DNA of 64,000 nt, from assembly GCA_946406435.1 (NCBI GenBank), contig CAMJKP010000003.1:1-64000 (forward strand). Direction: 5' to 3'. Positions 1 to 64,000 of the stretch are shown here, one piece after another (the first letter of the stretch is position 1; each line of letters starts with the position of its first letter). The stretch comes from an uncultured Prevotellaceae bacterium (lineage in GTDB: Bacteria > Bacteroidota > Bacteroidia > Bacteroidales > Bacteroidaceae). Position numbers and translations under genes: made by a program. The notes below the pieces were generated by a model. That model was not told the origin of the DNA. It ran no database searches and saw only the letters and a list, made by a program, of their open reading frames with translations.

Positions 1-819
1 ACCATTAGGATTGGAATAGCCATTAGACTTCTGACTGTAGTCTCCACTGCCATCAGACAAGGCGTTGTTTGATTGTGGTGACAGTCCTACTTGCTGTACT
101 GATGGCACATCATTTCTTTTCCCTTCATTCTGACTGCCATCGGCTTCTACATGCGAAGAAGGGATGTCAGCAGACTGATGGGAAATGTTGTTCTGAGAAG
201 AATCGGATGTTCTTTCATCCGTCACAGATTTACCCACATTGTCACTATCATTAGATTGTAGTGACGGATGGAACACATGACCATCGGCAGAAGGAACAAC
301 GCCCACGCTAGTTACTTGGGAATTGTAGAAACCTGAGTCAGAACCTTCCGCACCTTTGTTTCTGTCATCTGGCACCTCAATAGTGAATACCCTTGCAGGT
401 GGAACTTCCGCGGTGACGATTGCAGTGCCGTCGGCATTCCTTCTTGTTGCGAACGGATTCTTGACAAACCTGCCATCCACATACCAGCCCGAAAAAGCAT
501 GAAGCGTATGGATGCGGTTATCTCCTACCTTCTGTGAAGAGGAAATACCCAGAGCCTCCATCGCCTCTATAAGTTTGGGAACCGTCTTGCGGTCTTTATC
601 CCAGATCTTGGCAAGTTGGGTGTTGTCAACCATCACTTGGCCGGGCAAGATTTCAACCTGTTGAGTCTTGCTTATCTGTACCAGTTTCGTTTCGCGTTCA
701 GCGAGTTCTACAAGCGACATGAAGCATTCCATGCGGTCAATCTTGTACTTCTTGCTGCGGAGATACTTCATCTGTTCCTCGGACAGAATGAAGCAGTAAT
801 GAATTATATGCTCGTTCAT
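1..819 (-). CDS. Partial DNA-binding-like protein of an integrative element (C-terminus off the left edge)
   Basis: This reading frame is absent from the ORF track because it has no stop inside the window. Read on the minus strand from the ATG at 819 it stays open for 273 codons to base 1. The N-terminus (MNEHIIHYCFILSEEQMKYL) is followed at about residues 65-100 by a helix-turn-helix-like stretch (NTQLAKIWDKDRKTVPKLIE). From about residue 150 the protein becomes rich in S, N, Q, D and G, as in a disordered tail. It starts 12 bp after the stop of the HTH gene at 832, so the two are probably one transcript. I do not recognise a named family. The context of recombinase, excisionase-like protein and membrane protein suggests an accessory or replication/mobilisation regulator of the element, but that is inference. 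Confidence 0.7.
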   Translation of the reverse strand, partial: MNEHIIHYCFILSEEQMKYLRSKKYKIDRMECFMSLVELAERETKLVQISKTQQVEILPGQVMVDNTQLAKIWDKDRKTVPKLIEAMEALGISSSQKVGDNRIHTLHAFSGWYVDGRFVKNPFATRRNADGTAIVTAEVPPARVFTIEVPDDRNKGAEGSDSGFYNSQVTSVGVVPSADGHVFHPSLQSNDSDNVGKSVTDERTSDSSQNNISHQSADIPSSHVEADGSQNEGKRNDVPSVQQVGLSPQSNNALSDGSGDYSQKSNGYSNPNG

Positions 820-831
820 AATTGCTTGATT

Positions 832-1269
832 TTAGATTTTATCCCCATCAAAAGGTTTTGCAATAGGTTGACTTCGTCGAGCTAAACCTTCATCGTTCCA
901 GCTGGACTTGTTCGGCTTGCGCTTGTGCGATGCAAGGATTGCAGCGTTCTGTTCCTCATCCGTCAGAGGGATGGGATTCTTGCGGTTCGCTTCCAGCCAC
1001 TTGTCTATCTCATCAAGGTAGATGACCCATCGCTTGCCTGGCTTGGAGCCGGGGATTTCCCTGTTCGCGAGTTTCTGATAGATGGTCGCAAGGGGAATGT
1101 TGGTGTACTCGGCAACCTGCTCTGGCGTGACAGGGCGGTGTCTGTTCTCTCTCTGCTGAGTTGGTCTGTTCTGAAGGTTCAGCAGTAACGCCTTCATGCC
1201 CGATACTTCATCCCGAAGTTCGGCGATGACCTGCGGAAGGTCATTGAACGTAATTTGATCTTTTATCAT
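832..1269 (-). CDS. Excisionase/MerR-type helix-turn-helix DNA-binding protein
   Basis: A 145-residue protein. After a short coiled N-terminus (LRDEVSGMKALLLNL) it has a classic HTH_17/excisionase module: PVTPEQVAEYTNIPLATIYQ, then KLANREIPGSKPGKRWVIYL and a DEIDKWLEANR helix. Such modules bind element ends or promoters and steer excision or transcription. The ORF track extends to 1338, but the first 23 residues (MACPPIHNG...) do not look like part of the domain. The ATG at 1269 (MIKDQITFNDL) is the better start. It lies upstream of the partial gene at 819 with a 12-bp gap. A 12-bp motif TCACGCAGTTGA sits about 100 bp upstream and recurs upstream of the integrase. HTH identity is secure; the role in excision is inferred. 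Confidence 0.8.
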   Translation of the reverse strand: MIKDQITFNDLPQVIAELRDEVSGMKALLLNLQNRPTQQRENRHRPVTPEQVAEYTNIPLATIYQKLANREIPGSKPGKRWVIYLDEIDKWLEANRKNPIPLTDEEQNAAILASHKRKPNKSSWNDEGLARRSQPIAKPFDGDKI

Positions 1270-1367
1270 TTGACAACACGACCCTTTAGTGGAATCGTGC
1301 TGCAAAGGAACCCCGTTATGAATCGGAGGGCAAGCCACAGTTTTATAACTGGTGCGTCACGAAACAA

Positions 1368-1379
1368 TCACGCAGTTGA
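1368..1379. promoter_or_regulatory. Candidate operator TCACGCAGTTGA, copy 1
   Basis: The 12-mer TCACGCAGTTGA lies in the leader of the HTH gene and recurs exactly at 4147-4158 upstream of the integrase. Flanking bases are also partly similar (ATAACT on one side, a TTATT stretch on the other). In both places it lies about 65 bp upstream of a TTTG-type -7-like box. This suggests a shared operator for an element-encoded regulator. Confidence 0.45.
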
Positions 1380-1609
1380 GCCTTGTTTTTGGCTGTTATT
1401 CGTGGATAAAACAGGATTTTGAAGCGGATTTTGACAATATTGAACATATAAGTATAATGAATGACAATTGGGATTTCGGCTGTTTTTGGGGTAAGATTTC
1501 AGTGCAAAAGGGCATAGGAACATCAGGACCACACCAAAGTTTGGCTTCTAATGTGGCTCCAATATGTGATGTCTAAGTATAGATGCTGAATAGGTGAGAA
1601 AGATTGGTA

Positions 1610-2557
1610 TCAGCCTTTCTCTACGCCCAGTTGTGAAGGAATATGGAATAGCAGTCCGTCTGCTCCCTGGATGTCACAATGTATCTGGTCGCTGTTGGAT
1701 GTGACTGTCAAGTTCCTGAGTGTGCTATGTGACAATGGCTCCCCACTGGCTGTTACGCACAATGAAGCAAAACGACGCTCGATATAGCAGGCGCAATCAT
1801 CGTTGCTGTAAACCTTGCCTTTGCCAAGTCCCAACCTTATGGCAATGCTCCAGACCAGATGACGGACATCGAAGCTGCTCAGTTTAGTCTTGTATCTCTT
1901 CCACTCAACTTCAGGACGATAGTTGTGATCCATGGCAAATCTCAACAGGTCTGTACAGAACTCGTCCATGTCTTCCTCGTAAATAAAAGGTGACATGATG
2001 TATAGAAGGTATTCATGAATGGTGTCCAGTTTCTTCTTCTGGTTTTCTGCCTGACTTTGATAAAAGTCATCAATGCCTTGCTGGTAGGTTGCACTGGCAT
2101 GGTTTTCTTTCGGGAGTACTTCAGTATCTTCCGCACATACCTCTTCTACAACCTCTGTCTCATTTATCTCTTCAGTGGTTTCCACTTCGCAAATGGTATC
2201 AATGTTTTCAGACTCGTTGATAATAGGTATTGCCTCCAAAAGAAAAACAGGTTTCTGTGCTGTTGATTCATTTGTTGCAGTTTGATAATTGCAAGCATGA
2301 GTCTTGGTTTTCCTCGTCTGCGCTATTCCCACGAAAGCATACTGCACAGCCATATACATTGACCATAGGACAATTACTGACATCATGTAGATGATACCGA
2401 CAGGAACAATGTCATCGGGTAAGATTGAGTCAGCCCACTGACAAAGTGGAATTGAAAGAAGAAGTACTGCAACTCCCGGCAGTATTCTTGTGGAGATCCA
2501 TTCTAGTCGGATGGATGCCTCCCGTGAAGTGATTGAAGATGGTGAATCTATTTTCAT
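1610..2557 (-). CDS. Element-encoded membrane protein of unknown function
   Basis: A 315-residue protein. Two hydrophobic segments near the N-terminus (about residues 24-45 and 50-78) should anchor it in the inner membrane. An acidic linker of about 60 residues rich in E and T follows. The C-terminal globular region (about 180-315) contains IYEEDMDEFCTDLLRFAMDH and DVRHLVWSIAIRLGLGKGK. The start is supported by a perfect minus-strand -7 box 43 bp upstream. It lies between the integrase and the HTH gene of the same element. I recognise no named domain. Proteins of this shape are known to me only as hypothetical passengers of Bacteroidales mobile elements, so no function is assigned. Confidence 0.75.
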   Translation of the reverse strand: MKIDSPSSITSREASIRLEWISTRILPGVAVLLLSIPLCQWADSILPDDIVPVGIIYMMSVIVLWSMYMAVQYAFVGIAQTRKTKTHACNYQTATNESTAQKPVFLLEAIPIINESENIDTICEVETTEEINETEVVEEVCAEDTEVLPKENHASATYQQGIDDFYQSQAENQKKKLDTIHEYLLYIMSPFIYEEDMDEFCTDLLRFAMDHNYRPEVEWKRYKTKLSSFDVRHLVWSIAIRLGLGKGKVYSNDDCACYIERRFASLCVTASGEPLSHSTLRNLTVTSNSDQIHCDIQGADGLLFHIPSQLGVEKG

Positions 2558-2599
2558 TGTCTTTATGTGTTATTGTTCGTTGTTTCAGAAAACGCGCTG

Positions 2600-2607
2600 C
2601 AAAGTTA
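2600..2607 (-). promoter_or_regulatory. Bacteroidetes -7 promoter box (TAACTTTG) for the membrane protein gene
   Basis: Perfect match to TAnnTTTG on the minus strand, 43 bp before the ATG at 2557. A second perfect box (TACCTTTG) lies at 2746-2753 in the same orientation. The 304-bp gap 2558-2861 holds these two boxes and no convincing gene. Confidence 0.6.
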
Positions 2608-2745
2608 AGAAGATTTTTGCTTATGACGTATAGTCTTTTCGTCTGTAGGCCAGAGATTTATGTTTATTTGTGAATCATACTTGAAGTGAGTATGATTTTC
2701 ACACTTGGCCTTTTCCTCCTTTTTCGCAGTTGTTTGATTGCTTGG

Positions 2746-2753
2746 CAAAGGTA
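2746..2753 (-). promoter_or_regulatory. Second upstream -7 box (TACCTTTG)
   Basis: Perfect TAnnTTTG match on the minus strand, just downstream of the integrase stop. It could be a distal promoter for the gene at 1610-2557. Weaker than the proximal box because of its distance. Confidence 0.35.
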
Positions 2754-2861
2754 TAACGAAAAATGAGAGCCAATCCTGTTGGTTCTCATCTTTCCATGTT
2801 TGTGACCTGAAAATAGTATCTTTGGTTTCATTTCTCGAAGAAATAGAACCAACAAATAGGT

Positions 2862-4025
2862 TTATCCCTGCCCGACGACTTTCAGTTGCGGAGTTATCTT
2901 TGGCTTCAACGTGATGCGGTTGACCGACTCGCGCTTGCTCTCGTCAGCCATGTTCGCATAAATCTGAGTGGTTTCCACATTTTTGTGTCCGAGCATGTGC
3001 TGGACGGTGTAGATGCCTGTTCCTGCATCAACCTGCAAGGAGCCAAAGGTATGGCGGGCGCAGTGGAATGTGATGTGCTTGGTGATGCCTGCTGCCTTCA
3101 GCCAGTTCTTCAAGGTGGTGCCAGTCATTTTGTCCTTGAAGTCTGGGAAGACTTTTGCATCGGGTTCGTGTTCTCCGTCATCGAAGCCAATGAGTTCAAG
3201 TGCCTCTTCGCTGACTGGGTTGTTCACGAGCTGCTGAGTCTTCTGCATACGCACTGTGATATACATGCCTCCATCTCCGTATGGCTGAATCTTCTTCCAT
3301 GTCAGCGCCTTGACGTCGCTCTTTCTGAGTCCTGTGAGGCAGGAGAAGAGGAATGCTTTCTTCAATACAGGTTCTTTGCAGTCGGTGTTGGCAAGATTTA
3401 CGAGTTCCGGCTGTGAGAGGTGTTCCTTCTCCGTAGGAATGGTGTCTATCCTGTCAAGGAAGCCATTGGGATTCTCCTTGATCTTGTGGTCACGGTAGGC
3501 AGTGTGGAGAACGGCACGGAAGGTTGACCAGTAGCCTGCAATGGTGTTGGTGTGCAGTTTCTGCTTCTTGTGGATGGTCTGTGGAGCGGTATAAAGGTAC
3601 TCCTTGAACTTGTTGCACAGGTCAACGTCTATCTCCCCGAAGGTGCATTTCCCTTCGCAGAAGGTTTCGAAATGCTTATAGACGTTCTGCCACTTGGTGT
3701 TCCTGGCATCGGCCCTCTTCTTGAACCATGCGAGGAAGCTGCCTTTCTCCTTTTCTCTGTCGAAGAAGTCGTAGCGTTCATTCACGATGCTCTCATAGCG
3801 TCGGCAGCGCAGTGCCTCGGCTTTCTCCGTCATGCGCTCGTTGTAGTCACGCTCGCGCTGGTTCTTGGGCTTGGCAAAGATGTAGATGCCAAGTGACTCA
3901 TGTCGCTGTACCTTCATGGTTGACTCGTCCCTGTAGCCGGGATAGTAGTCAAGGTAGAAACTCAGTTGCGTACCTTTCTTTATCTTACGCGTACGCAAGG
4001 TTACTGTCTTGCAAATGTTACTCAT
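2862..4025 (-). CDS. int: Tyrosine recombinase (site-specific integrase)
   Basis: A 387-residue phage-type integrase that would cut and rejoin the element ends with the chromosome. Order: an arm-binding N-terminus, a SAM-like core-binding region (about 95-195), and a catalytic domain (about 200-370). Catalytic residues are visible: R234 in TGLRKSD, the H321xxR324 box in HCARH, H347 in LGHKN and nucleophile Y356 in TQIYANM. Length fits the Bacteroidales family of about 380-410 residues. It sits about 1.5 kb from the inferred right end of the element, as element integrases usually do. An imperfect -7 box (TTACTTTG) upstream overlaps half of an AACTGCGTGA motif, so repression by an element protein is plausible. 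Confident of the family; the target core sequence is unknown. Confidence 0.95.
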   Translation of the reverse strand: MSNICKTVTLRTRKIKKGTQLSFYLDYYPGYRDESTMKVQRHESLGIYIFAKPKNQRERDYNERMTEKAEALRCRRYESIVNERYDFFDREKEKGSFLAWFKKRADARNTKWQNVYKHFETFCEGKCTFGEIDVDLCNKFKEYLYTAPQTIHKKQKLHTNTIAGYWSTFRAVLHTAYRDHKIKENPNGFLDRIDTIPTEKEHLSQPELVNLANTDCKEPVLKKAFLFSCLTGLRKSDVKALTWKKIQPYGDGGMYITVRMQKTQQLVNNPVSEEALELIGFDDGEHEPDAKVFPDFKDKMTGTTLKNWLKAAGITKHITFHCARHTFGSLQVDAGTGIYTVQHMLGHKNVETTQIYANMADESKRESVNRITLKPKITPQLKVVGQG

Positions 4026-4087
4026 ACTTGTATGAAATTTGTTTTGTTAATAATCGAAGGCTATGCGTCTCATAGCAGGTGCAAAGT

Positions 4088-4158
4088 AACTGCGTGATGG
4101 AAGAGTGACCAACTTACCCTTTCATAACTCATGGATAATTGTACTTTCACGCAGTTGA
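4088..4158. promoter_or_regulatory. Integrase upstream region with inverted AACTGCGTGA / TCACGCAGTT operators
   Basis: AACTGCGTGA at 4088-4097 and TCACGCAGTTGA at 4147-4158 form an inverted pair about 50 bp apart. The proximal half abuts the probable integrase -7 box (TTACTTTG at about 4078-4085). The distal half is the 12-mer also found at 1368-1379. The layout suggests a looping or cooperative repressor site. Confidence 0.45.
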
Positions 4159-4174
4159 TGCTTATTATTGGGCA

Positions 4175-5149
4175 TTATTGGAGCCTGTAAGCCCCGAATT
4201 GTGCAAGTCTGCTTGCCATTATTCGGTCTAATTCCTCCTTGACGATGAGGTTCTGCACTCCGACTTTCACCTTCGTGAGGTTGTTCGTCTTGACGATAAC
4301 GCAGATGTTGCTCTTGGTCATGCCGTACTTCTCGGCAGCTTCGGTGGTGGTGTAATAGGCATCACTCGCCTTCAGGTCGGGACGGAAGATGTCATCAAGA
4401 TGTTTCTTTGAGTAATAGGTCGTGCCATATTCTCGCTTGGTGGGAATATGGCGGCGGTAGGCTTGGGTGCGCAAGGATTCCTTGGTCGTGGAATAGAGTA
4501 CTACTGCCTCATCCGTAGTCAGCCATTCTGTTATGGCTTCTATCTCAGCAGGAACTCCGAAGAGCGCATCCATGTGCTTTCGGCTATAATAGTTCTTGCC
4601 TGCAATCTTGCACATAGGTATGTTGTTCCTCTTGGCAGATACATAGAGCCATGACTTCTTTACCTTGTAGATAGCCATAACGTCCTCGCCAGAGATGTAT
4701 TCAAGTGGCTCGATGTTCTGAACAGAATCCTCTTTTCTCGCTGGCTTACTTGAAGCACGTCCTTTCTTCAACGATAGGGAAGAAGGAGTCAAGGGCTTGT
4801 AGGTTGGCAATACTCTATGATAAGGATTGCCAGCAAGCATCTTCTCGATGTCAGCCTTGCGGATGAAAGCCATACGGCTGCTGATTCGTGATGCAGGAAG
4901 TTTACCCTCGTTTACCAACTTGTAAACGTACTGACGGGAGCATCCCATGAGGATGGCAGCCTTGGAGAATGTGAGATACTCCTGGCTGGCGATGTCTATA
5001 ACTGGCTGGACTGCCTTCAAAAAGTCCTGTTGTCTTTTCTTGCGCTGAGCCTTTGCTGCCTCAGCACATTGTTCTGAGCAATACCTCTGCGAGCCGCTGT
5101 TACAAGTGAACTCCTTGCCGCAGAAGGCGCATTTTCTTGTCTTTCTCAT
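4175..5149 (-). CDS. Zinc-finger protein with four tandem excisionase-like HTH modules
   Basis: A 324-residue protein. The N-terminus carries a treble-clef-like zinc motif: C7xxC10 (CAFCGKEF) and YCSEQC (C24, C28). Four HTH_17/MerR-like modules follow. They begin near YLTFSKAAILMGCSRQYVYK (about 55-105), YISGEDVMAIYKVKKSWLYV (about 150-197), WLTTDEAVVLYSTTKESLRT (about 208-256) and YYTTTEAAEKYGMTKSNICV (about 265-312). The first is the most canonical and is followed by a linker rich in S, K and P. The gene lies upstream of the integrase in the same direction and has a perfect -7 box at 5398-5405. A 10-bp iteron array sits in its 245-nt leader. A role as recombination directionality factor or element regulator is inferred. 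Confidence 0.85.
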   Translation of the reverse strand: MRKTRKCAFCGKEFTCNSGSQRYCSEQCAEAAKAQRKKRQQDFLKAVQPVIDIASQEYLTFSKAAILMGCSRQYVYKLVNEGKLPASRISSRMAFIRKADIEKMLAGNPYHRVLPTYKPLTPSSLSLKKGRASSKPARKEDSVQNIEPLEYISGEDVMAIYKVKKSWLYVSAKRNNIPMCKIAGKNYYSRKHMDALFGVPAEIEAITEWLTTDEAVVLYSTTKESLRTQAYRRHIPTKREYGTTYYSKKHLDDIFRPDLKASDAYYTTTEAAEKYGMTKSNICVIVKTNNLTKVKVGVQNLIVKEELDRIMASRLAQFGAYRLQ

Positions 5150-5300
5150 TTGACTCCTTTTTATGTGGTTTTACAATCAATTTCATGCAAACCGCCACGG
5201 AGTGAACTTTCGTCAATCATTGACACCCATTGTCAACTCATTCCACGATGTCACGTTCTTCAAATGAGGTCACTTCCTTGCTCTTTTCCCTCTCGTTCAT

Positions 5301-5350
5301 CAGTCAACCGTTGTCCACTCTTGTCAACCTTTGTCAACCCTGTCCACGAG
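5301..5350. repeat. Five helically phased 10-bp iterons (TTGTCAACcn)
   Basis: Between 5301 and 5350 the units cagtcaaccg, ttgtccactc, ttgtcaacct, ttgtcaaccc and tgtccacgag follow one another at 10-bp steps. A further ATTGTCAAC lies at 5229-5237. One unit per helical turn implies proteins bound along one face of the DNA. The array lies between the -7 box and the start codon of the four-HTH gene and about 180 bp inside the inferred element end, so it may be an operator or recombinase arm sites. Confidence 0.6.
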
Positions 5351-5397
5351 ATGGCAAAATAAAAGCCCTCAAAATTCTCCGCGGTAGAAATGCGTTG

Positions 5398-5405
5398 CAA
5401 AGGTA
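5398..5405 (-). promoter_or_regulatory. -7 promoter box (TACCTTTG) for the four-HTH gene
   Basis: Perfect TAnnTTTG on the minus strand, followed by CAACGC. It gives an unusually long leader of about 240 nt that carries the iterons. Confidence 0.55.
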
Positions 5406-5499
5406 AGCGGATTTTTGAGAACTACCAAAAAACGAGTCTGAAGTGTTAAAATCTAAAAGTAGTTGATATACAAGGGTTTATCTCTATGTGTTTTTCGTT

Positions 5500-5545
5500 G
5501 TTTATTGTTGTTTAGAGGTCTCTAAATACAACAAGCTGAAAAAGC
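5500..5545. mobile_element. Inferred right boundary (attR region) of the integrative element
   Basis: The BspA-like frame reads normally through a typical repeat (IGYGAFSAC) and then diverges within a few codons to a stop (CCI*), close to 5525-5540. Beyond it lies element DNA with integrase and HTH genes. A junction here explains both the truncated gene and the position of the integrase. The other end is outside the window, so the duplicated core cannot be read. Confidence 0.5.
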
Positions 5546-5878
5546 TCCATAACCTATGCTCGTTACGGAATTAGGAATTGTAACGGAATTTAGTTCTGGG
5601 CAACGAGAGAATGCATCCATAGAAATTCTCGCCACTTTATAATCTTTGCCATAAGTTACTGTTGCAGGAATAACAACATCGCCTGAATATTTTTTTTCAC
5701 CATCAGTAACTTCCGCTTCACCAAAAATACGACTATTTTTTTTGAAATCAAAATAATCAAGATTATAATACAAACCATTAATCTCTGTTTGCTCACCAAC
5801 AGCCTTTTGAGCATGTCCTGCCACTGACACTACCAGTGTCAGCATAAGCATTAAGAATTTCATTGATTTTGTCATCAT
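5522..5878 (-). pseudogene. BspA-like leucine-rich repeat protein, 3'-truncated by the element
   Basis: A 118-residue fragment. It has a signal peptide (MKFLMLMLTLVVSVAGHAQ), a BspA-family lead-in (GLYYNLDYFDF, then YSGDVVIPATVTY) and the first leucine-rich repeats (FSRCPELNSVTIPNSVTSIG). It stops abruptly after about one and a half repeats. Intact relatives are several hundred residues long, as the gene at 33968 shows. BspA-type proteins are secreted adhesins. The truncation coincides with the inferred element junction, so the rest of the gene may lie beyond the other end of the element. A perfect -7 box lies 46 bp upstream. Confidence 0.75.
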
Positions 5879-5923
5879 CGATGCTTTTTAAGTTTCGTTA
5901 TTATACCGTTTTTATTTCTGGTG

Positions 5924-5931
5924 CAAAGTTA
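5924..5931 (-). promoter_or_regulatory. -7 promoter box (TAACTTTG) for the truncated BspA gene
   Basis: Perfect TAnnTTTG on the minus strand inside the left arm of the 344-bp inverted repeat, 46 bp before the BspA start. Confidence 0.55.
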
Positions 5932-6098
5932 CAAAATTTTTCTTGCGGTTCACGAATTTTTCCCGATTTTTTTTGTGTTTTGTGAGTATTTTTTTGAATT
6001 AGCACCTACAGCCTCTGTAACTTATGCGGTGTCATTAGTGTCAAGTGTCATTGGTGTCATTAAGAATTTTCTAATTGTAGGGAAAGTGTATTTCTGTT

Positions 6099-6136
6099 CA
6101 TAATAATATATAAAAATATTTTTATATATTATTATG
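6099..6136. repeat. Perfect 38-bp AT-rich palindrome
   Basis: The sequence from CATAATAATATATAAAAATA to its exact reverse complement is perfect over 38 bp with no spacer. It lies near the centre of the larger inverted repeat and would extrude as a cruciform. Confidence 0.75.
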
Positions 6137-6253
6137 GCCTCCCCCCGCACTTCAAAGTTGCTTAATGACACTCGTGACACCTGACACCAATGACACCACA
6201 GAAAAATTTTAAAAAAGTTGCCGAAAGATTCGTGAACCGCAATGAGAATGTTG

Positions 6254-6308
6254 TAACTTTGCACTCGTAAAAACAAGGACGTGCGCCTACCGTTGGGCTA
6301 ACACGCAC
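6254..6308 (+). promoter_or_regulatory. Orphan -7 box (TAACTTTG) with a leader hairpin
   Basis: A perfect TAACTTTG box at 6254-6261 is followed by a hairpin at 6281-6308 (GTGCG pairs with CGCAC, with an inner GCC/GGC stem). No plus-strand gene follows; the next gene is on the other strand. The layout resembles the promoter-plus-hairpin leaders before trmB (39006) and the barrel gene (42451). Confidence 0.45.
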
Positions 6309-6329
6309 CTCAATCAAAGACAGCTAAAA

Positions 6330-6410
6330 GAGGCTCAAGTCCGTTATGATACCGTTATAAAGCCGTTGCAAGTCCGTTCCCCACAGCGGTGCTAAGCCCT
6401 ATCCGGAAGG
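6330..6410. repeat. Short degenerate repeats of the 'aagtccgtt' type
   Basis: Several units like caagtccgtt, gataccgtta, aaagccgttg and caagtccgtt follow one another with a period of about 10 bp. The same theme occurs at 53748-53806. It fills the gap between the inverted repeat and the end of the gene at 6435. Confidence 0.45.
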
Positions 6411-6434
6411 GCGAATGAAGGGAAGGACAAAGGC

Positions 6435-9410
6435 TTACTCGCTGAGCAACACCACCCCTATCTGCTTCATGCCATCCATCATGATCTTGAGGGGCTTTGG
6501 GAAGCGGACATGGCGCACGTATTTTGTCTCTTCAACCGCAGGCATAGCATCGAGAATCTCCTTGCGGAAGATGCCCTCACCGCGATATTGATTGATGGTG
6601 AAATAACCTACACCGAGGGAGGTGAGGTTCTGGAAGAAGTGAGTGCCCTGACTCGGGTCTACACGGTAGTTGTCCAAGCCGACCTCTACTATCAGTTTTG
6701 AAGCAGAGATATGAGGCCACTTGACAGGTACGCCGAGCCAGAAATCACTTGAGCCCCAGCGACCTGGACCTGCAAGGATGTAGTTCTCGCCACGGGCAAG
6801 GAATCCTCGGTTGATACGCTCGATATCATCAGCCACATAGGGGTTGTTTGAGGCTGTGAAGTTCTCGTCGGTCTTTACATAGACCACATCCTGCACATCC
6901 TCTGATACACCATGACCGAGAGAGGAATTGGTGCGGATGAGACACTCATCGTCGGAATATCTGGTGAGGTCTTCGCTGAGTTCCTGTTTGCTATCAACAA
7001 TCGGACGAATCTGAAGGAGATAGAAATCCACGGTCTTGTCGCCTTTGATATTCGCGGCAAACTCAATCTCGACAGGACGACGCATAGCCTCAGAGCCGAA
7101 CTTCATAGCCATCTGCATTAGTTCAGGGATAGGTGCAGCACCATTCTGAAGCACTCCTGCGAAGGAAATGAGTTTTCGTCCCTCATCGTATTGACCGTCA
7201 CGGATGACGTTGTCGTAAGGGTCGAAGGTTGAGACGATATGACGCATAGAGCCGTCGTTATAATCCGCTTCCTTCACCCTCACACGCTTGATATTGAAGC
7301 CATCGTCAACCTTGAAATCCTCGTCGCCCTCGCTCATATCAAGCGCATAGAATATGGTCTGCGTCTCTTTCAACGCAATCTCCATCTCGCTCATCTGTAG
7401 AACCTGCTTAGGATGATAAGGGCACACGCGGAGGGTTCTGCCACCATCCACGATATACTTGCCCAAGCCCATAGCAAGGGATGCAATGCCCTCCTCGGAG
7501 GTCTCGTCGCCAATGGGATAGTAATTGAGCGAACGGAGCACACCCGACATGTTAGGGTAGTAAAGAGTCTCGCCATTGCAACTGTGAGGCATACCCACAA
7601 CCTCCTGAAGCACCACCGCCATTTTCTCCTGGTCGATGACGTTGGAGGTAGCGGTCATATAGGCCTTTGAATCCCTATAATAGACAGAGGCATACACGCT
7701 CTTGATAGCCTTTGCGAGCATTGAGAGCATCACTTCGTGGTCCTTTATGTAAGGAATCATATAGGTGCTATAGACGCCTGCGAAAGGCTGATAATGGCTA
7801 TCCTCAAGAAGTGAAGACGAACGGATGGCTAACGGACGCTTGGTGGCACGTATGAACGTCTCACAGTCGCGACGCATATCCTCAGGGAACTGAGCCTTCA
7901 GGAATGCCTCAAGAATCTCCTCGTCAGAGGCATCGCTAAGCGCAATAGGATAAAGGTCGTTCTCTTCCATGAACCTGTCGAAGATGTCGGTACAAAGCAC
8001 CACGGTCATCGGAATTGACACCTTAACACCTTCAAACTGGTCGAACTCCACTTTGCTCTTTATAACATTATCGAGGAAAGCCAAACCACGTCCCTTACCT
8101 CCGAGAGAGCCTTCGCCGATACGCGCAAAGTGACTATAGGAGTCGAACTTCAGTCTATCGAAAACAGCCACCGTACCGATATTCTTCATGTGACGATACT
8201 GTACGATAGCATCGAAAATAATCTGACGATGAGCATCCACATCCTGCAACTTATGCCACGTGATATGCTTTAGGAAAGCAGAAACTGGGAATATGGCGCG
8301 GGCAGAGAGCCAGCGAGATACATGATTTCGCGAAACGTGATAGAGCATAGATTCACGAGGGATGCTGAACACATGATCCTGCAATTCCTTCAACGAGCGC
8401 ACACGCTGGACAACCTCATGCGTCTTCGGGTCACGGAAAAGGAAATCACCGAATCCCATGTGCTCCTCCATTGCCTTACGCAAATCCACGCTTATCTTCT
8501 TCGAGTTCTTGTCGATGAACATATAGCCTTTCTCCCTTGAAATAGCCTCATTCTCAGGCTCTGCACTCTCCATAATAAGAGGTACATATTCGTCCTGACT
8601 GCGGATGTAATCGAGCAGTTTGAAGCCTGCATCAGCCACTTTCTCGCTCTCACCGTTGAGTTGAGTGTAGCCCGTGATAGGGAAACGGCAGTCGGAAATC
8701 ACGCCAAGCATGTTCTCCTTGTACTTGTCGTAAATCCTCACCGCCTCGGTATAGTTACGGGCAAGAACCACCTTCGGTCTGCCTCGCATACGAAGGGCAG
8801 CGGCATGAGGGTTGAGAGCCTCGGTTGCAAAACGCTGGCTCTGCATGAGGATGAAGTTGTAGAGATGCGGGAGGAGCGATGAATAGAAACGAATACTATC
8901 CTCAACGAAGAGGATGACCTGAACGCCCTCGTTTACATCGTGCTCAAGGTTCATACTGTCCTCGATAATCTTGATGATAGAGAGGATGAGGTTGGTGTTT
9001 CCTAACCAACAGAACACGAAATCGAACATTGAAAGGTCCTCGTTCTGCATTCGTCGGGTGATACCGTGACTGAACGGTGTGAGCACCACGCAAGGCATAT
9101 GAGGGAAGTCGGCCTTCACCGCGCGAGCCACGTCAAAAGCACCATTGTCCAAGTTACCAGGCATACAGATGACGAGGTTCACGTCAACAGACGTGAGCAC
9201 GGCACGAGCCTCCTCCGTTGTACTCACCTGAGTAAACGTAGGTGGGTAGCGAAGACCTAGTTCGGTGTATTCGTTGAAGAGTTTCTCATCTATACGACCG
9301 TCGTCTTCGAGCATGAAGGCGTCGTAAGGATTAGCAATGATAAGCACACGGTAGATGCGTTTGTTCATCAGATTGAGAAACGTGACGTCGCGTAGTGGAG
9401 TAGAATTCAT
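6435..9410 (-). CDS. PEP-synthase-like protein with PEP/pyruvate-binding domain and receiver-like N-terminus
   Basis: A 991-residue cytoplasmic protein. The ATG at 9410 (MNSTPLRDVTFLNL) is preferred over the track start at 9503, whose extra 31 residues derive from G/C-tract repeat DNA. Residues about 15-140 and 165-300 look like two response-regulator-type receiver folds (RVLIIANPYDAFMLEDDG; VQVILFVEDS). From about 440 on is a PPDK_N-type ATP-grasp region: GEGSLGGKGRGLAFLDNV, RPLAIRSSSLLEDS and GLGKYIVDGGRTLRV. I see no mobile phosphohistidine domain or PEP-utilising barrel, so it is not a complete PEP synthase or PPDK. Such proteins are common in Bacteroidales under the name phosphoenolpyruvate synthase. 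The true reaction is uncertain. A promoter lies about 330 bp upstream. Confidence 0.8.
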   Translation of the reverse strand: MNSTPLRDVTFLNLMNKRIYRVLIIANPYDAFMLEDDGRIDEKLFNEYTELGLRYPPTFTQVSTTEEARAVLTSVDVNLVICMPGNLDNGAFDVARAVKADFPHMPCVVLTPFSHGITRRMQNEDLSMFDFVFCWLGNTNLILSIIKIIEDSMNLEHDVNEGVQVILFVEDSIRFYSSLLPHLYNFILMQSQRFATEALNPHAAALRMRGRPKVVLARNYTEAVRIYDKYKENMLGVISDCRFPITGYTQLNGESEKVADAGFKLLDYIRSQDEYVPLIMESAEPENEAISREKGYMFIDKNSKKISVDLRKAMEEHMGFGDFLFRDPKTHEVVQRVRSLKELQDHVFSIPRESMLYHVSRNHVSRWLSARAIFPVSAFLKHITWHKLQDVDAHRQIIFDAIVQYRHMKNIGTVAVFDRLKFDSYSHFARIGEGSLGGKGRGLAFLDNVIKSKVEFDQFEGVKVSIPMTVVLCTDIFDRFMEENDLYPIALSDASDEEILEAFLKAQFPEDMRRDCETFIRATKRPLAIRSSSLLEDSHYQPFAGVYSTYMIPYIKDHEVMLSMLAKAIKSVYASVYYRDSKAYMTATSNVIDQEKMAVVLQEVVGMPHSCNGETLYYPNMSGVLRSLNYYPIGDETSEEGIASLAMGLGKYIVDGGRTLRVCPYHPKQVLQMSEMEIALKETQTIFYALDMSEGDEDFKVDDGFNIKRVRVKEADYNDGSMRHIVSTFDPYDNVIRDGQYDEGRKLISFAGVLQNGAAPIPELMQMAMKFGSEAMRRPVEIEFAANIKGDKTVDFYLLQIRPIVDSKQELSEDLTRYSDDECLIRTNSSLGHGVSEDVQDVVYVKTDENFTASNNPYVADDIERINRGFLARGENYILAGPGRWGSSDFWLGVPVKWPHISASKLIVEVGLDNYRVDPSQGTHFFQNLTSLGVGYFTINQYRGEGIFRKEILDAMPAVEETKYVRHVRFPKPLKIMMDGMKQIGVVLLSE

Positions 9411-9417
9411 ATTTAAA

Positions 9418-9600
9418 GAGACCCCCCTCCTTCTCCCCCGAGGGGGAGGGGCTTTTAGATAGTATAATTGTATCAAAGAGTTCCCCTTGGGGGGTAGGGG
9501 CATCTTTTAATCTTTTGGTTATTTAGTCCTTTAACTTCTCAGTCCCCCATTAAGGGGATTTAGAGGGTCTAAAAAAAGACTCCCCCTTGCTTCAAGGAGG
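9418..9600. repeat. G/C-tract intergenic repeats
   Basis: The leader of the gene at 9410 holds stretches such as ctcccccgagggggagggg, ccccttggggggtagggg and gtcccccattaagggg. They form several small hairpins. This boilerplate is common between genes in these genomes. The rest of the gap to 9790 holds actatgaa-type simple repeats and a promoter box at 9743. Confidence 0.5.
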
Positions 9601-9742
9601 AATCTTCTTCGTTGCATTTCCCTTGAGATTATTGGTTGTTTACGTTTGCTTTCTGTCCATTGTGCATAGCATAATCATAGTTAATCAACGTGCAACCGAT
9701 GACTATGCACTATGAATTATGAACTATGAACTGAATCAAGTG

Positions 9743-9750
9743 CAAAGATA
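9743..9750 (-). promoter_or_regulatory. -7 promoter box (TATCTTTG)
   Basis: Perfect TAnnTTTG on the minus strand in the gap after the lipoprotein gene. It probably drives the PEP-synthase-like gene through a leader of about 330 nt. Confidence 0.5.
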
Positions 9751-9790
9751 ACAAAAAATAATCAGAATGCAATATTATTTTACAGTTTTT

Positions 9791-10570
9791 TTAATTCTCA
9801 ACCTTCGTCTTGCTCGTTGCGACCTGAATAGACAAGGGTTCGCCTTGCGTTCTGCCGTCAAGAGACACGGAAACCTCGAAACTCACGTTGCCGTCCTTCA
9901 GACTTCCGTCAGCCACCACCATAGCCGTGTAGCGGAGGGTCTGACCAGGGAGGATGTTCTCGATATGAGCGGAAGGAGAAATGAGAATATGGCTGTTGCC
10001 TGTGCACTCCACAACCGCAGGAATCACGTCGTACTGCATCTGAGAGGTTATGTTCTTTATCTCGAAAGAGACCTTTCCCACCTCTGAGCGCTGTAGGATT
10101 CCATCGCCATTGGCATCAGTGAAACGCACGTTCTTCAGTTCAAATACTGCGGAACTTGACTCTGCCACGCTTGATTCGAACTCTATGCGGTCATCACCCG
10201 AATTTGTTGAGTCGAAACCGCTGTCATAGTCCTCTTCTGTTTCGCTCTTGGCATGACCACGATGCTTCTGACCACGATGGCGCGCTATTCGCTCATGACG
10301 GCGTTCTGCACGCTCACGACGAGCCTCCTCGTATGCCTCAATGCGTCGTTCCTCCTCTTCTGCACCATTCTGAGCACCGATGACAGCACCTGTAGCCATA
10401 CCAACCACCGTACCGACATCGTGACCGTAATGACCACCGATGATACCGCCAATGGCAGAACCAAACCATCCGCCAAGCATAGCACCGTTGAAAGCACCTT
10501 CTCCTGCAGTTGAACCACAAGAGCTCAGCAACAATACGCTACAAGCACCTATAATGATTGACTTTCTCAT
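9791..10570 (-). CDS. Glycine-zipper lipoprotein with an EF-hand-like loop
   Basis: A 259-residue envelope lipoprotein. The ATG at 10570 gives a lipoprotein signal (MRKSIIIGACSVLLLSSCGS), which the longer track start at 10609 would bury. After the lipobox cysteine comes a glycine zipper (GAMLGGWFGSAIGGIIGGHY, then GTVVGMATGAVIGA), expected to insert in or span a membrane. A very basic R/H/E-rich helix and an acidic linker follow. The C-terminal half is a beta-rich domain that begins with an EF-hand or dockerin-like loop (DANGDGILQRSE). A perfect -7 box lies about 37 bp upstream. Glycine-zipper proteins are often linked to envelope integrity; the exact function here is unknown. Confidence 0.75.
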   Translation of the reverse strand: MRKSIIIGACSVLLLSSCGSTAGEGAFNGAMLGGWFGSAIGGIIGGHYGHDVGTVVGMATGAVIGAQNGAEEEERRIEAYEEARRERAERRHERIARHRGQKHRGHAKSETEEDYDSGFDSTNSGDDRIEFESSVAESSSAVFELKNVRFTDANGDGILQRSEVGKVSFEIKNITSQMQYDVIPAVVECTGNSHILISPSAHIENILPGQTLRYTAMVVADGSLKDGNVSFEVSVSLDGRTQGEPLSIQVATSKTKVEN

Positions 10571-10606
10571 ATACTTGAAAATTACATACCTTTTACGTTC
10601 TGCGTA

Positions 10607-10614
10607 CAAAATTA
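10607..10614 (-). promoter_or_regulatory. -7 promoter box (TAATTTTG) for the lipoprotein gene
   Basis: Perfect TAnnTTTG on the minus strand, 37 bp upstream of the ATG at 10570. This supports the shorter start. The 300-bp gap 10615-10909 beyond it shows only a small CCCCTATCGGGG hairpin near 10814 and no convincing gene. Confidence 0.6.
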
Positions 10615-10909
10615 CACATTATTTCAAAGATACACAAATATATAATCCCGAAAGCCGAATAGGGAAATCCCTATAATTATCCTTTTCTGTTTTTGAAAAA
10701 AATATTTATTGAAATTTTCAGTCCTCTTAATGAGGCCTATGGTTATATTGCAAACACATATCTCGCAAGCCTCGTACCTCGACTTTCGGATAATGTCTTT
10801 ACAATAAACCCATCCCCTATCGGGGATTTTGACAATTCCAATAAATGGAAAATGTTCTCCAATGGAACTAAAATTGCCAATGCGGCATAAAATAAATATC
10901 GTACAAATA

Positions 10910-11359
10910 TCAAAATGCGTGAATACTCATATTCTTTCTGTCAAAATAATATCGCTCAACCTGAGCCTTCGGCCATGTACCAAAGTTCACGAGTAAAGCA
11001 ATAGGGAATTGTGTAGCCCTAAGATAGCCGAATGTCTGATATTGCTCTTTTTCCGTAATCTTGGGAATAGATTTGCACTCAATAATGACATTTCCCTTCT
11101 CCAAAGGTATCATCAAGTCCATTTTGACAAAAGACTGCAACATCTCGCCTTCAAATTCAATGTGGTGCTGATACTCTTTAACCGTACTTTCAAATCCCGA
11201 GTTATTCAATTTCTTGTACAAAGCCTCCTGATAAACATACTCAGGAAGTCCAGGACCAAGAGCATCATGAACCTTGTGCATACACCCGATTATGGGATAG
11301 CAATAATCAACAAGTCGCTTGCGAAGCGCATCTTCAATTGTTTTTCTTGATATTTCCAT
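10910..11359 (-). CDS. GxxExxY family protein (PD-(D/E)XK-like)
   Basis: A 149-residue protein. The hallmark is GPGLPEYVYQEAL (G-x-x-E-x-x-Y) at about residues 36-48, followed by a nuclease-like core: VKMDLMIPLEKGNVIIECKS, in which D, E and K are spaced as in PD-(D/E)XK folds. A YLRATQFPIALLVNFG strand follows. These proteins are widespread, single-domain and of unproven function. A nuclease fold is inferred from family knowledge. The gene stands alone, with gaps of about 340 bp upstream and 270-300 bp either side that hold nothing I recognise. Confidence 0.85.
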   Translation of the reverse strand: MEISRKTIEDALRKRLVDYCYPIIGCMHKVHDALGPGLPEYVYQEALYKKLNNSGFESTVKEYQHHIEFEGEMLQSFVKMDLMIPLEKGNVIIECKSIPKITEKEQYQTFGYLRATQFPIALLVNFGTWPKAQVERYYFDRKNMSIHAF

Positions 11360-11633
11360 GAAATATTAAATTATAGTTTCACTTTATGACTCTTATAGAG
11401 TTAACGGCTATTCACCACATTTATTTTATGTCATATTGGCAATTTTAGACCTATTGAAGGTCATTTTCCTTTTGAATATGATTAAGCCACGCAGTGGTTG
11501 GTGAAGGAAAAAGGTATTTATCAGAAAGCCGAAGAATGAGGCTTGCAAGGAAATGCCTTTGCATCTGCACCAAAGGATTCTGCAAGAAGACTCATCATTT
11601 TCAAATATTTTCTTCTTAAGTATAGAGGGAAAA

Positions 11634-12755
11634 CTATTTAACTCTCTTCACACTTCCGTTCTTCTTGAACTGCAAGATACAGTTATGCAGGCAATGGTTA
11701 ACGTGGTCAAAAATGAATGCTGGATCAAAGGCACGTCCTGCAATACGGGTTTCGAAATGCAGATGCTCAGTAGTGGCACGACCAGTACGGCCTGTAGTGG
11801 CAATCACATCACCCGCCTTCACCTTGTCACCAACGTTCACAAAGTTCTTGCTGTTGTGAGAATAACGAGTCTCAAGTCCGTTAGCATGACGCACGGTAAT
11901 ACATTTTCCGTAGCCAGAGAACACACCCGACTGCACTACAAGGCCGTCAAACGCGGCATAGACATCCTTATTCGGAGCATTCTTTATATCCACACCCGAA
12001 TGACGACGACGACCTCCAAAGTTGCTTATCACATGAGAGTCCTTCAGAGGATAATGCCATGAAGTTATGGCAGAAAGGTCAAGACGATACACAGAGTTGC
12101 CTCCGAAAGGGTCATTAGTATCCAGACTCATTCCCTCGGGCTCCTTTTTCTTGCGCTCCTTACGGGTAGTAGAAACATCGATGCCCTTATCCACCTTCTT
12201 GAACGTTACCAACTGACGATGAAGAGCATGTGCATCCACATCGAGTATAGTTTCGGGATTAATCCTACAGCCGTTCACCATTATGCCAAACTGAAGGCTT
12301 CCGCGACCGTTCTCATTACCAACAATGGCGATGGTCTCACCAGCCTTGACACGTTGCCCGACATTTACAAGGTTCTGTGCATTACGTCCATAGACAGTTT
12401 CCAAGCCATTGTCATGACGCAACACGACGACATTGCCCATGTTCGGTGTATGACGTGATAATCTAACCACTCCACCAAACATAGCCTTTACTGCATCCCC
12501 CTTGCTTGTCTCTATGATTATGTCAGAATGAGTTTTTTCAGCAATCTTTCCCACAGGAAGAGGGAAAGAATATTCATCCTTTGCCACTTGGGTGAAATCC
12601 ACCTGAAAGGCATTGGAATGAGAAAAAAGTCCAGGAGTCTCAACGTTTATCTGCTGTTGCTCCACATGCGTGAACTCATCCTTCGCAGAGATAGTCAGAC
12701 AGAGCAAAAAGATACTTGCTATTACTGTAATCTTAAATGTACGATCTAGGCTCAT
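11634..12755 (-). CDS. Secreted M23 peptidase with one active and one degenerate LytM domain
   Basis: A 373-residue envelope protein. The ATG at 12755 gives a clean signal peptide (MSLDRTFKITVIASIFLLCL). The 118-residue extension in the ORF track overlaps the divergent kdsD promoter and is rejected. The first M23-like unit (about residues 75-165; NVVVLRHDNGLETVYGRNAQ, then GSLQFGIMVNG) lacks the metal-binding His and Asp. The second (about 235-345) has GGRRRHSGVDI (H and D), YSHNSKNFVNVGDKVKAGD and the HLHFE motif, so it can bind zinc and cut peptidoglycan cross-links. The duplication with one dead copy resembles regulated LytM proteins. It is divergent from kdsD. Confidence 0.88.
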   Translation of the reverse strand: MSLDRTFKITVIASIFLLCLTISAKDEFTHVEQQQINVETPGLFSHSNAFQVDFTQVAKDEYSFPLPVGKIAEKTHSDIIIETSKGDAVKAMFGGVVRLSRHTPNMGNVVVLRHDNGLETVYGRNAQNLVNVGQRVKAGETIAIVGNENGRGSLQFGIMVNGCRINPETILDVDAHALHRQLVTFKKVDKGIDVSTTRKERKKKEPEGMSLDTNDPFGGNSVYRLDLSAITSWHYPLKDSHVISNFGGRRRHSGVDIKNAPNKDVYAAFDGLVVQSGVFSGYGKCITVRHANGLETRYSHNSKNFVNVGDKVKAGDVIATTGRTGRATTEHLHFETRIAGRAFDPAFIFDHVNHCLHNCILQFKKNGSVKRVK

Positions 12756-12760
12756 GTTTG

Positions 12761-12768
12761 CAAAATTA
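12761..12768 (-). promoter_or_regulatory. -7 promoter box (TAATTTTG) almost on the M23 start codon
   Basis: Perfect TAnnTTTG on the minus strand, 5 bp before the ATG at 12755. If used, transcription would begin at about the start codon, giving a leaderless mRNA. Confidence 0.5.
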
Positions 12769-12800
12769 TAAAAAAATTTGGAGATAACAAAAAAACTTGC

Positions 12801-12808
12801 TACCTTTG
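12801..12808 (+). promoter_or_regulatory. -7 promoter box (TACCTTTG) for kdsD-licD
   Basis: Perfect TAnnTTTG on the plus strand, 65 bp before the kdsD ATG and divergent from the M23 promoter. Confidence 0.6.
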
Positions 12809-12872
12809 CACATGATTTAAAATGATTTAAATTAATATAACAATAAGTTTTGCAAACCCTACTTAACCTATA

Positions 12873-13823
12873 ATGGATATTAAGGAATTTGCCATAAAAT
12901 GCTTCAAAGACGAGGCTCAAGCCATATTGAACCTCATTCCATTGCTTGACGACGGCTTTCATAAAGCGGTGGAAATGATATACAACTGTAAAGGAAAACT
13001 CATCGTCACAGGCGTTGGCAAGAGCGGTCACGTGGGAGAGAAAATCGCCTCCACACTCGCCTCTCTTGGCACTCCTTCTTTCTTCCTGAATCCGCTCGAT
13101 GCCTATCATGGAGACCTCGGAATGATAGACGAAAACGATGTGGTGATGGCAATATCATATTCAGGATTCACCGACGAACTCCTCCGCTTCATACCGCTTC
13201 TTATTGAGCGTAAGGTGCCAATCATCGGCATTACGGGAAATCCCGACTCACTCCTTGCACAATACTCTATCTGCCACCTCAACATTGCCGTTGACCACGA
13301 GGCAGACCCTCTGAACCTTGCACCTACCTCTTCAACCACCACGACAATGGTTATGGGTGATGCACTTGCCTGTGCTCTAGTTCACATGCGAAACTTCAAG
13401 CCTAACGATTTTGCACTCTTCCACCCAGGCGGTTCACTTGGCAAGCGACTGCTCACAACAGCCGAGGATGTGATGTTCAAGGACAATCTGCCTATAGTTC
13501 CTGCTGATATGCGACTTGGCGAGGCTATCATTGAGGTGAGCCGAGGAAAACTCGGAATGGGCGTATCACTTGACGAGGAAGGACGTATCATCGGACTCAT
13601 TACCGACGGTGACCTCCGACGCGCCACAGAGCGTTGGCAGGAACAGTTCTTCAATCATAAGGTCAGCGACATTATGACCACCTCACCGAAGATCGTGCTA
13701 CCAACGACAAAGATTACCGCAGTTCAGGCAGTAATGCAGAAATACAAGGTTCACAGCGTGCTCGTAGCCGACAAGCAGAAGCATCTGCTCGGCATCGTTG
13801 ACCACTATGGATGTATGCTATAA
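12873..13823 (+). CDS. kdsD: Arabinose-5-phosphate isomerase (KpsF/GutQ/KdsD family)
   Basis: A 316-residue cytosolic enzyme that interconverts ribulose-5-phosphate and arabinose-5-phosphate, the first step towards Kdo for LPS. The SIS domain (about residues 35-170) carries VTGVGKSGHVGEKIASTLAS and the family signature FFLNPLDAYHGDLGMI. Two CBS domains follow (about 205-260 and 270-316), with LGMGVSLDEEGRIIGLITDG. Length fits the family of about 310-330 residues. The stop codon is followed at once by the licD start (TAAATG), so the two are co-translated. A link to the surface-glycan genes across the convergent junction at 14.69 kb is likely. Confidence 0.93.
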   Translation: MDIKEFAIKCFKDEAQAILNLIPLLDDGFHKAVEMIYNCKGKLIVTGVGKSGHVGEKIASTLASLGTPSFFLNPLDAYHGDLGMIDENDVVMAISYSGFTDELLRFIPLLIERKVPIIGITGNPDSLLAQYSICHLNIAVDHEADPLNLAPTSSTTTTMVMGDALACALVHMRNFKPNDFALFHPGGSLGKRLLTTAEDVMFKDNLPIVPADMRLGEAIIEVSRGKLGMGVSLDEEGRIIGLITDGDLRRATERWQEQFFNHKVSDIMTTSPKIVLPTTKITAVQAVMQKYKVHSVLVADKQKHLLGIVDHYGCML

Positions 13824-14681
13824 ATGGAATATCAATTTTCAGAAGAAGACAAGAAACGTTGGAATGACATCCTTATGGGATGCCTTCATAAGTTCGAAGA
13901 AATATGCGAGGCACATCAACTCACATACTTCTGCGTAGGAGGTACTGTTATTGGTGCCGTGCGTCATGGTGGTATGATTCCGTGGGATGATGACATAGAC
14001 GTCGCTATGCCACGCCCCGACTACGACCGTTTCCTCAATCTCTGCAAGACAATAGACCTCGGTCACTACGAACTTGCCACGCCTGAAATGAAAGGCTATC
14101 CGTTCTTCTTCTCAAAGTTCTGCGACAAGGACACCTCACTCATCGAGATTGAAAACGTGCCTTGTCTCTACGGCATCTTTATCGACATCTTCCCAATAGA
14201 CGGCACATCATCCGACAAGGCAGAGGCAACTCAGATGATGAAGAACTTCAAGCGTATATCAAACAAAATTGATGCGACAATAGCGCATCTCACATTTGGG
14301 GAATATCTCAGCCTATTGTTCCAACCAAAGCAATGGGGACGCATGGCATTCCAGACAGCCGCCTTCCTCTTCGGAAGAGAGACTATCCGCAAGCGACTTA
14401 TAAACAAACTCAACGCTATTGCGACCTCACACGATTTCAACTCTTCACAATACATTGCCAACTACGGAGGCGCATGGGCAGAAAAGGAGATTCATCCAAA
14501 GGAATGGATTCTTCCCCTAACAAAGAAACATTTTGAAGATACCGAGGTCTATATTCCAGGAAACTATCACGAATATCTCACACAGATGTACGGTGACTAT
14601 ATGCAACTGCCTCCCGAAGAAAAGCGCATAAGCCACCATAACCACGCTTTCGTGGATTTATATAAGAGAGTTGAAAAGTAA
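13824..14681 (+). CDS. licD: LicD family nucleotidyl/phosphotransferase
   Basis: A 285-residue protein. The LicD signature is clear at about residues 35-70: YFCVGGTVIGAVRHGGMIPW, then DDDIDVAMPRPDYDRF. The paired Asp residues should bind metal. LicD proteins transfer phosphorylcholine or other phospho-groups to surface glycans such as LPS and teichoic acids. The substrate cannot be read here. It starts directly after kdsD and ends 8 bp from the flippase gene on the other strand, with no obvious bidirectional terminator between them. Confidence 0.88.
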   Translation: MEYQFSEEDKKRWNDILMGCLHKFEEICEAHQLTYFCVGGTVIGAVRHGGMIPWDDDIDVAMPRPDYDRFLNLCKTIDLGHYELATPEMKGYPFFFSKFCDKDTSLIEIENVPCLYGIFIDIFPIDGTSSDKAEATQMMKNFKRISNKIDATIAHLTFGEYLSLLFQPKQWGRMAFQTAAFLFGRETIRKRLINKLNAIATSHDFNSSQYIANYGGAWAEKEIHPKEWILPLTKKHFEDTEVYIPGNYHEYLTQMYGDYMQLPPEEKRISHHNHAFVDLYKRVEK

Positions 14682-14689
14682 AAGGCTTG

Positions 14690-16126
14690 TTACTGTTTGT
14701 GCTTTATTTTCTTCAACACAAACTCCTCGCACTCAGCAAGTATCTGTACCTTACAGAGTTTCATCACCGCATAGTAGATGGCTGCGGCAATAATGCACCT
14801 GACGAGAAGAAGAAGATAGATATTGGTTATCGTTATGGTGGCGTAATAGGTGATTGCCATCGTAACAGCAGCAACAAGCGTGAATGGCGCAATATCCTTA
14901 AATACATTCCACCAACTATAGCCTATGAGTCTTCCTGTAAAGAGATGCCAAGGCAATAGCCATAGTATCATCATGGCAGAATAGGCTGATACCATCACAA
15001 ACATTCCATAGTCCGAGAACGCATATACAACTGCTATTTGGAGTAATATCTGACCGATATTGAGCCACATATAGATATCACTACGTCCATGACTTATTGC
15101 AAGATTCTGGTACATGGTATGAATCGGCATGAATGCACCTGAGATACAGAGCACCTGCAATAGCGGAACACATTCAAGCCACTCTTCCTTGATTGTAATC
15201 AGAATAAACTCCCTACCTACAAGAGCGAATCCGAACATCAACGGCATGGAAAGGAAACAGGTGAAGCGGAGCATCTTACGAAAGGCATCACGTCTCTCAT
15301 CTTCTACCAAGACAGGCTGTGCTATCTGTCCAATGGTATTGGACACAAGCGAATATGCCATAGTGTTCCACTTGAATGCCTGAGTATAACTTCCTACCTG
15401 ATGAAGGGGGAACCAACGTGCGAATATAGGCGTAAGGATATTGGCAGAAAGTGTATTGAGTATCTTGGTGACAAGAATCTTGACAGCGAATGGTGCCATA
15501 AGGCGTACAGGTCCGAAATCGAGTGAAAGACGTGGGCGCCAGTCACGCACATAGTAGTAACGTCCGAGGTTCACGACTATCATATATGTCACCTGTTGCC
15601 AAGCGAGCGACCAATATGCAAAGCCTAGAAGGGCAAGCGTGATACCCACCGCGCCCGAGATAATGAGTGCAAGCGCACCTATGACGGCAATCTCACGATT
15701 CATCATGTTCTTTGCCATATAACCACCATGGGCTATTCCGAGCGATGAGATGAAGAAGGTGAGGAACACCACGCGCGACACAGAAACAAGGCATGGCTGA
15801 TGGAAGTATTCGGCTATGAATGGTGCACAGAAAAAGAGTACGGCATACATCAGTACCGACATACAGACATTGAACGAGAACACCGAGTTATAGTCGCGTG
15901 CCGTAGGTCGTTTTATATTGATAAGTCCCTGAGTAAAGCCCGCACTCTGAAGGTCGGCAGCAATGGCGGTAAAGATGGTAAGAATACCAATGATGCCGTA
16001 GTCATCCTTGGTCAGATGACGAGCAAGGATGATACCTATTATGAGATTCAGTATCTGGGTAGTTCCGCTGTTGAGCGCTCCCCAGAACAGGCCTTTCGCC
16101 GTTTTTTGTTTTAGAGATTCAGGCAC
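14690..16126 (-). CDS. Lipopolysaccharide/O-antigen flippase (MOP superfamily, WzxC-like)
   Basis: A 478-residue inner membrane protein with about 12-14 hydrophobic helices. The start MPESLKQKTAKGLFWGALNS and IIGIILARHLTKDDYGIIGI are typical of WzxC/RfbX-type exporters, which flip undecaprenyl-linked glycans across the membrane. It is the last gene of the 14-gene minus-strand block, 6 bp after the glycosyltransferase at 16133. This context fits export of the glycan made by the upstream genes. The specific substrate is unknown. Confidence 0.9.
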   Translation of the reverse strand: MPESLKQKTAKGLFWGALNSGTTQILNLIIGIILARHLTKDDYGIIGILTIFTAIAADLQSAGFTQGLINIKRPTARDYNSVFSFNVCMSVLMYAVLFFCAPFIAEYFHQPCLVSVSRVVFLTFFISSLGIAHGGYMAKNMMNREIAVIGALALIISGAVGITLALLGFAYWSLAWQQVTYMIVVNLGRYYYVRDWRPRLSLDFGPVRLMAPFAVKILVTKILNTLSANILTPIFARWFPLHQVGSYTQAFKWNTMAYSLVSNTIGQIAQPVLVEDERRDAFRKMLRFTCFLSMPLMFGFALVGREFILITIKEEWLECVPLLQVLCISGAFMPIHTMYQNLAISHGRSDIYMWLNIGQILLQIAVVYAFSDYGMFVMVSAYSAMMILWLLPWHLFTGRLIGYSWWNVFKDIAPFTLVAAVTMAITYYATITITNIYLLLLVRCIIAAAIYYAVMKLCKVQILAECEEFVLKKIKHKQ

Positions 16127-16132
16127 TTATTC

Positions 16133-17071
16133 TTAATTACAAATTCTTATTAGTCTATAAAGATAATCCGTTAGTTTCAGAACAAACTTTGATTTGCGAT
16201 GAAATAGCCAATAGAGTAACTGAGCGCTGAAATGCTCAGGCACATAGCCTATGGTTTCATCTGCCATACTGACAGGTATTTGCGACCTTCCACATTGACG
16301 GTAGGCATTGAGCACACCTATCTCCAACGACATAGGGAGATGTCCCTTGCGCTGATGATAGAAAGACAGCACCACCGACATAGCACGGAAATACGAAAGA
16401 ATATTTCTTTTGGTTATGTTGCGCGTATAGGAATTGATATTGTCCGTGCGATAGAAATAAACCACCTCATCGGTCCACGAACGCGATGTGACGCAAGCAA
16501 GTCGGCTTGTAGCACAGATATCCTCAGCAAAGTCGATACCCTCGATAAAGAGATCCTTGACTTTATCCAGGACTGAGGTCTTGTATAGTCTTCCCCATAC
16601 ACGAGGCAGTATTATGTTCTGACAGAGTATCTTTTCGAGATACTTTGACGGTTCATCATGTGGAGGAGTAACAATCTTGCCTGCCTTCTCATCGACATAG
16701 ATAGCGTAGGCTCCATCAACTATCTCTGTATCTGTTTCCTTCATCCGATTGACAAGAATCTTTACAGCATCAGGAGGAAGAATATCATCACTATCAACAA
16801 TAAGGAAAACCTCGGAATTGATATGCGATATGAGATGTCGGCGAGTACCGCCCAGTCCCTTGTTCTGTTCATTGCGTATGATGCGAACATGCTCCTTGCG
16901 TTCAGGGTATCGCTCCATGACCTCACGTAGCAGTTCCATACTCCTATCGGGAGTACAGTCGTCGCAGAACACATACTCCATATCAGAATATGTCTGTGCA
17001 AAGAGTGATTCCGCACACTCGACTATGTATTTCTCCACGCCAAAGACGGGAACGATTACTGTTACGGTCAT
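16133..17071 (-). CDS. Family 2 glycosyltransferase
   Basis: A 312-residue GT-A enzyme. The N-terminal nucleotide-sugar domain shows TVIVPVFGVEKYIVECAESL, FCDDCTPDRSMELL and the metal-binding DSDD in LIVDSDDILPPDA. It probably adds one sugar to the lipid-linked glycan in the cytoplasm. It lies 1 bp after the next glycosyltransferase upstream and 6 bp before the flippase. Donor and acceptor are not predictable from sequence. Confidence 0.9.
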   Translation of the reverse strand: MTVTVIVPVFGVEKYIVECAESLFAQTYSDMEYVFCDDCTPDRSMELLREVMERYPERKEHVRIIRNEQNKGLGGTRRHLISHINSEVFLIVDSDDILPPDAVKILVNRMKETDTEIVDGAYAIYVDEKAGKIVTPPHDEPSKYLEKILCQNIILPRVWGRLYKTSVLDKVKDLFIEGIDFAEDICATSRLACVTSRSWTDEVVYFYRTDNINSYTRNITKRNILSYFRAMSVVLSFYHQRKGHLPMSLEIGVLNAYRQCGRSQIPVSMADETIGYVPEHFSAQLLYWLFHRKSKFVLKLTDYLYRLIRICN

Positions 17072-17072
17072 A

Positions 17073-17879
17073 TTAGAGAGGAATATGCTTAAACTTAGAG
17101 TTGAGGAAACGCATCACCTTCGCCATAAGACGGAGCAGAGGGAAGATGCTTTGGAAGTGTGAGAGTACGATGAAGTCATCGAGCATACTGTTATTGACAC
17201 GCGAGAATCGGAGGTAGTCTTCACGATAGTATGGCTCTATCACTTCTGACACGATACGACGGTTTTCTACGAGCGTATCTCTCCAGTTCTGCTTGCTCAC
17301 TCCCCCACCCTCGCAGATAGAGAGCGTTGCCTGAACGGTGGCAATAGTAGCGTGGTCGCGTGCCATAAGTTCGACAACTGACTTCAGGTCGGCTATGAGT
17401 CGGTAGGTTTCATCAAAGCCATACTTACGAAGCAAGTCTGTACGATAGTAGGTGGATTGATGATTGATGCCAAGCGACAGGACATCATAGAGCGTCATCT
17501 TCTCAGGAACAGGGCGTTCAGAATCTCCATATTTTGCTCCGCCAAGGATTATATCTGCATCACATCGGCTAACAAGGGTGAGCACGTCGGGAGTTGCAAA
17601 GCAGTCACCTGCATTCATGAAAACGGAATAGTCTCCCGTGGCATGAGTAATGCCCTTGTTCATCGCATTGTAGATGCCATTGTCTTTCTCTGAGACAAAG
17701 ACGGTAACGAGTTCATCAAAGCCATCCACAACGGTCTTTGTTGTGTCGGTACTTGCACCGTCGATAACTACGACCTCAAAGCACGGATAACGGAGGGCAC
17801 TCACACTCTGGAGGGTCCTTTTGAGTCCGTCAGCATTATTCAGCGTGACAACGATGATAGAGTATTTCCTATTGCTCAT
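17073..17879 (-). CDS. Family 2 glycosyltransferase (WcaA-like)
   Basis: A 268-residue GT-A enzyme with KYSIIVVTLNNADGLKRTLQ, VVIDGASTDTTKTVVDGF and SEKDNGIYNAMNKGITHATG. The last is a signature of the WcaA/WbbD-like GT2 subgroup. The start at 17879 (MSNRKYS) is chosen over 17909. It overlaps the end of the upstream GT gene by 11 bp (AATGAGCAATAG), a sign of translational coupling. The product probably extends the same glycan. Confidence 0.9.
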   Translation of the reverse strand: MSNRKYSIIVVTLNNADGLKRTLQSVSALRYPCFEVVVIDGASTDTTKTVVDGFDELVTVFVSEKDNGIYNAMNKGITHATGDYSVFMNAGDCFATPDVLTLVSRCDADIILGGAKYGDSERPVPEKMTLYDVLSLGINHQSTYYRTDLLRKYGFDETYRLIADLKSVVELMARDHATIATVQATLSICEGGGVSKQNWRDTLVENRRIVSEVIEPYYREDYLRFSRVNNSMLDDFIVLSHFQSIFPLLRLMAKVMRFLNSKFKHIPL

Positions 17880-18996
17880 TTCCGTAGATTTCGATATAGC
17901 GTTTGGCAACGGCTTCCTCTCCGTAGCAGTTTATAATCTTCTGTCGGGCATTATCGGCAAGTCGCTGATGATTTGCCTCATCAAGCACATAGAGTATTCC
18001 TTTTGCCAAATCCTCTGAGTCCTTGTAGTTGGCGAGATATCCATTCTCAAGATGGTCTATCATCTCAGGAATACCTCCTACACGGAAGCCCACGCACGGC
18101 GTGCCACAAGCCATTGCCTCCATAATGGTGTTTGGCAGATTCTCAGAAAGAGAAGGAAGTACAAAGGCATCAACGGAGGCATAGAGCCGAGCCATCTCAC
18201 GGGTGTCGGAGATATACGGAATGTCCCTGCCAAGGGCGATAATCTCCACGCGACTTGAGTCTGCGTAGCCAAACTCGGTCACTTTTTCATTGATGATTTT
18301 GGCAGCCTCATCAAGGTATTGCATTCCCTTCATCGGATTGTTGACAAACTGCGCCACGAAGAGCACACGACGATGGTTAGGATGCGGTTCAGACTTGAAT
18401 ATGCTTGTGTCAAGCGGATTAGGTATTGCTACTACCTTCTGTCCTGCCATCAGCGGACTTATCAAAGCCTCGTTCCTGAGCCATTGACTGCAAGTAACGA
18501 ACTGTATTCTGCTACCTGCATAGAGCCTCTGCTTGCGCTTGCGAGTAGAGCGTTCAAGATAGTCCTCCTTCTGCTGTATCTTCAGATGATACGCTCCCAT
18601 AGAGTTCCACGCATCGTGCATAGTCCACACCACTTTCTTACCGTCATCAAGCATCTTCTGAATAGAGGCAAGAGAGATAAATCCCTGATTAACCCAATGA
18701 AGGTGTATCACGTCAGCCTCCCTATACTCACAGGTATGGGTGATGTCCTGCCCAAGAAGTGCAATATCTGTTGCCCATAGGTTACGAGTTGAGAAACCGT
18801 TACACATCCAGATAAAGGCACGCTCGAAAATACTTGTCCACGACTGTTTCCTAAGTCCCGCAGGACCGAATGAAATGTTCTTCCTACAAAGCATAGAAAC
18901 CTCCACGCCATTCTGCTGAAGGGCGTGCATCAGTCGGGTGGCGGCTATGGCGGCTCCGCCCGAGGATTGGAATGTGCTTAATATCAGTACCTTCAT
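17869..18996 (-). CDS. Family 4 (group 1) glycosyltransferase
   Basis: A 375-residue GT-B enzyme. The N-terminus has FQSSGGAAIAATRLMHALQQ, the loop that binds the acceptor. The C-terminal half carries VLFVAQFVNNPMKGMQYLDE and the donor-binding PSLSENLPNTIMEAMACGTP, with the E-x7-E pair expected of GT4. It overlaps the upstream membrane protein gene by 4 bp and the downstream GT2 gene by 11 bp. Involvement in surface polysaccharide assembly is inferred from context. Confidence 0.92.
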   Translation of the reverse strand: MKVLILSTFQSSGGAAIAATRLMHALQQNGVEVSMLCRKNISFGPAGLRKQSWTSIFERAFIWMCNGFSTRNLWATDIALLGQDITHTCEYREADVIHLHWVNQGFISLASIQKMLDDGKKVVWTMHDAWNSMGAYHLKIQQKEDYLERSTRKRKQRLYAGSRIQFVTCSQWLRNEALISPLMAGQKVVAIPNPLDTSIFKSEPHPNHRRVLFVAQFVNNPMKGMQYLDEAAKIINEKVTEFGYADSSRVEIIALGRDIPYISDTREMARLYASVDAFVLPSLSENLPNTIMEAMACGTPCVGFRVGGIPEMIDHLENGYLANYKDSEDLAKGILYVLDEANHQRLADNARQKIINCYGEEAVAKRYIEIYGNEQ

Positions 18997-20354
18997 CTGA
19001 GGATATGCGGAACAATTATTTGAAGATTATGTCCCCACATATAGAACGTGAGGAAGAGTATGGTGCATATAACCGCCATATTGAGTTTTGGCACGGTGGC
19101 AGTACGCTTTATGAGATATGCTACGGCTATCGGAATGACAAATGCCCAGTGGGCTGTCATGATATATACATCGGCTGAGGCAAAGTTGAATCCAACGTGT
19201 AAAAGCATATCAAAAAGGAACATTGACATCACCATCCACATGAGGCGTTCTTTCCTTCCGCACCACACTCCTGCAGCAAAGAGCATGACTATCAATGCCT
19301 CGAAAACATAGTTCCACCAATACTTGTATCTCACAAGAACTGGACGATGGTTTTCCTTGTTCGCATCACGCAGAGGATAGCGATAATGAAGGATGAAGCC
19401 CTCACCAAAGACATTCTCCACGAGCGATGGCAGACGATCTATCTTATAGTCAGTGTTAGTGACGAAGTCAAGGTGAATAAGTTGCTTCTCCTTGCGTATC
19501 TTATTCTCTGTCTGTTCTTTCTTCCATTGGACGGCAAAGACGGAATCGCGTTGTATACGCCTGTTCACAGTCCGCTCTATATTGCGTTTTTCCTCCTTCT
19601 GTGTATTCTCCTGCTGATAGAAATACAAGTATCCAATTACTCCGAGAGGAATCAGATATATGAGGAAATGAAGCACTATCCTTGCGAAAGGCTTCTTACC
19701 CCATTGTGTGAAAAGGTCAGCCAATCCTATCTTTACACAGTTTGTCGTGGTTATGCCTGTTGAGACGAAGAGCAACGGCAACGACTGCCACAGAGGCATC
19801 GTTCTGCCTTTCTTGATGGCTTTTCCTGCAAGGTATATGGAGAAAAGGAGAAGCGGAAGAGTGAATGCCATGTGGTCTTCCACGAAGATGGTGAGCATCA
19901 CATGGGAGAAGGAATAAAAGTAGAAGGTGAGTAGGAGGCTAATCTTTGCCGACATATTCAGCAACCGACGCATTATCCTATACATCAGCAACCATGCCGA
20001 CAGACTGCACACCACGAGCAATCCTCCCACTATGAAAATGGCACAGTTCATGCCAGTCTCTTCTATCAGCCATGCGTTGAGTTGCGACAACGGCCACATC
20101 ATGCCAGCAAGTAGAGGATGACGTGAGAGCACATATAGCGTACGCCATTTGGATACCACGATGTATGTGTATGGGTCGAAGCCTGAAATCTCAAATCTGT
20201 TCCAAAATGCAGACCAGAAGCCTACCTTCGGATTCGTCCACGGTGCATAGTGATACTGAAGCATCATTATGTTGAGTGCTACGATGATGACAAATCCTAT
20301 CAGCGCAACGAACAAGGTCTCCTTATGTCTGGTCAGAAACTTCTTCATAGACAA
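18993..20354 (-). CDS. Multi-pass membrane protein, putative GT-C-type glycosyltransferase (paralogue of next gene)
   Basis: A 453-residue protein with about ten hydrophobic helices and one large charged soluble segment (about residues 240-330). It shares with the 20345 product the blocks FEISGFDPYTY, RHPLLAGMMWPLSQLN, an acidic-His pair (VEDHM), GEGFILHY, RPVLVRY and IMTAHW. The blocks are in the same order and spacing, so the two are paralogues. The first extracytoplasmic loop with an acidic residue after TM1 is reminiscent of GT-C enzymes, which use polyprenyl-phosphate sugars. It may belong to the Bacteroidetes family I remember as DUF6080; this is from memory and unverified. Its neighbours are polyprenyl-P-ribose-type genes. 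Confidence 0.6.
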   Translation of the reverse strand: MSMKKFLTRHKETLFVALIGFVIIVALNIMMLQYHYAPWTNPKVGFWSAFWNRFEISGFDPYTYIVVSKWRTLYVLSRHPLLAGMMWPLSQLNAWLIEETGMNCAIFIVGGLLVVCSLSAWLLMYRIMRRLLNMSAKISLLLTFYFYSFSHVMLTIFVEDHMAFTLPLLLFSIYLAGKAIKKGRTMPLWQSLPLLFVSTGITTTNCVKIGLADLFTQWGKKPFARIVLHFLIYLIPLGVIGYLYFYQQENTQKEEKRNIERTVNRRIQRDSVFAVQWKKEQTENKIRKEKQLIHLDFVTNTDYKIDRLPSLVENVFGEGFILHYRYPLRDANKENHRPVLVRYKYWWNYVFEALIVMLFAAGVWCGRKERLMWMVMSMFLFDMLLHVGFNFASADVYIMTAHWAFVIPIAVAYLIKRTATVPKLNMAVICTILFLTFYMWGHNLQIIVPHILR

Positions 20355-21799
20355 TATCCAATGATGTTAGTTATATTCCACACAAAGCACCACACGGCGG
20401 TCAGCGCACAAGCGGCAGTGACAGCCATGTATGACCGTTTCCTCGCCTCTAGCGCCTTGAACAGATATGCTATAGCAATAGGGAGCACAAAGAGATAGTG
20501 AGCCGACATGATGTATATCTCATTGATGCCGAAACCAAGCCCCATGTGGAGAGCCATATCAAGGATAAGGAATGACATAGCCGTCCATAGGAATATCTTC
20601 TTTCTGCCCATCCATACTCCAATCAGGAACAACAGGACAATAACAGCCTCTGCGAAATAGTTGATATATCCAAGGATATTACTGGTATCGTATCGTACAA
20701 TCAACGGACGGTTACGCAGGACATCACCGAGCAAGTAGTCCTTGTGCAACTGTATGCCCTCACCCAATAGGCATTCCAACGCCACGTCCCAACGCGAGGT
20801 GGTCTTGTCTGTCCAGCGCATGAACTCTCCCTTGGCTATCGGCTTACCAGTGTTCTTGTTCCATATCTTCTGATGGTCACGACGGTATTTCTCTTTCGCC
20901 TTTTGGTTCTTTATCTTCTTTGTCAATGCCTCAACGGCAAGAGAGTCCTGTGAACCAATTGAGTCACGTGCCTGCTGACGTATCTTCTCCGTATATTCAC
21001 GGTTCTTCTTCGCCTTTACCTCGTTGCGTGCCATTTCCTTTGGCCATACGTATGTGCGGTATTCCCAACGGGCAAATCCCCATATCATAGCGCAAGGCAG
21101 TATGACGGCAAGAAGCAGAAAACGCCACTCGAAGAAACGCTTCCGACGAGTGACAAGAGCAGCAAGGAACACCTTTAGTCCATTGTTGAGCGAGATGCCT
21201 GCCGTGAGGATGAACAATGCTATCGTCTGCCACATATTGAGAGCAGAACCGTTCCTCAGTTTCTTGCCTGAGAGATACAGCGTCAAGGTGAGGGCGAACA
21301 TCGACATGATGAAGTGGTCGGGCACCATTGCTGAGAGCATGATGAATGCCATGCTGAATGAGAGTATCGTGAGCAAATAGGCTTCACGCACCTTCACCAT
21401 TATTATATCCTTAAATATCCTGAACAGGAAGATTGCAGAATACAGGGCACAGAAGATTACAATGAGCGCTGTAATGACCGTGGCGAAGTTCTTGCCCGTA
21501 AGCGTCATCAGCAACTGATTCAACTGAGCAAACGGCCACATGAAAAATGCCAAGAGCGGATGACGATATACGTTATATGCCGTATCCCAATAGGATATCA
21601 CCTCGTATGTCAATGGGTCGAAGCCAGAAATCTTGAACCAGCGCACGAACAGACGATGATAATTAGATGACAGAACACAGAATCGTCCCCAGTACATATA
21701 TACCGTCATGAAGTTAAGGAACGAGAATATCAAAGCCGACACAATTGCCAGCCATCGCTCGTCCTTACGTATTCTGAATATGTCAAATATACTCTTCAT
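20345..21799 (-). CDS. Multi-pass membrane protein, putative GT-C-type glycosyltransferase (paralogue of previous gene)
   Basis: A 484-residue protein with the same architecture as the product of 18993. It has FKISGFDPLTY, RHPLLAFFMWPFAQLN, VPDHF, LGEGIQLHKDYLLGD, RPLIVRY and IYIMSAH. The soluble insert (about residues 255-360) is longer and very rich in K, R, E and Q. It overlaps its neighbour by 10 bp and lies 9 bp after the HAD phosphatase gene. Conservation of the DH and RHP motifs between the paralogues suggests they are catalytic or substrate-binding. Glycosyl transfer from a polyprenyl-phosphate pentose is inferred only. Confidence 0.6.
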   Translation of the reverse strand: MKSIFDIFRIRKDERWLAIVSALIFSFLNFMTVYMYWGRFCVLSSNYHRLFVRWFKISGFDPLTYEVISYWDTAYNVYRHPLLAFFMWPFAQLNQLLMTLTGKNFATVITALIVIFCALYSAIFLFRIFKDIIMVKVREAYLLTILSFSMAFIMLSAMVPDHFIMSMFALTLTLYLSGKKLRNGSALNMWQTIALFILTAGISLNNGLKVFLAALVTRRKRFFEWRFLLLAVILPCAMIWGFARWEYRTYVWPKEMARNEVKAKKNREYTEKIRQQARDSIGSQDSLAVEALTKKIKNQKAKEKYRRDHQKIWNKNTGKPIAKGEFMRWTDKTTSRWDVALECLLGEGIQLHKDYLLGDVLRNRPLIVRYDTSNILGYINYFAEAVIVLLFLIGVWMGRKKIFLWTAMSFLILDMALHMGLGFGINEIYIMSAHYLFVLPIAIAYLFKALEARKRSYMAVTAACALTAVWCFVWNITNIIGYCL

Positions 21800-21808
21800 C
21801 TATCTTAT

Positions 21809-22393
21809 TTACGAAATCGTAATTCTCTCATCCGCAAACTCAAGCATCTCCTTATCACCTCGTGAGTCACCAAATGCGGTGACGCGGTATCTGTTCCTAT
21901 CCGTTTTCAACTCAGGGTATGCTTCAAGTATTCTGTTCACTTTCTCCTGTGCATAGCAGTTGGGAGTGAGGAATCTTCCTGTGAAACAAGGGCTAAACTC
22001 CATCTTTGTCCCTAATACTTTAAACTCTGGCACGAGACGACTCACCCAATTCTCAGGACTTGCCGTCACCACCACCACCTCGTTACCATTCTTCTTTGCC
22101 TCCATGAGCCTGTCGTAGAGGTCCTTTCGCAGTATATGCCTATGACTGTCTGCAAATCTCTGGCAGAAAGTATTGAACTCCTCCTCCGTCATTCGTCCGA
22201 AGCAATGGTGCAGAAGTCGCTCCTTCGTTCGCTGATTGGAATATCTGCCCATGAACATTAATATAAGCAAAGGGAATATACGGAGCAGAGCAAAAACAAG
22301 TCCAAACCTGCCACGTTGATATATTATTATCGACATCATCGAGTCTTTGGTGGTCAATGTGCCGTCGAAATCGGAGAAGAATAAATTGTACAT
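21809..22393 (-). CDS. HAD-IB phosphatase, probable partner of the UbiA phosphoribosyltransferase
   Basis: A 194-residue HAD hydrolase. Motif I is FFSDFDGTLTTKDS (nucleophile Asp), motif II lies in VVVTASPENW and motif IV in AFGDSRGDKEML. It is a small phosphoserine-phosphatase-like (HAD-IB) enzyme. In actinobacteria a similar pair makes decaprenyl-phospho-ribose: UbiA (Rv3806c) transfers phosphoribosyl and a phosphatase removes the 5-phosphate. Here the HAD gene follows the UbiA gene by 3 bp, so the same two-step reaction is likely. The exact substrate is inferred. Confidence 0.82.
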   Translation of the reverse strand: MYNLFFSDFDGTLTTKDSMMSIIIYQRGRFGLVFALLRIFPLLILMFMGRYSNQRTKERLLHHCFGRMTEEEFNTFCQRFADSHRHILRKDLYDRLMEAKKNGNEVVVVTASPENWVSRLVPEFKVLGTKMEFSPCFTGRFLTPNCYAQEKVNRILEAYPELKTDRNRYRVTAFGDSRGDKEMLEFADERITIS

Positions 22394-22396
22394 TAT

Positions 22397-23275
22397 CTAC
22401 ACATATATTATGACAAGGTACGACGCAAACCACATTGCGATAACCAACTGGAGGAAGTGGTCAGAGTACAGCATCTTGGTTGGGTCGCCACTCTTCTCAT
22501 CAACAAGGGTGAGTTGCATATATCTCAGCAGGCCAAGTATCACGAAGACAGAAGTTAAATACACATATTCTGAACCTATGCGCTGTGTAACGGACGGCGA
22601 TACAGTGTACATGATATAACTCACCACCGTAACCGCAGCCGTAATGGTGACAGCCTGATTTATGAACGTAAGGTTATAACGCTCTGTATTATGTCGTGGA
22701 GCCTCACCCGTCTTCAGCATCCTCACCACGTCATCTCTACGCTTGGCGAAGGCAAGGAAGAGAGTGAGTAGGAAGGTCATCATCACGAGCCAATTTGAAG
22801 GTGTTATATTAGTAGCAAAGCCTCCAGCAAGGATTCTCAGCACGAAGCCGAACGACAGGACGCACACATCCACTATAGCATGACGTTTCAGCCATCTGCA
22901 ATAGAGAATGTCGAGGATGAAATATGTCACTACTACCCCACCGACAAGCAACGCTCTCTCGCCCATCCACGCAATGACTGCGGTAGAGAGAATCATCATC
23001 AATGCCATAATCACATAGCCCTGCTTAATGCTAATCGCTCCCGATGCAATCGGACGCTTGCATTTCTCCGAATGCTTGCGGTCGTCCTCCACATCAATGA
23101 TGTCGTTATAGCAGTATATAGCAGAAGCGGCAAAACTATATGCAAAGAATGCTTTCAACGCAAGTATGGCAGACGGGAAATTAGTAAGAGCGCCACCGAA
23201 GAACAGTGGCAGGAGGATGAAGATATTCTTCACCCACTGATATGGCCGTGTTAGTCGGATGAGATTTTTCATCAT
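22397..23275 (-). CDS. UbiA-family prenyltransferase, probable decaprenyl-phosphate phosphoribosyltransferase
   Basis: A 292-residue inner membrane protein with about eight to nine helices. The N-terminus (LTRPYQWVKNIFILLPLFFG) and the Asp-rich motif YNDIIDVEDDRKHSEKCKRP match the DPPR synthase branch of UbiA rather than the quinone or heme branches. It would join phosphoribose from PRPP to a polyprenyl phosphate. The HAD phosphatase lies 3 bp downstream and an acyltransferase 1 bp upstream. No DprE1/DprE2 epimerase is in the window, so the product may stay as polyprenyl-phospho-ribose. Confidence 0.82.
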   Translation of the reverse strand: MMKNLIRLTRPYQWVKNIFILLPLFFGGALTNFPSAILALKAFFAYSFAASAIYCYNDIIDVEDDRKHSEKCKRPIASGAISIKQGYVIMALMMILSTAVIAWMGERALLVGGVVVTYFILDILYCRWLKRHAIVDVCVLSFGFVLRILAGGFATNITPSNWLVMMTFLLTLFLAFAKRRDDVVRMLKTGEAPRHNTERYNLTFINQAVTITAAVTVVSYIMYTVSPSVTQRIGSEYVYLTSVFVILGLLRYMQLTLVDEKSGDPTKMLYSDHFLQLVIAMWFASYLVIIYV

Positions 23276-23276
23276 G

Positions 23277-24299
23277 CTATCTTTGTTTACTGAATAAGTA
23301 TTTCAGAATGACATTGTTTACTAAGTAATGCAGCAACCACGCCAATGGCATTGTAACGACTACAGTTATTAGGAATGTCATCCAATATCCGAAGTCTGTA
23401 TTCTTCTCAAGCGGTTTGAGCACAAACTCAATATGAATGAGATATGCTTCAAGACTAAGGGCTCCGAACCACGCCACACTCTTATTAAACCATTGTGGAG
23501 TGCGACGAAACACACGGTTAAGAAGGATGATCGTTGTGACGGTGAGAGGAATGTAGAGCATCCTCTCTATAAAGAGAGGGAACTTTCCGTGAATCTCCTG
23601 TTCAAGCCAGATACTTGTGCAGAGTGACATAAGGAACATTATCCACACCATCCATATACACTGTCCGTCAAGGCTCTTCTTCTGTCGAACCATCTCACCC
23701 ATGTTGATGCCGAGGAAGAATATCGGTACTCGGCTCCAGAATATCTCAATATGCCCCACAGCCTGATGGATTGGCGTTACCCACTGAACGAGGATGCACC
23801 ACATCACCATTACAAGCACAAGCCAATTATAAATCGGATGCCGACGTATAAGTTCCATATATGGCGGAGCAAAGATATAAAGCATCATCGTGGCAGGGAT
23901 ATACCAAAACGTAAGTTCGTCGTGCAGCCAGAAATCCCAGTTTATGAGAATATCACCGAATAGATCCACCCAATGTACCCCATCAAATCGCGGTATATAG
24001 TACAGACAGGCAATTATGAGCCATACAGGATAGATACGTTTCAAACGCCTCATATAGAAGGCTACCCAATCCTTGAAGAAAGAGCCTTCAATATTCCGTT
24101 TTGCCCATGAGAACCACAAACCTACGCCACTTAGGAACAGGAACATATCCACACCAAGGTTACCCATTCGGCGGAGACCATAGAAATCACTCCACCTTGG
24201 CAATCCCACGTGGAAGAGGATGACGAAAAGCATCGCCATTCCCATGTGCTCCGCCCTGAATCGGGAGACGTTTACGAGGTCTATGTCCTTTATCTTCAC
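23277..24299 (-). CDS. Acyltransferase family 3 membrane protein
   Basis: A 340-residue protein with about ten transmembrane helices. The N-terminal motif FRAEHMGMAMLFVILFHVGL contains the catalytic His of the OafA/OatA acyltransferase-3 family, and LGVDMFLFLSGVGLWFSW is the second signature. Such enzymes O-acetylate or acylate surface glycans. It lies 12 bp after a second acyltransferase, so the glycan may be modified at two positions. Confidence 0.9.
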   Translation of the reverse strand: MKIKDIDLVNVSRFRAEHMGMAMLFVILFHVGLPRWSDFYGLRRMGNLGVDMFLFLSGVGLWFSWAKRNIEGSFFKDWVAFYMRRLKRIYPVWLIIACLYYIPRFDGVHWVDLFGDILINWDFWLHDELTFWYIPATMMLYIFAPPYMELIRRHPIYNWLVLVMVMWCILVQWVTPIHQAVGHIEIFWSRVPIFFLGINMGEMVRQKKSLDGQCIWMVWIMFLMSLCTSIWLEQEIHGKFPLFIERMLYIPLTVTTIILLNRVFRRTPQWFNKSVAWFGALSLEAYLIHIEFVLKPLEKNTDFGYWMTFLITVVVTMPLAWLLHYLVNNVILKYLFSKQR

Positions 24300-24311
24300 G
24301 AGAAATACAGA

Positions 24312-25364
24312 TTACTTGATTAGAGCCATTACCTTCTTGAAAATAATTGCCAACACAATAGTGGCAACAATATATAGCAGCAATCCTGCAAAGAGGTCGC
24401 CGTGGCGTGATATCGGGATAATCACCTTTCGTGTGATTGGATGGCACACAAACATTGCAGCAGAGATACCTCCCACCCATGAAAGGATATTCATCAAGGA
24501 TTGCGGAAGCAGTTTTACGATTGCCACCGTGCCTATGCAGATTAGGAAAGGTACGATAATCCACGTGGTGAACCACATGCTAAACAGAAATATCAATGCC
24601 GTACTTGCAATGGCAAGGAATGCGTAGGTGGTGCGTGTAGGTTCGTTAAATCGGTTATATCGGGCAAACAACACTCCTGCAATAAATACAGGCAGAGAAC
24701 CCATCACATTATAACGATACCATTGAAGCGCCAATCCTTCAGGCAGGAAGAACAACTGAGCAAAAAGGGTAACTATGAACAATCCACCGATAAGCCATTT
24801 ATTCGACTGCAGTTTTTGAGGATAGAATATCAAGCGATATACGAAATATATCTGCACCATCAATCCAAAGTACCAATATGGACCAGGCCATATATCGTGA
24901 TCAGGATCTTTGTACAGATTACTGAACATACCCAACTGCCCTACTACATTCCAAAACTCATATCGACGTGGACCAGGTGTCATATAGTCAACCATGACGT
25001 ATGCGGAATATCCGACTATCATCATCAAGAAGAGTTTCTTGTAATGCTTCCAGATAAAAGAGAGCGCACTTTCCTGATTGTCTTCTGCTAAAGGCAATCT
25101 CTCGTATTTCATTACCAGTCCATAGGCACTAAGGAATACAAATACTGGCACACCATAGTGTCCAAAGAATGAAAGAAGATGGGCAATGAGTTCCCAAGAG
25201 GGATGAGCAAGTTCAACCATCAGCCGTCTGACATTACGCTCAGAAAACTGATATTCATTCTCCTGCACCATCTTTCCAAGCCAGTGGCAGTAGTTATGTA
25301 GCACGATAGCGAGGATGGCAATTCCACGCATCGCCTGAGATTCGGACTTGCTTAATTTTATCAT
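24312..25364 (-). CDS. Acyltransferase family 3 membrane protein
   Basis: A 350-residue protein with about ten transmembrane helices. The N-terminus SQAMRGIAILAIVLHNYCHW holds the Arg and catalytic His of acyltransferase 3, and GHYGVPVFVFLSAYGLVMKY the second signature. It overlaps the phosphoethanolamine transferase gene by 4 bp and is followed 12 bp later by another acyltransferase. It is clearly distinct from that neighbour in sequence, so it is not a recent duplicate. Probable role: O-acylation of the surface glycan. Confidence 0.9.
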   Translation of the reverse strand: MIKLSKSESQAMRGIAILAIVLHNYCHWLGKMVQENEYQFSERNVRRLMVELAHPSWELIAHLLSFFGHYGVPVFVFLSAYGLVMKYERLPLAEDNQESALSFIWKHYKKLFLMMIVGYSAYVMVDYMTPGPRRYEFWNVVGQLGMFSNLYKDPDHDIWPGPYWYFGLMVQIYFVYRLIFYPQKLQSNKWLIGGLFIVTLFAQLFFLPEGLALQWYRYNVMGSLPVFIAGVLFARYNRFNEPTRTTYAFLAIASTALIFLFSMWFTTWIIVPFLICIGTVAIVKLLPQSLMNILSWVGGISAAMFVCHPITRKVIIPISRHGDLFAGLLLYIVATIVLAIIFKKVMALIK

Positions 25365-27238
25365 TTGCTCTTTACAACTTCATCATAATCCACCAGATGC
25401 TGCATCAGTCTTTGCCTTTTTTCATTATACTGAGGACTGAGCAAATCAAATTCCGGACGATATGCCTTGCATTTTATCCCGGCTAGACCAAGAAGCAGAT
25501 GCGACATAGCATCGGTCATGAAAGGCTTATTCTTTGCTTTCCTTATTGCAGTCACCACATCAGGATGCCTATTGGCATATTTCTTCGTACAATAGAACCA
25601 CATCGGAATCTCATATTCCTGCTGGGCGATGTTCTTGGTGATATTTGTGGTGTGGTTTCTTCCGCAATGATGCAAAGAACCTGGTCCATAAACTTCATCA
25701 CCATGATCTGGAAAATATATGATTATAGCATCATCGTTCTTGAAACGGTCAACAATAGCACCTACTACAGAGTCATTATACCACACAGCACAGTCGTAAT
25801 AGGCTATGTTTCGTTTCTCCTTCTGAGTGTTCTGCGGACAATCATAATCACTCGCGAAGAACTTCATTTTCTGCTTCGGACATCTGATGCGATAGTTCAC
25901 ATGCTGTCCCATAAGATGAAATATGGTGAGCGACGGAACAGAAGCTGTATCTACAACACCTTCCGGTGGTGCTACAAGTCGAGCATAGTCCTTCAGCAAA
26001 TCCTCATCCCAGAGGTGTGTCTGTTCATTCCTGATATCAAACTGCACTTTGCTAAGCATCTCGTCGTTGATGAAGAAGCCACCGCTGAAATCATAGATGG
26101 CATCCTTAGCATGAGGCAAGAACTGATTTGTAAGGAAGTTGACCTGAAAACCTGCCTTACGGAATAGTTGGCAGAATAGCGGATAGTCACACCAGTCACC
26201 TTCATCGCCTACGCAATAGGTCGTCATAAGATGCTTAAAGACAAAGCTCGTAAGGTTCCATGGTGCCATGACATCTGAATACTTCACCAATCGCCCACTC
26301 TTCTCCATCTTCACCTGCCGTGGGGTATTCTTCTTTTCATACCCATAGAGCTGAGAGTGGTACTTATTGAAACTCTCGCCAATAATCAGGACGATATTCG
26401 AAGGCTTAGATTCCTTCAAGTCGGAAGGTATTCCGAGTTGCTCAGGAGTCATATTTTCCACCTTCTCAGCCTCTTCTTTCAATCGGTCGAGTTGCAGAGA
26501 GACAAGGTGATTGGTAAAGAATGCATCAGCAAGACGATACACAGGCAGATACATCTCCACCCTAGGATGAAGGTTCATGTCTTTTTCTACATCTCCTACC
26601 GTCTTGCAGTTGAAGTGGCGAATCATGCATTTCTTGTTGGTGATAGTATCACTCCATCCAAGAATGACGAGGAGTAAAGACAAGAGGCAAAAGGCAAAAG
26701 GAACTATCCTATTTACCGATTCAACCTTCCACTTTGTCCTTTTCACTTTCCACTTTACAGCTTCGTATATGATATGCACAAGCAATACGAGCAACACCCA
26801 ACCGAGTTCGGTAGTAAAAATCACCTCAAGATTGACGTAGGTGCTCAGGAACTCTGCCGTCTCGTTTCCTGTTGTTTCTCCGACGAGCAACAACATTGAC
26901 GGACTTATGGTATTGCCGAACTGCACCATACAGAACGTATCTATGATGGCAAGCGAATAGGCAATTACGTAGATGATACCCCTTACAGCCTTGCGCAGAG
27001 GAAATTTCCTTATCTTCTGCGGAACAAGCGTAACAAGGAATGTAAGTATCAGCAGGTCAAAGAAAAGCTCATAGTAGAGATTGTCATATACCTTTGCCCC
27101 TTTCCAATGTGGAAGAACGGCATAGCTCTCAACTACACCAAGAGCATACATGAACACAAGAAAGCCGAGACTATCCTTTGAGAATAGCGACTTTCCCATG
27201 TTCTTGATATATTCTATGATTCTTTTCCCAAAGACCAT
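25361..27238 (-). CDS. Phosphoethanolamine transferase (EptA/CptA-type)
   Basis: A 625-residue inner membrane enzyme. An N-terminal part with about five helices (residues 20-215) is followed by a periplasmic sulfatase-fold domain (about 270-600). The nucleophile loop is IVLIIGESFNKYHSQLYGYE: it reads GES where EptA has GET, so it is closer to CptA. Metal ligands are seen in YFPDHGDEVYG and HHCGRNHT. It transfers phosphoethanolamine to lipid A or core sugars. Residues about 168-203 (VKWKVKRTKWKVES...) derive from simple-repeat DNA of intergenic type. It overlaps the acyltransferase gene by 4 bp. An alternative start is MGKSLFS at residue 14. Confidence 0.88.
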   Translation of the reverse strand: MVFGKRIIEYIKNMGKSLFSKDSLGFLVFMYALGVVESYAVLPHWKGAKVYDNLYYELFFDLLILTFLVTLVPQKIRKFPLRKAVRGIIYVIAYSLAIIDTFCMVQFGNTISPSMLLLVGETTGNETAEFLSTYVNLEVIFTTELGWVLLVLLVHIIYEAVKWKVKRTKWKVESVNRIVPFAFCLLSLLLVILGWSDTITNKKCMIRHFNCKTVGDVEKDMNLHPRVEMYLPVYRLADAFFTNHLVSLQLDRLKEEAEKVENMTPEQLGIPSDLKESKPSNIVLIIGESFNKYHSQLYGYEKKNTPRQVKMEKSGRLVKYSDVMAPWNLTSFVFKHLMTTYCVGDEGDWCDYPLFCQLFRKAGFQVNFLTNQFLPHAKDAIYDFSGGFFINDEMLSKVQFDIRNEQTHLWDEDLLKDYARLVAPPEGVVDTASVPSLTIFHLMGQHVNYRIRCPKQKMKFFASDYDCPQNTQKEKRNIAYYDCAVWYNDSVVGAIVDRFKNDDAIIIYFPDHGDEVYGPGSLHHCGRNHTTNITKNIAQQEYEIPMWFYCTKKYANRHPDVVTAIRKAKNKPFMTDAMSHLLLGLAGIKCKAYRPEFDLLSPQYNEKRQRLMQHLVDYDEVVKSK

Positions 27239-27248
27239 TTATACATTC

Positions 27249-28427
27249 TTACTTCTCCATATATGGGTCAGTTCCCAGAACTGTCTTCGCAAGACGCTTT
27301 GCCTTATCACGAAGTGCATTTACATCTGCATCCAAATCTCCATAACAGAGAGTCACACCCATACGACGACCGAAATGCCCACCCGGCTTACCGAATATAC
27401 GAACGCGGGTACACTCTTCCTTCAATGCGTCAACGAGATTATATTCAGGAGCCTCGGTATAGTCCTTGTCAGCAAGAACAACAGCAGAGGCACCAGCATG
27501 TTCAAGTCGGATATCGTGGATAGGAAGACCGAGAACAGCACGCAGATGGAGCTCGAACTCAGAGAGGTTTGTTGTGTGACCGAGTGTCACCATACCTGTA
27601 TCGTGTGGACGTGGAGAAAGCTCAGAGAACACAACGCCTGTATCTGTGAGGAAGAACTCAACACCCCAGATACCATAGCCAGTCAAAGCCTTTGTCACCT
27701 TGTCTGCCATTTGCTGGGCATCCTTCAAGTCCTTCTCAGGAATCTGATATGGCTGCCAAGACTCACGATAGTCACCACCTTTCTGAACATGTCCGATAGG
27801 AGGACAGAAAATCGTTGGAGCATTCTTCTGGGTAACTGTGAGAAGGGTAAACTCTGAAGTGAAGTGGATGAACTCCTCAATGATAACTTCCTTCACATCA
27901 CCACGAGCACCTGCCATAGCAGCATCGAACGCAGTCTTCAAATCCTCAAACTTCTCAACTGTGCTCTGACCATGACCAGAAGAAGACATGAGAGGCTTGA
28001 TTACACATGGGAAACCAATCTCCTTACTTGCCTCTACAAGCTGTTCATATGTCTTGGCATAGTAATATTTTGCTGTTCTAAGTCCAAGTTCCTTGGCAGC
28101 AAGGTCACGTATTGCCTGACGATTCATAGTATAGTTCACCGCACGTGCAGAAGGTACTACCTGAATGCCCTGCTTCTCAAACTCGAAGAGACGCTCTGTA
28201 CGGATAGCCTCAATCTCTGGCACGATGATATCAGGCTTATGCTTGTTCACTACAGCAGCAAGGGCATCGCCATCGAGCATGGAGAACACCTCACGCTCGT
28301 CTGCCACCTGCATCGCTGGAGCATTATCATATTTGTCACATGCCACAACATAAACGCCCTTACGTTTTGCAGCAATAACGAACTCCTTACCCAGTTCACC
28401 AGAACCTAACAGTAAAATCTTTTTCAT
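27249..28427 (-). CDS. purT: Phosphoribosylglycinamide formyltransferase 2
   Basis: A 392-residue ATP-grasp enzyme that formylates GAR with formate and ATP in purine synthesis. It shows [23 protein letters not shown]-grasp [36 protein letters not shown] and [20 protein letters not shown], all PurT signatures. The length equals that of E. coli PurT. It lies in the middle of the glycan block with 10-12 bp gaps on both sides, so it is probably co-transcribed. The function is housekeeping. Confidence 0.97.
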
Positions 28428-28439
28428 TTGTTCAAAGTA

Positions 28440-29084
28440 TTAATTGTTGTTATTAGCCATTTGTTCTTTTCTTAAAGAGATAACCTCACGCACGAAGCCC
28501 GAGATCAGCCTTGCCGTCCCTTCTATTCCCAACAGAGAGGAATTGACACAGAGATCGTAACTCCTTGAGTCGCCCCACTTCTTTCCTGTGAAGTAGTTGT
28601 AGTAGGCCGACCTTTCCTCTTCCTTCCTCTCTATCAGTTTCCTGGCCGTTTCCGCATCACACATCTTTACCCTCGAAACACACGCTATGCGGTCTTCCAA
28701 GTCAGCATGGACAAAGACATTGACAACATTCTTCATATCTCGGAGCACATAGTCAGCCGATCTGCCCAAGATAACGCACGAACCTTCACTAGCAGCCTTT
28801 CTAATGGCATCGCTCTGGAACTTGAACAATGCCTCTGGCGAAAGCCTGTCCTCATAGAAGTCTCCGGAAGTTGCAGTTCCGCTGAGATGGAACAGATGAT
28901 TGAAGAACCCTCTGTGCTCATCGTTCTGTTTGAACAACTTTGCGGAAAAACCGCTCTCCTGGGCAGCCAGGTCAAGAAGCTCCTTATCGAGCAAACGAGC
29001 ATTAAACTCCCTTGCAAGCAACTTGGCAACTTCACTACCGCTACTGCCAACCTCACGACCTACATTGATAATTATCTTTTCCAT
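28440..29084 (-). CDS. Cytidylate-kinase-like family protein
   Basis: A 214-residue protein. The P-loop region is NVGREVGSSGSEVAKLLARE, followed by ARLLDKELLDLAAQESGF and CVILGRSADYVLRD. It belongs to the AAA cytidylate-kinase-like family, distinct from the true Cmk at 53036. The natural substrate is not established. It overlaps the MATE gene by 13 bp and lies 12 bp before purT. Confidence 0.88.
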   Translation of the reverse strand: MEKIIINVGREVGSSGSEVAKLLAREFNARLLDKELLDLAAQESGFSAKLFKQNDEHRGFFNHLFHLSGTATSGDFYEDRLSPEALFKFQSDAIRKAASEGSCVILGRSADYVLRDMKNVVNVFVHADLEDRIACVSRVKMCDAETARKLIERKEEERSAYYNYFTGKKWGDSRSYDLCVNSSLLGIEGTARLISGFVREVISLRKEQMANNNN

Positions 29085-30436
29085 ACGCTCGATTTTTTCA
29101 TCATTACCGCTGCCACTATTGAAGCAAGGGCATCAGAAAACGGCATTGCGCTCCATATACCCCAAAGCCCCCATATCTCCGAGAAGATAGCGAGAGCTGG
29201 AACGAGGAACAGCAACTGACGAGAAAGGGAGAGGAACATACTCACCTTTGCCTTGCCGATACTCTGGAAGAAACTGGTTACAACTATCTGGAATCCCACA
29301 ATAGGGAACATCATCATCATCATCCTAATGGCTGTACTTGCAAGATTCATCAACGATTCATCCTTGGTAAACAGCCTTGCACATGGATGGGCTGCGAACA
29401 TGGCTACAAGGAATCCGAGCGTACAAACCACAGTAGCACAAGATATTGCGAGCTTCACGACCTTGCGAAGACGATCATAGTTCTGCGCTCCATAATTGTA
29501 GCCGGCTATAGGCTGCATTCCCTGATTCACGCCCATTGCCACAATAACAAACACGAAACCTATTCTGTTTGCTATGCCATACGCACCAACAGCAAGGTCA
29601 CCTCCATGCTTCATCAGACAGGTGTTGACAAAAATCACCACGAGACAACTACAAGCATTCATCGCAAATGGCGAAATACCGATACCTATGATATTCTTCA
29701 CAATCGGCTTGTCAAGTCTGAAAAGACTATAGTCGAAATGCAGAAGCTCCTCCTTGTTGGAGAACAGCTTCCATTGCCATGAAAGCGCAAGGAACTGCGA
29801 GAGTACCGTAGCAAAAGCTGCACCTCTGATTCCCAAATCAAGCCCATAGATGAAGATCGGGTCGAGAATTGTATTGACCACAACCGTGAAAATCGTGGCA
29901 TACATAGCGTGGCGAGGTTTACTGGCAGAGCGAAGCACGGCATTCAAACCGAAGTACAGATGCGTGAAGACATTACCCAAAAGAATTATCTGCATATAAT
30001 CCTTGGCGTATGGGAGTGTATTGTCTGAAGCTCCGAAGAATCTAAGTATTGGGTCAAGGAACAGTAGACATATTCCGCCAAAGCAGACTCCCACAACGAT
30101 ATTCAGCATCATGCAATTACCCAATATCTTGTTAGCTATGGCATAGTCACGCTGTCCAAGTTTCATGCTAATGAATGTGCAGGAGCCCACACCTACCGCA
30201 GCACCGAAGGCAGCAGAGAGATTCATGAACGGGAAGGTGATTGCCAATCCTGCAATTGCTAAAGCGCCAACGCCTTGACCGATAAAGATGCTATCCACCA
30301 TATTGTAGAGCGAGGCAGCAACCATAGCGACGATTGCCGGTAGCGCATACTGCATCAGCAACATTCCAACAGGCTTTGTACCCAGCTCCAAAGTGGCTTG
30401 CTTATTATCTTCCAAAGCGGTTTGTTTATTATCCAT
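29072..30436 (-). CDS. MATE family efflux transporter
   Basis: A 454-residue inner membrane protein with 12 predicted helices. Signatures are PVGMLLMQYALPAIVAMVAA, YNMVDSIFIGQGVGALAIAG and GVNQGMQPIAGYNYGA. MATE proteins export drugs or metabolites using Na+ or H+ gradients. It is the first gene of the long minus-strand block. A perfect -7 box lies 26 bp upstream of its ATG, divergent from the xseA promoter. Confidence 0.95.
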   Translation of the reverse strand: MDNKQTALEDNKQATLELGTKPVGMLLMQYALPAIVAMVAASLYNMVDSIFIGQGVGALAIAGLAITFPFMNLSAAFGAAVGVGSCTFISMKLGQRDYAIANKILGNCMMLNIVVGVCFGGICLLFLDPILRFFGASDNTLPYAKDYMQIILLGNVFTHLYFGLNAVLRSASKPRHAMYATIFTVVVNTILDPIFIYGLDLGIRGAAFATVLSQFLALSWQWKLFSNKEELLHFDYSLFRLDKPIVKNIIGIGISPFAMNACSCLVVIFVNTCLMKHGGDLAVGAYGIANRIGFVFVIVAMGVNQGMQPIAGYNYGAQNYDRLRKVVKLAISCATVVCTLGFLVAMFAAHPCARLFTKDESLMNLASTAIRMMMMMFPIVGFQIVVTSFFQSIGKAKVSMFLSLSRQLLFLVPALAIFSEIWGLWGIWSAMPFSDALASIVAAVMMKKSSVWKR

Positions 30437-30461
30437 TTACGAACATTATTTATTTAGGGCA

Positions 30462-30469
30462 CAAAGTTA
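30462..30469 (-). promoter_or_regulatory. -7 promoter box (TAACTTTG), probable promoter of the 14-gene block
   Basis: Perfect TAnnTTTG on the minus strand, 26 bp before the MATE ATG. I saw no other gap larger than 12 bp downstream until 14690, so this is the only obvious promoter for about 15.7 kb. Confidence 0.55.
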
Positions 30470-30533
30470 GTATATTTTTATATCATTTCAAAATAAATTC
30501 GCCAATTTGTTTTGCCAAATCAGTTTTTTCTCA

Positions 30534-30575
30534 TATCTTTGCGGAAAATTCAGGTGGGAATTAACAGAACCTGCC
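30534..30575 (+). promoter_or_regulatory. -7 box (TATCTTTG) and leader hairpin for xseAB
   Basis: A perfect box at 30534-30541 is followed by a hairpin (CAGGT at 30551 pairs with ACCTG at 30568) before the ATG at 30585. Confidence 0.55.
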
Positions 30576-30584
30576 TTCTATGTT

Positions 30585-31868
30585 ATGAACCTCACACTCT
30601 ACCAACTCAACAATCTCGTCAGACAGGTTATCGACTATTCGCTAAGCGAAACCTACTGGGTTGAAGCCGAACTTGCGGAATGCCGCGAGTCGGGCGGACA
30701 TTGCTATATGGATTTGGTACAAAAAGATGAGGACACGCTGGTTGCTCGTGCTCAGGCAAGATGCTGGAGAAGTACTTGGAGCTATGTCCTGCCAAAGTTC
30801 ATGAAGGTAACAGGCGAGCGTCCACGTCCGGGAATGAAGGTTCTGCTAATGGTCAAGCCCCAGTTCCATGAGGCATACGGCTTTTCATGGATTGTTCAGG
30901 ATATTGACCCGAACTATACCCTTGGCGATATGGCTCGCCAACGGCAGGAAATCATAAACACCTTGAAGCGCGAGGGAATCTTCGACCTCAACAAATCCCT
31001 ATCCATCCCGATATTCGCCCAGAGAATTGCCGTTATCTCTTCTCAAACAGCCGCTGGATATGGGGATTTCTGCGACCAACTGCAAAATAACGAGTACGGA
31101 TTTAAGTTCTATACCCGACTCTTCCCTGCCATTATGCAAGGCGAGCAAGTAGAGCAGACAATCATAGAGGCACTTAACAAAATCAACGATTCCATCGAGG
31201 ATTTCGACGTGGTTGTAATAATCAGAGGAGGTGGTGCGACGAGCGATTTCTCAGGTTTCGACACTCTCGAGCTTGCAGAGAACGTGGCGAACTTCCCTTT
31301 ACCAATAATAACCGGTATCGGACATGATCGTGACGAATGTATTCTCGACATGATTTCATGCGTAAGAGTGAAAACCCCAACGGCTGCCGCCACATGGCTC
31401 ATAGACAATCTCTTAGAGACTCTCGACAGAATCGAGGATGCTTCACGAAGTATAACAGATTACGTCCGTTCAAGAATGGAGCGTGAACGTCTTCGTCTTG
31501 GCAGGATACAGAGTTTCCTACCCGTTGCTTTCTCCTTGAAGAAGACAAAAGAGGACTCAAGGCTTGCTAATCTTGCCACAAGACTACAGACTTCCGTTAT
31601 CCAGTCCTTAAATATAGAGCAGAACCGAATAGCGACTATCGAGCAGAGGCTTCCACTCATAGCAAAGAGCCGCGTTGAGCGAGCCGGCTATCAGCTCGAA
31701 ATGCTGACACAACGCACTAATGCCGTTGATCCAATCCACGTTCTGAGAAGAGGATACAGCATCGCCCTTCACGACGGAATGGCGATAAAAGACCCTAAAT
31801 CGCTCAAGAAAGGCGACGAAGTAACGGTCGTAATGGCTTCTGGCGCTATTGATACTATCGTAAAATAA
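30585..31868 (+). CDS. xseA: Exodeoxyribonuclease VII large subunit
   Basis: A 427-residue protein. The ATG at 30585 (MNLTLYQLNNLVRQVIDYSL) starts the OB-fold domain directly and follows the promoter. The track start at 30507 would lie upstream of the promoter box. The N-terminal OB-fold (about residues 5-105) is followed by the nuclease core with ERPRPGMKVLL, IAVISSQTAAGYGDF, DVVVIIRGGGATSDF and ITGIGHDRDECILD, then coiled-coil helices and HVLRRGYSIAL. With XseB it degrades single-stranded DNA into oligonucleotides. xseB follows after 12 bp. Confidence 0.95.
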   Translation: MNLTLYQLNNLVRQVIDYSLSETYWVEAELAECRESGGHCYMDLVQKDEDTLVARAQARCWRSTWSYVLPKFMKVTGERPRPGMKVLLMVKPQFHEAYGFSWIVQDIDPNYTLGDMARQRQEIINTLKREGIFDLNKSLSIPIFAQRIAVISSQTAAGYGDFCDQLQNNEYGFKFYTRLFPAIMQGEQVEQTIIEALNKINDSIEDFDVVVIIRGGGATSDFSGFDTLELAENVANFPLPIITGIGHDRDECILDMISCVRVKTPTAAATWLIDNLLETLDRIEDASRSITDYVRSRMERERLRLGRIQSFLPVAFSLKKTKEDSRLANLATRLQTSVIQSLNIEQNRIATIEQRLPLIAKSRVERAGYQLEMLTQRTNAVDPIHVLRRGYSIALHDGMAIKDPKSLKKGDEVTVVMASGAIDTIVK

Positions 31869-31880
31869 AAGAGACAAGAT

Positions 31881-32075
31881 ATGAAAAAGGCACCTAACTA
31901 TGAAGAGGCAGTCTCTCAACTCGAGGAGATTGTACAGAAAATGGAGAGCGGAGAACTCGACATTGACATTATGAGCACCGAACTGAAGAAAGCGCAGCAG
32001 CTCATCAAGCTTTGCAAAGACAAACTCACGAAAACCGACGAGGAAATAAAGAAAATTCTCGAAAGCGGAAAGTAA
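31881..32075 (+). CDS. xseB: Exodeoxyribonuclease VII small subunit
   Basis: A 64-residue helical protein with the family signature NYEEAVSQLEEIVQKMESGE, then KLCKDKLTKTDEEIKK. It binds the coiled-coil region of XseA. It lies 12 bp downstream of xseA and is followed by a strong intrinsic terminator. Confidence 0.95.
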   Translation: MKKAPNYEEAVSQLEEIVQKMESGELDIDIMSTELKKAQQLIKLCKDKLTKTDEEIKKILESGK

Positions 32076-32080
32076 CAATC

Positions 32081-32112
32081 AATAAGGAAGGTTTTGCCTT
32101 CCTTATTTTTTT
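32081..32112 (+). terminator. Intrinsic terminator after xseAB
   Basis: AATAAGGAAGG and CCTTCCTTATT form an 11-bp stem around a 5-nt loop, followed by a run of T. Confidence 0.85.
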
Positions 32113-32182
32113 GCCCGTCCTCCTCTCTTCCTCTTTTCTTACTCTTCTTTTCCTCCGCTCTAATTCTGCTCTTCCTCCATAG

Positions 32183-32273
32183 ATACTCCATCGCATCTCC
32201 ATCGATAGTCCATCGATACTCCATCGAAACGATGGACAAGCGATGGAGATGCGATGGAGTAGCGATGGAGATG
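32183..32273. repeat. 4+4 array of 11-bp iterons forming a 91-bp palindrome
   Basis: Four direct units of form nnnnTCCATCG (ATACTCCATCG, CATCTCCATCG, ATAGTCCATCG, ATACTCCATCG) are followed by AAA. Four inverted units of form CGATGGAnnnn follow (CGATGGACAAG, CGATGGAGATG, CGATGGAGTAG, CGATGGAGATG). All eight are exactly 11 bp. The arms pair into a long hairpin. It lies between the xseAB terminator and the ilvE promoter, in a gap that otherwise holds only a pyrimidine-rich stretch. Confidence 0.8.
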
Positions 32274-32406
32274 CTTCGGACTCAAAGCCCAGTTTCTGTT
32301 ACCTACGAGAAAAGCCCGAAAGGTATCATTTTCAATTCTAAAGCAAGATTTTTCAGCTTAAAATGAAAAAAAAGCCTACTTTCTTGCAAAATTAAAAGAA
32401 AATTTA

Positions 32407-32414
32407 TACTTTTG
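32407..32414 (+). promoter_or_regulatory. -7 promoter box (TACTTTTG) for ilvE
   Basis: Perfect TAnnTTTG on the plus strand, 41 bp before the ATG at 32455. It lies only 5 bp upstream of the TTG chosen in the ORF track, which argues against that start. Confidence 0.55.
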
Positions 32415-32454
32415 CATTTTGAAATTTGATTTTTCCGAACTAAAAAGTATCAAT

Positions 32455-33471
32455 ATGAAAGATTTAGATTGGTCTAATCTGGGGTTTGGCTACAGACCTA
32501 CAGACTACAACGTTCGCTGTTACTATCGTGACGGCAAGTGGGGCGAAATCGAGGTTTGCTCCAGTGAATACATCAACATGCACATGGCTGCTACGTGTCT
32601 GCACTACGGTCAGGAGGCTTTCGAGGGTCTCAAGGCTTATCGTTGTCCAGACGGCAAGGTGCGTGTGTTCCGTACCGACGAGAATGCTGCTCGTATGCAG
32701 TCAACAAGTCGCGGAATTCTCATGCCAGAGGTTCCTACAGAGCTTTTCAATGAGATGGTGGACAAGGTGGTCCGTCTGAATCAGGATTATATCCCACCAT
32801 ACGAGTCTGGTGCAACTCTCTATGTTCGTCCTCTGCTCGTTGGTACTGGTGCTCAGGTTGGTGTTCACCCAGCCAAGGAGTATCTCTTCATGATTTTCGT
32901 TACTCCGGTAGGTCCTTACTTCAAGGGCGGTTTCTTCGCAAACCCATACGTTATCGTTCGTGAGTTCGACCGTAGCGCTCCTCTCGGAACTGGTATATAT
33001 AAGGTAGGTGGCAACTATGCAGCTTCCCTTCAGGCAAACGACAAGGCCCACAAGCTCGGCTATGCTTGCGAGTTCTATCTCGATGCAAAGGAGAAGAAGT
33101 ATATCGACGAGGCAGGTGCTGCTAACTTCTTCGGTATCAAGAACAACACCTACATCACCCCAAAGTCAACCTCTATCCTCCCTTCTATCACCAACAAGTC
33201 TCTCATGCAGTTGGCTGAGGATCTCGGAATGAAGGTTGAGCGTCGTCAGATTCCAGAGGAGGAGCTTGAGACATTCGAGGAGGCAGGTGCTTGTGGTACA
33301 GCAGCCGTTATCTCTCCAATCTCACGTATCGACGACATCGAGACAGGCAAGAGCTATGTCTTTGGCGAGAAGCCTGGACCTGTTTCTGAGAAGCTCTTCA
33401 CCAAGCTCCGCAACATTCAGTACGGTATCGAGCCAGACGTTCACAACTGGACTCGCGTCGTTATAGAATAA
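32455..33471 (+). CDS. ilvE: Branched-chain amino acid aminotransferase
   Basis: A 338-residue PLP enzyme that makes valine, leucine and isoleucine from their keto acids. The ATG at 32455 (MKDLDWSNLGFGYRPTDYNV) replaces the TTG start of the track. Signatures: LHYGQEAFEGLKAYRCPDGK, YKVGGNYAASLQANDKAHKL (PLP lysine), YIDEAGAANFFGIK and ACGTAAVISPI. The sequence is strongly codon-biased, as in well-expressed genes. It is a single gene, followed by a palindromic repeat that can act as terminator. Confidence 0.95.
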   Translation: MKDLDWSNLGFGYRPTDYNVRCYYRDGKWGEIEVCSSEYINMHMAATCLHYGQEAFEGLKAYRCPDGKVRVFRTDENAARMQSTSRGILMPEVPTELFNEMVDKVVRLNQDYIPPYESGATLYVRPLLVGTGAQVGVHPAKEYLFMIFVTPVGPYFKGGFFANPYVIVREFDRSAPLGTGIYKVGGNYAASLQANDKAHKLGYACEFYLDAKEKKYIDEAGAANFFGIKNNTYITPKSTSILPSITNKSLMQLAEDLGMKVERRQIPEEELETFEEAGACGTAAVISPISRIDDIETGKSYVFGEKPGPVSEKLFTKLRNIQYGIEPDVHNWTRVVIE

Positions 33472-33492
33472 AAACACTCATAAATTTTAATA

Positions 33493-33556
33493 GAACGCTA
33501 AGACGCAAAGACGCAGAGGGGACTAAAACCTTGCGACTTTGCGTCTTTACGTTTTT
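33493..33556. repeat. 'aacgcaaagacgcagag' palindromic repeat, copy 1
   Basis: A 64-bp inverted repeat (AACGCTAAGACGCAAAGACG pairs with the later CTTTGCGTCTTTACGTT) followed by a T run. A second copy lies at 63494-63557 in the opposite orientation. It lies downstream of ilvE and could be a bidirectional terminator. The rest of the 33472-33967 gap holds only AT-rich DNA and the promoter below. Confidence 0.75.
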
Positions 33557-33758
33557 ACCCCAAAACACCCAGAATTAAACGCTCTGACAAAATTGAGATT
33601 TTTCCGTTCAAAAGCCCAGCATCGGAAGGTCTGTTTTCTTTGACATTTCCCCGCACATAATCACCGAAAAATTCATAAATTTTCACGTTAAAATACAAAA
33701 AAATGTTACTTTTTAGCAAAAAACACACATATTATTTCTCTTTTTAGAAAAAAATTTT

Positions 33759-33766
33759 TAACTTTG
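33759..33766 (+). promoter_or_regulatory. -7 promoter box (TAACTTTG) for the BspA-like gene
   Basis: Perfect TAnnTTTG on the plus strand, with a leader of about 190 nt before the ATG at 33968. Confidence 0.55.
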
Positions 33767-33967
33767 TCCCCAAATTCGTGTTTGCGATAACATAAATAAG
33801 AAAAAATAGCGTTTACACCTTGTGAATTGCGGGAGACAGAAGACGAGTCAACTAAAAAAGACGGCTTGCAACGAAAAAGTGTGTAGAGTACCCAACGACT
33901 ATAACTATAACTTTTAAACATTGTGCTGATTATTCAGGGATAGCTAAATCAGTAAAAAGTGAAGATT

Positions 33968-36505
33968 ATGAACAAATCTACAAGCAAAATTTTGAGCATT
34001 CTTCTGCTCTTAATCGCAAGTGCCTCATGGACAGGCGCAAGAGCCGACGGTGGCTTTTGGGAAACAAAGGACGGTTGGTCATTTGACAACGGAAACGGTC
34101 TGTACTTTTTCATTGACTCGGAAGCAGGAACCGCCGTTTTGACAAACAGCGAAATGAAATCAGAGGGAAGTACCAAAGGTGCCAACTCATACAGTGGAAA
34201 CATTGACATTCCTGAAACTGTAACATTCAACGGCAATATATATCCTGTAGTAGGCATACAAGAATATGCTTTCTATAATTCTACAGGTTTGAGAACCGTG
34301 GCTATCCCTGCATCCATCACATCAATCGGAAGCCAGGCTTTCAGCGGATGTACAGGTCTTGAAGCTATCACTGTTGATAATCTGAACCCACAATATGCTT
34401 CTATCGGTGGCCTCCTTCTTAGCAAGAATCAGAAAACGCTCCTCTACTGTCCAGGTGGAAAGAGTGGCGAATGTGTAGTTCCAACAAAAGTAACAACCAT
34501 TGCAAACAATGCTTTTCTGAATTGTTCTAATTTGACAAGTGTCGTTCTGCCAGATGGAGTTACTTCTATTGGCGAAAGTGCTTTTCAGGGCTGCTCATCA
34601 CTTGCTTCTATCAACATGCCAGCATCTCTCACCACAATTGGCGATAATGCATTTTACGAAGCCCGTGCTCTCAGTTCAAAAATTGTAATTCCTTCAGGAG
34701 TTTTGACAATAGGTGCGTCTGCATTCCAGTATTGTACAAGTCTTAACAATGTTGTATTGTCAGAAGGTATTAATGAAATAAAGAACAACGCATTTAGAGA
34801 TTGTACTTCGCTTCAAAGCATACAGTTGCCTAGCACTGTAACTAGCATTGGAACCTATGCATTTGCGTACACTGGACTCACTTCTATCACAATCCCAGAA
34901 AAAATTACAGAAATCAAGTCTGGAACATTCGAGGGTGCAAAGCTTACCTATGTTTCACTTCCAGAAAATCTGACCGCAATCAAGAATAAAGCATTCTACA
35001 ATAACGGAACAACAATAGGCACACTGAACATCCCTGCAAGTGTTACTTCTATTGGCGATCTTGCATTTGACAAGACAACCATCAACGACATTTACGTAAA
35101 CAACACACCAAGGCATCTGCAGATAAGTATCTCTGACCCTTTCAATAAGGTATCTGGCATGCATATTCATGTTTTTACACAGATGGCAGGCATTTTCAGC
35201 AACAGCACACATTGGGATTCATACAGCGCATATTTTGTTGGAGATATTGCAATCAAGCATATCTCTACCGTCACATTGGATCAGGCAACACTTACATTGC
35301 CTACAAATACCATTTTCCAATTAAATGCATCCATCGCTCCTGAAGACGCAGATGTTAAGGATGTTGTATTCACAACTAGCAACCCAAATATCGTTGCAAT
35401 CGTCAACGGGGAGACAGGACAGATCAAGTCTGGTACTCAAAACGGATCTGCAACAATTACTTGTACAGCAGCTGACGGAACAGGATACTATGCAGAATGT
35501 GTCGTTACTGTCAACAACCAGTTCGTGCCAGCAAACAACATCACACTCAACAAGCAAAATTTGAAAATGAACGCTGGAACATCATTCCAGTTGAAGGCTA
35601 CTATATCCCCTGCAAGTGCAACATACAAGTCAGCAACATGGGAGTCTTCTGATGAAACTGTCGCAACAGTTGACGCAGACGGATGGGTACACGCTATCAA
35701 AGCAGGTAACGTAACCATCACCGCTATGTCTAAAGACGGATATGTAGAGACAACTTGCGAGATTACAGTCTCACACAGCACATACACCATCACAGATGGT
35801 GCGGCATACACAAATACCAAGACTGAAACTGCAACAACACTCAGCTACACACGTACCTTCAACAATACTGCATGGCAGGCTCTTTACATTCCATTCAGGA
35901 TGTCATACGACGACTGGAAAGACAAGTTCTACGTTGCAAAACTGCTCAACGTACATTCACACGACAATGATGGTGATGGCAAGGTAGAAGATATGGATGT
36001 CGAGATCGTCCGCATTACCGAAGGCACTCTTAAAGAGAATCACCCATATCTCATTAAGGCAATGAATACAGGCACGCAGACAATCACAATCAACGATGCC
36101 ACAATCTACCCTGCAGAGAGCAACTCTATCCAGTGTGCTTCCACAGAGCACATATGTGACTTCATAGGTGCATACGAAGTAACAAACGTTCCTTACGAAG
36201 GAGGTTACGTATTGAGTGGTGGCGAGTTCAAGAAGACAAACGAAAGCGCAACTATAAATCCTTGCCGTTTCTATCTGCAGATTACTGCAAAAGACGGTCA
36301 GCTTGTTAAGATCAACAATGCAAAGATTATCGAGTTTGACGAATTTGGAAACGAGGAGACAACTGCTATCAACTCTGTTGAGTCCGACCAGAACAACGTT
36401 ACAGAGATTTACAACGTTAATGGTATCAAGCAGGTATCAACAAAGCAGGGCTTGAATATCGTAAAGATGGCTGATGGTTCTGCAAAGAAGCTCTTCGTTA
36501 AATAA
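33968..36505 (+). CDS. BspA-like leucine-rich repeat surface protein with two Ig-like (BIG_2) domains and T9SS-like C-terminus
   Basis: An 845-residue secreted protein. The ATG at 33968 (MNKSTSKILSILLLLIASAS) gives a signal peptide; the track's GTG start lies 9 bp upstream. About residues 80-400 are BspA-type leucine-rich repeats (AFLNCSNLTSVVLPDGVTSI). Two bacterial Ig-like domains follow (about 425-510 and 520-600), each beginning with VTLDQATLTL or NNITLNKQNLKM. A beta-rich region comes next, then a C-terminus ending GLNIVKMADGSAKKLFVK that resembles type A T9SS sorting domains of Prevotella. The protein is expected at the cell surface as an adhesin. The small ORF at 36514 follows after 8 bp. 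Confidence 0.9.
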   Translation: MNKSTSKILSILLLLIASASWTGARADGGFWETKDGWSFDNGNGLYFFIDSEAGTAVLTNSEMKSEGSTKGANSYSGNIDIPETVTFNGNIYPVVGIQEYAFYNSTGLRTVAIPASITSIGSQAFSGCTGLEAITVDNLNPQYASIGGLLLSKNQKTLLYCPGGKSGECVVPTKVTTIANNAFLNCSNLTSVVLPDGVTSIGESAFQGCSSLASINMPASLTTIGDNAFYEARALSSKIVIPSGVLTIGASAFQYCTSLNNVVLSEGINEIKNNAFRDCTSLQSIQLPSTVTSIGTYAFAYTGLTSITIPEKITEIKSGTFEGAKLTYVSLPENLTAIKNKAFYNNGTTIGTLNIPASVTSIGDLAFDKTTINDIYVNNTPRHLQISISDPFNKVSGMHIHVFTQMAGIFSNSTHWDSYSAYFVGDIAIKHISTVTLDQATLTLPTNTIFQLNASIAPEDADVKDVVFTTSNPNIVAIVNGETGQIKSGTQNGSATITCTAADGTGYYAECVVTVNNQFVPANNITLNKQNLKMNAGTSFQLKATISPASATYKSATWESSDETVATVDADGWVHAIKAGNVTITAMSKDGYVETTCEITVSHSTYTITDGAAYTNTKTETATTLSYTRTFNNTAWQALYIPFRMSYDDWKDKFYVAKLLNVHSHDNDGDGKVEDMDVEIVRITEGTLKENHPYLIKAMNTGTQTITINDATIYPAESNSIQCASTEHICDFIGAYEVTNVPYEGGYVLSGGEFKKTNESATINPCRFYLQITAKDGQLVKINNAKIIEFDEFGNEETTAINSVESDQNNVTEIYNVNGIKQVSTKQGLNIVKMADGSAKKLFVK

Positions 36506-36513
36506 CAGATATT

Positions 36514-36717
36514 ATGAAGAAAAAAATATATATTCAACCAAAAGTCTACACGGAGCGTATGCAAATCTGTAACATTCTTGCAGGAACCTACGAGAACATT
36601 CACATCGATAATGGTGACAATGGCGGTAGCGGTCCTGGCGAAGAAGTAGGAGGAGGCGATGCTAAAATGTTTGGCAGCTTCGGCTACTTTGGCGACTGCG
36701 AGGATGAAGAATATTAA
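36514..36717 (+). CDS. Small YIxP peptide 1 (unknown function)
   Basis: A 67-residue ORF 8 bp downstream of the BspA-like gene and before a strong terminator. It therefore sits inside the same transcript. The N-terminus MKKKIYIQPKVYTERMQICN resembles the product of 38704: both read MKK..YIxP with M exactly seven residues after the proline, then a short LA-containing segment. The rest is glycine-rich and acidic (GGSGPGEEVGGGDAKMFG, ending CEDEEY) and has no signal peptide or membrane helix. I recognise no named family. It could be a RiPP-like precursor, a secretion accessory peptide or a regulator; none of these is shown. Confidence 0.65.
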   Translation: MKKKIYIQPKVYTERMQICNILAGTYENIHIDNGDNGGSGPGEEVGGGDAKMFGSFGYFGDCEDEEY

Positions 36718-36740
36718 CATCGTAATTAACAATTAAATAA

Positions 36741-36777
36741 ATAAGACTACGCGTGGCGCGTAGTCTTATTTTCTTTT
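36741..36777 (+). terminator. Intrinsic terminator after the BspA-like gene and peptide 1
   Basis: AATAAGACTACGCG and CGCGTAGTCTTATT form a 14-bp stem with a TGG loop and a T-rich tail. It is a perfect hairpin and may work in both directions. Confidence 0.9.
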
Positions 36778-36868
36778 ATATAGATAGTAAAATCTACACT
36801 TATTCTACTTTTTTTGTTAATTTCTTCTTTTTTTCGACAAAAAATTTGGTCATTTCATAGGAAATTGC

Positions 36869-36876
36869 TAATTTTG
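36869..36876 (+). promoter_or_regulatory. -7 promoter box (TAATTTTG) for the 36958 gene
   Basis: Perfect TAnnTTTG on the plus strand, 81 bp before the ATG. Confidence 0.55.
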
Positions 36877-36957
36877 TACCGATTTATATAGTATACCCAA
36901 CTCAAAAGAGGGAAGGAAACACTAATTCTAATGATATAAACAAAAAAACATACAGAT

Positions 36958-38682
36958 ATGAAAAAAAGACTATTACTTTTAGCTGCAGTTCTTTCTGCAA
37001 GTGCAAGTATTACATTTGCACAAGAAAAAACCGTGTATAGTGACGACAACAACATCACTTACACCTACTCCGCAAACTCTGATGTTACAATTACAGCGCA
37101 AGGTCAAAGTAGTTTAGACAGCGAGAACAACAGGGAGAATATAATATTGGGGTCAACATTATCAATCGACTATGTAGCCTTCACAAGGGTTGCAAACCGC
37201 ACCAGAGACATTAAGTTGACTGTATCAGACATCAACGACTATTCTATTCTCCCATCACAATTGCAAAGTTTTTCACGCGCGGTGGTTTCTGGTGAAGATC
37301 TAACAAATGACGATCTGAACACAACTCTTTCTTCTTTTGCAACCGACAACAGACTGAATTTCCCACGAACTCAACGAAATAATCTGCCTCCATCAGAGAT
37401 GTACTACAAAATAAGGCAGAACACAAATGCAGAAAAGGCCGCATACGCAACATATCAGAATGCATGCGAGAAAGCCAGAACAAGAGGTCTATACGTCTAC
37501 ACTGGAGCAGAGCTGCTTGAAGAAGGCGTAGATTTTGACCTTTATCATATGCAAATAAACGAAGGCTTGTATTATATTGATGCTCCTGATGCGGTTAATG
37601 TTATATTAATAAATGCAACAACAGGCAACTGGAAAGAGGGTACAACATACCTGAATTGTACCGACAATTTCATTCCTACCTATATTGGTTCTAACATCCC
37701 ATTGCCAACAACAACCGCATCAGATGAGGACTCAAAAGTTGGTATCGTATCAGGATTGGTAGATTTGGCAAGATTCAACAATATCGTTGCAGGTAAGGCA
37801 TTTTTAAACTATGACTTTACTGGTACAACAATTGTTGGTTCTATCAACAGCTCAACTGTAGGTGCAAACCGTCTTGCTTATTTTGCCGACGGAATTTCTG
37901 CAGAAGGTGTAAACATTATCAATGGAACAAGTTGTGAGAACTATGAACTTGCAGATGATGGTACAGAAATCAAAGTTTCAAAGGCCTTCAATGCAAAGAA
38001 CATTGACTACACACGTAACATCACAGCTGGTAACTACTACACAATTACCGTACCATTCAACTTCCAGAACAAGTCAGACTATTTCAACCGCACATCAACC
38101 TTCACTTCTTGTAATAAAGTAGGAGATAAGACACAGGTAAAGTTCACACTTGGTGAATGGGAGGCTAATATGCCAATGCTTTGTAAGGCAAACACAAGTA
38201 CCTCTGTAATGAGCCTTTCAAGCACACAGGGCATTGAGGTTAAGAAGTCTGTTGCAAAGTCATGGAGTGGTGATGAACAGTCAAGCGAGCCTGCTAAGTT
38301 CAATGGCAACTACGAAGCAAAGACCAAGGAAGAACTTGCAGATGCATACATCGTTGGTTTGAGCGGTACATTTGGTAAGATGCCAGTAAACAGCACAAGA
38401 CTCAAGCCAGGTCGCGCTTACATTACTCTTGATAAGAATTCTGCTGCAAAGCTTGAAAATGCTATTGTTGAGTTCGTTGACGAGGAAGGAACTGTAGAGG
38501 TTCTTGAGTTTAACGGAGAGACAACAGGTATCGACGGTGTTACAGATTCTGCTGATGAGGTTATGGATTCTCAGTTCGTTTCTATTGATGGTAAGGTTGC
38601 AACAACACCAGTAAAGGGTATTAACATCGTTAAGAGTACTCTTAAGAACGGACAGACAACCACAAAGAAAGTCGTATATTAA
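36958..38682 (+). CDS. Secreted protein with T9SS-like C-terminus, function unknown
   Basis: A 574-residue protein with a signal peptide (MKKRLLLLAAVLSASASITF, AQ cleavage). The mature part is rich in N, T, S and D and has no domain I recognise. Residues about 340-480 (NITAGNYYTITVPFNFQNKS) resemble a region of the BspA-like protein (TLSYTRTFNNTAWQALYIPF), a module often found near the end of Prevotella surface proteins. The C-terminus (VKGINIVKSTLKNGQ, then KKVVY) resembles a T9SS sorting domain. The protein is likely exported by the Por system at 57-63 kb. A small YIxP ORF follows after 21 bp. Confidence 0.8.
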   Translation: MKKRLLLLAAVLSASASITFAQEKTVYSDDNNITYTYSANSDVTITAQGQSSLDSENNRENIILGSTLSIDYVAFTRVANRTRDIKLTVSDINDYSILPSQLQSFSRAVVSGEDLTNDDLNTTLSSFATDNRLNFPRTQRNNLPPSEMYYKIRQNTNAEKAAYATYQNACEKARTRGLYVYTGAELLEEGVDFDLYHMQINEGLYYIDAPDAVNVILINATTGNWKEGTTYLNCTDNFIPTYIGSNIPLPTTTASDEDSKVGIVSGLVDLARFNNIVAGKAFLNYDFTGTTIVGSINSSTVGANRLAYFADGISAEGVNIINGTSCENYELADDGTEIKVSKAFNAKNIDYTRNITAGNYYTITVPFNFQNKSDYFNRTSTFTSCNKVGDKTQVKFTLGEWEANMPMLCKANTSTSVMSLSSTQGIEVKKSVAKSWSGDEQSSEPAKFNGNYEAKTKEELADAYIVGLSGTFGKMPVNSTRLKPGRAYITLDKNSAAKLENAIVEFVDEEGTVEVLEFNGETTGIDGVTDSADEVMDSQFVSIDGKVATTPVKGINIVKSTLKNGQTTTKKVVY

Positions 38683-38703
38683 TTTAATAAGACAGATACA
38701 GTT

Positions 38704-38850
38704 ATGAAAAAAGAATATATCACACCAGAATTCAGACCAAGGAAAATGGCTGTAGAGGAGAGTCTTCTTGCAGCCATCTCGGAGAACGGAAACACCACAA
38801 CAGGTTATCTTACAGATGAACCTATTGACGATGATGATTTCGATGATTAA
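38704..38850 (+). CDS. Small YIxP peptide 2 (unknown function)
   Basis: A 48-residue ORF below the ORF-track cutoff, 21 bp downstream of the secreted protein gene and followed by a terminator. The sequence starts MKKEYITPEFRPRKMAVEES, continues LLAAISENG and ends in an acidic tail (IDDDDFDD). The YIxP motif, the P-to-M spacing of seven residues, the following LA segment and the acidic end match peptide 1 at 36514. Both lie last in an operon behind a T9SS-client-like gene. No signal peptide. Function unknown. Confidence 0.65.
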   Translation: MKKEYITPEFRPRKMAVEESLLAAISENGNTTTGYLTDEPIDDDDFDD

Positions 38851-38893
38851 GTAAAAGATCTACGCATACATAATTTTATGTATGAACATCACA

Positions 38894-38940
38894 ATAAAGA
38901 TAAAGAGCAGCAACCATTAAGTTGTTGCTCTTTATTATTG
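38894..38940 (+). terminator. Intrinsic terminator after peptide 2
   Basis: AAAGAGCAGCAAC and GTTGTTGCTCTTT form a 13-bp stem (one G-U pair) with a CATTAA loop, flanked by A and T runs. Confidence 0.85.
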
Positions 38941-39005
38941 CATCCAAAATAGAAGTACAACCAGAGATTTTCCATATAAGATTTTGAATTCTGAAAATTA
39001 TTGAT

Positions 39006-39057
39006 TAACTTTGCATTCATAAACCAGAGACAGGCATCGCTCCATGAGCGACACGCC
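39006..39057 (+). promoter_or_regulatory. -7 box (TAACTTTG) and leader hairpin for trmB-topB
   Basis: A perfect box at 39006-39013 is followed by a hairpin at 39033-39057 (GGC, then TCGCTC/GAGCGA, then GCC). The arrangement recurs at 6254 and 42451. Confidence 0.5.
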
Positions 39058-39099
39058 TTATTTCTTGAGTACAAGAAAACACTCACAAATCACTAATCA

Positions 39100-39870
39100 A
39101 TGGGAAAAGGTAAACTCGCGAAGTTCGCAGACATGGAACGCTATGAGAACGTGTTCCAATATCCATTCTCTGTAGTGGATAATGTTCCTTTCGAAATGAA
39201 AGGTCACTGGAGAGAACAGTACTTCCACAACGACAATCCTATCGTACTCGAATTGGGGTGCGGTAAAGGAGAATATACGGTGGAACTGGCCCAACTATAT
39301 CCTAATGTGAACTTTATTGGTGTTGACATAAAGGGAGCGCGTATGTGGACAGGTGCCACCAAGGCTTTGGAAGCAGGACTGAAGAACGTTGCATTCCTTC
39401 GCACTAACATCGAGATAATAGACCGTTTCTTCTCTGAAGATGAGGTACAGGAGATTTGGCTTACCTTCTCTGACCCTCAGATGAAGAACGTGCACAAGCG
39501 TCTTACCTCTACTTTCTTCCTTGAGCGTTACCGTCATTTCCTTGTAGATAACGGAATCATACATCTAAAGACGGACTCTAACTTCCTGTTCACTTACACC
39601 ACCTATATGGTGGAGCATAATGAACTGCCAGTTCTTTTCCGCACAACAGATCTCTATCATACCGAAGGTATTGACGAAGAGACAAAGAAGATTCTGTCTA
39701 TCCAGACCTATTACGAGTCTATGTGGATTGAGCGTGGACTTAACATCAAATACATGAAGTTCCTTCTTCCACAAGAAAAACAACTCTCCGAGTCAGAAAA
39801 AGAGATTGAATTGGATGATTATCGTTCGTATCACAGAGATAAACGTAGCAGTTTAGATACAGCCAAATAA
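39100..39870 (+). CDS. trmB: tRNA (guanine-N7-)-methyltransferase
   Basis: A 256-residue SAM-dependent enzyme that methylates G46 in tRNA variable loops. The SAM site is [20 protein letters not shown], followed by [10 protein letters not shown]. The catalytic loop reads [15 protein letters not shown], the Bacteroidetes version of the usual FPDPWPK motif. It overlaps topB by one base (TAATG). Confidence 0.95.
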
Positions 39871-42080
39871 TGATTGTTTGCATAGCCGAGAAACCGAGCG
39901 TAGCTCGTGATATTGCCAATGTACTTGGAGCCACGAATTCTAAGCAAGGGTACATTGAAGGCAATGGATATCAGGTAACGTGGACATTCGGTCACTTGTG
40001 CGAGCTGAAGGACCCTGGTGAATATACCCCGATGTGGAAGGTATGGTCATTGGGGGCATTACCTATGATACCACAGCGTTTCGGAATAAAACTGAAAGAC
40101 GACCAAGGTATCAAGGCTCAGTTTGCTACAATCGAGAAACTGATGCAAGAGGCAGACTCCATTATCAACTGTGGTGATGCCGGCCAAGAGGGAGAGCTTA
40201 TCCAACGATGGGTAATGCAAAAGGCCGGAGCTAAATGTCCTGTGAAAAGACTCTGGATCTCATCACTTACAGAAGAGGCCATACGTGAAGGATTTCAGAC
40301 ACTAAAGGATCAGCAAGAATACGAGCCTTTGTATCTTGCCGGACTTTCACGTGCCATAGGCGACTGGCTCCTTGGCATGAATGCCACCCGTCTCTACACG
40401 TTGAAATACCGTCCACAAGGCCGTACAAATCAAGTACTTTCCATTGGAAGGGTACAAACCCCTACCCTTGCAATGATTGTAAATCGCCAGAAGGAAATCG
40501 AAAACTTTGAGCCTCGTCAGTCATGGGTTCTTACAACCATATACAAGGATTCAAAGTTTACCGCCATCGCGCACGACGAAGAGGCAGAAGCAGAAGATGC
40601 TGCTGAAGTTGCCGAGGCAGCTAAGAATGGCAAGACACAGAAGTCGAAAGGTCCTATTTTCCGTCAGATAGAATATACCACCGAGGAAGAAGGAAAGAAG
40701 ATTCTTGAAGCCATCAAGGATAATGATTTCCACATCGTAGATATAACAAAGAAAAAAGGAACAGAAGCACCTCCACGTCTTTACGACCTTACCTCGCTCC
40801 AGGTAGATTGCAATAAAAAGTTCGGATATTCAGCTGATCAGACACTTCAGCTAATTCAATCACTATACGAGAAGAAGTTCACTACCTACCCACGTGTAGA
40901 TACCACATTCCTTTCTGATGACATCTATCCAAAATGTCCTCAGACAATGAATGGTCTGTTCAAGACGCAATTCTCAGGCGTGGCTCCTTATGCAGAACTT
41001 GTGAAAGCCATTGGTGGCAAACCTCTGAAGAAGAGCAAGAAGGTGTTCGACTCTTCAAAGGTAACAGATCACCATGCTATAATCCCTACAGGCGTACCTC
41101 CACAGGGATTGTCAGACATGGAGCGTAATGTTTTCGACCTTGTAGCAAGAGCTTTCATTGCTGCTTTCTATCCTGATTTGAAGTTTGAAACGACCACTAT
41201 TCTCGGAAGAGTCGCACTTACACAAGAGGCAGAAGTCCTCGAAACAGGAAAAGAGGCACTTAATGATGAGAACAGCGTGCTCTTCAGAACCTCTGTACGT
41301 ATTGTCACGGATGAAGGTTGGAAGGTCGTTTTCAAGAAGGATAATGCGATTGTAGATTCTGACAATGAGAATGAGGAAGAGGACAACGCATCTTCAAACG
41401 TGACATTCTCAAAGGGCGAGAAAGGTCCTCACATCCCTTCTCTTTCAGAGAAATGGACACAGCCTCCAAAGCCTTACACAGAGGCCACATTGCTTCGTGC
41501 TATGGAAACGGCAGGTAAGTTCGTGGATAATGATGAACTGCGAGACGCTATGAAGGAGAACGGCATAGGTCGCCCTTCTACCCGTGCAGCTATCATAGAA
41601 ACGCTCTTCAAGCGCCATTACATAAGGAAGGAGCGCAAAACCCTCGTAGCGACTCCTACAGGTATAGAATTGATAGACCTTATACACGAAGACGTGTTGA
41701 AGAGTCCAGAGCTTACTGGTATTTGGGAAAAGAAACTCCGCGACATTGAGCACAGAAAATATGATGCAGGAATGTTCATTTCCGAACTCAAGGAGCAGAT
41801 TACAAGCATTGTGAATCAGGTCCTTGCAGACAATACCAACAGAAGAGTCACAGTCGTTGATCCAGAAGAAGAGCAAAAGAAGAAGGCAACTAAGAAGACT
41901 TCAACAAAGAAAAAGACTGTAGATGCCTCTAACACACCTGTATCTTCTCAACGCTCCAATGCCAACGAAGTTCCTACTATATGCCCTTTATGCGGAAAAG
42001 GAACTATCATAAAAGGCAAGACAGCATACGGATGTTCAGAATGGAAAAACGGCTGCACATACAGAAAACCATTCGCTTAA
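39870..42080 (+). CDS. topB: DNA topoisomerase III (type IA)
   Basis: A 736-residue enzyme that relaxes and decatenates DNA. The N-terminal Toprim domain begins IVCIAEKPSVARDIANVLGA and contains NCGDAGQEGELIQR. The active-site region is KKFTTYPRVDTTFLSDD, with the catalytic Tyr in TYPRVDT. NGIGRPSTRAAIIETLF is the fingers motif. A lysine-rich linker and a C-terminal zinc finger (CPLCGKGTIIKGKTAYGCSE) close the protein. An acidic insert lies around residues 232-250 (EEAEAEDAAEVAEAAKNG). It is translationally coupled to trmB. Confidence 0.96.
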   Translation: MIVCIAEKPSVARDIANVLGATNSKQGYIEGNGYQVTWTFGHLCELKDPGEYTPMWKVWSLGALPMIPQRFGIKLKDDQGIKAQFATIEKLMQEADSIINCGDAGQEGELIQRWVMQKAGAKCPVKRLWISSLTEEAIREGFQTLKDQQEYEPLYLAGLSRAIGDWLLGMNATRLYTLKYRPQGRTNQVLSIGRVQTPTLAMIVNRQKEIENFEPRQSWVLTTIYKDSKFTAIAHDEEAEAEDAAEVAEAAKNGKTQKSKGPIFRQIEYTTEEEGKKILEAIKDNDFHIVDITKKKGTEAPPRLYDLTSLQVDCNKKFGYSADQTLQLIQSLYEKKFTTYPRVDTTFLSDDIYPKCPQTMNGLFKTQFSGVAPYAELVKAIGGKPLKKSKKVFDSSKVTDHHAIIPTGVPPQGLSDMERNVFDLVARAFIAAFYPDLKFETTTILGRVALTQEAEVLETGKEALNDENSVLFRTSVRIVTDEGWKVVFKKDNAIVDSDNENEEEDNASSNVTFSKGEKGPHIPSLSEKWTQPPKPYTEATLLRAMETAGKFVDNDELRDAMKENGIGRPSTRAAIIETLFKRHYIRKERKTLVATPTGIELIDLIHEDVLKSPELTGIWEKKLRDIEHRKYDAGMFISELKEQITSIVNQVLADNTNRRVTVVDPEEEQKKKATKKTSTKKKTVDASNTPVSSQRSNANEVPTICPLCGKGTIIKGKTAYGCSEWKNGCTYRKPFA

Positions 42081-42127
42081 AACAACACATACTACTCCAA
42101 AATAAGGAGGCTATTCTTTCGCTTATC

Positions 42128-42201
42128 CAAGGAACCAAACTCGATGAACCTCCGCTCTATGTTCGCTCTTAGAACGGACCTTCATCGAGTTTGGTTCCTT
42201 G
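42128..42201. repeat. 'ggaaccaaactcgatgaa' palindromic repeat, copy 1
   Basis: CAAGGAACCAAACTCGATGA and its reverse complement bracket a 74-bp unit with a variable middle (cctccgctctatgttcgc). A second copy at 53816-53882 is nearly identical in the opposite orientation. It lies just after topB and may end transcription. The remainder of the 42081-42628 gap is AT-rich. Confidence 0.8.
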
Positions 42202-42450
42202 TCATATAGAAAGATCTTATAACCATGAAGGGAAGTGAAAGGGTAACTGAAATTGTAAGATACGCCTGAAAATTGTGGTTTTTCTTCATTTTTTTGCAGA
42301 AAAGTATCACAAAATAAGACAAATTCTGAATTTTCATAGGCTTTTCTGAAAACTTATGATTATACGTCGGTTTTCTTGACACTTGTCAAAGAAATATTAT
42401 ATACATACATAAATTAACTATAATTATTTGCCTATTATGGATTCTCGGCA

Positions 42451-42496
42451 TAATTTTGCACCCACAAATCAGAAACGCCCACCAGTCTCTATGGGC
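42451..42496 (+). promoter_or_regulatory. -7 box (TAATTTTG) and leader hairpin for the barrel gene
   Basis: Perfect box at 42451-42458. A hairpin GCCCA/TGGGC follows at 42477-42496. The leader to the ATG at 42629 is about 165 nt long. Confidence 0.5.
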
Positions 42497-42628
42497 TGAC
42501 GAAGGCAATTTATTTCGCAAAAAAGCACTTACATTCAAAAATAACATAAAACAAAAATGAGGGTAATCCGAAAACCTCAGTATTCAGGAACAGAGTAGGA
42601 ATAAAACAAAATTAAGCAACTAAAAATT

Positions 42629-43177
42629 ATGAAGAAATTTTTTGCAATCGCTGCTCTCGCAGTAGCATCTCTTACAGCAAACGCACAGGCTTGGCTTGGT
42701 GGTTCTTTCAATTTCAACTGGGAAAAAGGCAAGTGGGATGGTGCCAAGGCAACAACTTCATGGAAAATTGCTCCAGAGATTGGCTACAACATCAACGAGA
42801 ACTGGGCAATAGCAGGTAAAATTGCTGTAGGTGGCGAATCACGCTACAAAGAAGAACATGGAGCTCTAGTAGAAAAATCAGTAACAACATTTACTGTTAG
42901 CCCATATGCTCGCTACACATTCGCTCAGATAGACGACCTCTCATTCTTCGTTGATGGTGGTATTCACTTCACATCTTACGGCAAGGACAATGGTAGCTCA
43001 TTCGGTATTGGCATTCAGCCTGGTCTTGCATACAAGGTTGCAGATGGTGTAACCCTCGCTGCTAAATTCGGTTACTTCGGTTGGAAAACATACGACAAGG
43101 AAGCTGGTAACAAAGATCAGTTTGGTCTTGGTGTAGATGGCAACAATCTTGAGTTCGGTATTTATTTCGACCTCTAA
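42629..43177 (+). CDS. Small outer membrane beta-barrel protein
   Basis: A 182-residue protein. The signal peptide MKKFFAIAALAVASLTANAQ is followed by alternating beta strands (AWLGGSFNFNWEKGKWDG; KIAPEIGYNINENWAIAGKI), ending LEFGIYFDL with a terminal aromatic-type strand typical of outer membrane barrels. It resembles OmpX/OmpW-size porin-family proteins of Bacteroidales. A single-gene unit: own promoter and terminator. Specific function unknown. Confidence 0.85.
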   Translation: MKKFFAIAALAVASLTANAQAWLGGSFNFNWEKGKWDGAKATTSWKIAPEIGYNINENWAIAGKIAVGGESRYKEEHGALVEKSVTTFTVSPYARYTFAQIDDLSFFVDGGIHFTSYGKDNGSSFGIGIQPGLAYKVADGVTLAAKFGYFGWKTYDKEAGNKDQFGLGVDGNNLEFGIYFDL

Positions 43178-43204
43178 GAATCAGAACATAATAAAAAAAC
43201 TATA

Positions 43205-43238
43205 CAAGGCTTGCAACTTCTGTTGCAGGCCTTTTTTC
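43205..43238 (+). terminator. Intrinsic terminator after the barrel gene
   Basis: AAGGCTTGCAAC and GTTGCAGGCCTT form a stem with a TTCT loop, followed by T6. Confidence 0.85.
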
Positions 43239-43290
43239 GTGCTTTAATCTCTTTTCACTAATAAGATTTGGAAATCTCCATTTTTATCAC

Positions 43291-43298
43291 TATCTTTG
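43291..43298 (+). promoter_or_regulatory. -7 promoter box (TATCTTTG) for mrp and the A2M gene
   Basis: Perfect TAnnTTTG on the plus strand. It overlaps the TTG start in the ORF track and so excludes it; the ATG at 43338 lies 40 bp downstream. Confidence 0.6.
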
Positions 43299-43337
43299 CA
43301 TTCTAAAAGAAAATCATTTTTGAATAAAAAAACAGCA

Positions 43338-44435
43338 ATGAACTTATATCCGAAACTCATAACAGACGCACTTGCAACCGTCATCTATGCCGGTACGAAA
43401 AAGAACATTATCGAGTCAGAAATGCTTGCTGACACTCCAAGCATAAATGGCAATAGTGTGACGATTGTCCTGATATTCCCACGCGAGACTGACCCATTCC
43501 TGAAATCAACGGTAAAGGCAGCAGAAGCAGCCATACACTATCACGTAGGTAAGGATGTAGAAGTAAATATCAAATTAGAGTATAAGTCAGCCCCACGTCC
43601 AGAGGTTGAGGATTTACTTCCCGGAGTTAAGAATATCATTGCAGTAAGCTCTGGTAAGGGTGGCGTTGGTAAGAGCACAGTATCTGCCAATCTCGCCATA
43701 GCACTTGCACGTCTCGGTTATAAGGTCGGACTTCTTGATACAGATATCTTTGGACCAAGTATGCCAAAGATGTTCGATGTAGAGAACGAGCGTCCGTATG
43801 CCATAGAGAAAGACGGTCGTCAACTTATTGTTCCTGTTGAGAAATACGGAGTTAAGCTTCTCTCTATCGGTTTCTTCGTAGGAAAAGACACAGCCACTCT
43901 CTGGAGAGGTGGTATGGCTTGCTCAGCCTTGAAGCAGTTGATTGCAGATGCTGACTGGGGCGAACTCGACTATTTCATTCTCGACACGCCTCCTGGCACA
44001 AGTGACATTCACCTCACCCTACTCCAGACACTCGCTATCACAGGTGCTATTATTGTAAGTACCCCACAGCAAGTGGCTCTTGCTGATGCGCGTAAGGGAA
44101 TTGACATGTACACCAACGACAAGGTTAATGTTCCTATCCTTGGCCTCATCGAGAATATGGCATGGTTTACTCCAGCAGAACTTCCAGAGAACAAGTACTA
44201 TATCTTTGGCAAGGAAGGTTGCAAGAATCTTGCTCAGGAGATGAACGTTCCATTGCTTGCCCAGATTCCACTTGTTCAGGGGATCTGCGAAAAGGGCGAT
44301 GCAGGGACTCCAGCAGCTCTCGACGAGAACACCATAACAGGTCAGGCATTCCTTGCACTCGCTCAGAGCGTTGTAACTGTTGTGAACAGGCGAAACAAGG
44401 AACAGGAGAAGACCAAGATTGTGAAGACAAAATAA
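43338..44435 (+). CDS. mrp: Mrp/NBP35-type iron-sulfur carrier ATPase
   Basis: A 365-residue cytosolic P-loop ATPase thought to carry Fe-S clusters to client proteins. The N-terminal MIP18/DUF59-like domain (residues 1-85) is followed by a deviant Walker A, SSGKGGVGKSTVSANLAIAL, then GLLDTDIFGPSMPKMF and DYFILDTPPGTSDIHLTLL. The CPxC pair that bridges the cluster in many Mrp proteins is absent; the equivalent segment reads NMAWFTPAELPENKYYIFG. The ATG at 43338 is used because the promoter overlaps the earlier TTG. The A2M gene starts directly after the stop (TAAATG). Confidence 0.93.
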   Translation: MNLYPKLITDALATVIYAGTKKNIIESEMLADTPSINGNSVTIVLIFPRETDPFLKSTVKAAEAAIHYHVGKDVEVNIKLEYKSAPRPEVEDLLPGVKNIIAVSSGKGGVGKSTVSANLAIALARLGYKVGLLDTDIFGPSMPKMFDVENERPYAIEKDGRQLIVPVEKYGVKLLSIGFFVGKDTATLWRGGMACSALKQLIADADWGELDYFILDTPPGTSDIHLTLLQTLAITGAIIVSTPQQVALADARKGIDMYTNDKVNVPILGLIENMAWFTPAELPENKYYIFGKEGCKNLAQEMNVPLLAQIPLVQGICEKGDAGTPAALDENTITGQAFLALAQSVVTVVNRRNKEQEKTKIVKTK

Positions 44436-47400
44436 ATGAAAAAAATATTGACCATATTGCTATTCTCTATGCTGACATTAGGATTGTCAGCACAAGGAGA
44501 CTATGCCTCTCTCTGGAAGATTGTAGAGAAAGCACAAGAGAAAGATCAGCCCAAGACAGCTCTATCTGCAGCAAAGAAGATAGAAGCAAAGGCAGAAAAA
44601 GAAAAGCATTATGGTCATCTGTTCGCTGCACTCTTTACAGAAAAAAATCTCCTTCAAGAGATTTCCCGAGATTCCATTGCCCCTATGGAAAAACGCATGG
44701 AGGCAAAATATCAGGAGCTTACGAAGAAAGATCCGTTGGCAGCATGTCTTTATCAAGTTGCAGTCAACAAAGCCAAGAAAGGACTTGTTGATAGCCTTCT
44801 CTATCATACAAATCCAGAGACAGTCAAGGAACTCACGAAAGAGAACGGCTCACTGAAGTACATACCTTTTATTACAAAAGGCATTGATAGCAAGTATTTT
44901 AATCACAGTTTAATAGGTCTCATAGCCTACTCACTTGGAGATTATGCTTCATTAGCACGATACTATTCAGACAAGGGGAACAGAAAAGCCGCCTGCATTG
45001 CCTATGCACTTCAACTTAGAAGTCATTTTTCATACAACGAAAAGAAAACATATCTTAATAAAGCAGACTCTCTGATAAACATCTATAAGGACTTACCAGA
45101 ATGTGGTGCTTTGGCAGTTGCTAAGGCAGACTTACTTCCATGCACATATCCTAAAGAAAAGGAGAAAGTCTTAGAATGGATTGATGAATCTCTTACACGC
45201 TGGTCTAAATGGCAAGAGATGAATGAGCTAAGAAACAAGAAAAATGACCTTACGCAACCATCCATTAGCTTAGAATGCAACAACGATATCATCAGCAGTA
45301 AGGCAGAAGCAAGATTTTATCTAAATAAAATCAGGAACGTATCAAGTGTTACCATAACGGCAACACCAATCATCGGTTTATCATCAAAGGAAATCAGCGA
45401 AATAGACCTTTATTCCCCTAATACGCTCAAGGCATTAAAGCCTCATCTTCAAACTGGTAAAAAAATATCTATATCAAAGCGTCTCAAAGAGCACAAGCAC
45501 TACGAAATCTTCAAAGACACACTTTCTATCGGAAAACTTCCACTTGGAGCATACCTCATACAATTAATTACAGATGAAGAAGAGTGGGGGTACAACAAAG
45601 CAATATTAATTGTTAGCGACTTGGAGATAATATCATTACGTCAAGGAGAAAAGCAAACAAGATATGTTGTAGTTGACAAAACAAGCGGTCAACCGGTTAC
45701 TGATGCGAAATTACATTTCCTTGACTCAAAAGCCAAGGAAATCGCCGTCATGCCAGTAAATGAACAAGGAGAATACATTTATAATTTCGATGAAGACAAG
45801 AAGTATCTTGTTTATGCTACCACAGACGAAGACAAAGCACAATATGCAAGAGAGGTGTCCACATATTACAATAAGGACACAAGAGACTCTATTGAAAATA
45901 GAATAGAAATATGTACTGATCGCACTATTTATCGTCCAGGTCAGACAGTTCATGTATCCGTACTCGCACACGATATCATAAATGGAACTGTCAGAAAAGT
46001 GGCTACAGACAAAAAAATATCCATAATTCTAAACAATGCGGATGGCGATGAAATTGATACGACAGAAGTCACAACAGACGAGTTTGGCACTGCAACAACA
46101 GACTTCATCTTGCCTGCAATAACTAAAAATGGAGAATTCAGTATTGAAGCAGAAGAAAAAGATGGAGACAGAGAAAATTATCGAGAATTTATAGTAGAAG
46201 AATACAAGCGTCCAACATTCGACATAACAATAAACAAACCAGAGATAGAATACAAGGACGGTGATACCATAACCGTTACTGGAATAGCTCGCACATATAG
46301 TGGGGTTGGAGTAAGTAATGCTAATGTTGCATATTCAGTTTACAGACGTCAAGCATGGTGGTGGAGCGATTCATCATATGACAGTTCCCACTTCGATTTC
46401 AAAGATACCGTGCAGACAGATTTTTCCGGAAACTTCAAGATGAGAGTACCAATGATTCTGCCAGAAAGAAACAGAGTCAAAAAGGATTCTCCATACAGAT
46501 GGTGTCCTTCTGCCTTCTACGACATCAACATTGAAGTGGAAATCACAGACAATGCAGGTGAGACACACAATGCGCAATTATCCTTGCCTTTGAGCAATCG
46601 TTCCTCAATGCTTTCAAGCAACATCAAAGACAAATATCTCAATGGCGAAAAGCCCATTGAGGTTATCTTTACACGTAGGAATAACGCAGGTACAGAGATT
46701 GCAGGAGAGGCAACTATCGAAATTGATGGTAAGGTACAAGAAAAGGCAATCTGTGGAAAGCCTTATATAATCCCCAAGTCACTCCCTTCTGGTCCCCATT
46801 CTATAAGGGCTATATGTGATAATGACACCGTAGAAGGAAAATTTGTTTTGTTTAGCCTTGAAGATAAAGCTCCTATTGCTGGAACTCACGACTGGTGGTA
46901 TCAAACCTCAAATAAATTCCCAGTCACCATACAATATGGAACCGTGGATAGAAATGTTCATGTTGTCTATGCTATTTTCAGTGGTGACAAACTCATAGAA
47001 TCTGGCACAGAAAAGTTGGATTCATCACTTATCACCAAGAAATTTGAATATAAGGAAGAGTATGGCAATTCTATTTGCTATACTATTGCATGGGTAAAGA
47101 ATGGGAAGACAAATAAGAGAGAAACAATCATTGAGCGTCCACTTCCTAACGGTAACCTGAAGACAAGTTGGAAATCATTCCGTAACAAACTTGAGCCAGG
47201 GCAAAAAGAAGAATGGCAACTTTGCATTACAGACACAAACAATAAGCCTGTAAAAGCAAATGTCATGGCTGTACTTTATGATATGTCGCTTGATGCTCTC
47301 TCTCATGATATTGGCACTCCAAATATGTTTTTATATGATCCAAGACATATCTATCAACGTTTTTTCCGCTGGACATCTTCTTATACAAGACGTATCAACA

Positions 47401-49889
47401 GATATCTTGCAAAGCCACAGGAATACCTCAATCAGCAGGAGTTTGACTTTTCGCATTTTACATACGGATTAATTCCTTCTGGACGAGCATATCTTACTCG
47501 AAGCAACTTTGTATCAAAGGCATTAAATAGTAAAGCTGCCGGTATCACAGCAAAACAAATGCAAGCAAAAGGCAATACACTAGAAGAAGTAAACGTTCTT
47601 GGGTATGCAACACACAAAAAAGCAAATTTAACAGGTTCTGTCTCTGTCAGAAACATAGAATCCGATTATGCAAAAGACTCAGAAGACGATGTATTACACG
47701 AGGTGGTTTTTATCAAGAGAGATTACGATCACAATGAAGATCCTGAAGCTATCAATATTAGAACAAACCTCAACGAACTGGCTTTCTTCATGCCGCAGTT
47801 GAGAACTGACGACAAGGGTATTGCAACATTAGCGTTCACTCTTCCAGAGAGCGTAACTACCTGGAAGTTCATGGCTCTTGCACATGACAAGGAACTCAGG
47901 TCTGTAACAAGAATCGACAAAGTAATTGCTCAGAAGAAACTTATGATTCAGCCTCGTCTACCACGCTTCTTGCGTGAGGGTGACGTTACTGATATTCCAG
48001 CATCAGTATCTAATCTGACAGAAAAGGATATTACAGCAACTGTTAAGTTCACAATTCTGGATGCAAAGACAGAAAAAGTACTTTCTACCCAAAGCAAGAA
48101 GATAACCGTAAAGGGTGGCGAAACAGAGGCCGTGTCTTTTGCTTACGACACAAAGAATCAGGAGGACAAGAGCATAATTGTGCGCTACACCGTTTCTGGC
48201 AAGAGCGAGGAAGGTTCTTTCTCTGACGGCGAGCAGAAGGATCTGCCTATTCTCTCACAGAAAGAACTGATGGTGAATACCCAGACATTCATTCTGACAG
48301 AGGCTGGTGAAAAGCAATTTGACCTGAATAAGATCATGCCATCTGTCAACGAGAAGAAACTCACAGTTGAATACACTGACTCTCCAGAGTGGCTGATGAT
48401 TAAGGCTTTGCCTTATATCTCAAAGGCGAATGACGAGAACGCTATTTGTCTTTCTTCAGCATACTATGCAAACTCTATAGCGTCAGGCATTACACGCACA
48501 AATCCAGAGATAAGGAAAGCCGTAAGTGAATGGAAATCTGAGGAGCTGAACCAACTTTTTGATTCAATATCCTTGAACTACCACAATACGGATGCACTTG
48601 ATCGACTTTCAAAACTCCAGAACAGTAACGGCTCTTGGAGTTGGTGGAAGGGTATGGAAGGAAGTACATATATGACCGTCAGCGTTCTAAAAACTCTTCT
48701 CCGCCTTAATCTCATGCTGAATGCCGAGAAGGTAAGAAAAGAGAACGAGCAGATGGTTAAGCGTGCTTTCAACTACCTTGACAAAGAGACAGACAAGCGA
48801 GTGGCAGAGATGAAGAAGGAAAAATACAAGTACCTTCCTTCATACGCCCTTGACTATCTTTATTGTCGTGCTATCGCCAAGGCTTCAGGAACCAAGATAA
48901 ACAGCAACAGTAGTGCAGATTATCTGCTAAAGCTCGTTCCAGAAGAGACACGCTATGACGATATGCAGACGAAGGCACAGGCTGCTATCATCCTCGCATT
49001 TGCTGGGAACAAGAGCAAGGCTTCTGAGTTCATAAAGAGTATCGCAGAGCATACCGTATATCGCGAGGATCTTGGCAGATACTTTGATTCTGAACGTGCA
49101 CGCTATTCTTGGTGCGACTATAAGATTCCGACACAGGTTTCTGTGATTGAGGCTCTGAAACTTATTGACGGCAAGAACTCTGCAAAGGAGATTGCAGACA
49201 TGAAGCGCTGGCTATTGCAGAGTAAGAGGACACAGTCTTGGGACACTCCTATCAACGCGATAAATGCTATCTATGCCTTCCTCTGCCCATCACAAGGCAC
49301 AACATCTTCACTTAGGAAAGGCGTTCCTGCCGATATAGTATTGGGCAAGACAAGAATGCCGGCTCAGGAATACACCTCTGCACTTGGCCATGTTAAGACT
49401 TCAAAGGATATTACATCTAAGGACAATACCCTTACTGTCAAGAAACATACAGATGGCGAGTCATGGACAAATGTATTTATTGAATACAAACAGGCTGCAA
49501 CAGAAAGCGAAGCCTCTTCAACAGGACTTTCGATAACAAGAAAGGTTGAGACAAATGGCAAGAACTTGAAGGTTGGTGACAAGGTTGAAATTACAATTAC
49601 AATTACAGCAGATCGTGACTACGACTTTGTTACAGTAACAGATAACCGACCTGCTTGCCTAGAGCCTGTTGAACAGCTATCTGGCTACAGAAATGGCAGC
49701 TATAGGATTGTTCGTGACACAAAAACAGAATACTGCTATAATATGATGAGCAAAGGCACACATGTGATCAAGACATCATACTATGTAGCAAGAAGCGGTA
49801 ACTACACTTCAGGCACGGCAACTGCAACCTGTACATATTCTCCTGTATTCACAGGAAGAACCCCAGGCTCTAACTATGTGGTAAAATAA
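44436..49889 (+). CDS. Giant alpha-2-macroglobulin family protein without thioester
   Basis: An 1817-residue secreted protein with a signal peptide (MKKILTILLFSMLTLGLSAQ). A helical N-terminal region is followed by MG domains; MG2 holds CTDRTIYRPGQTVHVSVLAH and VEEYKRPTFDITI. The A2M core has IRTNLNELAFFMPQLRTDDK, LPESVTTWKFMALAHDKEL and a terpenoid-cyclase-like domain (NGSWSWWKGMEGS). Where thioester relatives read CxEQ, this reads DENAICLSSAYYANS, so the protein cannot trap proteases covalently. A segment near residue 1050 (EEVNVLGYATHKKANLTGS) copies the plug motif of SusC transporters. It is coupled to mrp and followed after 20 bp by a DUF1573 gene. It probably protects or scaffolds the envelope. 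Confidence 0.93.
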   Translation: MKKILTILLFSMLTLGLSAQGDYASLWKIVEKAQEKDQPKTALSAAKKIEAKAEKEKHYGHLFAALFTEKNLLQEISRDSIAPMEKRMEAKYQELTKKDPLAACLYQVAVNKAKKGLVDSLLYHTNPETVKELTKENGSLKYIPFITKGIDSKYFNHSLIGLIAYSLGDYASLARYYSDKGNRKAACIAYALQLRSHFSYNEKKTYLNKADSLINIYKDLPECGALAVAKADLLPCTYPKEKEKVLEWIDESLTRWSKWQEMNELRNKKNDLTQPSISLECNNDIISSKAEARFYLNKIRNVSSVTITATPIIGLSSKEISEIDLYSPNTLKALKPHLQTGKKISISKRLKEHKHYEIFKDTLSIGKLPLGAYLIQLITDEEEWGYNKAILIVSDLEIISLRQGEKQTRYVVVDKTSGQPVTDAKLHFLDSKAKEIAVMPVNEQGEYIYNFDEDKKYLVYATTDEDKAQYAREVSTYYNKDTRDSIENRIEICTDRTIYRPGQTVHVSVLAHDIINGTVRKVATDKKISIILNNADGDEIDTTEVTTDEFGTATTDFILPAITKNGEFSIEAEEKDGDRENYREFIVEEYKRPTFDITINKPEIEYKDGDTITVTGIARTYSGVGVSNANVAYSVYRRQAWWWSDSSYDSSHFDFKDTVQTDFSGNFKMRVPMILPERNRVKKDSPYRWCPSAFYDINIEVEITDNAGETHNAQLSLPLSNRSSMLSSNIKDKYLNGEKPIEVIFTRRNNAGTEIAGEATIEIDGKVQEKAICGKPYIIPKSLPSGPHSIRAICDNDTVEGKFVLFSLEDKAPIAGTHDWWYQTSNKFPVTIQYGTVDRNVHVVYAIFSGDKLIESGTEKLDSSLITKKFEYKEEYGNSICYTIAWVKNGKTNKRETIIERPLPNGNLKTSWKSFRNKLEPGQKEEWQLCITDTNNKPVKANVMAVLYDMSLDALSHDIGTPNMFLYDPRHIYQRFFRWTSSYTRRINRYLAKPQEYLNQQEFDFSHFTYGLIPSGRAYLTRSNFVSKALNSKAAGITAKQMQAKGNTLEEVNVLGYATHKKANLTGSVSVRNIESDYAKDSEDDVLHEVVFIKRDYDHNEDPEAINIRTNLNELAFFMPQLRTDDKGIATLAFTLPESVTTWKFMALAHDKELRSVTRIDKVIAQKKLMIQPRLPRFLREGDVTDIPASVSNLTEKDITATVKFTILDAKTEKVLSTQSKKITVKGGETEAVSFAYDTKNQEDKSIIVRYTVSGKSEEGSFSDGEQKDLPILSQKELMVNTQTFILTEAGEKQFDLNKIMPSVNEKKLTVEYTDSPEWLMIKALPYISKANDENAICLSSAYYANSIASGITRTNPEIRKAVSEWKSEELNQLFDSISLNYHNTDALDRLSKLQNSNGSWSWWKGMEGSTYMTVSVLKTLLRLNLMLNAEKVRKENEQMVKRAFNYLDKETDKRVAEMKKEKYKYLPSYALDYLYCRAIAKASGTKINSNSSADYLLKLVPEETRYDDMQTKAQAAIILAFAGNKSKASEFIKSIAEHTVYREDLGRYFDSERARYSWCDYKIPTQVSVIEALKLIDGKNSAKEIADMKRWLLQSKRTQSWDTPINAINAIYAFLCPSQGTTSSLRKGVPADIVLGKTRMPAQEYTSALGHVKTSKDITSKDNTLTVKKHTDGESWTNVFIEYKQAATESEASSTGLSITRKVETNGKNLKVGDKVEITITITADRDYDFVTVTDNRPACLEPVEQLSGYRNGSYRIVRDTKTEYCYNMMSKGTHVIKTSYYVARSGNYTSGTATATCTYSPVFTGRTPGSNYVVK

Positions 49890-49909
49890 AATTGAAATTA
49901 TTGAAATAA

Positions 49910-50962
49910 ATGAAGAAACTATCTCTATCACTTCTACTCGCATTCCCGCTCTTTGCCTCGGCACAGACATTGCAAGTAAGAAATAACATCATCGACTTAG
50001 GACAGGTTCAGTTCATGCAACCTGTCACGGCAACATTTGACGTAAAGAACATATCAAATGCACCTATCGAGATATCAAGCTTGTATTCTGGCTGCAACTG
50101 CACTCAGGTCGGCTTTCCTGTTGGTATCATACCAGCAGGTACAGATTTCAAGGTTAGTGCAACGTATGACTCCAAGCAACTTGGACACTTCCAACGTGAT
50201 GTTGCCATATATGTCAAGAACCAGAAAGAACCAACATACGTCACAGTCAAGGGTATTGTTGTACCAAAGGTTGAAAACTTTGTAGGCAACTACCCCTACT
50301 CTATCGGAGGTCTGTTGACAGACGTAAACATCATTGAGTTTGACGACGTAAACCGTGGAGAGCGCCCTGTTCAGGACATCCACATCTTTAATCCCAACAA
50401 CCAGTTTGTTGAGCCTGTGCTAATGCACCTTCCGAACTATCTCCGTGCTGAGATTTCACCAAAGCGGCTTGGTCCTAAGCAAGAAGGCGTTATTCATATC
50501 ATGCTCAACTCAAGCAAGATGAAATCGCTCGGCCTTTCTCAGGCAAGCATCTACCTGTCAAAGGGTATGGGCGACAAGGTATCTGAGGATAAGGAAATCA
50601 TGGTATCTTCAGTCCTTCTTCCTCCAGAGCCAAGACTTGATGAAGCAAGTCTGTATCGCAGTCCCCGCATTCAACTGTCTTCTACAACCGTTGATCTCTC
50701 AAACATAAAGGGGACAAAAAAGAAAGCCGAAATCATAATAACAAACAAGGGAAAGTCTCCACTTGAGATTCGCTCTATGCAGTTATTCACGCCAGGCATA
50801 GAAATCACTCTCGCAAAGCAGAAACTTAATGCAGGCGAGAGCACAAAGATGAAGATTACCGGTTATACACAAGACCTGTCAAGGGTAAAGACACGTCCTC
50901 GTATCCTCATGATTACGAACGACCCAAGGCAGCAGAAGGTGATAATTGAGATTAAGAAATAA
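49910..50962 (+). CDS. DUF1573 domain secreted protein
   Basis: A 350-residue protein with a signal peptide (MKKLSLSLLLAFPLFASAQT). The first Ig-like DUF1573 unit has LGQVQFMQPVTATFDVKNIS and SSLYSGCNCTQVGFPVGIIP, with the diagnostic CNC/CxCT motif. Two further beta-sandwich units follow (about 115-215 and 250-350), the last with KKAEIIITNKGKSPLEI. DUF1573 proteins resemble ASPM/MSP-type Ig domains and are periplasmic or surface-located. It lies 20 bp after the A2M gene. Function is unknown. Confidence 0.88.
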   Translation: MKKLSLSLLLAFPLFASAQTLQVRNNIIDLGQVQFMQPVTATFDVKNISNAPIEISSLYSGCNCTQVGFPVGIIPAGTDFKVSATYDSKQLGHFQRDVAIYVKNQKEPTYVTVKGIVVPKVENFVGNYPYSIGGLLTDVNIIEFDDVNRGERPVQDIHIFNPNNQFVEPVLMHLPNYLRAEISPKRLGPKQEGVIHIMLNSSKMKSLGLSQASIYLSKGMGDKVSEDKEIMVSSVLLPPEPRLDEASLYRSPRIQLSSTTVDLSNIKGTKKKAEIIITNKGKSPLEIRSMQLFTPGIEITLAKQKLNAGESTKMKITGYTQDLSRVKTRPRILMITNDPRQQKVIIEIKK

Positions 50963-50965
50963 CAT

Positions 50966-51050
50966 CATGTACAATTTACCATTTACAATGTACAATTATG
51001 TTAATCACGGTAAATGGTAAATGGTAAATGGTACATGGTAAATGGTACAT
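50966..51050. repeat. Simple-repeat spacer (ggtaaat / ggtacat)
   Basis: Units ggtaaat and ggtacat are repeated (ggtaaatggtaaatggtaaa and so on), preceded by their inverted form (accatttacaatgtac). The run abuts the meaB start and supplies a spurious upstream ATG at 51042. Boilerplate repeats of this kind are frequent between genes here. Confidence 0.7.
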
Positions 51051-51056
51051 GACATT

Positions 51057-52154
51057 ATGGAACATCCAGAAAACAGTAGCGAATATAAAGGCTTGACCGT
51101 AAATAGCGGTGTGGCACAGCCTTCTATCGTCAACCCTTACCTGAAACGCGGACGCTTTCGTCATAGGGAGTATAGCGTTGACGAAATGGTTGAGGGACTA
51201 TTGCGTGGTGATGTGACGATACTCTCACAGGCTGTCACACTTGTGGAGTCTGTCAATCCCGAGCATCAGGCAAAAGCGCAGGAGGTGATAGAAAAGTGTC
51301 TTCCATATAGCGGAAAGTCTGTAAGGATTGGCATAAGTGGTGTTCCAGGTGCAGGAAAGAGTACCTCTATTGATGTCTTTGGCACACACGTGCTTGATAC
51401 CTACGGAGGAAAACTTGCTGTTCTTGCCATTGACCCTTCTTCAGAAAGGAGCAAAGGCAGTATTCTTGGCGATAAGACAAGAATGGAGAAGCTATCTACC
51501 AGAAAAGAAACATTCATACGCCCTTCGCCATCAGCAGGTTCTCTTGGAGGAGTTGCGAGAAAGACACGCGAGACAATAATCCTTTGCGAGGCTGCAGGCT
51601 ATGACAAGATTTTCATAGAAACCGTAGGTGTAGGACAAAGCGAGACAGCATGTCACTCTATGGTGGATTTCTTCCTGCTTATTCAAGTTGCAGGCACAGG
51701 TGACGAACTTCAGGGCATCAAACGAGGCATTATGGAGATTGCAGATGGTATTGTCGTAAACAAATGTGATGGCGACAACGTGGACAAATGCCAGATGGCA
51801 GCAACTCATTTCCGCAACGCACTTCACTTCTTCCCAATGTCTGAAAGCGGTTGGTTGCCCAAGGTTCTTTGTTATTCTGGTTTCTACGGATATGGAGTAA
51901 AGGAAGTATGGGACATGATTTTCGAATATGTGGACTTCGTAAAGAAGAACGGCTATTTCGAGACACGTCGCCACAGGCAGAACAAATACTGGATGTATGA
52001 AACCATAGACGCAAGTCTGAGAAATAGATTCTACAACGATCCTGTCATAGCCCAGAAACTTGCAGAAGCAGAAAAGAGCGTTCAGAATGGAGAAAAGACA
52101 AGCTTTACTGCAGCTTACGGTCTTCTGGATGAATTTTATAGACAATTGAAATAA
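51057..52154 (+). CDS. meaB: MeaB/ArgK-type GTPase (methylmalonyl-CoA mutase chaperone)
   Basis: A 365-residue G3E-type GTPase. It loads and protects B12-dependent methylmalonyl-CoA mutase, used in succinate-propionate metabolism. Walker A is GISGVPGAGKSTSIDVFG; other motifs are IDPSSERSKGSILGDKTRME, PSPSAGSLGGVARKTRETI, IETVGVGQSE and VVNKCDGDN. The ATG at 51057 (MEHPENSSE) is preferred; that at 51042 lies inside the repeat spacer. The mutase genes are not in this window. Confidence 0.95.
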   Translation: MEHPENSSEYKGLTVNSGVAQPSIVNPYLKRGRFRHREYSVDEMVEGLLRGDVTILSQAVTLVESVNPEHQAKAQEVIEKCLPYSGKSVRIGISGVPGAGKSTSIDVFGTHVLDTYGGKLAVLAIDPSSERSKGSILGDKTRMEKLSTRKETFIRPSPSAGSLGGVARKTRETIILCEAAGYDKIFIETVGVGQSETACHSMVDFFLLIQVAGTGDELQGIKRGIMEIADGIVVNKCDGDNVDKCQMAATHFRNALHFFPMSESGWLPKVLCYSGFYGYGVKEVWDMIFEYVDFVKKNGYFETRRHRQNKYWMYETIDASLRNRFYNDPVIAQKLAEAEKSVQNGEKTSFTAAYGLLDEFYRQLK

Positions 52155-52169
52155 ATTGTACATGATATT

Positions 52170-53039
52170 ATGTTAATAGAAATAGACTCATCATCAGGAT
52201 TCTGTTTTGGTGTGACAACAGCAATCAACAAGGCAGAAGAAGAATTGGCAAAAGGCTCTACACTCTATTGCCTTGGAGATATTGTACACAACGGTATGGA
52301 GTGTGAAAGACTTCGCGAGATGGGACTTATCACCATAGATCATGCGCAGTTTGCAGAGCTTCACAATGCCAAGGTTCTGCTAAGAGCACATGGCGAACCA
52401 CCTGAGACCTACAAGATTGCAGAGCAGAATAATATTGAGATTATTGATGCAACCTGTCCTGTAGTACTTCAGTTGCAGAAGCGTATCAAGAAACAATTCA
52501 CGGCAAATCCTGATGCGCAAATTGTCATTTTCGGCAAGAATGGTCATGCGGAGGTATTAGGTCTCGTTGGTCAGACAAGACAACGTGCTATCGTAATTGA
52601 GCATGCAGATGAGGTCACAAGACTTGATTTCACCCATGACATCTATCTCTATTCCCAGACGACAAAGTCGCTTGATGAATTTCACGCCATCATAGATTAT
52701 ATTCAGGCCCACATGGCAGAAGGTGCTAACTTCCAATGGTTTGATACTATTTGCAGACAGGTAGCCAACAGAATGCCTAACATCTGTTCATTTGCCACAA
52801 AGCATGATTTGATACTTTTTGTTTCAGGCAGAAAGAGCAGTAACGGTAAGGTGCTCTACAACGCCTGTAAAGAACAGAACCCACATACATATCTTGTAGA
52901 AGGTCCTGATGAGATAGACCCAAAGTGGATATCTAACGTGAATAGTATTGGCATCTGTGGAGCTACATCCACCCCTAAGTGGCTTATGGAACAAGTTGCA
53001 GACAGAATCAAGAATAATTACAATATAGAAAAGAAATGA
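52170..53039 (+). CDS. ispH: 4-hydroxy-3-methylbut-2-enyl diphosphate reductase
   Basis: A 289-residue Fe-S enzyme, last step of the MEP isoprenoid pathway, producing IPP and DMAPP. The three cluster cysteines are visible in [23 protein letters not shown] and [13 protein letters not shown]. The substrate-binding [10 protein letters not shown] and TKSLDEF segments are also present. It overlaps cmk by 4 bp (ATGA). Confidence 0.97.
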
Positions 53040-53725
53040 AAAAGATAACAATAGCAATAGACGGACACTCTTCTTGTGGAAAGAGCACAATGGCTAAGGA
53101 ACTTGCCCGCAAGTTAGGGTATATATATGTCGATACAGGTGCTATGTATCGTACCGTTACACTTTATGCCATGCGCAACAACCTGTTCGATTCAGAGGGA
53201 GAAGTCCTGGCAGATGAACTTCAAAAACAGATGAACAATATTAAGGTCTCTTTCTGTATCAATAAAGAAACGGGAAGACCAGATGCCTGTCTTAACGACG
53301 AATGTGTAGAGAACATCATCCGCTCTATTGAAGTCAGCAATCACGTTTCTAAGATTGCAGCTATCCCATTTGTACGCGAGGCTATGGTTGACCAACAGAG
53401 AAGGATGGGAGCAGAGAAAGGTATTGTCATGGACGGAAGAGACATCGGCACAACGGTCTTCCCAGATGCCGAACTCAAGATTTTTGTAACAGCAAGTGCC
53501 AAGGTACGTGCTCAGAGACGTTATGACGAACTTCAGCAAAAAGGTATGCCGGCCGACTTTGACGAGATTCTGAAGAACGTAGAGGAACGTGACTATATCG
53601 ACTCTCATAGAGAAGTTTCACCTTTACGTCAGGCAGAAGACGCAATTCTACTCGACAATAGCGATATGACCATTCCACAACAGAACGAATGGCTGATGCA
53701 GCAAGTAGAGAAGGCTTTACAATAA
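53036..53725 (+). CDS. cmk: Cytidylate kinase
   Basis: A 229-residue enzyme that phosphorylates CMP and dCMP. It has the P-loop [20 protein letters not shown], then [19 protein letters not shown] and [20 protein letters not shown]. The length fits the family. It is coupled to ispH and followed by a repeat-filled gap. Confidence 0.97.
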
Positions 53726-53747
53726 CGTTAAGCCTTCCTACCTCAAC

Positions 53748-53806
53748 CCAAGTACAAGTCCGCTATAGGTCCGTTGTAAGTCCGTACCAAAGTCGGTGCA
53801 AGTCCC
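53748..53806. repeat. 'aagtccgt' short repeats, second locus
   Basis: Units acaagtccgc, taggtccgtt, gtaagtccgt, caaagtcggt and gcaagtccca follow each other with a period of about 10-11 bp. The theme matches the block at 6330. It leads directly into the palindrome at 53816. Confidence 0.5.
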
Positions 53807-53815
53807 ATTTTCGGA

Positions 53816-53882
53816 GGAACCAAACTCGATGAAAGTCCGTTCTAAGAGCGAACAAAGAGCGGAGGTTCATCGAGTTTGGTTC
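53816..53882. repeat. 'ggaaccaaactcgatgaa' palindromic repeat, copy 2
   Basis: GGAACCAAACTCGATGAA and TTCATCGAGTTTGGTTC bracket a middle that, read in reverse complement, is almost the same as that at 42128-42201 (cctccgctctttgttcgctc). It lies after cmk and may end transcription. Confidence 0.8.
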
Positions 53883-53965
53883 GGAAGGAGAACGAATACA
53901 AGGCGATTCATTAAGAATCCTTGTTCCTATTCAAGGCCATCGAATTCACATTATATCTAATACAC

Positions 53966-55987
53966 GTGCGCGCATACATTATTATATTAATATCACTATT
54001 TCCAGTTCTTTCCATGGCACAAGAAAAAGTATGGGAAGATTATTTCCATGAGATATATGCCATGGAAGAGATTGACGAGACTTCAATTGAAAATGATTAC
54101 GAGCACCTATGCGAACTGGAATCCTCCCCTCTGAACATTAATACGTTGAATCCTGAAGACCTGTATCTAATCCCTGGAATAAACAGAGACCAGATTGATG
54201 ATATAATAAAATACCGTGACCGATATGGGGAAATCAGAACTATTGAAGAACTTGCACTTATTGAATCAATAGACAGACCTCTCCGACTTTTCCTCAGCAA
54301 CTTTATTGTTGCAGAACCAAGAGTAAAGGATAAATGGTACACAAGACCAACACTTGATTCTATAATGAGAAAGGGACACGGAGAAATCCTTTCATATATC
54401 AACATACCATTATATGACAGAGCGGGCGACAAAAATGGCTATCTTGGATATAAATACAAATATAATATAAAGTTAACTGGAAAATTCTCTGACAACATCA
54501 GATATGGATTTTGCGGAGCACAAGATGCTGGAGAGCCTCTGTTTGCCAACAAAAACAAATGGGGAACGGATTATTATTCCTTCTATGTAAAAGTAAACAA
54601 TATCGGAAGGCTTAAAACTATTGTGCTTGGACAATATAAGATAAAATTCGGAATGGGATTAATTCAAAATAACTGTTTCGGATATGGAAAACAGATAATG
54701 CTATCTTCCATGAACAACTACGATGCAACAATAACAGGTCATTCGTCAAGATCAGACGGAGAGCATTTCTGCGGACTTGCAAACACATTCGATATAGGCA
54801 AGAAAGGCTCCATCAACAAATGTACCTTAACCTCATTCTGGTCTTATAGGAAAATAGATGCCACATTAAACAAAGACGGAAGCATTTCCACGATCTCAAC
54901 AACAGGTTATCATAGAACACCAACCGAGATGGAGAAAAAGAATAATTCCTCATCACTAGCCACAGGTGCCCATATCAACTATAAAAGAAATGGACTTTAC
55001 CTAGGAGCATCAATGGTATATAATTGGTTTGACAGACCTTTGAACCCAAATCCAAGTAACAATCCAAATTCATACAGAACTTACTATGCAAAGGGCTATG
55101 ACTTCTGGAATGCAAGTATAAACTACGGATATATTTCCGGGAAATTCACTTTTTCCGGAGAGACAGCAACTGGTTCATGCAATTCTATTGCAACAATAAA
55201 TAGCCTTGAAGCAAAAGTACACAAGGACATAACGGTTAATGCCGTTCAGCGTTTTTACTCATACAAATATAATGCAATAAATGCAAAAGCATTCAACGAT
55301 GGAGGATATACACAAAATGAAAGCGGAATATATGCAGGAATGATATGGAATGCGACTAAAAATATAACAGTAAATGCCTATTCCGACCTTTCTTATTTTC
55401 CATGGATTAAATATTACACAAATGCTTCTTCATATTCATTCGACAACAATATATCATTAAAATATAGCAAGAACAAATGGAATGTTCAAGCTAAATACAA
55501 ATTCAAAATCAGACAAAGAAACAACGATGAAAAAACTAAAATCATTAACAGATATAGCAACAAACTCAGATTTACAATTCAAAGGACATCTGACAATATA
55601 TCAACATCTACAATTATTGACCTATCAAAACTCACTTACACAGGATATAAATCGCAGGGTTATTCCATAACACAAAACTTAAGCATTCAATCAAACAAAA
55701 AAAACATTATTTATGCATTTATCTCATATTTTAATACGGACGATACGAACTCAAGTGTATATCTTTCCGAAAGGACAATTCCCGGATCATATTCCCCTTC
55801 GAATTTTTACGGAGAGGGCTTAAGATTTTCTGCAATTATCAAACAGCAGCTAACTTCCATTGTTATAGCCAATTTCAAAGTTGGTTTCACGAAATACTTT
55901 AACAAAAACTCCATTTCGTCAGGATTAAGAATGATTGAACATTCGTATCAAACAGACATAGATTTGAGCATAAAATGCAAATTTTAA
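53966..55987 (+). CDS. Helix-hairpin-helix protein with C-terminal outer membrane barrel
   Basis: A 673-residue protein if it starts at the GTG at 53966, which gives a signal peptide (MRAYIIILISLFPVLSMAQE). The track's TTG at 53921 adds 15 residues that spoil it. Residues about 50-120 carry two ComEA-type HhH motifs (LNINTLNPEDLYLIPGINRD; YRDRYGEIRTIEELALI). The rest (about 140-673) is a beta-barrel with many alternating aromatic strands. This architecture is common in Bacteroidales, but its role is unproven; DNA or nucleotide uptake is often suggested by analogy with ComEA. The gene is visibly more AT-rich than its neighbours and lies alone. Confidence 0.85.
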   Translation: MRAYIIILISLFPVLSMAQEKVWEDYFHEIYAMEEIDETSIENDYEHLCELESSPLNINTLNPEDLYLIPGINRDQIDDIIKYRDRYGEIRTIEELALIESIDRPLRLFLSNFIVAEPRVKDKWYTRPTLDSIMRKGHGEILSYINIPLYDRAGDKNGYLGYKYKYNIKLTGKFSDNIRYGFCGAQDAGEPLFANKNKWGTDYYSFYVKVNNIGRLKTIVLGQYKIKFGMGLIQNNCFGYGKQIMLSSMNNYDATITGHSSRSDGEHFCGLANTFDIGKKGSINKCTLTSFWSYRKIDATLNKDGSISTISTTGYHRTPTEMEKKNNSSSLATGAHINYKRNGLYLGASMVYNWFDRPLNPNPSNNPNSYRTYYAKGYDFWNASINYGYISGKFTFSGETATGSCNSIATINSLEAKVHKDITVNAVQRFYSYKYNAINAKAFNDGGYTQNESGIYAGMIWNATKNITVNAYSDLSYFPWIKYYTNASSYSFDNNISLKYSKNKWNVQAKYKFKIRQRNNDEKTKIINRYSNKLRFTIQRTSDNISTSTIIDLSKLTYTGYKSQGYSITQNLSIQSNKKNIIYAFISYFNTDDTNSSVYLSERTIPGSYSPSNFYGEGLRFSAIIKQQLTSIVIANFKVGFTKYFNKNSISSGLRMIEHSYQTDIDLSIKCKF

Positions 55988-56092
55988 CATAAAAAAAGGG
56001 CATTTTTGAGGAAAAATATGATAAAAGTCACTTTTTTTGCGCTTTTTTGACGAAAAAATGCAAGAATATTTTGTTGTTTAGCAAAAATATAT

Positions 56093-56100
56093 TACTTTTG
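56093..56100 (+). promoter_or_regulatory. -7 promoter box (TACTTTTG) for the OmpA-family gene
   Basis: Perfect TAnnTTTG on the plus strand, 74 bp before the ATG at 56175. Confidence 0.55.
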
Positions 56101-56174
56101 CAACAAATATCTAGATGATGGAAACAGCACTCTAGAGCTAATTGCATGATATAAACATTAAAATCATAAACGAA

Positions 56175-57338
56175 ATGAAAAAGTTTTTCTTAATGCTTGC
56201 TGTTGCAGCATCAGCTATGTCTGCATCAGCGCAGGAACCAAAGAGCGGCTTTGCTGACGCTAAGTTCTGGGACAACTGGTACCTTGGTGCTAACCTCGGT
56301 GTTATGTCCAAGGCTACAGATCAGGCTGTTTTGAAGAATCTGAACCCTGAGTTCGGTATCCGCTTCGGTAAATGGTTCACTCCAAGTGTAGGTCTCTCTG
56401 CAGAGGGTAATTTCCTTTTCGGAAACAAAACACGTGGTCAACAGTTTACCGATCCATCACTCTTCCATGCAGCTAAGGTTCATCTGCTCGGTACTATCAA
56501 CTTCTCAAATGCATTTGGCGGCTACACAGGTTCACCTCGTCCATTTGAAGTTATCGGTCTTGCAGGTATCGGTTTCATCCACAATTTCGGAACAAAGACA
56601 GAAAATTGGACATCTATTGACCTTAACATGCTGAGTTCAAAGTTCGGTCTTGACTTCGCTTGGAATTTCGGTAGTGAAAAGGAATGGCAGTTCTATGTTG
56701 AGCCTGCTCTTACATACGCACTTGGTGGCGCAGCCCCAAAGCAGAAGATTCAGTACAATTCCAACTTTGCAAATCTTGAGTTGAATGTTGGTATCAACTA
56801 CTACTTCAAGACAAGCAATGGAACTCACCACTTCCTCAACATCACAGAGTGTGACCAGCGTGAGATTGATGCTCTGAACAACACAATCAACGACCTCCGC
56901 AATAAGAATGCTGCAGATCAGGCTAAGATTGCTCAGCTTCAGGCAGAGATTGCACGTCTCACAAAGGCTCTCAGAGACTGCGAGAACAAGCCAGTTCCAG
57001 AACCACCATTCGAGGCTCCTACAATCCCATCTGTATTCTACAATGTTAACAAGTCTCTCATCACAAAGCAGCAGGCTGAGAACGTTGCAGTTGCAGCACA
57101 GATTCTTAAGAACCACCCAGAGCTCAAGCTCAACATCAAGGGTTATGCTTCACCAGAGGGTAATGCTAAGAAGAATCAGGCACTCTCTGTTCGCCGTGCT
57201 AACGCAGTTAAGGATCTCCTCGTTAAGAAGTATGGTATTGACGAGAGCCGTATCACAGCTGAGGGTTGCGGTACTACAAAGGACAAGTATGAGACTTACG
57301 AGAACAACCGCGTAGCTATGCTGTTCTTCGAGAAGTAA
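56175..57338 (+). CDS. OmpA-family outer membrane protein
   Basis: A 387-residue protein. The ATG at 56175 (MKKFFLMLAVAASAMSASAQ) gives a signal peptide; the track start at 56142 adds 11 residues before it. Residues about 25-225 form an eight-strand-like barrel (DNWYLGANLGVMSKATDQAV). A coiled coil (about 230-270, INDLRNKNAADQAKIAQLQA) and a P-rich hinge precede the peptidoglycan-binding OmpA_C domain (about 285-387; KLNIKGYASPEGNAKKNQAL). Codon use is strongly biased, suggesting abundance. The gene ends in a terminator just before porP. Confidence 0.93.
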   Translation: MKKFFLMLAVAASAMSASAQEPKSGFADAKFWDNWYLGANLGVMSKATDQAVLKNLNPEFGIRFGKWFTPSVGLSAEGNFLFGNKTRGQQFTDPSLFHAAKVHLLGTINFSNAFGGYTGSPRPFEVIGLAGIGFIHNFGTKTENWTSIDLNMLSSKFGLDFAWNFGSEKEWQFYVEPALTYALGGAAPKQKIQYNSNFANLELNVGINYYFKTSNGTHHFLNITECDQREIDALNNTINDLRNKNAADQAKIAQLQAEIARLTKALRDCENKPVPEPPFEAPTIPSVFYNVNKSLITKQQAENVAVAAQILKNHPELKLNIKGYASPEGNAKKNQALSVRRANAVKDLLVKKYGIDESRITAEGCGTTKDKYETYENNRVAMLFFEK

Positions 57339-57357
57339 TTAAAACTCAACTAAATAG

Positions 57358-57396
57358 AAAAAGCTCCATCCTTATATAGGGTGGAGCTTTTTTTTC
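57358..57396 (+). terminator. Intrinsic terminator after the OmpA gene
   Basis: AAAAGCTCCATCC and GGGTGGAGCTTTT pair with a TTATATA loop (one G-U pair), followed by T8. Confidence 0.88.
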
Positions 57397-57459
57397 GTGC
57401 TCTTCTGTAATAAAACATACACATTTGTAATAAAAAAAGATATTTATCGTTATATTAAA

Positions 57460-58404
57460 GTGAAAACAAAAAGAATAGTGATAATTATCCTCATAGCCTT
57501 GGCGCTGGTCCCAACAAAAGTCAGAGCCCAATATGACGTATATTTTTCTCACTATTTCGACATGCAGACATCTTTCAATCCTGCTGCATCAGGATTGTTT
57601 GACAAGCTGAACATCAACGCATCATATGCGATGAGTATGGTAGGTTTTGAAAACAGCCCGAAAACAGCATACGTGTCAGCAGATATGCCGTTCAACGCTT
57701 TTAACACGAGGAATGGCGTAGGTGTCAGTTTCATGAACGACAAGAAAGGTCTGTTTTCAAGACAGCAGATAAACGCTCAATACAGCTACCAGAGGAAGTT
57801 CTGGGACGGACGTCTGGCAATAGGAGTTCAGGCAGGACTATTAAGCGAATCTTTTGACGGGTCAAAGGTTGACATAGAGGACACCACAGACCCAGCATTC
57901 AGTAAGAGCGACGTAAAAGGCAACTCCATAGATTTTGGTTTCGGGCTTCATTACAGCAACGACCAATGGTATGTGGGAGTATCTGCACAACACCTGACAT
58001 CCCCCACGGTGGAACTTGGCGAGACGAATGAAATAAACATAGATCCAACGCTATATGCTACTGGCGGATATACCTTCAAAATGAACAATCCGCTTTTCTC
58101 TGTAGCAACTTCAGCATTTGTCGCAACAGACCTTGTTGGATACAAAGGAGAACTTTCTGCACGTCTGATTTACATATACGAAGGCAGAACTATGAGTGCA
58201 GGATTAGGATATAGTCCCAAGAACTCCACCACAATATATCTTGCAGGAAGTTTCCACGGTATAATGTTAGGCTATAGTTACGACATCTACACAAGCGGTA
58301 TCAATTTCGAGAACGGTTCCCACGAACTTTTCATCGGATACCAGACTGATATAAACTTCATGCCAAAAGGAAAGAACAGGCATCAAAGTGTAAGACATCT
58401 CTAA
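57460..58404 (+). CDS. porP: Type IX secretion protein PorP/SprF
   Basis: A 314-residue outer membrane barrel. The GTG at 57460 (KTKRIVIIILIALALVPTKV) gives a signal peptide; the track start at 57397 lies in the terminator tail. The PorP/SprF signature is YFSHYFDMQTSFNPAASGLF, followed by SFMNDKKGLFSRQQINAQYS and the barrel strands. In T9SS it works with PorK-N and delivers or anchors cargo at the surface. It precedes porK by 3 bp. The promoter is unclear; only an imperfect box (CACATTTG) is seen upstream. Confidence 0.93.
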   Translation: MKTKRIVIIILIALALVPTKVRAQYDVYFSHYFDMQTSFNPAASGLFDKLNINASYAMSMVGFENSPKTAYVSADMPFNAFNTRNGVGVSFMNDKKGLFSRQQINAQYSYQRKFWDGRLAIGVQAGLLSESFDGSKVDIEDTTDPAFSKSDVKGNSIDFGFGLHYSNDQWYVGVSAQHLTSPTVELGETNEINIDPTLYATGGYTFKMNNPLFSVATSAFVATDLVGYKGELSARLIYIYEGRTMSAGLGYSPKNSTTIYLAGSFHGIMLGYSYDIYTSGINFENGSHELFIGYQTDINFMPKGKNRHQSVRHL

Positions 58405-58407
58405 TAA

Positions 58408-59871
58408 ATGAATATGAAGATAAAAAACATTATATTCACTCTTGCGATAACCAATGCGGTTTTCCTTCTTTCATCTTGCTTCGGAGGTAAGATGACATCC
58501 TCTATGTCTGGAGGAGAGGTGACAGGTGTTGGCAACGGACGAGGATTTACCGAGCCTACTCCTTACGGAATGACCATGGTAAATCGCGGTTCCTTGAGGA
58601 TGGGTATCGACAGCAACGATTCTCTATGGGGTAATGTTGCTCCGGTAAAAGATATAAGTGTTGACGGATTCTGGATGGACGAGACTGAGGTCACCAATTC
58701 AAAATACCGTCAGTTTGTGATGTGGGTACGCGACAGTATTCTCCGTACTCGTCTTGCAGATCCTGCATATGGTGGTGATGAAACCTACCTTATTACAGAA
58801 GACCAGAACCACGACCCTATTCCTCCAAGAATCAATTGGAAGAAGCCGTTGCCTCGCAAGCCAAATGAGGATCAGCAACGCGCATACGAGAGCCTCTACA
58901 TCACAAATCCTGTAACAGGAGAAAAACTCATAGATGCCTCACAGCTCATATATCGTTATGAGATCTACGACTATACGACAGCTGCCCTTCGTCGCAATCG
59001 TATTAAGCCAGAAGAAAGAAACCTCAATACTGATATAACCGTAAATCCTGACGAAATCGTAATGATCACAAAGGATACAGCATATATCAACGATGAAGGA
59101 AAGATAATTAGAGAATCCATCAATCGTCCTCTATCCGGACCTTGGGACTTCCTTAACACGTACATCGTCAACATCTATCCTGATACGACATGCTGGGTGA
59201 ACGATTTTCCGAACTCAGACAACGAGATGTATCTTCGCAATTACTTCAGTAACCCAACATACAACGACTATCCTGTTGTCGGCGTAACATGGGAACAAGC
59301 AAATGCTTTCTGCGCTTGGCGTACAGACTTCCTCCTCAAAGGACTTTCCGGACAGGCAAAATACATCCAGCGCTATCGTCTTCCTTCTGAAGCCGAATGG
59401 GAATATGCAGCACGTGGAAAGGATGGAACGGAGTTCCCTTGGGAAAATCCTGACGTAAAGAACGGAGATGGCTGTTTCTACGCGAATTTCAAGCCTGACA
59501 GAGGAAACTACACCAAGGATGGTAATCTGATCACATCCAAGACTGGTATATACTCTCCTAACAGCCACGGCCTTTATGATATGGCTGGAAATGTTGCAGA
59601 ATGGACTTCTACCATATATACAGAAGCAGGTGTAGAGGCGATGAACGACCTCAACCCTAAGTTGGAATATAATGCTGCAACCGAAGACCCATACAGGCTA
59701 AAGAAAAAAAGTGTCAGAGGCGGCTCATGGAAAGACCCTGAGAGTTTCATCCGCTCAGCATGGCGTTCTTGGGAATATCAGAATCAGCCAAGGGCATATA
59801 TCGGATTCCGTTGTGTTCGCTCATTAGCAAGTCCTGCAAGTCAGAATGGCAAAGGCAAAAAGAAAAGATAA
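58408..59871 (+). CDS. porK: Type IX secretion ring lipoprotein PorK/GldK
   Basis: A 487-residue lipoprotein (lipobox FLLSSC near residue 23). Most of it is an FGE-sulfatase/SUMF1-type fold: TPYGMTMVNRGSLRMGIDSN, SVDGFWMDETEVTNSKYRQF, VVGVTWEQANAFCAWRTDF, RYRLPSEAEWEYAARGKDGT and GNVAEWTSTI. In GldK/PorK the fold is structural; with PorN it forms the large periplasmic ring of T9SS. It lies second in porPKLMN. Confidence 0.95.
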   Translation: MNMKIKNIIFTLAITNAVFLLSSCFGGKMTSSMSGGEVTGVGNGRGFTEPTPYGMTMVNRGSLRMGIDSNDSLWGNVAPVKDISVDGFWMDETEVTNSKYRQFVMWVRDSILRTRLADPAYGGDETYLITEDQNHDPIPPRINWKKPLPRKPNEDQQRAYESLYITNPVTGEKLIDASQLIYRYEIYDYTTAALRRNRIKPEERNLNTDITVNPDEIVMITKDTAYINDEGKIIRESINRPLSGPWDFLNTYIVNIYPDTTCWVNDFPNSDNEMYLRNYFSNPTYNDYPVVGVTWEQANAFCAWRTDFLLKGLSGQAKYIQRYRLPSEAEWEYAARGKDGTEFPWENPDVKNGDGCFYANFKPDRGNYTKDGNLITSKTGIYSPNSHGLYDMAGNVAEWTSTIYTEAGVEAMNDLNPKLEYNAATEDPYRLKKKSVRGGSWKDPESFIRSAWRSWEYQNQPRAYIGFRCVRSLASPASQNGKGKKKR

Positions 59872-59882
59872 ACAAACTCATT

Positions 59883-60812
59883 ATGACAAAATATAGCAAA
59901 TATAACATAGTATATAGGCTTCAGAAATGGATGGATAGCGTTTCTGGTCAAACCTTTATGAACTACGCATATTCATGGGGTGCAGCCATCGTTATCCTCG
60001 GAACCCTATTCAAGCTCACACACCTTCCAGGCGCAAACGCCATGCTTTTCATAGGTATGGGAACTGAGGTGTTCGTATTCTTCATTTCTGCCTTTGACCG
60101 TCCATTTGACAAGACTCAAGAAGGCCGCAACCTTGCAACAGATACAGAACTTGCTGCTGCACTTGCAGCTCAAGAGGCATTAGAAAACGGTATTGAGCCA
60201 ACCTCTGGAAATGCTGTCCCCGAGAATATTGCGGCTATTGCAGCCACATCAGGTAATACAGGCACATCTCCTGCTTCACAAATATCTGGTGGAACTATCA
60301 TTATCGGAGGTGGTACAATCGGAGGAGGTACAGTTTCACCATACGCACCTAAGCAAACCTCTGTCGCTCAACAAACATCTGACTCTCAGCCATCTTCTGA
60401 GGCAATATCATTTGCTCCAAGCGGTTCAGAAAAACAGCCAGAAACAGAAGCTTCTGCTCCTCAGATTGGAACACCTGCACCTGCTGTTACTCCTGAGACA
60501 GCTCAGGCTATGGAACAGGCTACCTCAACATACGTTGACCGCCTCAACGAGCTTAACGAACTCCTTCTCAAGATTGGAGCTGTTAGCGAGCGCCTCTCTA
60601 TCGACTCTCAGGAAATGGAAAACCTCAACCGTACCCTTACAGGTATTGCACGTGTCTATGAGATGCAGCTCAAGGCTGCTTCTCAGCAGATTACAACCCA
60701 AGACGAGATTAATGCGGAGACACGCAAGATGGCAGATGAGATCAAGGAGCTTAATGCTGTATATGCTCGCATGATCGACGCTATGACTGTAAATATCCCA
60801 AAGCAGCAATAA
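59883..60812 (+). CDS. porL: Type IX secretion motor protein PorL/GldL
   Basis: A 309-residue inner membrane protein. The ATG at 59883 (MTKYSKYNIVYRLQKWMDS) replaces the track start at 59760, which lies inside porK. Two transmembrane helices near the N-terminus (NYAYSWGAAIVILGTLFKLT and MLFIGMGTEVFVFFISAF), with GTE in the second, form the proton-driven motor with PorM. A spacer of about 115 residues rich in S, T, G, P and Q (about 95-205, with GGTIIIGGGTIGGGTV) is followed by a coiled C-terminal domain. Confidence 0.94.
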   Translation: MTKYSKYNIVYRLQKWMDSVSGQTFMNYAYSWGAAIVILGTLFKLTHLPGANAMLFIGMGTEVFVFFISAFDRPFDKTQEGRNLATDTELAAALAAQEALENGIEPTSGNAVPENIAAIAATSGNTGTSPASQISGGTIIIGGGTIGGGTVSPYAPKQTSVAQQTSDSQPSSEAISFAPSGSEKQPETEASAPQIGTPAPAVTPETAQAMEQATSTYVDRLNELNELLLKIGAVSERLSIDSQEMENLNRTLTGIARVYEMQLKAASQQITTQDEINAETRKMADEIKELNAVYARMIDAMTVNIPKQQ

Positions 60813-60844
60813 AAGAACAAAAATAGTCAAATACAAATTAGACT

Positions 60845-62395
60845 GTGGCAATAAAGAAGAAACCGGTTTCTCCACGCCAGAAGATGATCAACCTGATGTA
60901 TGTGGTCCTTATGGCTATGCTGGCGATGAATATCTCCAGCGAGGTGCTTGATGGCTTCAGCATCGTAGATGCAAGTCTGATGCAATCAACGGCAAATACG
61001 GAGAAACAGAACACCACAATATACGACGACTTTGAGACACAACTCAAGGCTAACCCTCAGAAAGTACGTGAATGGTTTGATAAGGCAACCCTCGTCAAGC
61101 GAATGAGTGATTCCCTATATAACTACGCACAACAGCTGAAGGTTGCAATCGTCAAGGATGCTGACGGCTCAGATGGTGATGTCAACAATATCGAAAGAGT
61201 TGACGACCTCGAAGCTGCAAACCACGTAATGCTTGCCCCAGGTACAGGACAGGGTGCAAAGCTTCGCAAGGCAATAGACAACTATCGTGAGCAGATGCTA
61301 ACTATGATAACCGACGAAGATAAGCGTAAAGTCATAGCAAGCAATCTCACGACAAAGATAACAGGACGCAGAAACCCTCTCTACAAGAACTGGGAGGAGT
61401 ATATGTTTGAAGGTATGCCTGTTGCAGCAGCCATCACTATGCTATCTAAGCTCCAGAGTGATATCCGATATGCCGAGGGTGAGGTACTTCACAATCTCGT
61501 AAGCAATATCGACGTTAAGGATATCCGCGTAAACAAGCTCTCTGCTTTCGTCATCCCTAATGCACAGACAGTCGTAAGAGGCGATAAGTTCTCCGCAAAG
61601 ATTGTAATGGCGGCTGTAGATACGACCCAGCAGCCTCAGATATTCATAGGCGGTAAAGAGGTAAACCTTACCAATAGCACATACGAGTTTGTTGCAGGCA
61701 AGACAGGTGATTTCACCCTTTCCGGTTATATGACCGTACAGAATGGCGGAGGCGAGATTATCCGTCGCGACTTTGAGCAGAAATATACAGTCGTAGATCC
61801 ATCTGCAACCGTATCTGCCACTATGATGAACGTACTCTATGCAGGTTACTCAAACCCTGTAAGTGTCTCAATACCAGGAGTACCACTTAACAAGGTGAGC
61901 GCAACCATGACAGGTGGTTCATTCACTCCAGTAGGTCCGGGTAAGTATATCGCCCGTCCTTCTGCTGTAGGAAAGGACGTAACAATCTCAGTTTCAAGCT
62001 TGCAGACAGGGAAGCCAGTTCACATGGGTAACTTCACTTTCCGCGTCCGTAAGCTTCCTGACCCAACGCCATATATCCTCGTAGGCGACAACCGCTTCAA
62101 AGGTGGTGGTCTTGCAAAGGCTTCACTCCTTGGCGCAACAGGCATCAAGGCTGCTATTGACGACGGACTTCTCGACATAGAATTCAAGGTGTCAGGTTTT
62201 GAGGCTGTCTTCTTCGATAATATGGGTAATGCTGTTCCTATCGTGAGCGAGGGAGCTTCATTCTCAGGCCGACAGATGGACACATTCCGCAAGCTGTCAC
62301 GCTCAAAGCGCTTCTACATCTCAAAGGTAAAAGCGACAGGTCCTGACGGAATTTTACGCACACTACCAACCTCTATGGAGGTAATAATCAAATAA
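60845..62395 (+). CDS. porM: Type IX secretion motor protein PorM/GldM
   Basis: A 516-residue protein starting at GTG (AIKKKPVSPRQKMINLMYVV). One transmembrane helix (MYVVLMAMLAMNISSEVLDG) pairs with PorL in the motor, and four periplasmic domains follow, D1 helical, D2-D4 beta (GAAFSGRQMD-like C-terminus, QMDTFRKLSRSKRFYISKVK). It spans the periplasm and passes force to the PorKN ring. porN overlaps by one base. Confidence 0.95.
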   Translation: MAIKKKPVSPRQKMINLMYVVLMAMLAMNISSEVLDGFSIVDASLMQSTANTEKQNTTIYDDFETQLKANPQKVREWFDKATLVKRMSDSLYNYAQQLKVAIVKDADGSDGDVNNIERVDDLEAANHVMLAPGTGQGAKLRKAIDNYREQMLTMITDEDKRKVIASNLTTKITGRRNPLYKNWEEYMFEGMPVAAAITMLSKLQSDIRYAEGEVLHNLVSNIDVKDIRVNKLSAFVIPNAQTVVRGDKFSAKIVMAAVDTTQQPQIFIGGKEVNLTNSTYEFVAGKTGDFTLSGYMTVQNGGGEIIRRDFEQKYTVVDPSATVSATMMNVLYAGYSNPVSVSIPGVPLNKVSATMTGGSFTPVGPGKYIARPSAVGKDVTISVSSLQTGKPVHMGNFTFRVRKLPDPTPYILVGDNRFKGGGLAKASLLGATGIKAAIDDGLLDIEFKVSGFEAVFFDNMGNAVPIVSEGASFSGRQMDTFRKLSRSKRFYISKVKATGPDGILRTLPTSMEVIIK

Positions 62396-63486
62396 TGTGT
62401 ATGAAAAAGAATATGACATATAGGAGATTATGGGCAGCAACACTTCTTGTTGTCCTCTCTCTCATTACTTCTACCACCTTTGCCCAACCAGCAGCACGAC
62501 GCGCTCAGCAGGCTCAGAAAGCACAGGCGAAGAGTAATGCCAACAATATGACAGAACGCGCGAAAATCGCATTTCCTACCCAGCAGAAGATGCCAGAGGA
62601 TGTGGTTTGGCGTCGCGACCTATATCGTCTGCTCGACCTTACAAAAGACGAGAATGGAGGACTGTACTATCCTGTTGAGCCTGTAGGTTCGCAGATGAAT
62701 CTCTTCACATACCTCTTCAAGCTCATGCTTTCCGGCCAGATAACTGCATATAAGTATAACCTGAACGGAAATGAGTCTTTCACTCCTGATGCAAAAATTA
62801 AGCCTTTGGAGTTCCTCGACAACTACAGCATCTATTACGAGAAGAAAGACGGCAGACTCAAAATCGACAATTCCGACATCCCAAGTGCTGAGGTGAAGTC
62901 TTACTACATCAAGGAGTCATCCTACTACGACCAATATACGGCGACCTACCATACAAAGGTAGTAGCCCTCTGCCCAATCATGACTCGCGAGGATGATTTC
63001 GGAGGTCAGGCAAACACCTACCCTCTCTTCTGGGTAAAGTATGATGACATCGCCCCATTCCTCTCAAAGCAGATGATTATGACGAGCAATATCAATAATG
63101 CTGCTATGATGAGTATTGACGACTTCTTTGTAAAGACCAAATACAAGGGAGAAATCTACAAGACAAACAACATGCTGGGCCAGACTCTCGATCAAATCGT
63201 TGCTTCTGCAGACTCCACAAATCAGGAAGCAGCAAAAAAGAAAGAGCAGCAAAAAATAGAATCCCAGATGAAGACATTTGAGAAGAGCATCTGGGGTAAT
63301 CAGGCTCGAAAGGACTCACTCGACAGCATAGCAAAAGTCGATAAAAACGGAAAGAAGAAGGCTAAAAAGACAACTCGCCGCTCATCTACCTCATCTTCAG
63401 AGGTTAAGAGTACAAAGACGAAATCAAAGTCTTCTGCCGTTTCTGCAGGTTCTGCACGAGTAAGCGTTCGTCGTCAACGTCACTAA
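62395..63486 (+). CDS. porN: Type IX secretion ring protein PorN/GldN
   Basis: A 363-residue periplasmic protein with a signal sequence (MTYRRLWAATLLVVLSLITS). The GldN core reads MPEDVVWRRDLYRLLDLTKD, LFTYLFKLMLSGQITAYKYN, YYIKESSYYDQYTATYHTKV and LFWVKYDDIAPFL. A lysine- and serine-rich tail of about 75 residues follows (KKAKKTTRRSSTSSSEVKST). The ATG at 62395 overlaps the porM stop; 62401 is an alternative. It is last in the operon. Confidence 0.94.
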   Translation: MCMKKNMTYRRLWAATLLVVLSLITSTTFAQPAARRAQQAQKAQAKSNANNMTERAKIAFPTQQKMPEDVVWRRDLYRLLDLTKDENGGLYYPVEPVGSQMNLFTYLFKLMLSGQITAYKYNLNGNESFTPDAKIKPLEFLDNYSIYYEKKDGRLKIDNSDIPSAEVKSYYIKESSYYDQYTATYHTKVVALCPIMTREDDFGGQANTYPLFWVKYDDIAPFLSKQMIMTSNINNAAMMSIDDFFVKTKYKGEIYKTNNMLGQTLDQIVASADSTNQEAAKKKEQQKIESQMKTFEKSIWGNQARKDSLDSIAKVDKNGKKKAKKTTRRSSTSSSEVKSTKTKSKSSAVSAGSARVSVRRQRH

Positions 63487-63493
63487 ATATCCT

Positions 63494-63557
63494 TAACGCA
63501 AAGTCGCAGAGTCGCAAGGTTTTATCCTCTCTGCGTCTTTGCGACTTTGCGTTTTTA
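63494..63557. repeat. 'aacgcaaagacgcagag' palindromic repeat, copy 2 (possible terminator)
   Basis: TTAACGCAAAGTCGCAGAG and CTTTGCGACTTTGCGTT form a long hairpin followed by T5, 8 bp after the porN stop. In reverse complement it matches the copy at 33493-33556. Confidence 0.8.
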
Positions 63558-63584
63558 TTAATAAGATTACCAACAATTACAATT

Positions 63585-64000
63585 ATGAAAAGAACATTAC
63601 TTGCAATATTAGCCACGATTCTGCTCGCGCTTCCTTCAAGTGCGCAGATAAAATTCGGTATTCAGGGTGGCTTGAACATTAACAAATTCAGCATGGATAC
63701 CAAGGTCATAGAGTCTGGAAATCAGGCTGGTTTCTATATCGGGCCAACATTCCTTATAGGCTTACCAATCTTCGATGCTGAGGTAGCCGGCATCTACGAT
63801 GTACGTAGGGGTGAGGTTGATGGTGAGAGCATAACCGAACAGAACGCCAACGTTCAAATAAATATCCGCAAGGGATTTGACATCAACGACAACAGTCAGA
63901 TTTTCGTATTTGCCGGTCCACAATACTCTTTCAATATTGATGCTGATGGTATCGACGAGGTATCTGATTGCGTAAAAGACTGGCGTTGGAAGAATAGCGA
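63585..64000 (+). CDS. Partial PorT-like outer membrane beta-barrel protein (C-terminus off the right edge)
   Basis: Open to the window edge and absent from the ORF track. The signal peptide MKRTLLAILATILLALPSSA is followed by IKFGIQGGLNINKFSMD and GFYIGPTFLIGLPIFDAEVA, the pattern of the outer membrane beta-barrel/PorT family. At least 138 residues are present. PorT itself is needed for T9SS in Porphyromonas, but many relatives are not, so a T9SS role is only suggested by its position after porN. Confidence 0.75.
   Translation, partial: MKRTLLAILATILLALPSSAQIKFGIQGGLNINKFSMDTKVIESGNQAGFYIGPTFLIGLPIFDAEVAGIYDVRRGEVDGESITEQNANVQINIRKGFDINDNSQIFVFAGPQYSFNIDADGIDEVSDCVKDWRWKNS

Follow-up and report, generated by a model that had tools for sequence, protein, structure and literature searches.

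The window, which is the whole stretch of 64,000 nucleotides analysed here, contains the tnpA-int-tnpC-xis gene order of the Tn4555 family, together with the left end of the element and part of the gene that it interrupts (Table 1). Judged by its sequence, the gene at 4175–5149 is the tnpA of a Tn4555-family integrative mobilizable element; homology to the Tn4555 TnpA runs the whole length of the protein (55% over 315 residues) and the gene sits upstream of int. In a Tn4555 copy from genome G220, the same module is followed by genes for an AAA ATPase, a DUF6371 protein, a coiled-coil-like protein (weak matches) and CfxA, in agreement with the gene order published for Tn4555 (PMC13183296). The window copy has its left end at 5529, where DNA homology among relatives stops at TGTATTTAG and a BspA-like LRR reading frame begins; its right end lies past the contig start, and the mobilisation genes, the relaxase/oriT region by which a helper ICE mobilises elements of this family, and the cargo are likewise outside the contig. 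The ends typical of the family, imperfect 12-bp inverted repeats, and the 6-bp coupling sequence were both seen in Tn4555 copies, and no recognisable right end was found in a copy from Prevotella communis (G233). One further Tn4555 copy (L038–L040, genome G299), 100% identical to that of genome G092 over 9,280 bp, is without the usual right end, the match stopping abruptly.

Table 1. Genes and sites of the element and its left junction, in window coordinates
Feature	Position	Strand	Description
xis homolog	832..1338	-	single HTH_17; 50% identity to the xis of a Tn4555 copy
tnpC-like gene	1610..2557	-	23% over 304 aa, E 2e-12, against the gene at the tnpC position of a Tn4555 copy
int	2862..4025	-	tyrosine integrase with Arm-DNA-bind_5, SAM-like and catalytic domains; 64% identity to the integrase of a Tn4555 copy
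tnpA homolog	4175..5149	-	324 aa ORF; 55% identity to TnpA of a Tn4555 copy
Array B	5198..5237	-	GTTGACAATG GGTGTCAATG ATTGACGAAA GTTCACTCCG; four exact 10-bp units; 88 bp before tnpA start
CATCGTGG box	5243..5250	-	before array B; conserved
Array A	5299..5338	-	GTTGACAAAG GTTGACAAGA GTGGACAACG GTTGACTGAT; four exact 10-bp units; 191 bp inside element end
CATCTCGTGG box (CAYCGTGG)	5344..5353	-	before array A; conserved, separate from the array; contains the off-phase fifth unit
TACCTTTG, predicted -7 element	5398..5405	-	matches TAnnTTTG; 67 bp before array A in 86/93 copies
TTTTAACACTTC, candidate integrase arm site	5440..5451	-	conserved in 94/108 LRR-clade leaders; shuffled, 2 of about 100
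Element left end TGTATTTAG	5522..5530	-	element starts at G5529, T5530 shared; in-frame stop for the interrupted gene
Interrupted BspA-like LRR gene, 5' part	5531..5878	-	LRR_5

Architecture of the TnpA protein

The tnpA product consists of an N-terminal CX2C-X13-CX3C motif, a helix (residues 26–54), a first winged helix-turn-helix (wHTH1, 56–108), a disordered linker (113–146) and wHTH2–4 (151–318). A first-pass annotation of this DNA, made from the letters alone, had described the product as a protein with a zinc motif and four excisionase-like HTH modules. The motif is indeed present as a Cys4 motif, and its cysteines, C7, C10, C24 and C28, show no variation among 20 homologs. The number of modules stands as well: Pfam finds four HTH_17 stretches, and the AlphaFold model has winged HTHs at about 56–108, 151–198, 209–255 and 265–318, the last three following the disordered linker at a spacing of ~57 residues, in a model whose mean pLDDT of 75 and pTM of 0.41 make the mutual placement of the modules unreliable. 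Beside HTH_17, the modules also match the TIGR01764 excisionase domain, and they adopt the BldC/Xis wHTH fold with a Foldseek probability of 1.00 and TM scores of 0.75–0.85 (normalised by the single-module targets). What is not supported is the excisionase identity. Excisionases (recombination directionality factors) are small proteins with one wHTH, whereas this one has four and its element encodes a separate xis; the protein is of a known kind, the TnpA-type targeting protein of Tn4555.

Phased arrays in the tnpA leader

The first-pass annotation had further seen five TTGTCAAC-type units spaced by exactly 10 bp in the leader of this gene, and had drawn attention to a protein with several reading heads lying next to such a phased array. 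The juxtaposition is real, with four wHTHs encoded at 4175–5149 and the repeats in their leader, but the picture of a single five-unit array needs revision. Four units are in exact phase in array A (GTCAAC or GTCCAC on the plus strand, with GTC at 5303, 5313, 5323 and 5333), while the fifth, at 5342, is 9 bp away. A second four-unit array, array B, had been overlooked, and the region then proposed for footprinting, 5290–5350, takes in array A alone. The earlier observation was nevertheless mostly right, the array being beyond chance: the two-unit 10-bp pattern has three matches against 0.07 expected, and the 10-bp repeat self-similarity score is 18.6 against a shuffle maximum of 3.2. Lone nine-base words resembling TTGTCAACC, on the other hand, are not enriched in the window (19 seen, 16 expected), and only the phased array is significant.

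Conservation in related elements, on which the earlier proposal had been made to depend, extends to both arrays, which are kept by nearly all of 29 diverged leaders (relatives' leaders less than 92% identical). Autocorrelation of these leaders peaks at a lag of 10 bp (z 18.5), and a matrix search in the same set returns two blocks of four conserved decamers each, with information content at background level past the fourth unit. Tn4555 copies, whose tnpA, int, tnpC-like and xis genes are homologous to those of the window and in the same order, likewise combine four HTH modules with two four-unit arrays; their TnpA is about 45% divergent from that of the window, and their unit sequences differ. 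The positions of the two arrays are fixed with respect to different landmarks. In 86 of 93 copies array A is separated from the element end by 190–191 bp, against a variation of 44 bp in its distance to the gene; array B lies 85–89 bp from the tnpA ATG in all 93. Across the window and 92 other leaders, the distance between A and B clusters near 79, 101 and 123 bp, three classes that differ by about two turns of the helix, as would be expected if the helical face were preserved. A search for further arrays in the element and at the right end returned none. A plasmid-type replication origin with iterons does not describe this arrangement, in which the neighbours are tnpA and int and the arrays lie in the leader of a chromosomally inserted element.

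Upstream of array A stands TACCTTTG, a match to TAnnTTTG, the consensus of the Bacteroidetes -7 element. Since this predicted element precedes array A, the arrays would fall in the transcribed leader. Just downstream of it, CATTTCTACCGCGG (5379–5392) is strongly conserved, also in the distant leaders of the mnmE clade described below.

Insertion targets of the element and its relatives

Among 94 distinct left-end junctions, 75 are at the same codon of an LRR repeat, 7 are elsewhere in LRR genes and 12 are outside LRR genes. The shared position is the first base of the codon for the conserved Cys in the 23-residue LRR unit; the window copy, one of the seven, is inserted one codon further on. 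None of the 94 is an antisense LRR insertion, and in 72 of the 75 same-codon insertions the element end supplies a stop two codons downstream. For scale, the host genome has 99 LRR_5 matches, which we estimate at roughly 0.8% of its sequence. A second copy in the genome of the window (contig C87 of G000, L002), with a TnpA 85% identical and a nearly identical leader, sits in another LRR gene. At the right ends of Tn4555 copies the LRR frame continues and two different 6-bp coupling sequences are seen, in keeping with Tn4555 biology. The LRR preference of this clade agrees with a targeting function of TnpA, and deletion of tnpA renders Tn4555 insertion essentially random (reviewed in PMC5704250). 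According to the same review, the preferred Tn4555 locus of B. fragilis holds a 207-bp direct repeat. This length is exactly three LRR units of 69 bp, which suggests that the old Tn4555 hot spot was itself an LRR gene.

No phased iteron match came up when the unit matrix was run over the LRR targets. The iterons were therefore rejected as the target signal, and the same four-head binding mode cannot account for target choice. Targeted and untargeted LRR units of the same genes show slight differences only, the targeted ones being merely somewhat more canonical. The insertion sites outside LRR genes tend to score high for DNA resemblance to the LRR target (median percentile 0.98 proximal and about 0.85 distal), which, in a small sample, suggests that what is read is the DNA and not the identity of the gene.

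Distant relatives that fall outside the LRR clade have another preference. A stop preceded by CIGK or CVGK stands directly before 39 of 42 of them (35 recognised by pattern and four by eye), and in both cases tested it is the 3' end of mnmE. SGI1 and others use this same trmE/mnmE end, SGI1 belonging to a different element family and the LRR clade of the window having its other target. The leaders of the mnmE clade contain one array only. TnpA has diverged more than the integrase N-domain between the two clades, and the switch of target between LRR and mnmE thus went along with a change in TnpA, which is suggestive but short of proof.

The proposed role of TnpA at the arrays

Our best reading, which we regard as probably correct, is that the four wHTHs of this Tn4555-family TnpA lie along the four-unit arrays and form a synaptic complex at the element end that steers the integrase to the LRR codon. 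One TnpA molecule would probably lie along each array, with one head per helical turn. By coating array A, at its fixed distance from the recombining end, TnpA would build the bound synaptic complex; array B, at its fixed distance from the start codon, may serve the same complex, autoregulation or both. The complex would then guide a weakly specific integrase, in this clade to one codon of the 69-bp LRR_5 repeat. Precedents for such binding exist among proteins with the same single-module fold. BldC of Streptomyces, which was also matched by the TnpA modules, occupies direct repeats head-to-tail, one subunit to each repeat, with a 4:1 stoichiometry on four of them (PMC5859096), and RdfS of ICEMlSym has been modelled with the same head-to-tail binding (PMC11963761), the repeats in these systems being about one turn apart. 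Both are single-wHTH proteins that oligomerise, whereas TnpA, known here from sequence and model, joins four modules covalently behind an N-terminal Cys4 motif; its chain would be a covalent version of the head-to-tail oligomer of BldC, RdfS or lambda Xis.

A narrower role, for which we see a limited though real chance, is that the arrays are a TnpA-bound operator for autorepression of tnpA and int and take no part in targeting or synapsis. Their location, presumably within the transcribed leader and flanked by the -7-like TAnnTTTG and the tnpA start, would suit an operator, as would the constant distance of array B from the start codon and the single leader array of the mnmE clade. The constancy of array A, on the other hand, is kept relative to the element end and not to the gene, which suggests that it also has a role there; the argument is not conclusive, the predicted promoter sharing the same stretch.

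It is rather unlikely that the arrays instead serve the integrase as arm-type sites, bound by its N-terminal arm-binding domain, with TnpA acting elsewhere. Lambda-type integrases do use clustered arm sites close to the ends, the window integrase carries an Arm-DNA-bind_5 domain, and array A keeps a constant distance from the end. Because tnpA lies next to int in every one of 131 loci (on the same strand, with a median gap of 144 bp), linkage alone cannot decide between the two binders. In 51 non-redundant lineages, the divergence of the array units tracks that of TnpA, at a partial r of 0.36 (permutation p 0.001), and does not track that of the integrase N-domain when TnpA is allowed for (partial r of 0.01, p of 0.46), a comparison that may be biased by the faster evolution of TnpA. 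Similar N-domains can go with quite different units, as in lineages L138 and L159, where the N-domain distance is 0.22, the TnpA distance 0.67 and the array distance 0.40. Units found in the same place in distant lineages differ widely (TTTTACAGAA, TGGGACACCA, TTGCACACGG and ATATACATCG). Furthermore, the arrays are at the left end only, and a separate motif, TTTTAACACTT, is conserved closer to the element end. The comparison favours TnpA rather than the integrase as the putative array binder, with the rate of TnpA evolution as its caveat.

The remaining two explanations fare worse. Xis proteins build filaments on phased sites, and the TnpA modules match HTH_17, TIGR01764 and Xis folds, one of them superposing on Pukovnik Xis with a TM score of 0.83 and an rmsd of 1.1. 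It is nonetheless very improbable that TnpA is a multi-domain excisionase reading the iterons for excision, as the first-pass annotation had framed it: excisionases have one module against the four of TnpA, the element has its own single-HTH xis, and the role of the homologous tnpA lies in target choice, being needed for the target preference of Tn4555 (PMC5704250). We give almost no credence to the repeats as RNA structure, since, although the arrays are probably transcribed, an Rfam search gave no match, the leader folds no better than shuffles (z -1.1) and an exact 10-bp period is a feature of the DNA helix.

How the targeting protein acts has been a question of long standing, ever since tnpA was named a targeting gene. 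Handles on it are now a four-head wHTH chain, two four-unit candidate sites at fixed spacing and a sharp LRR codon rule in the sense orientation. Neither the precise layout of the arrays nor the codon rule was found in the literature searched, which did not include the original Tn4555 papers, and priority is uncertain. Elements of the Tn4555 type carry the CfxA beta-lactamase gene among the Bacteroidales, and most of their insertions in this clade truncate a surface LRR protein, since a stop codon usually comes with the end of the element.

The number of heads is not constant among relatives of TnpA, in which 3, 6 and 8 wHTH modules also occur; those with 8 (548–556 aa) or 6 (447 aa) modules lie just past mnmE (L136–L142). 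The first-pass annotation had proposed comparing array length with HTH number in related elements. Agreement is seen in the 4-HTH lineages, which have four units, but not in relatives with 3 modules (about five units by eye) or 8 (about six plus four, by eye), so that a universal rule of one unit per HTH holds for four and fails for three and eight. The 6-HTH relative has six units by eye and four by the automatic count, which is noisy on single leaders, giving mostly four but sometimes three or five in 4-HTH leaders. Away from the 4-HTH proteins, this automatic score does not fit one head per unit. A more general proposal, which we put forward tentatively and think doubtful as it stands, is that TnpA-type proteins are modular DNA rulers of 3, 4, 6 or 8 heads that program the target of a shared tyrosine integrase through a code of heads and units, changes in the heads having switched the target between the mnmE 3' end and the LRR codon. 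Were the head and unit sequences such a code, they would offer a natural system for retargeting an integrase.

Two minor observations concern sequences outside this comparison. Genome G261 has more than 10 copies of a AATCAGTTGTAAATAT-like sequence on many contigs, several of them near contig ends, which suggests a multicopy element with similar ends. In the window, short tandem repeats of the GTGTCATTA type occur at 6029–6062 and 6164–6198, on one side as such and on the other as the reverse complement.
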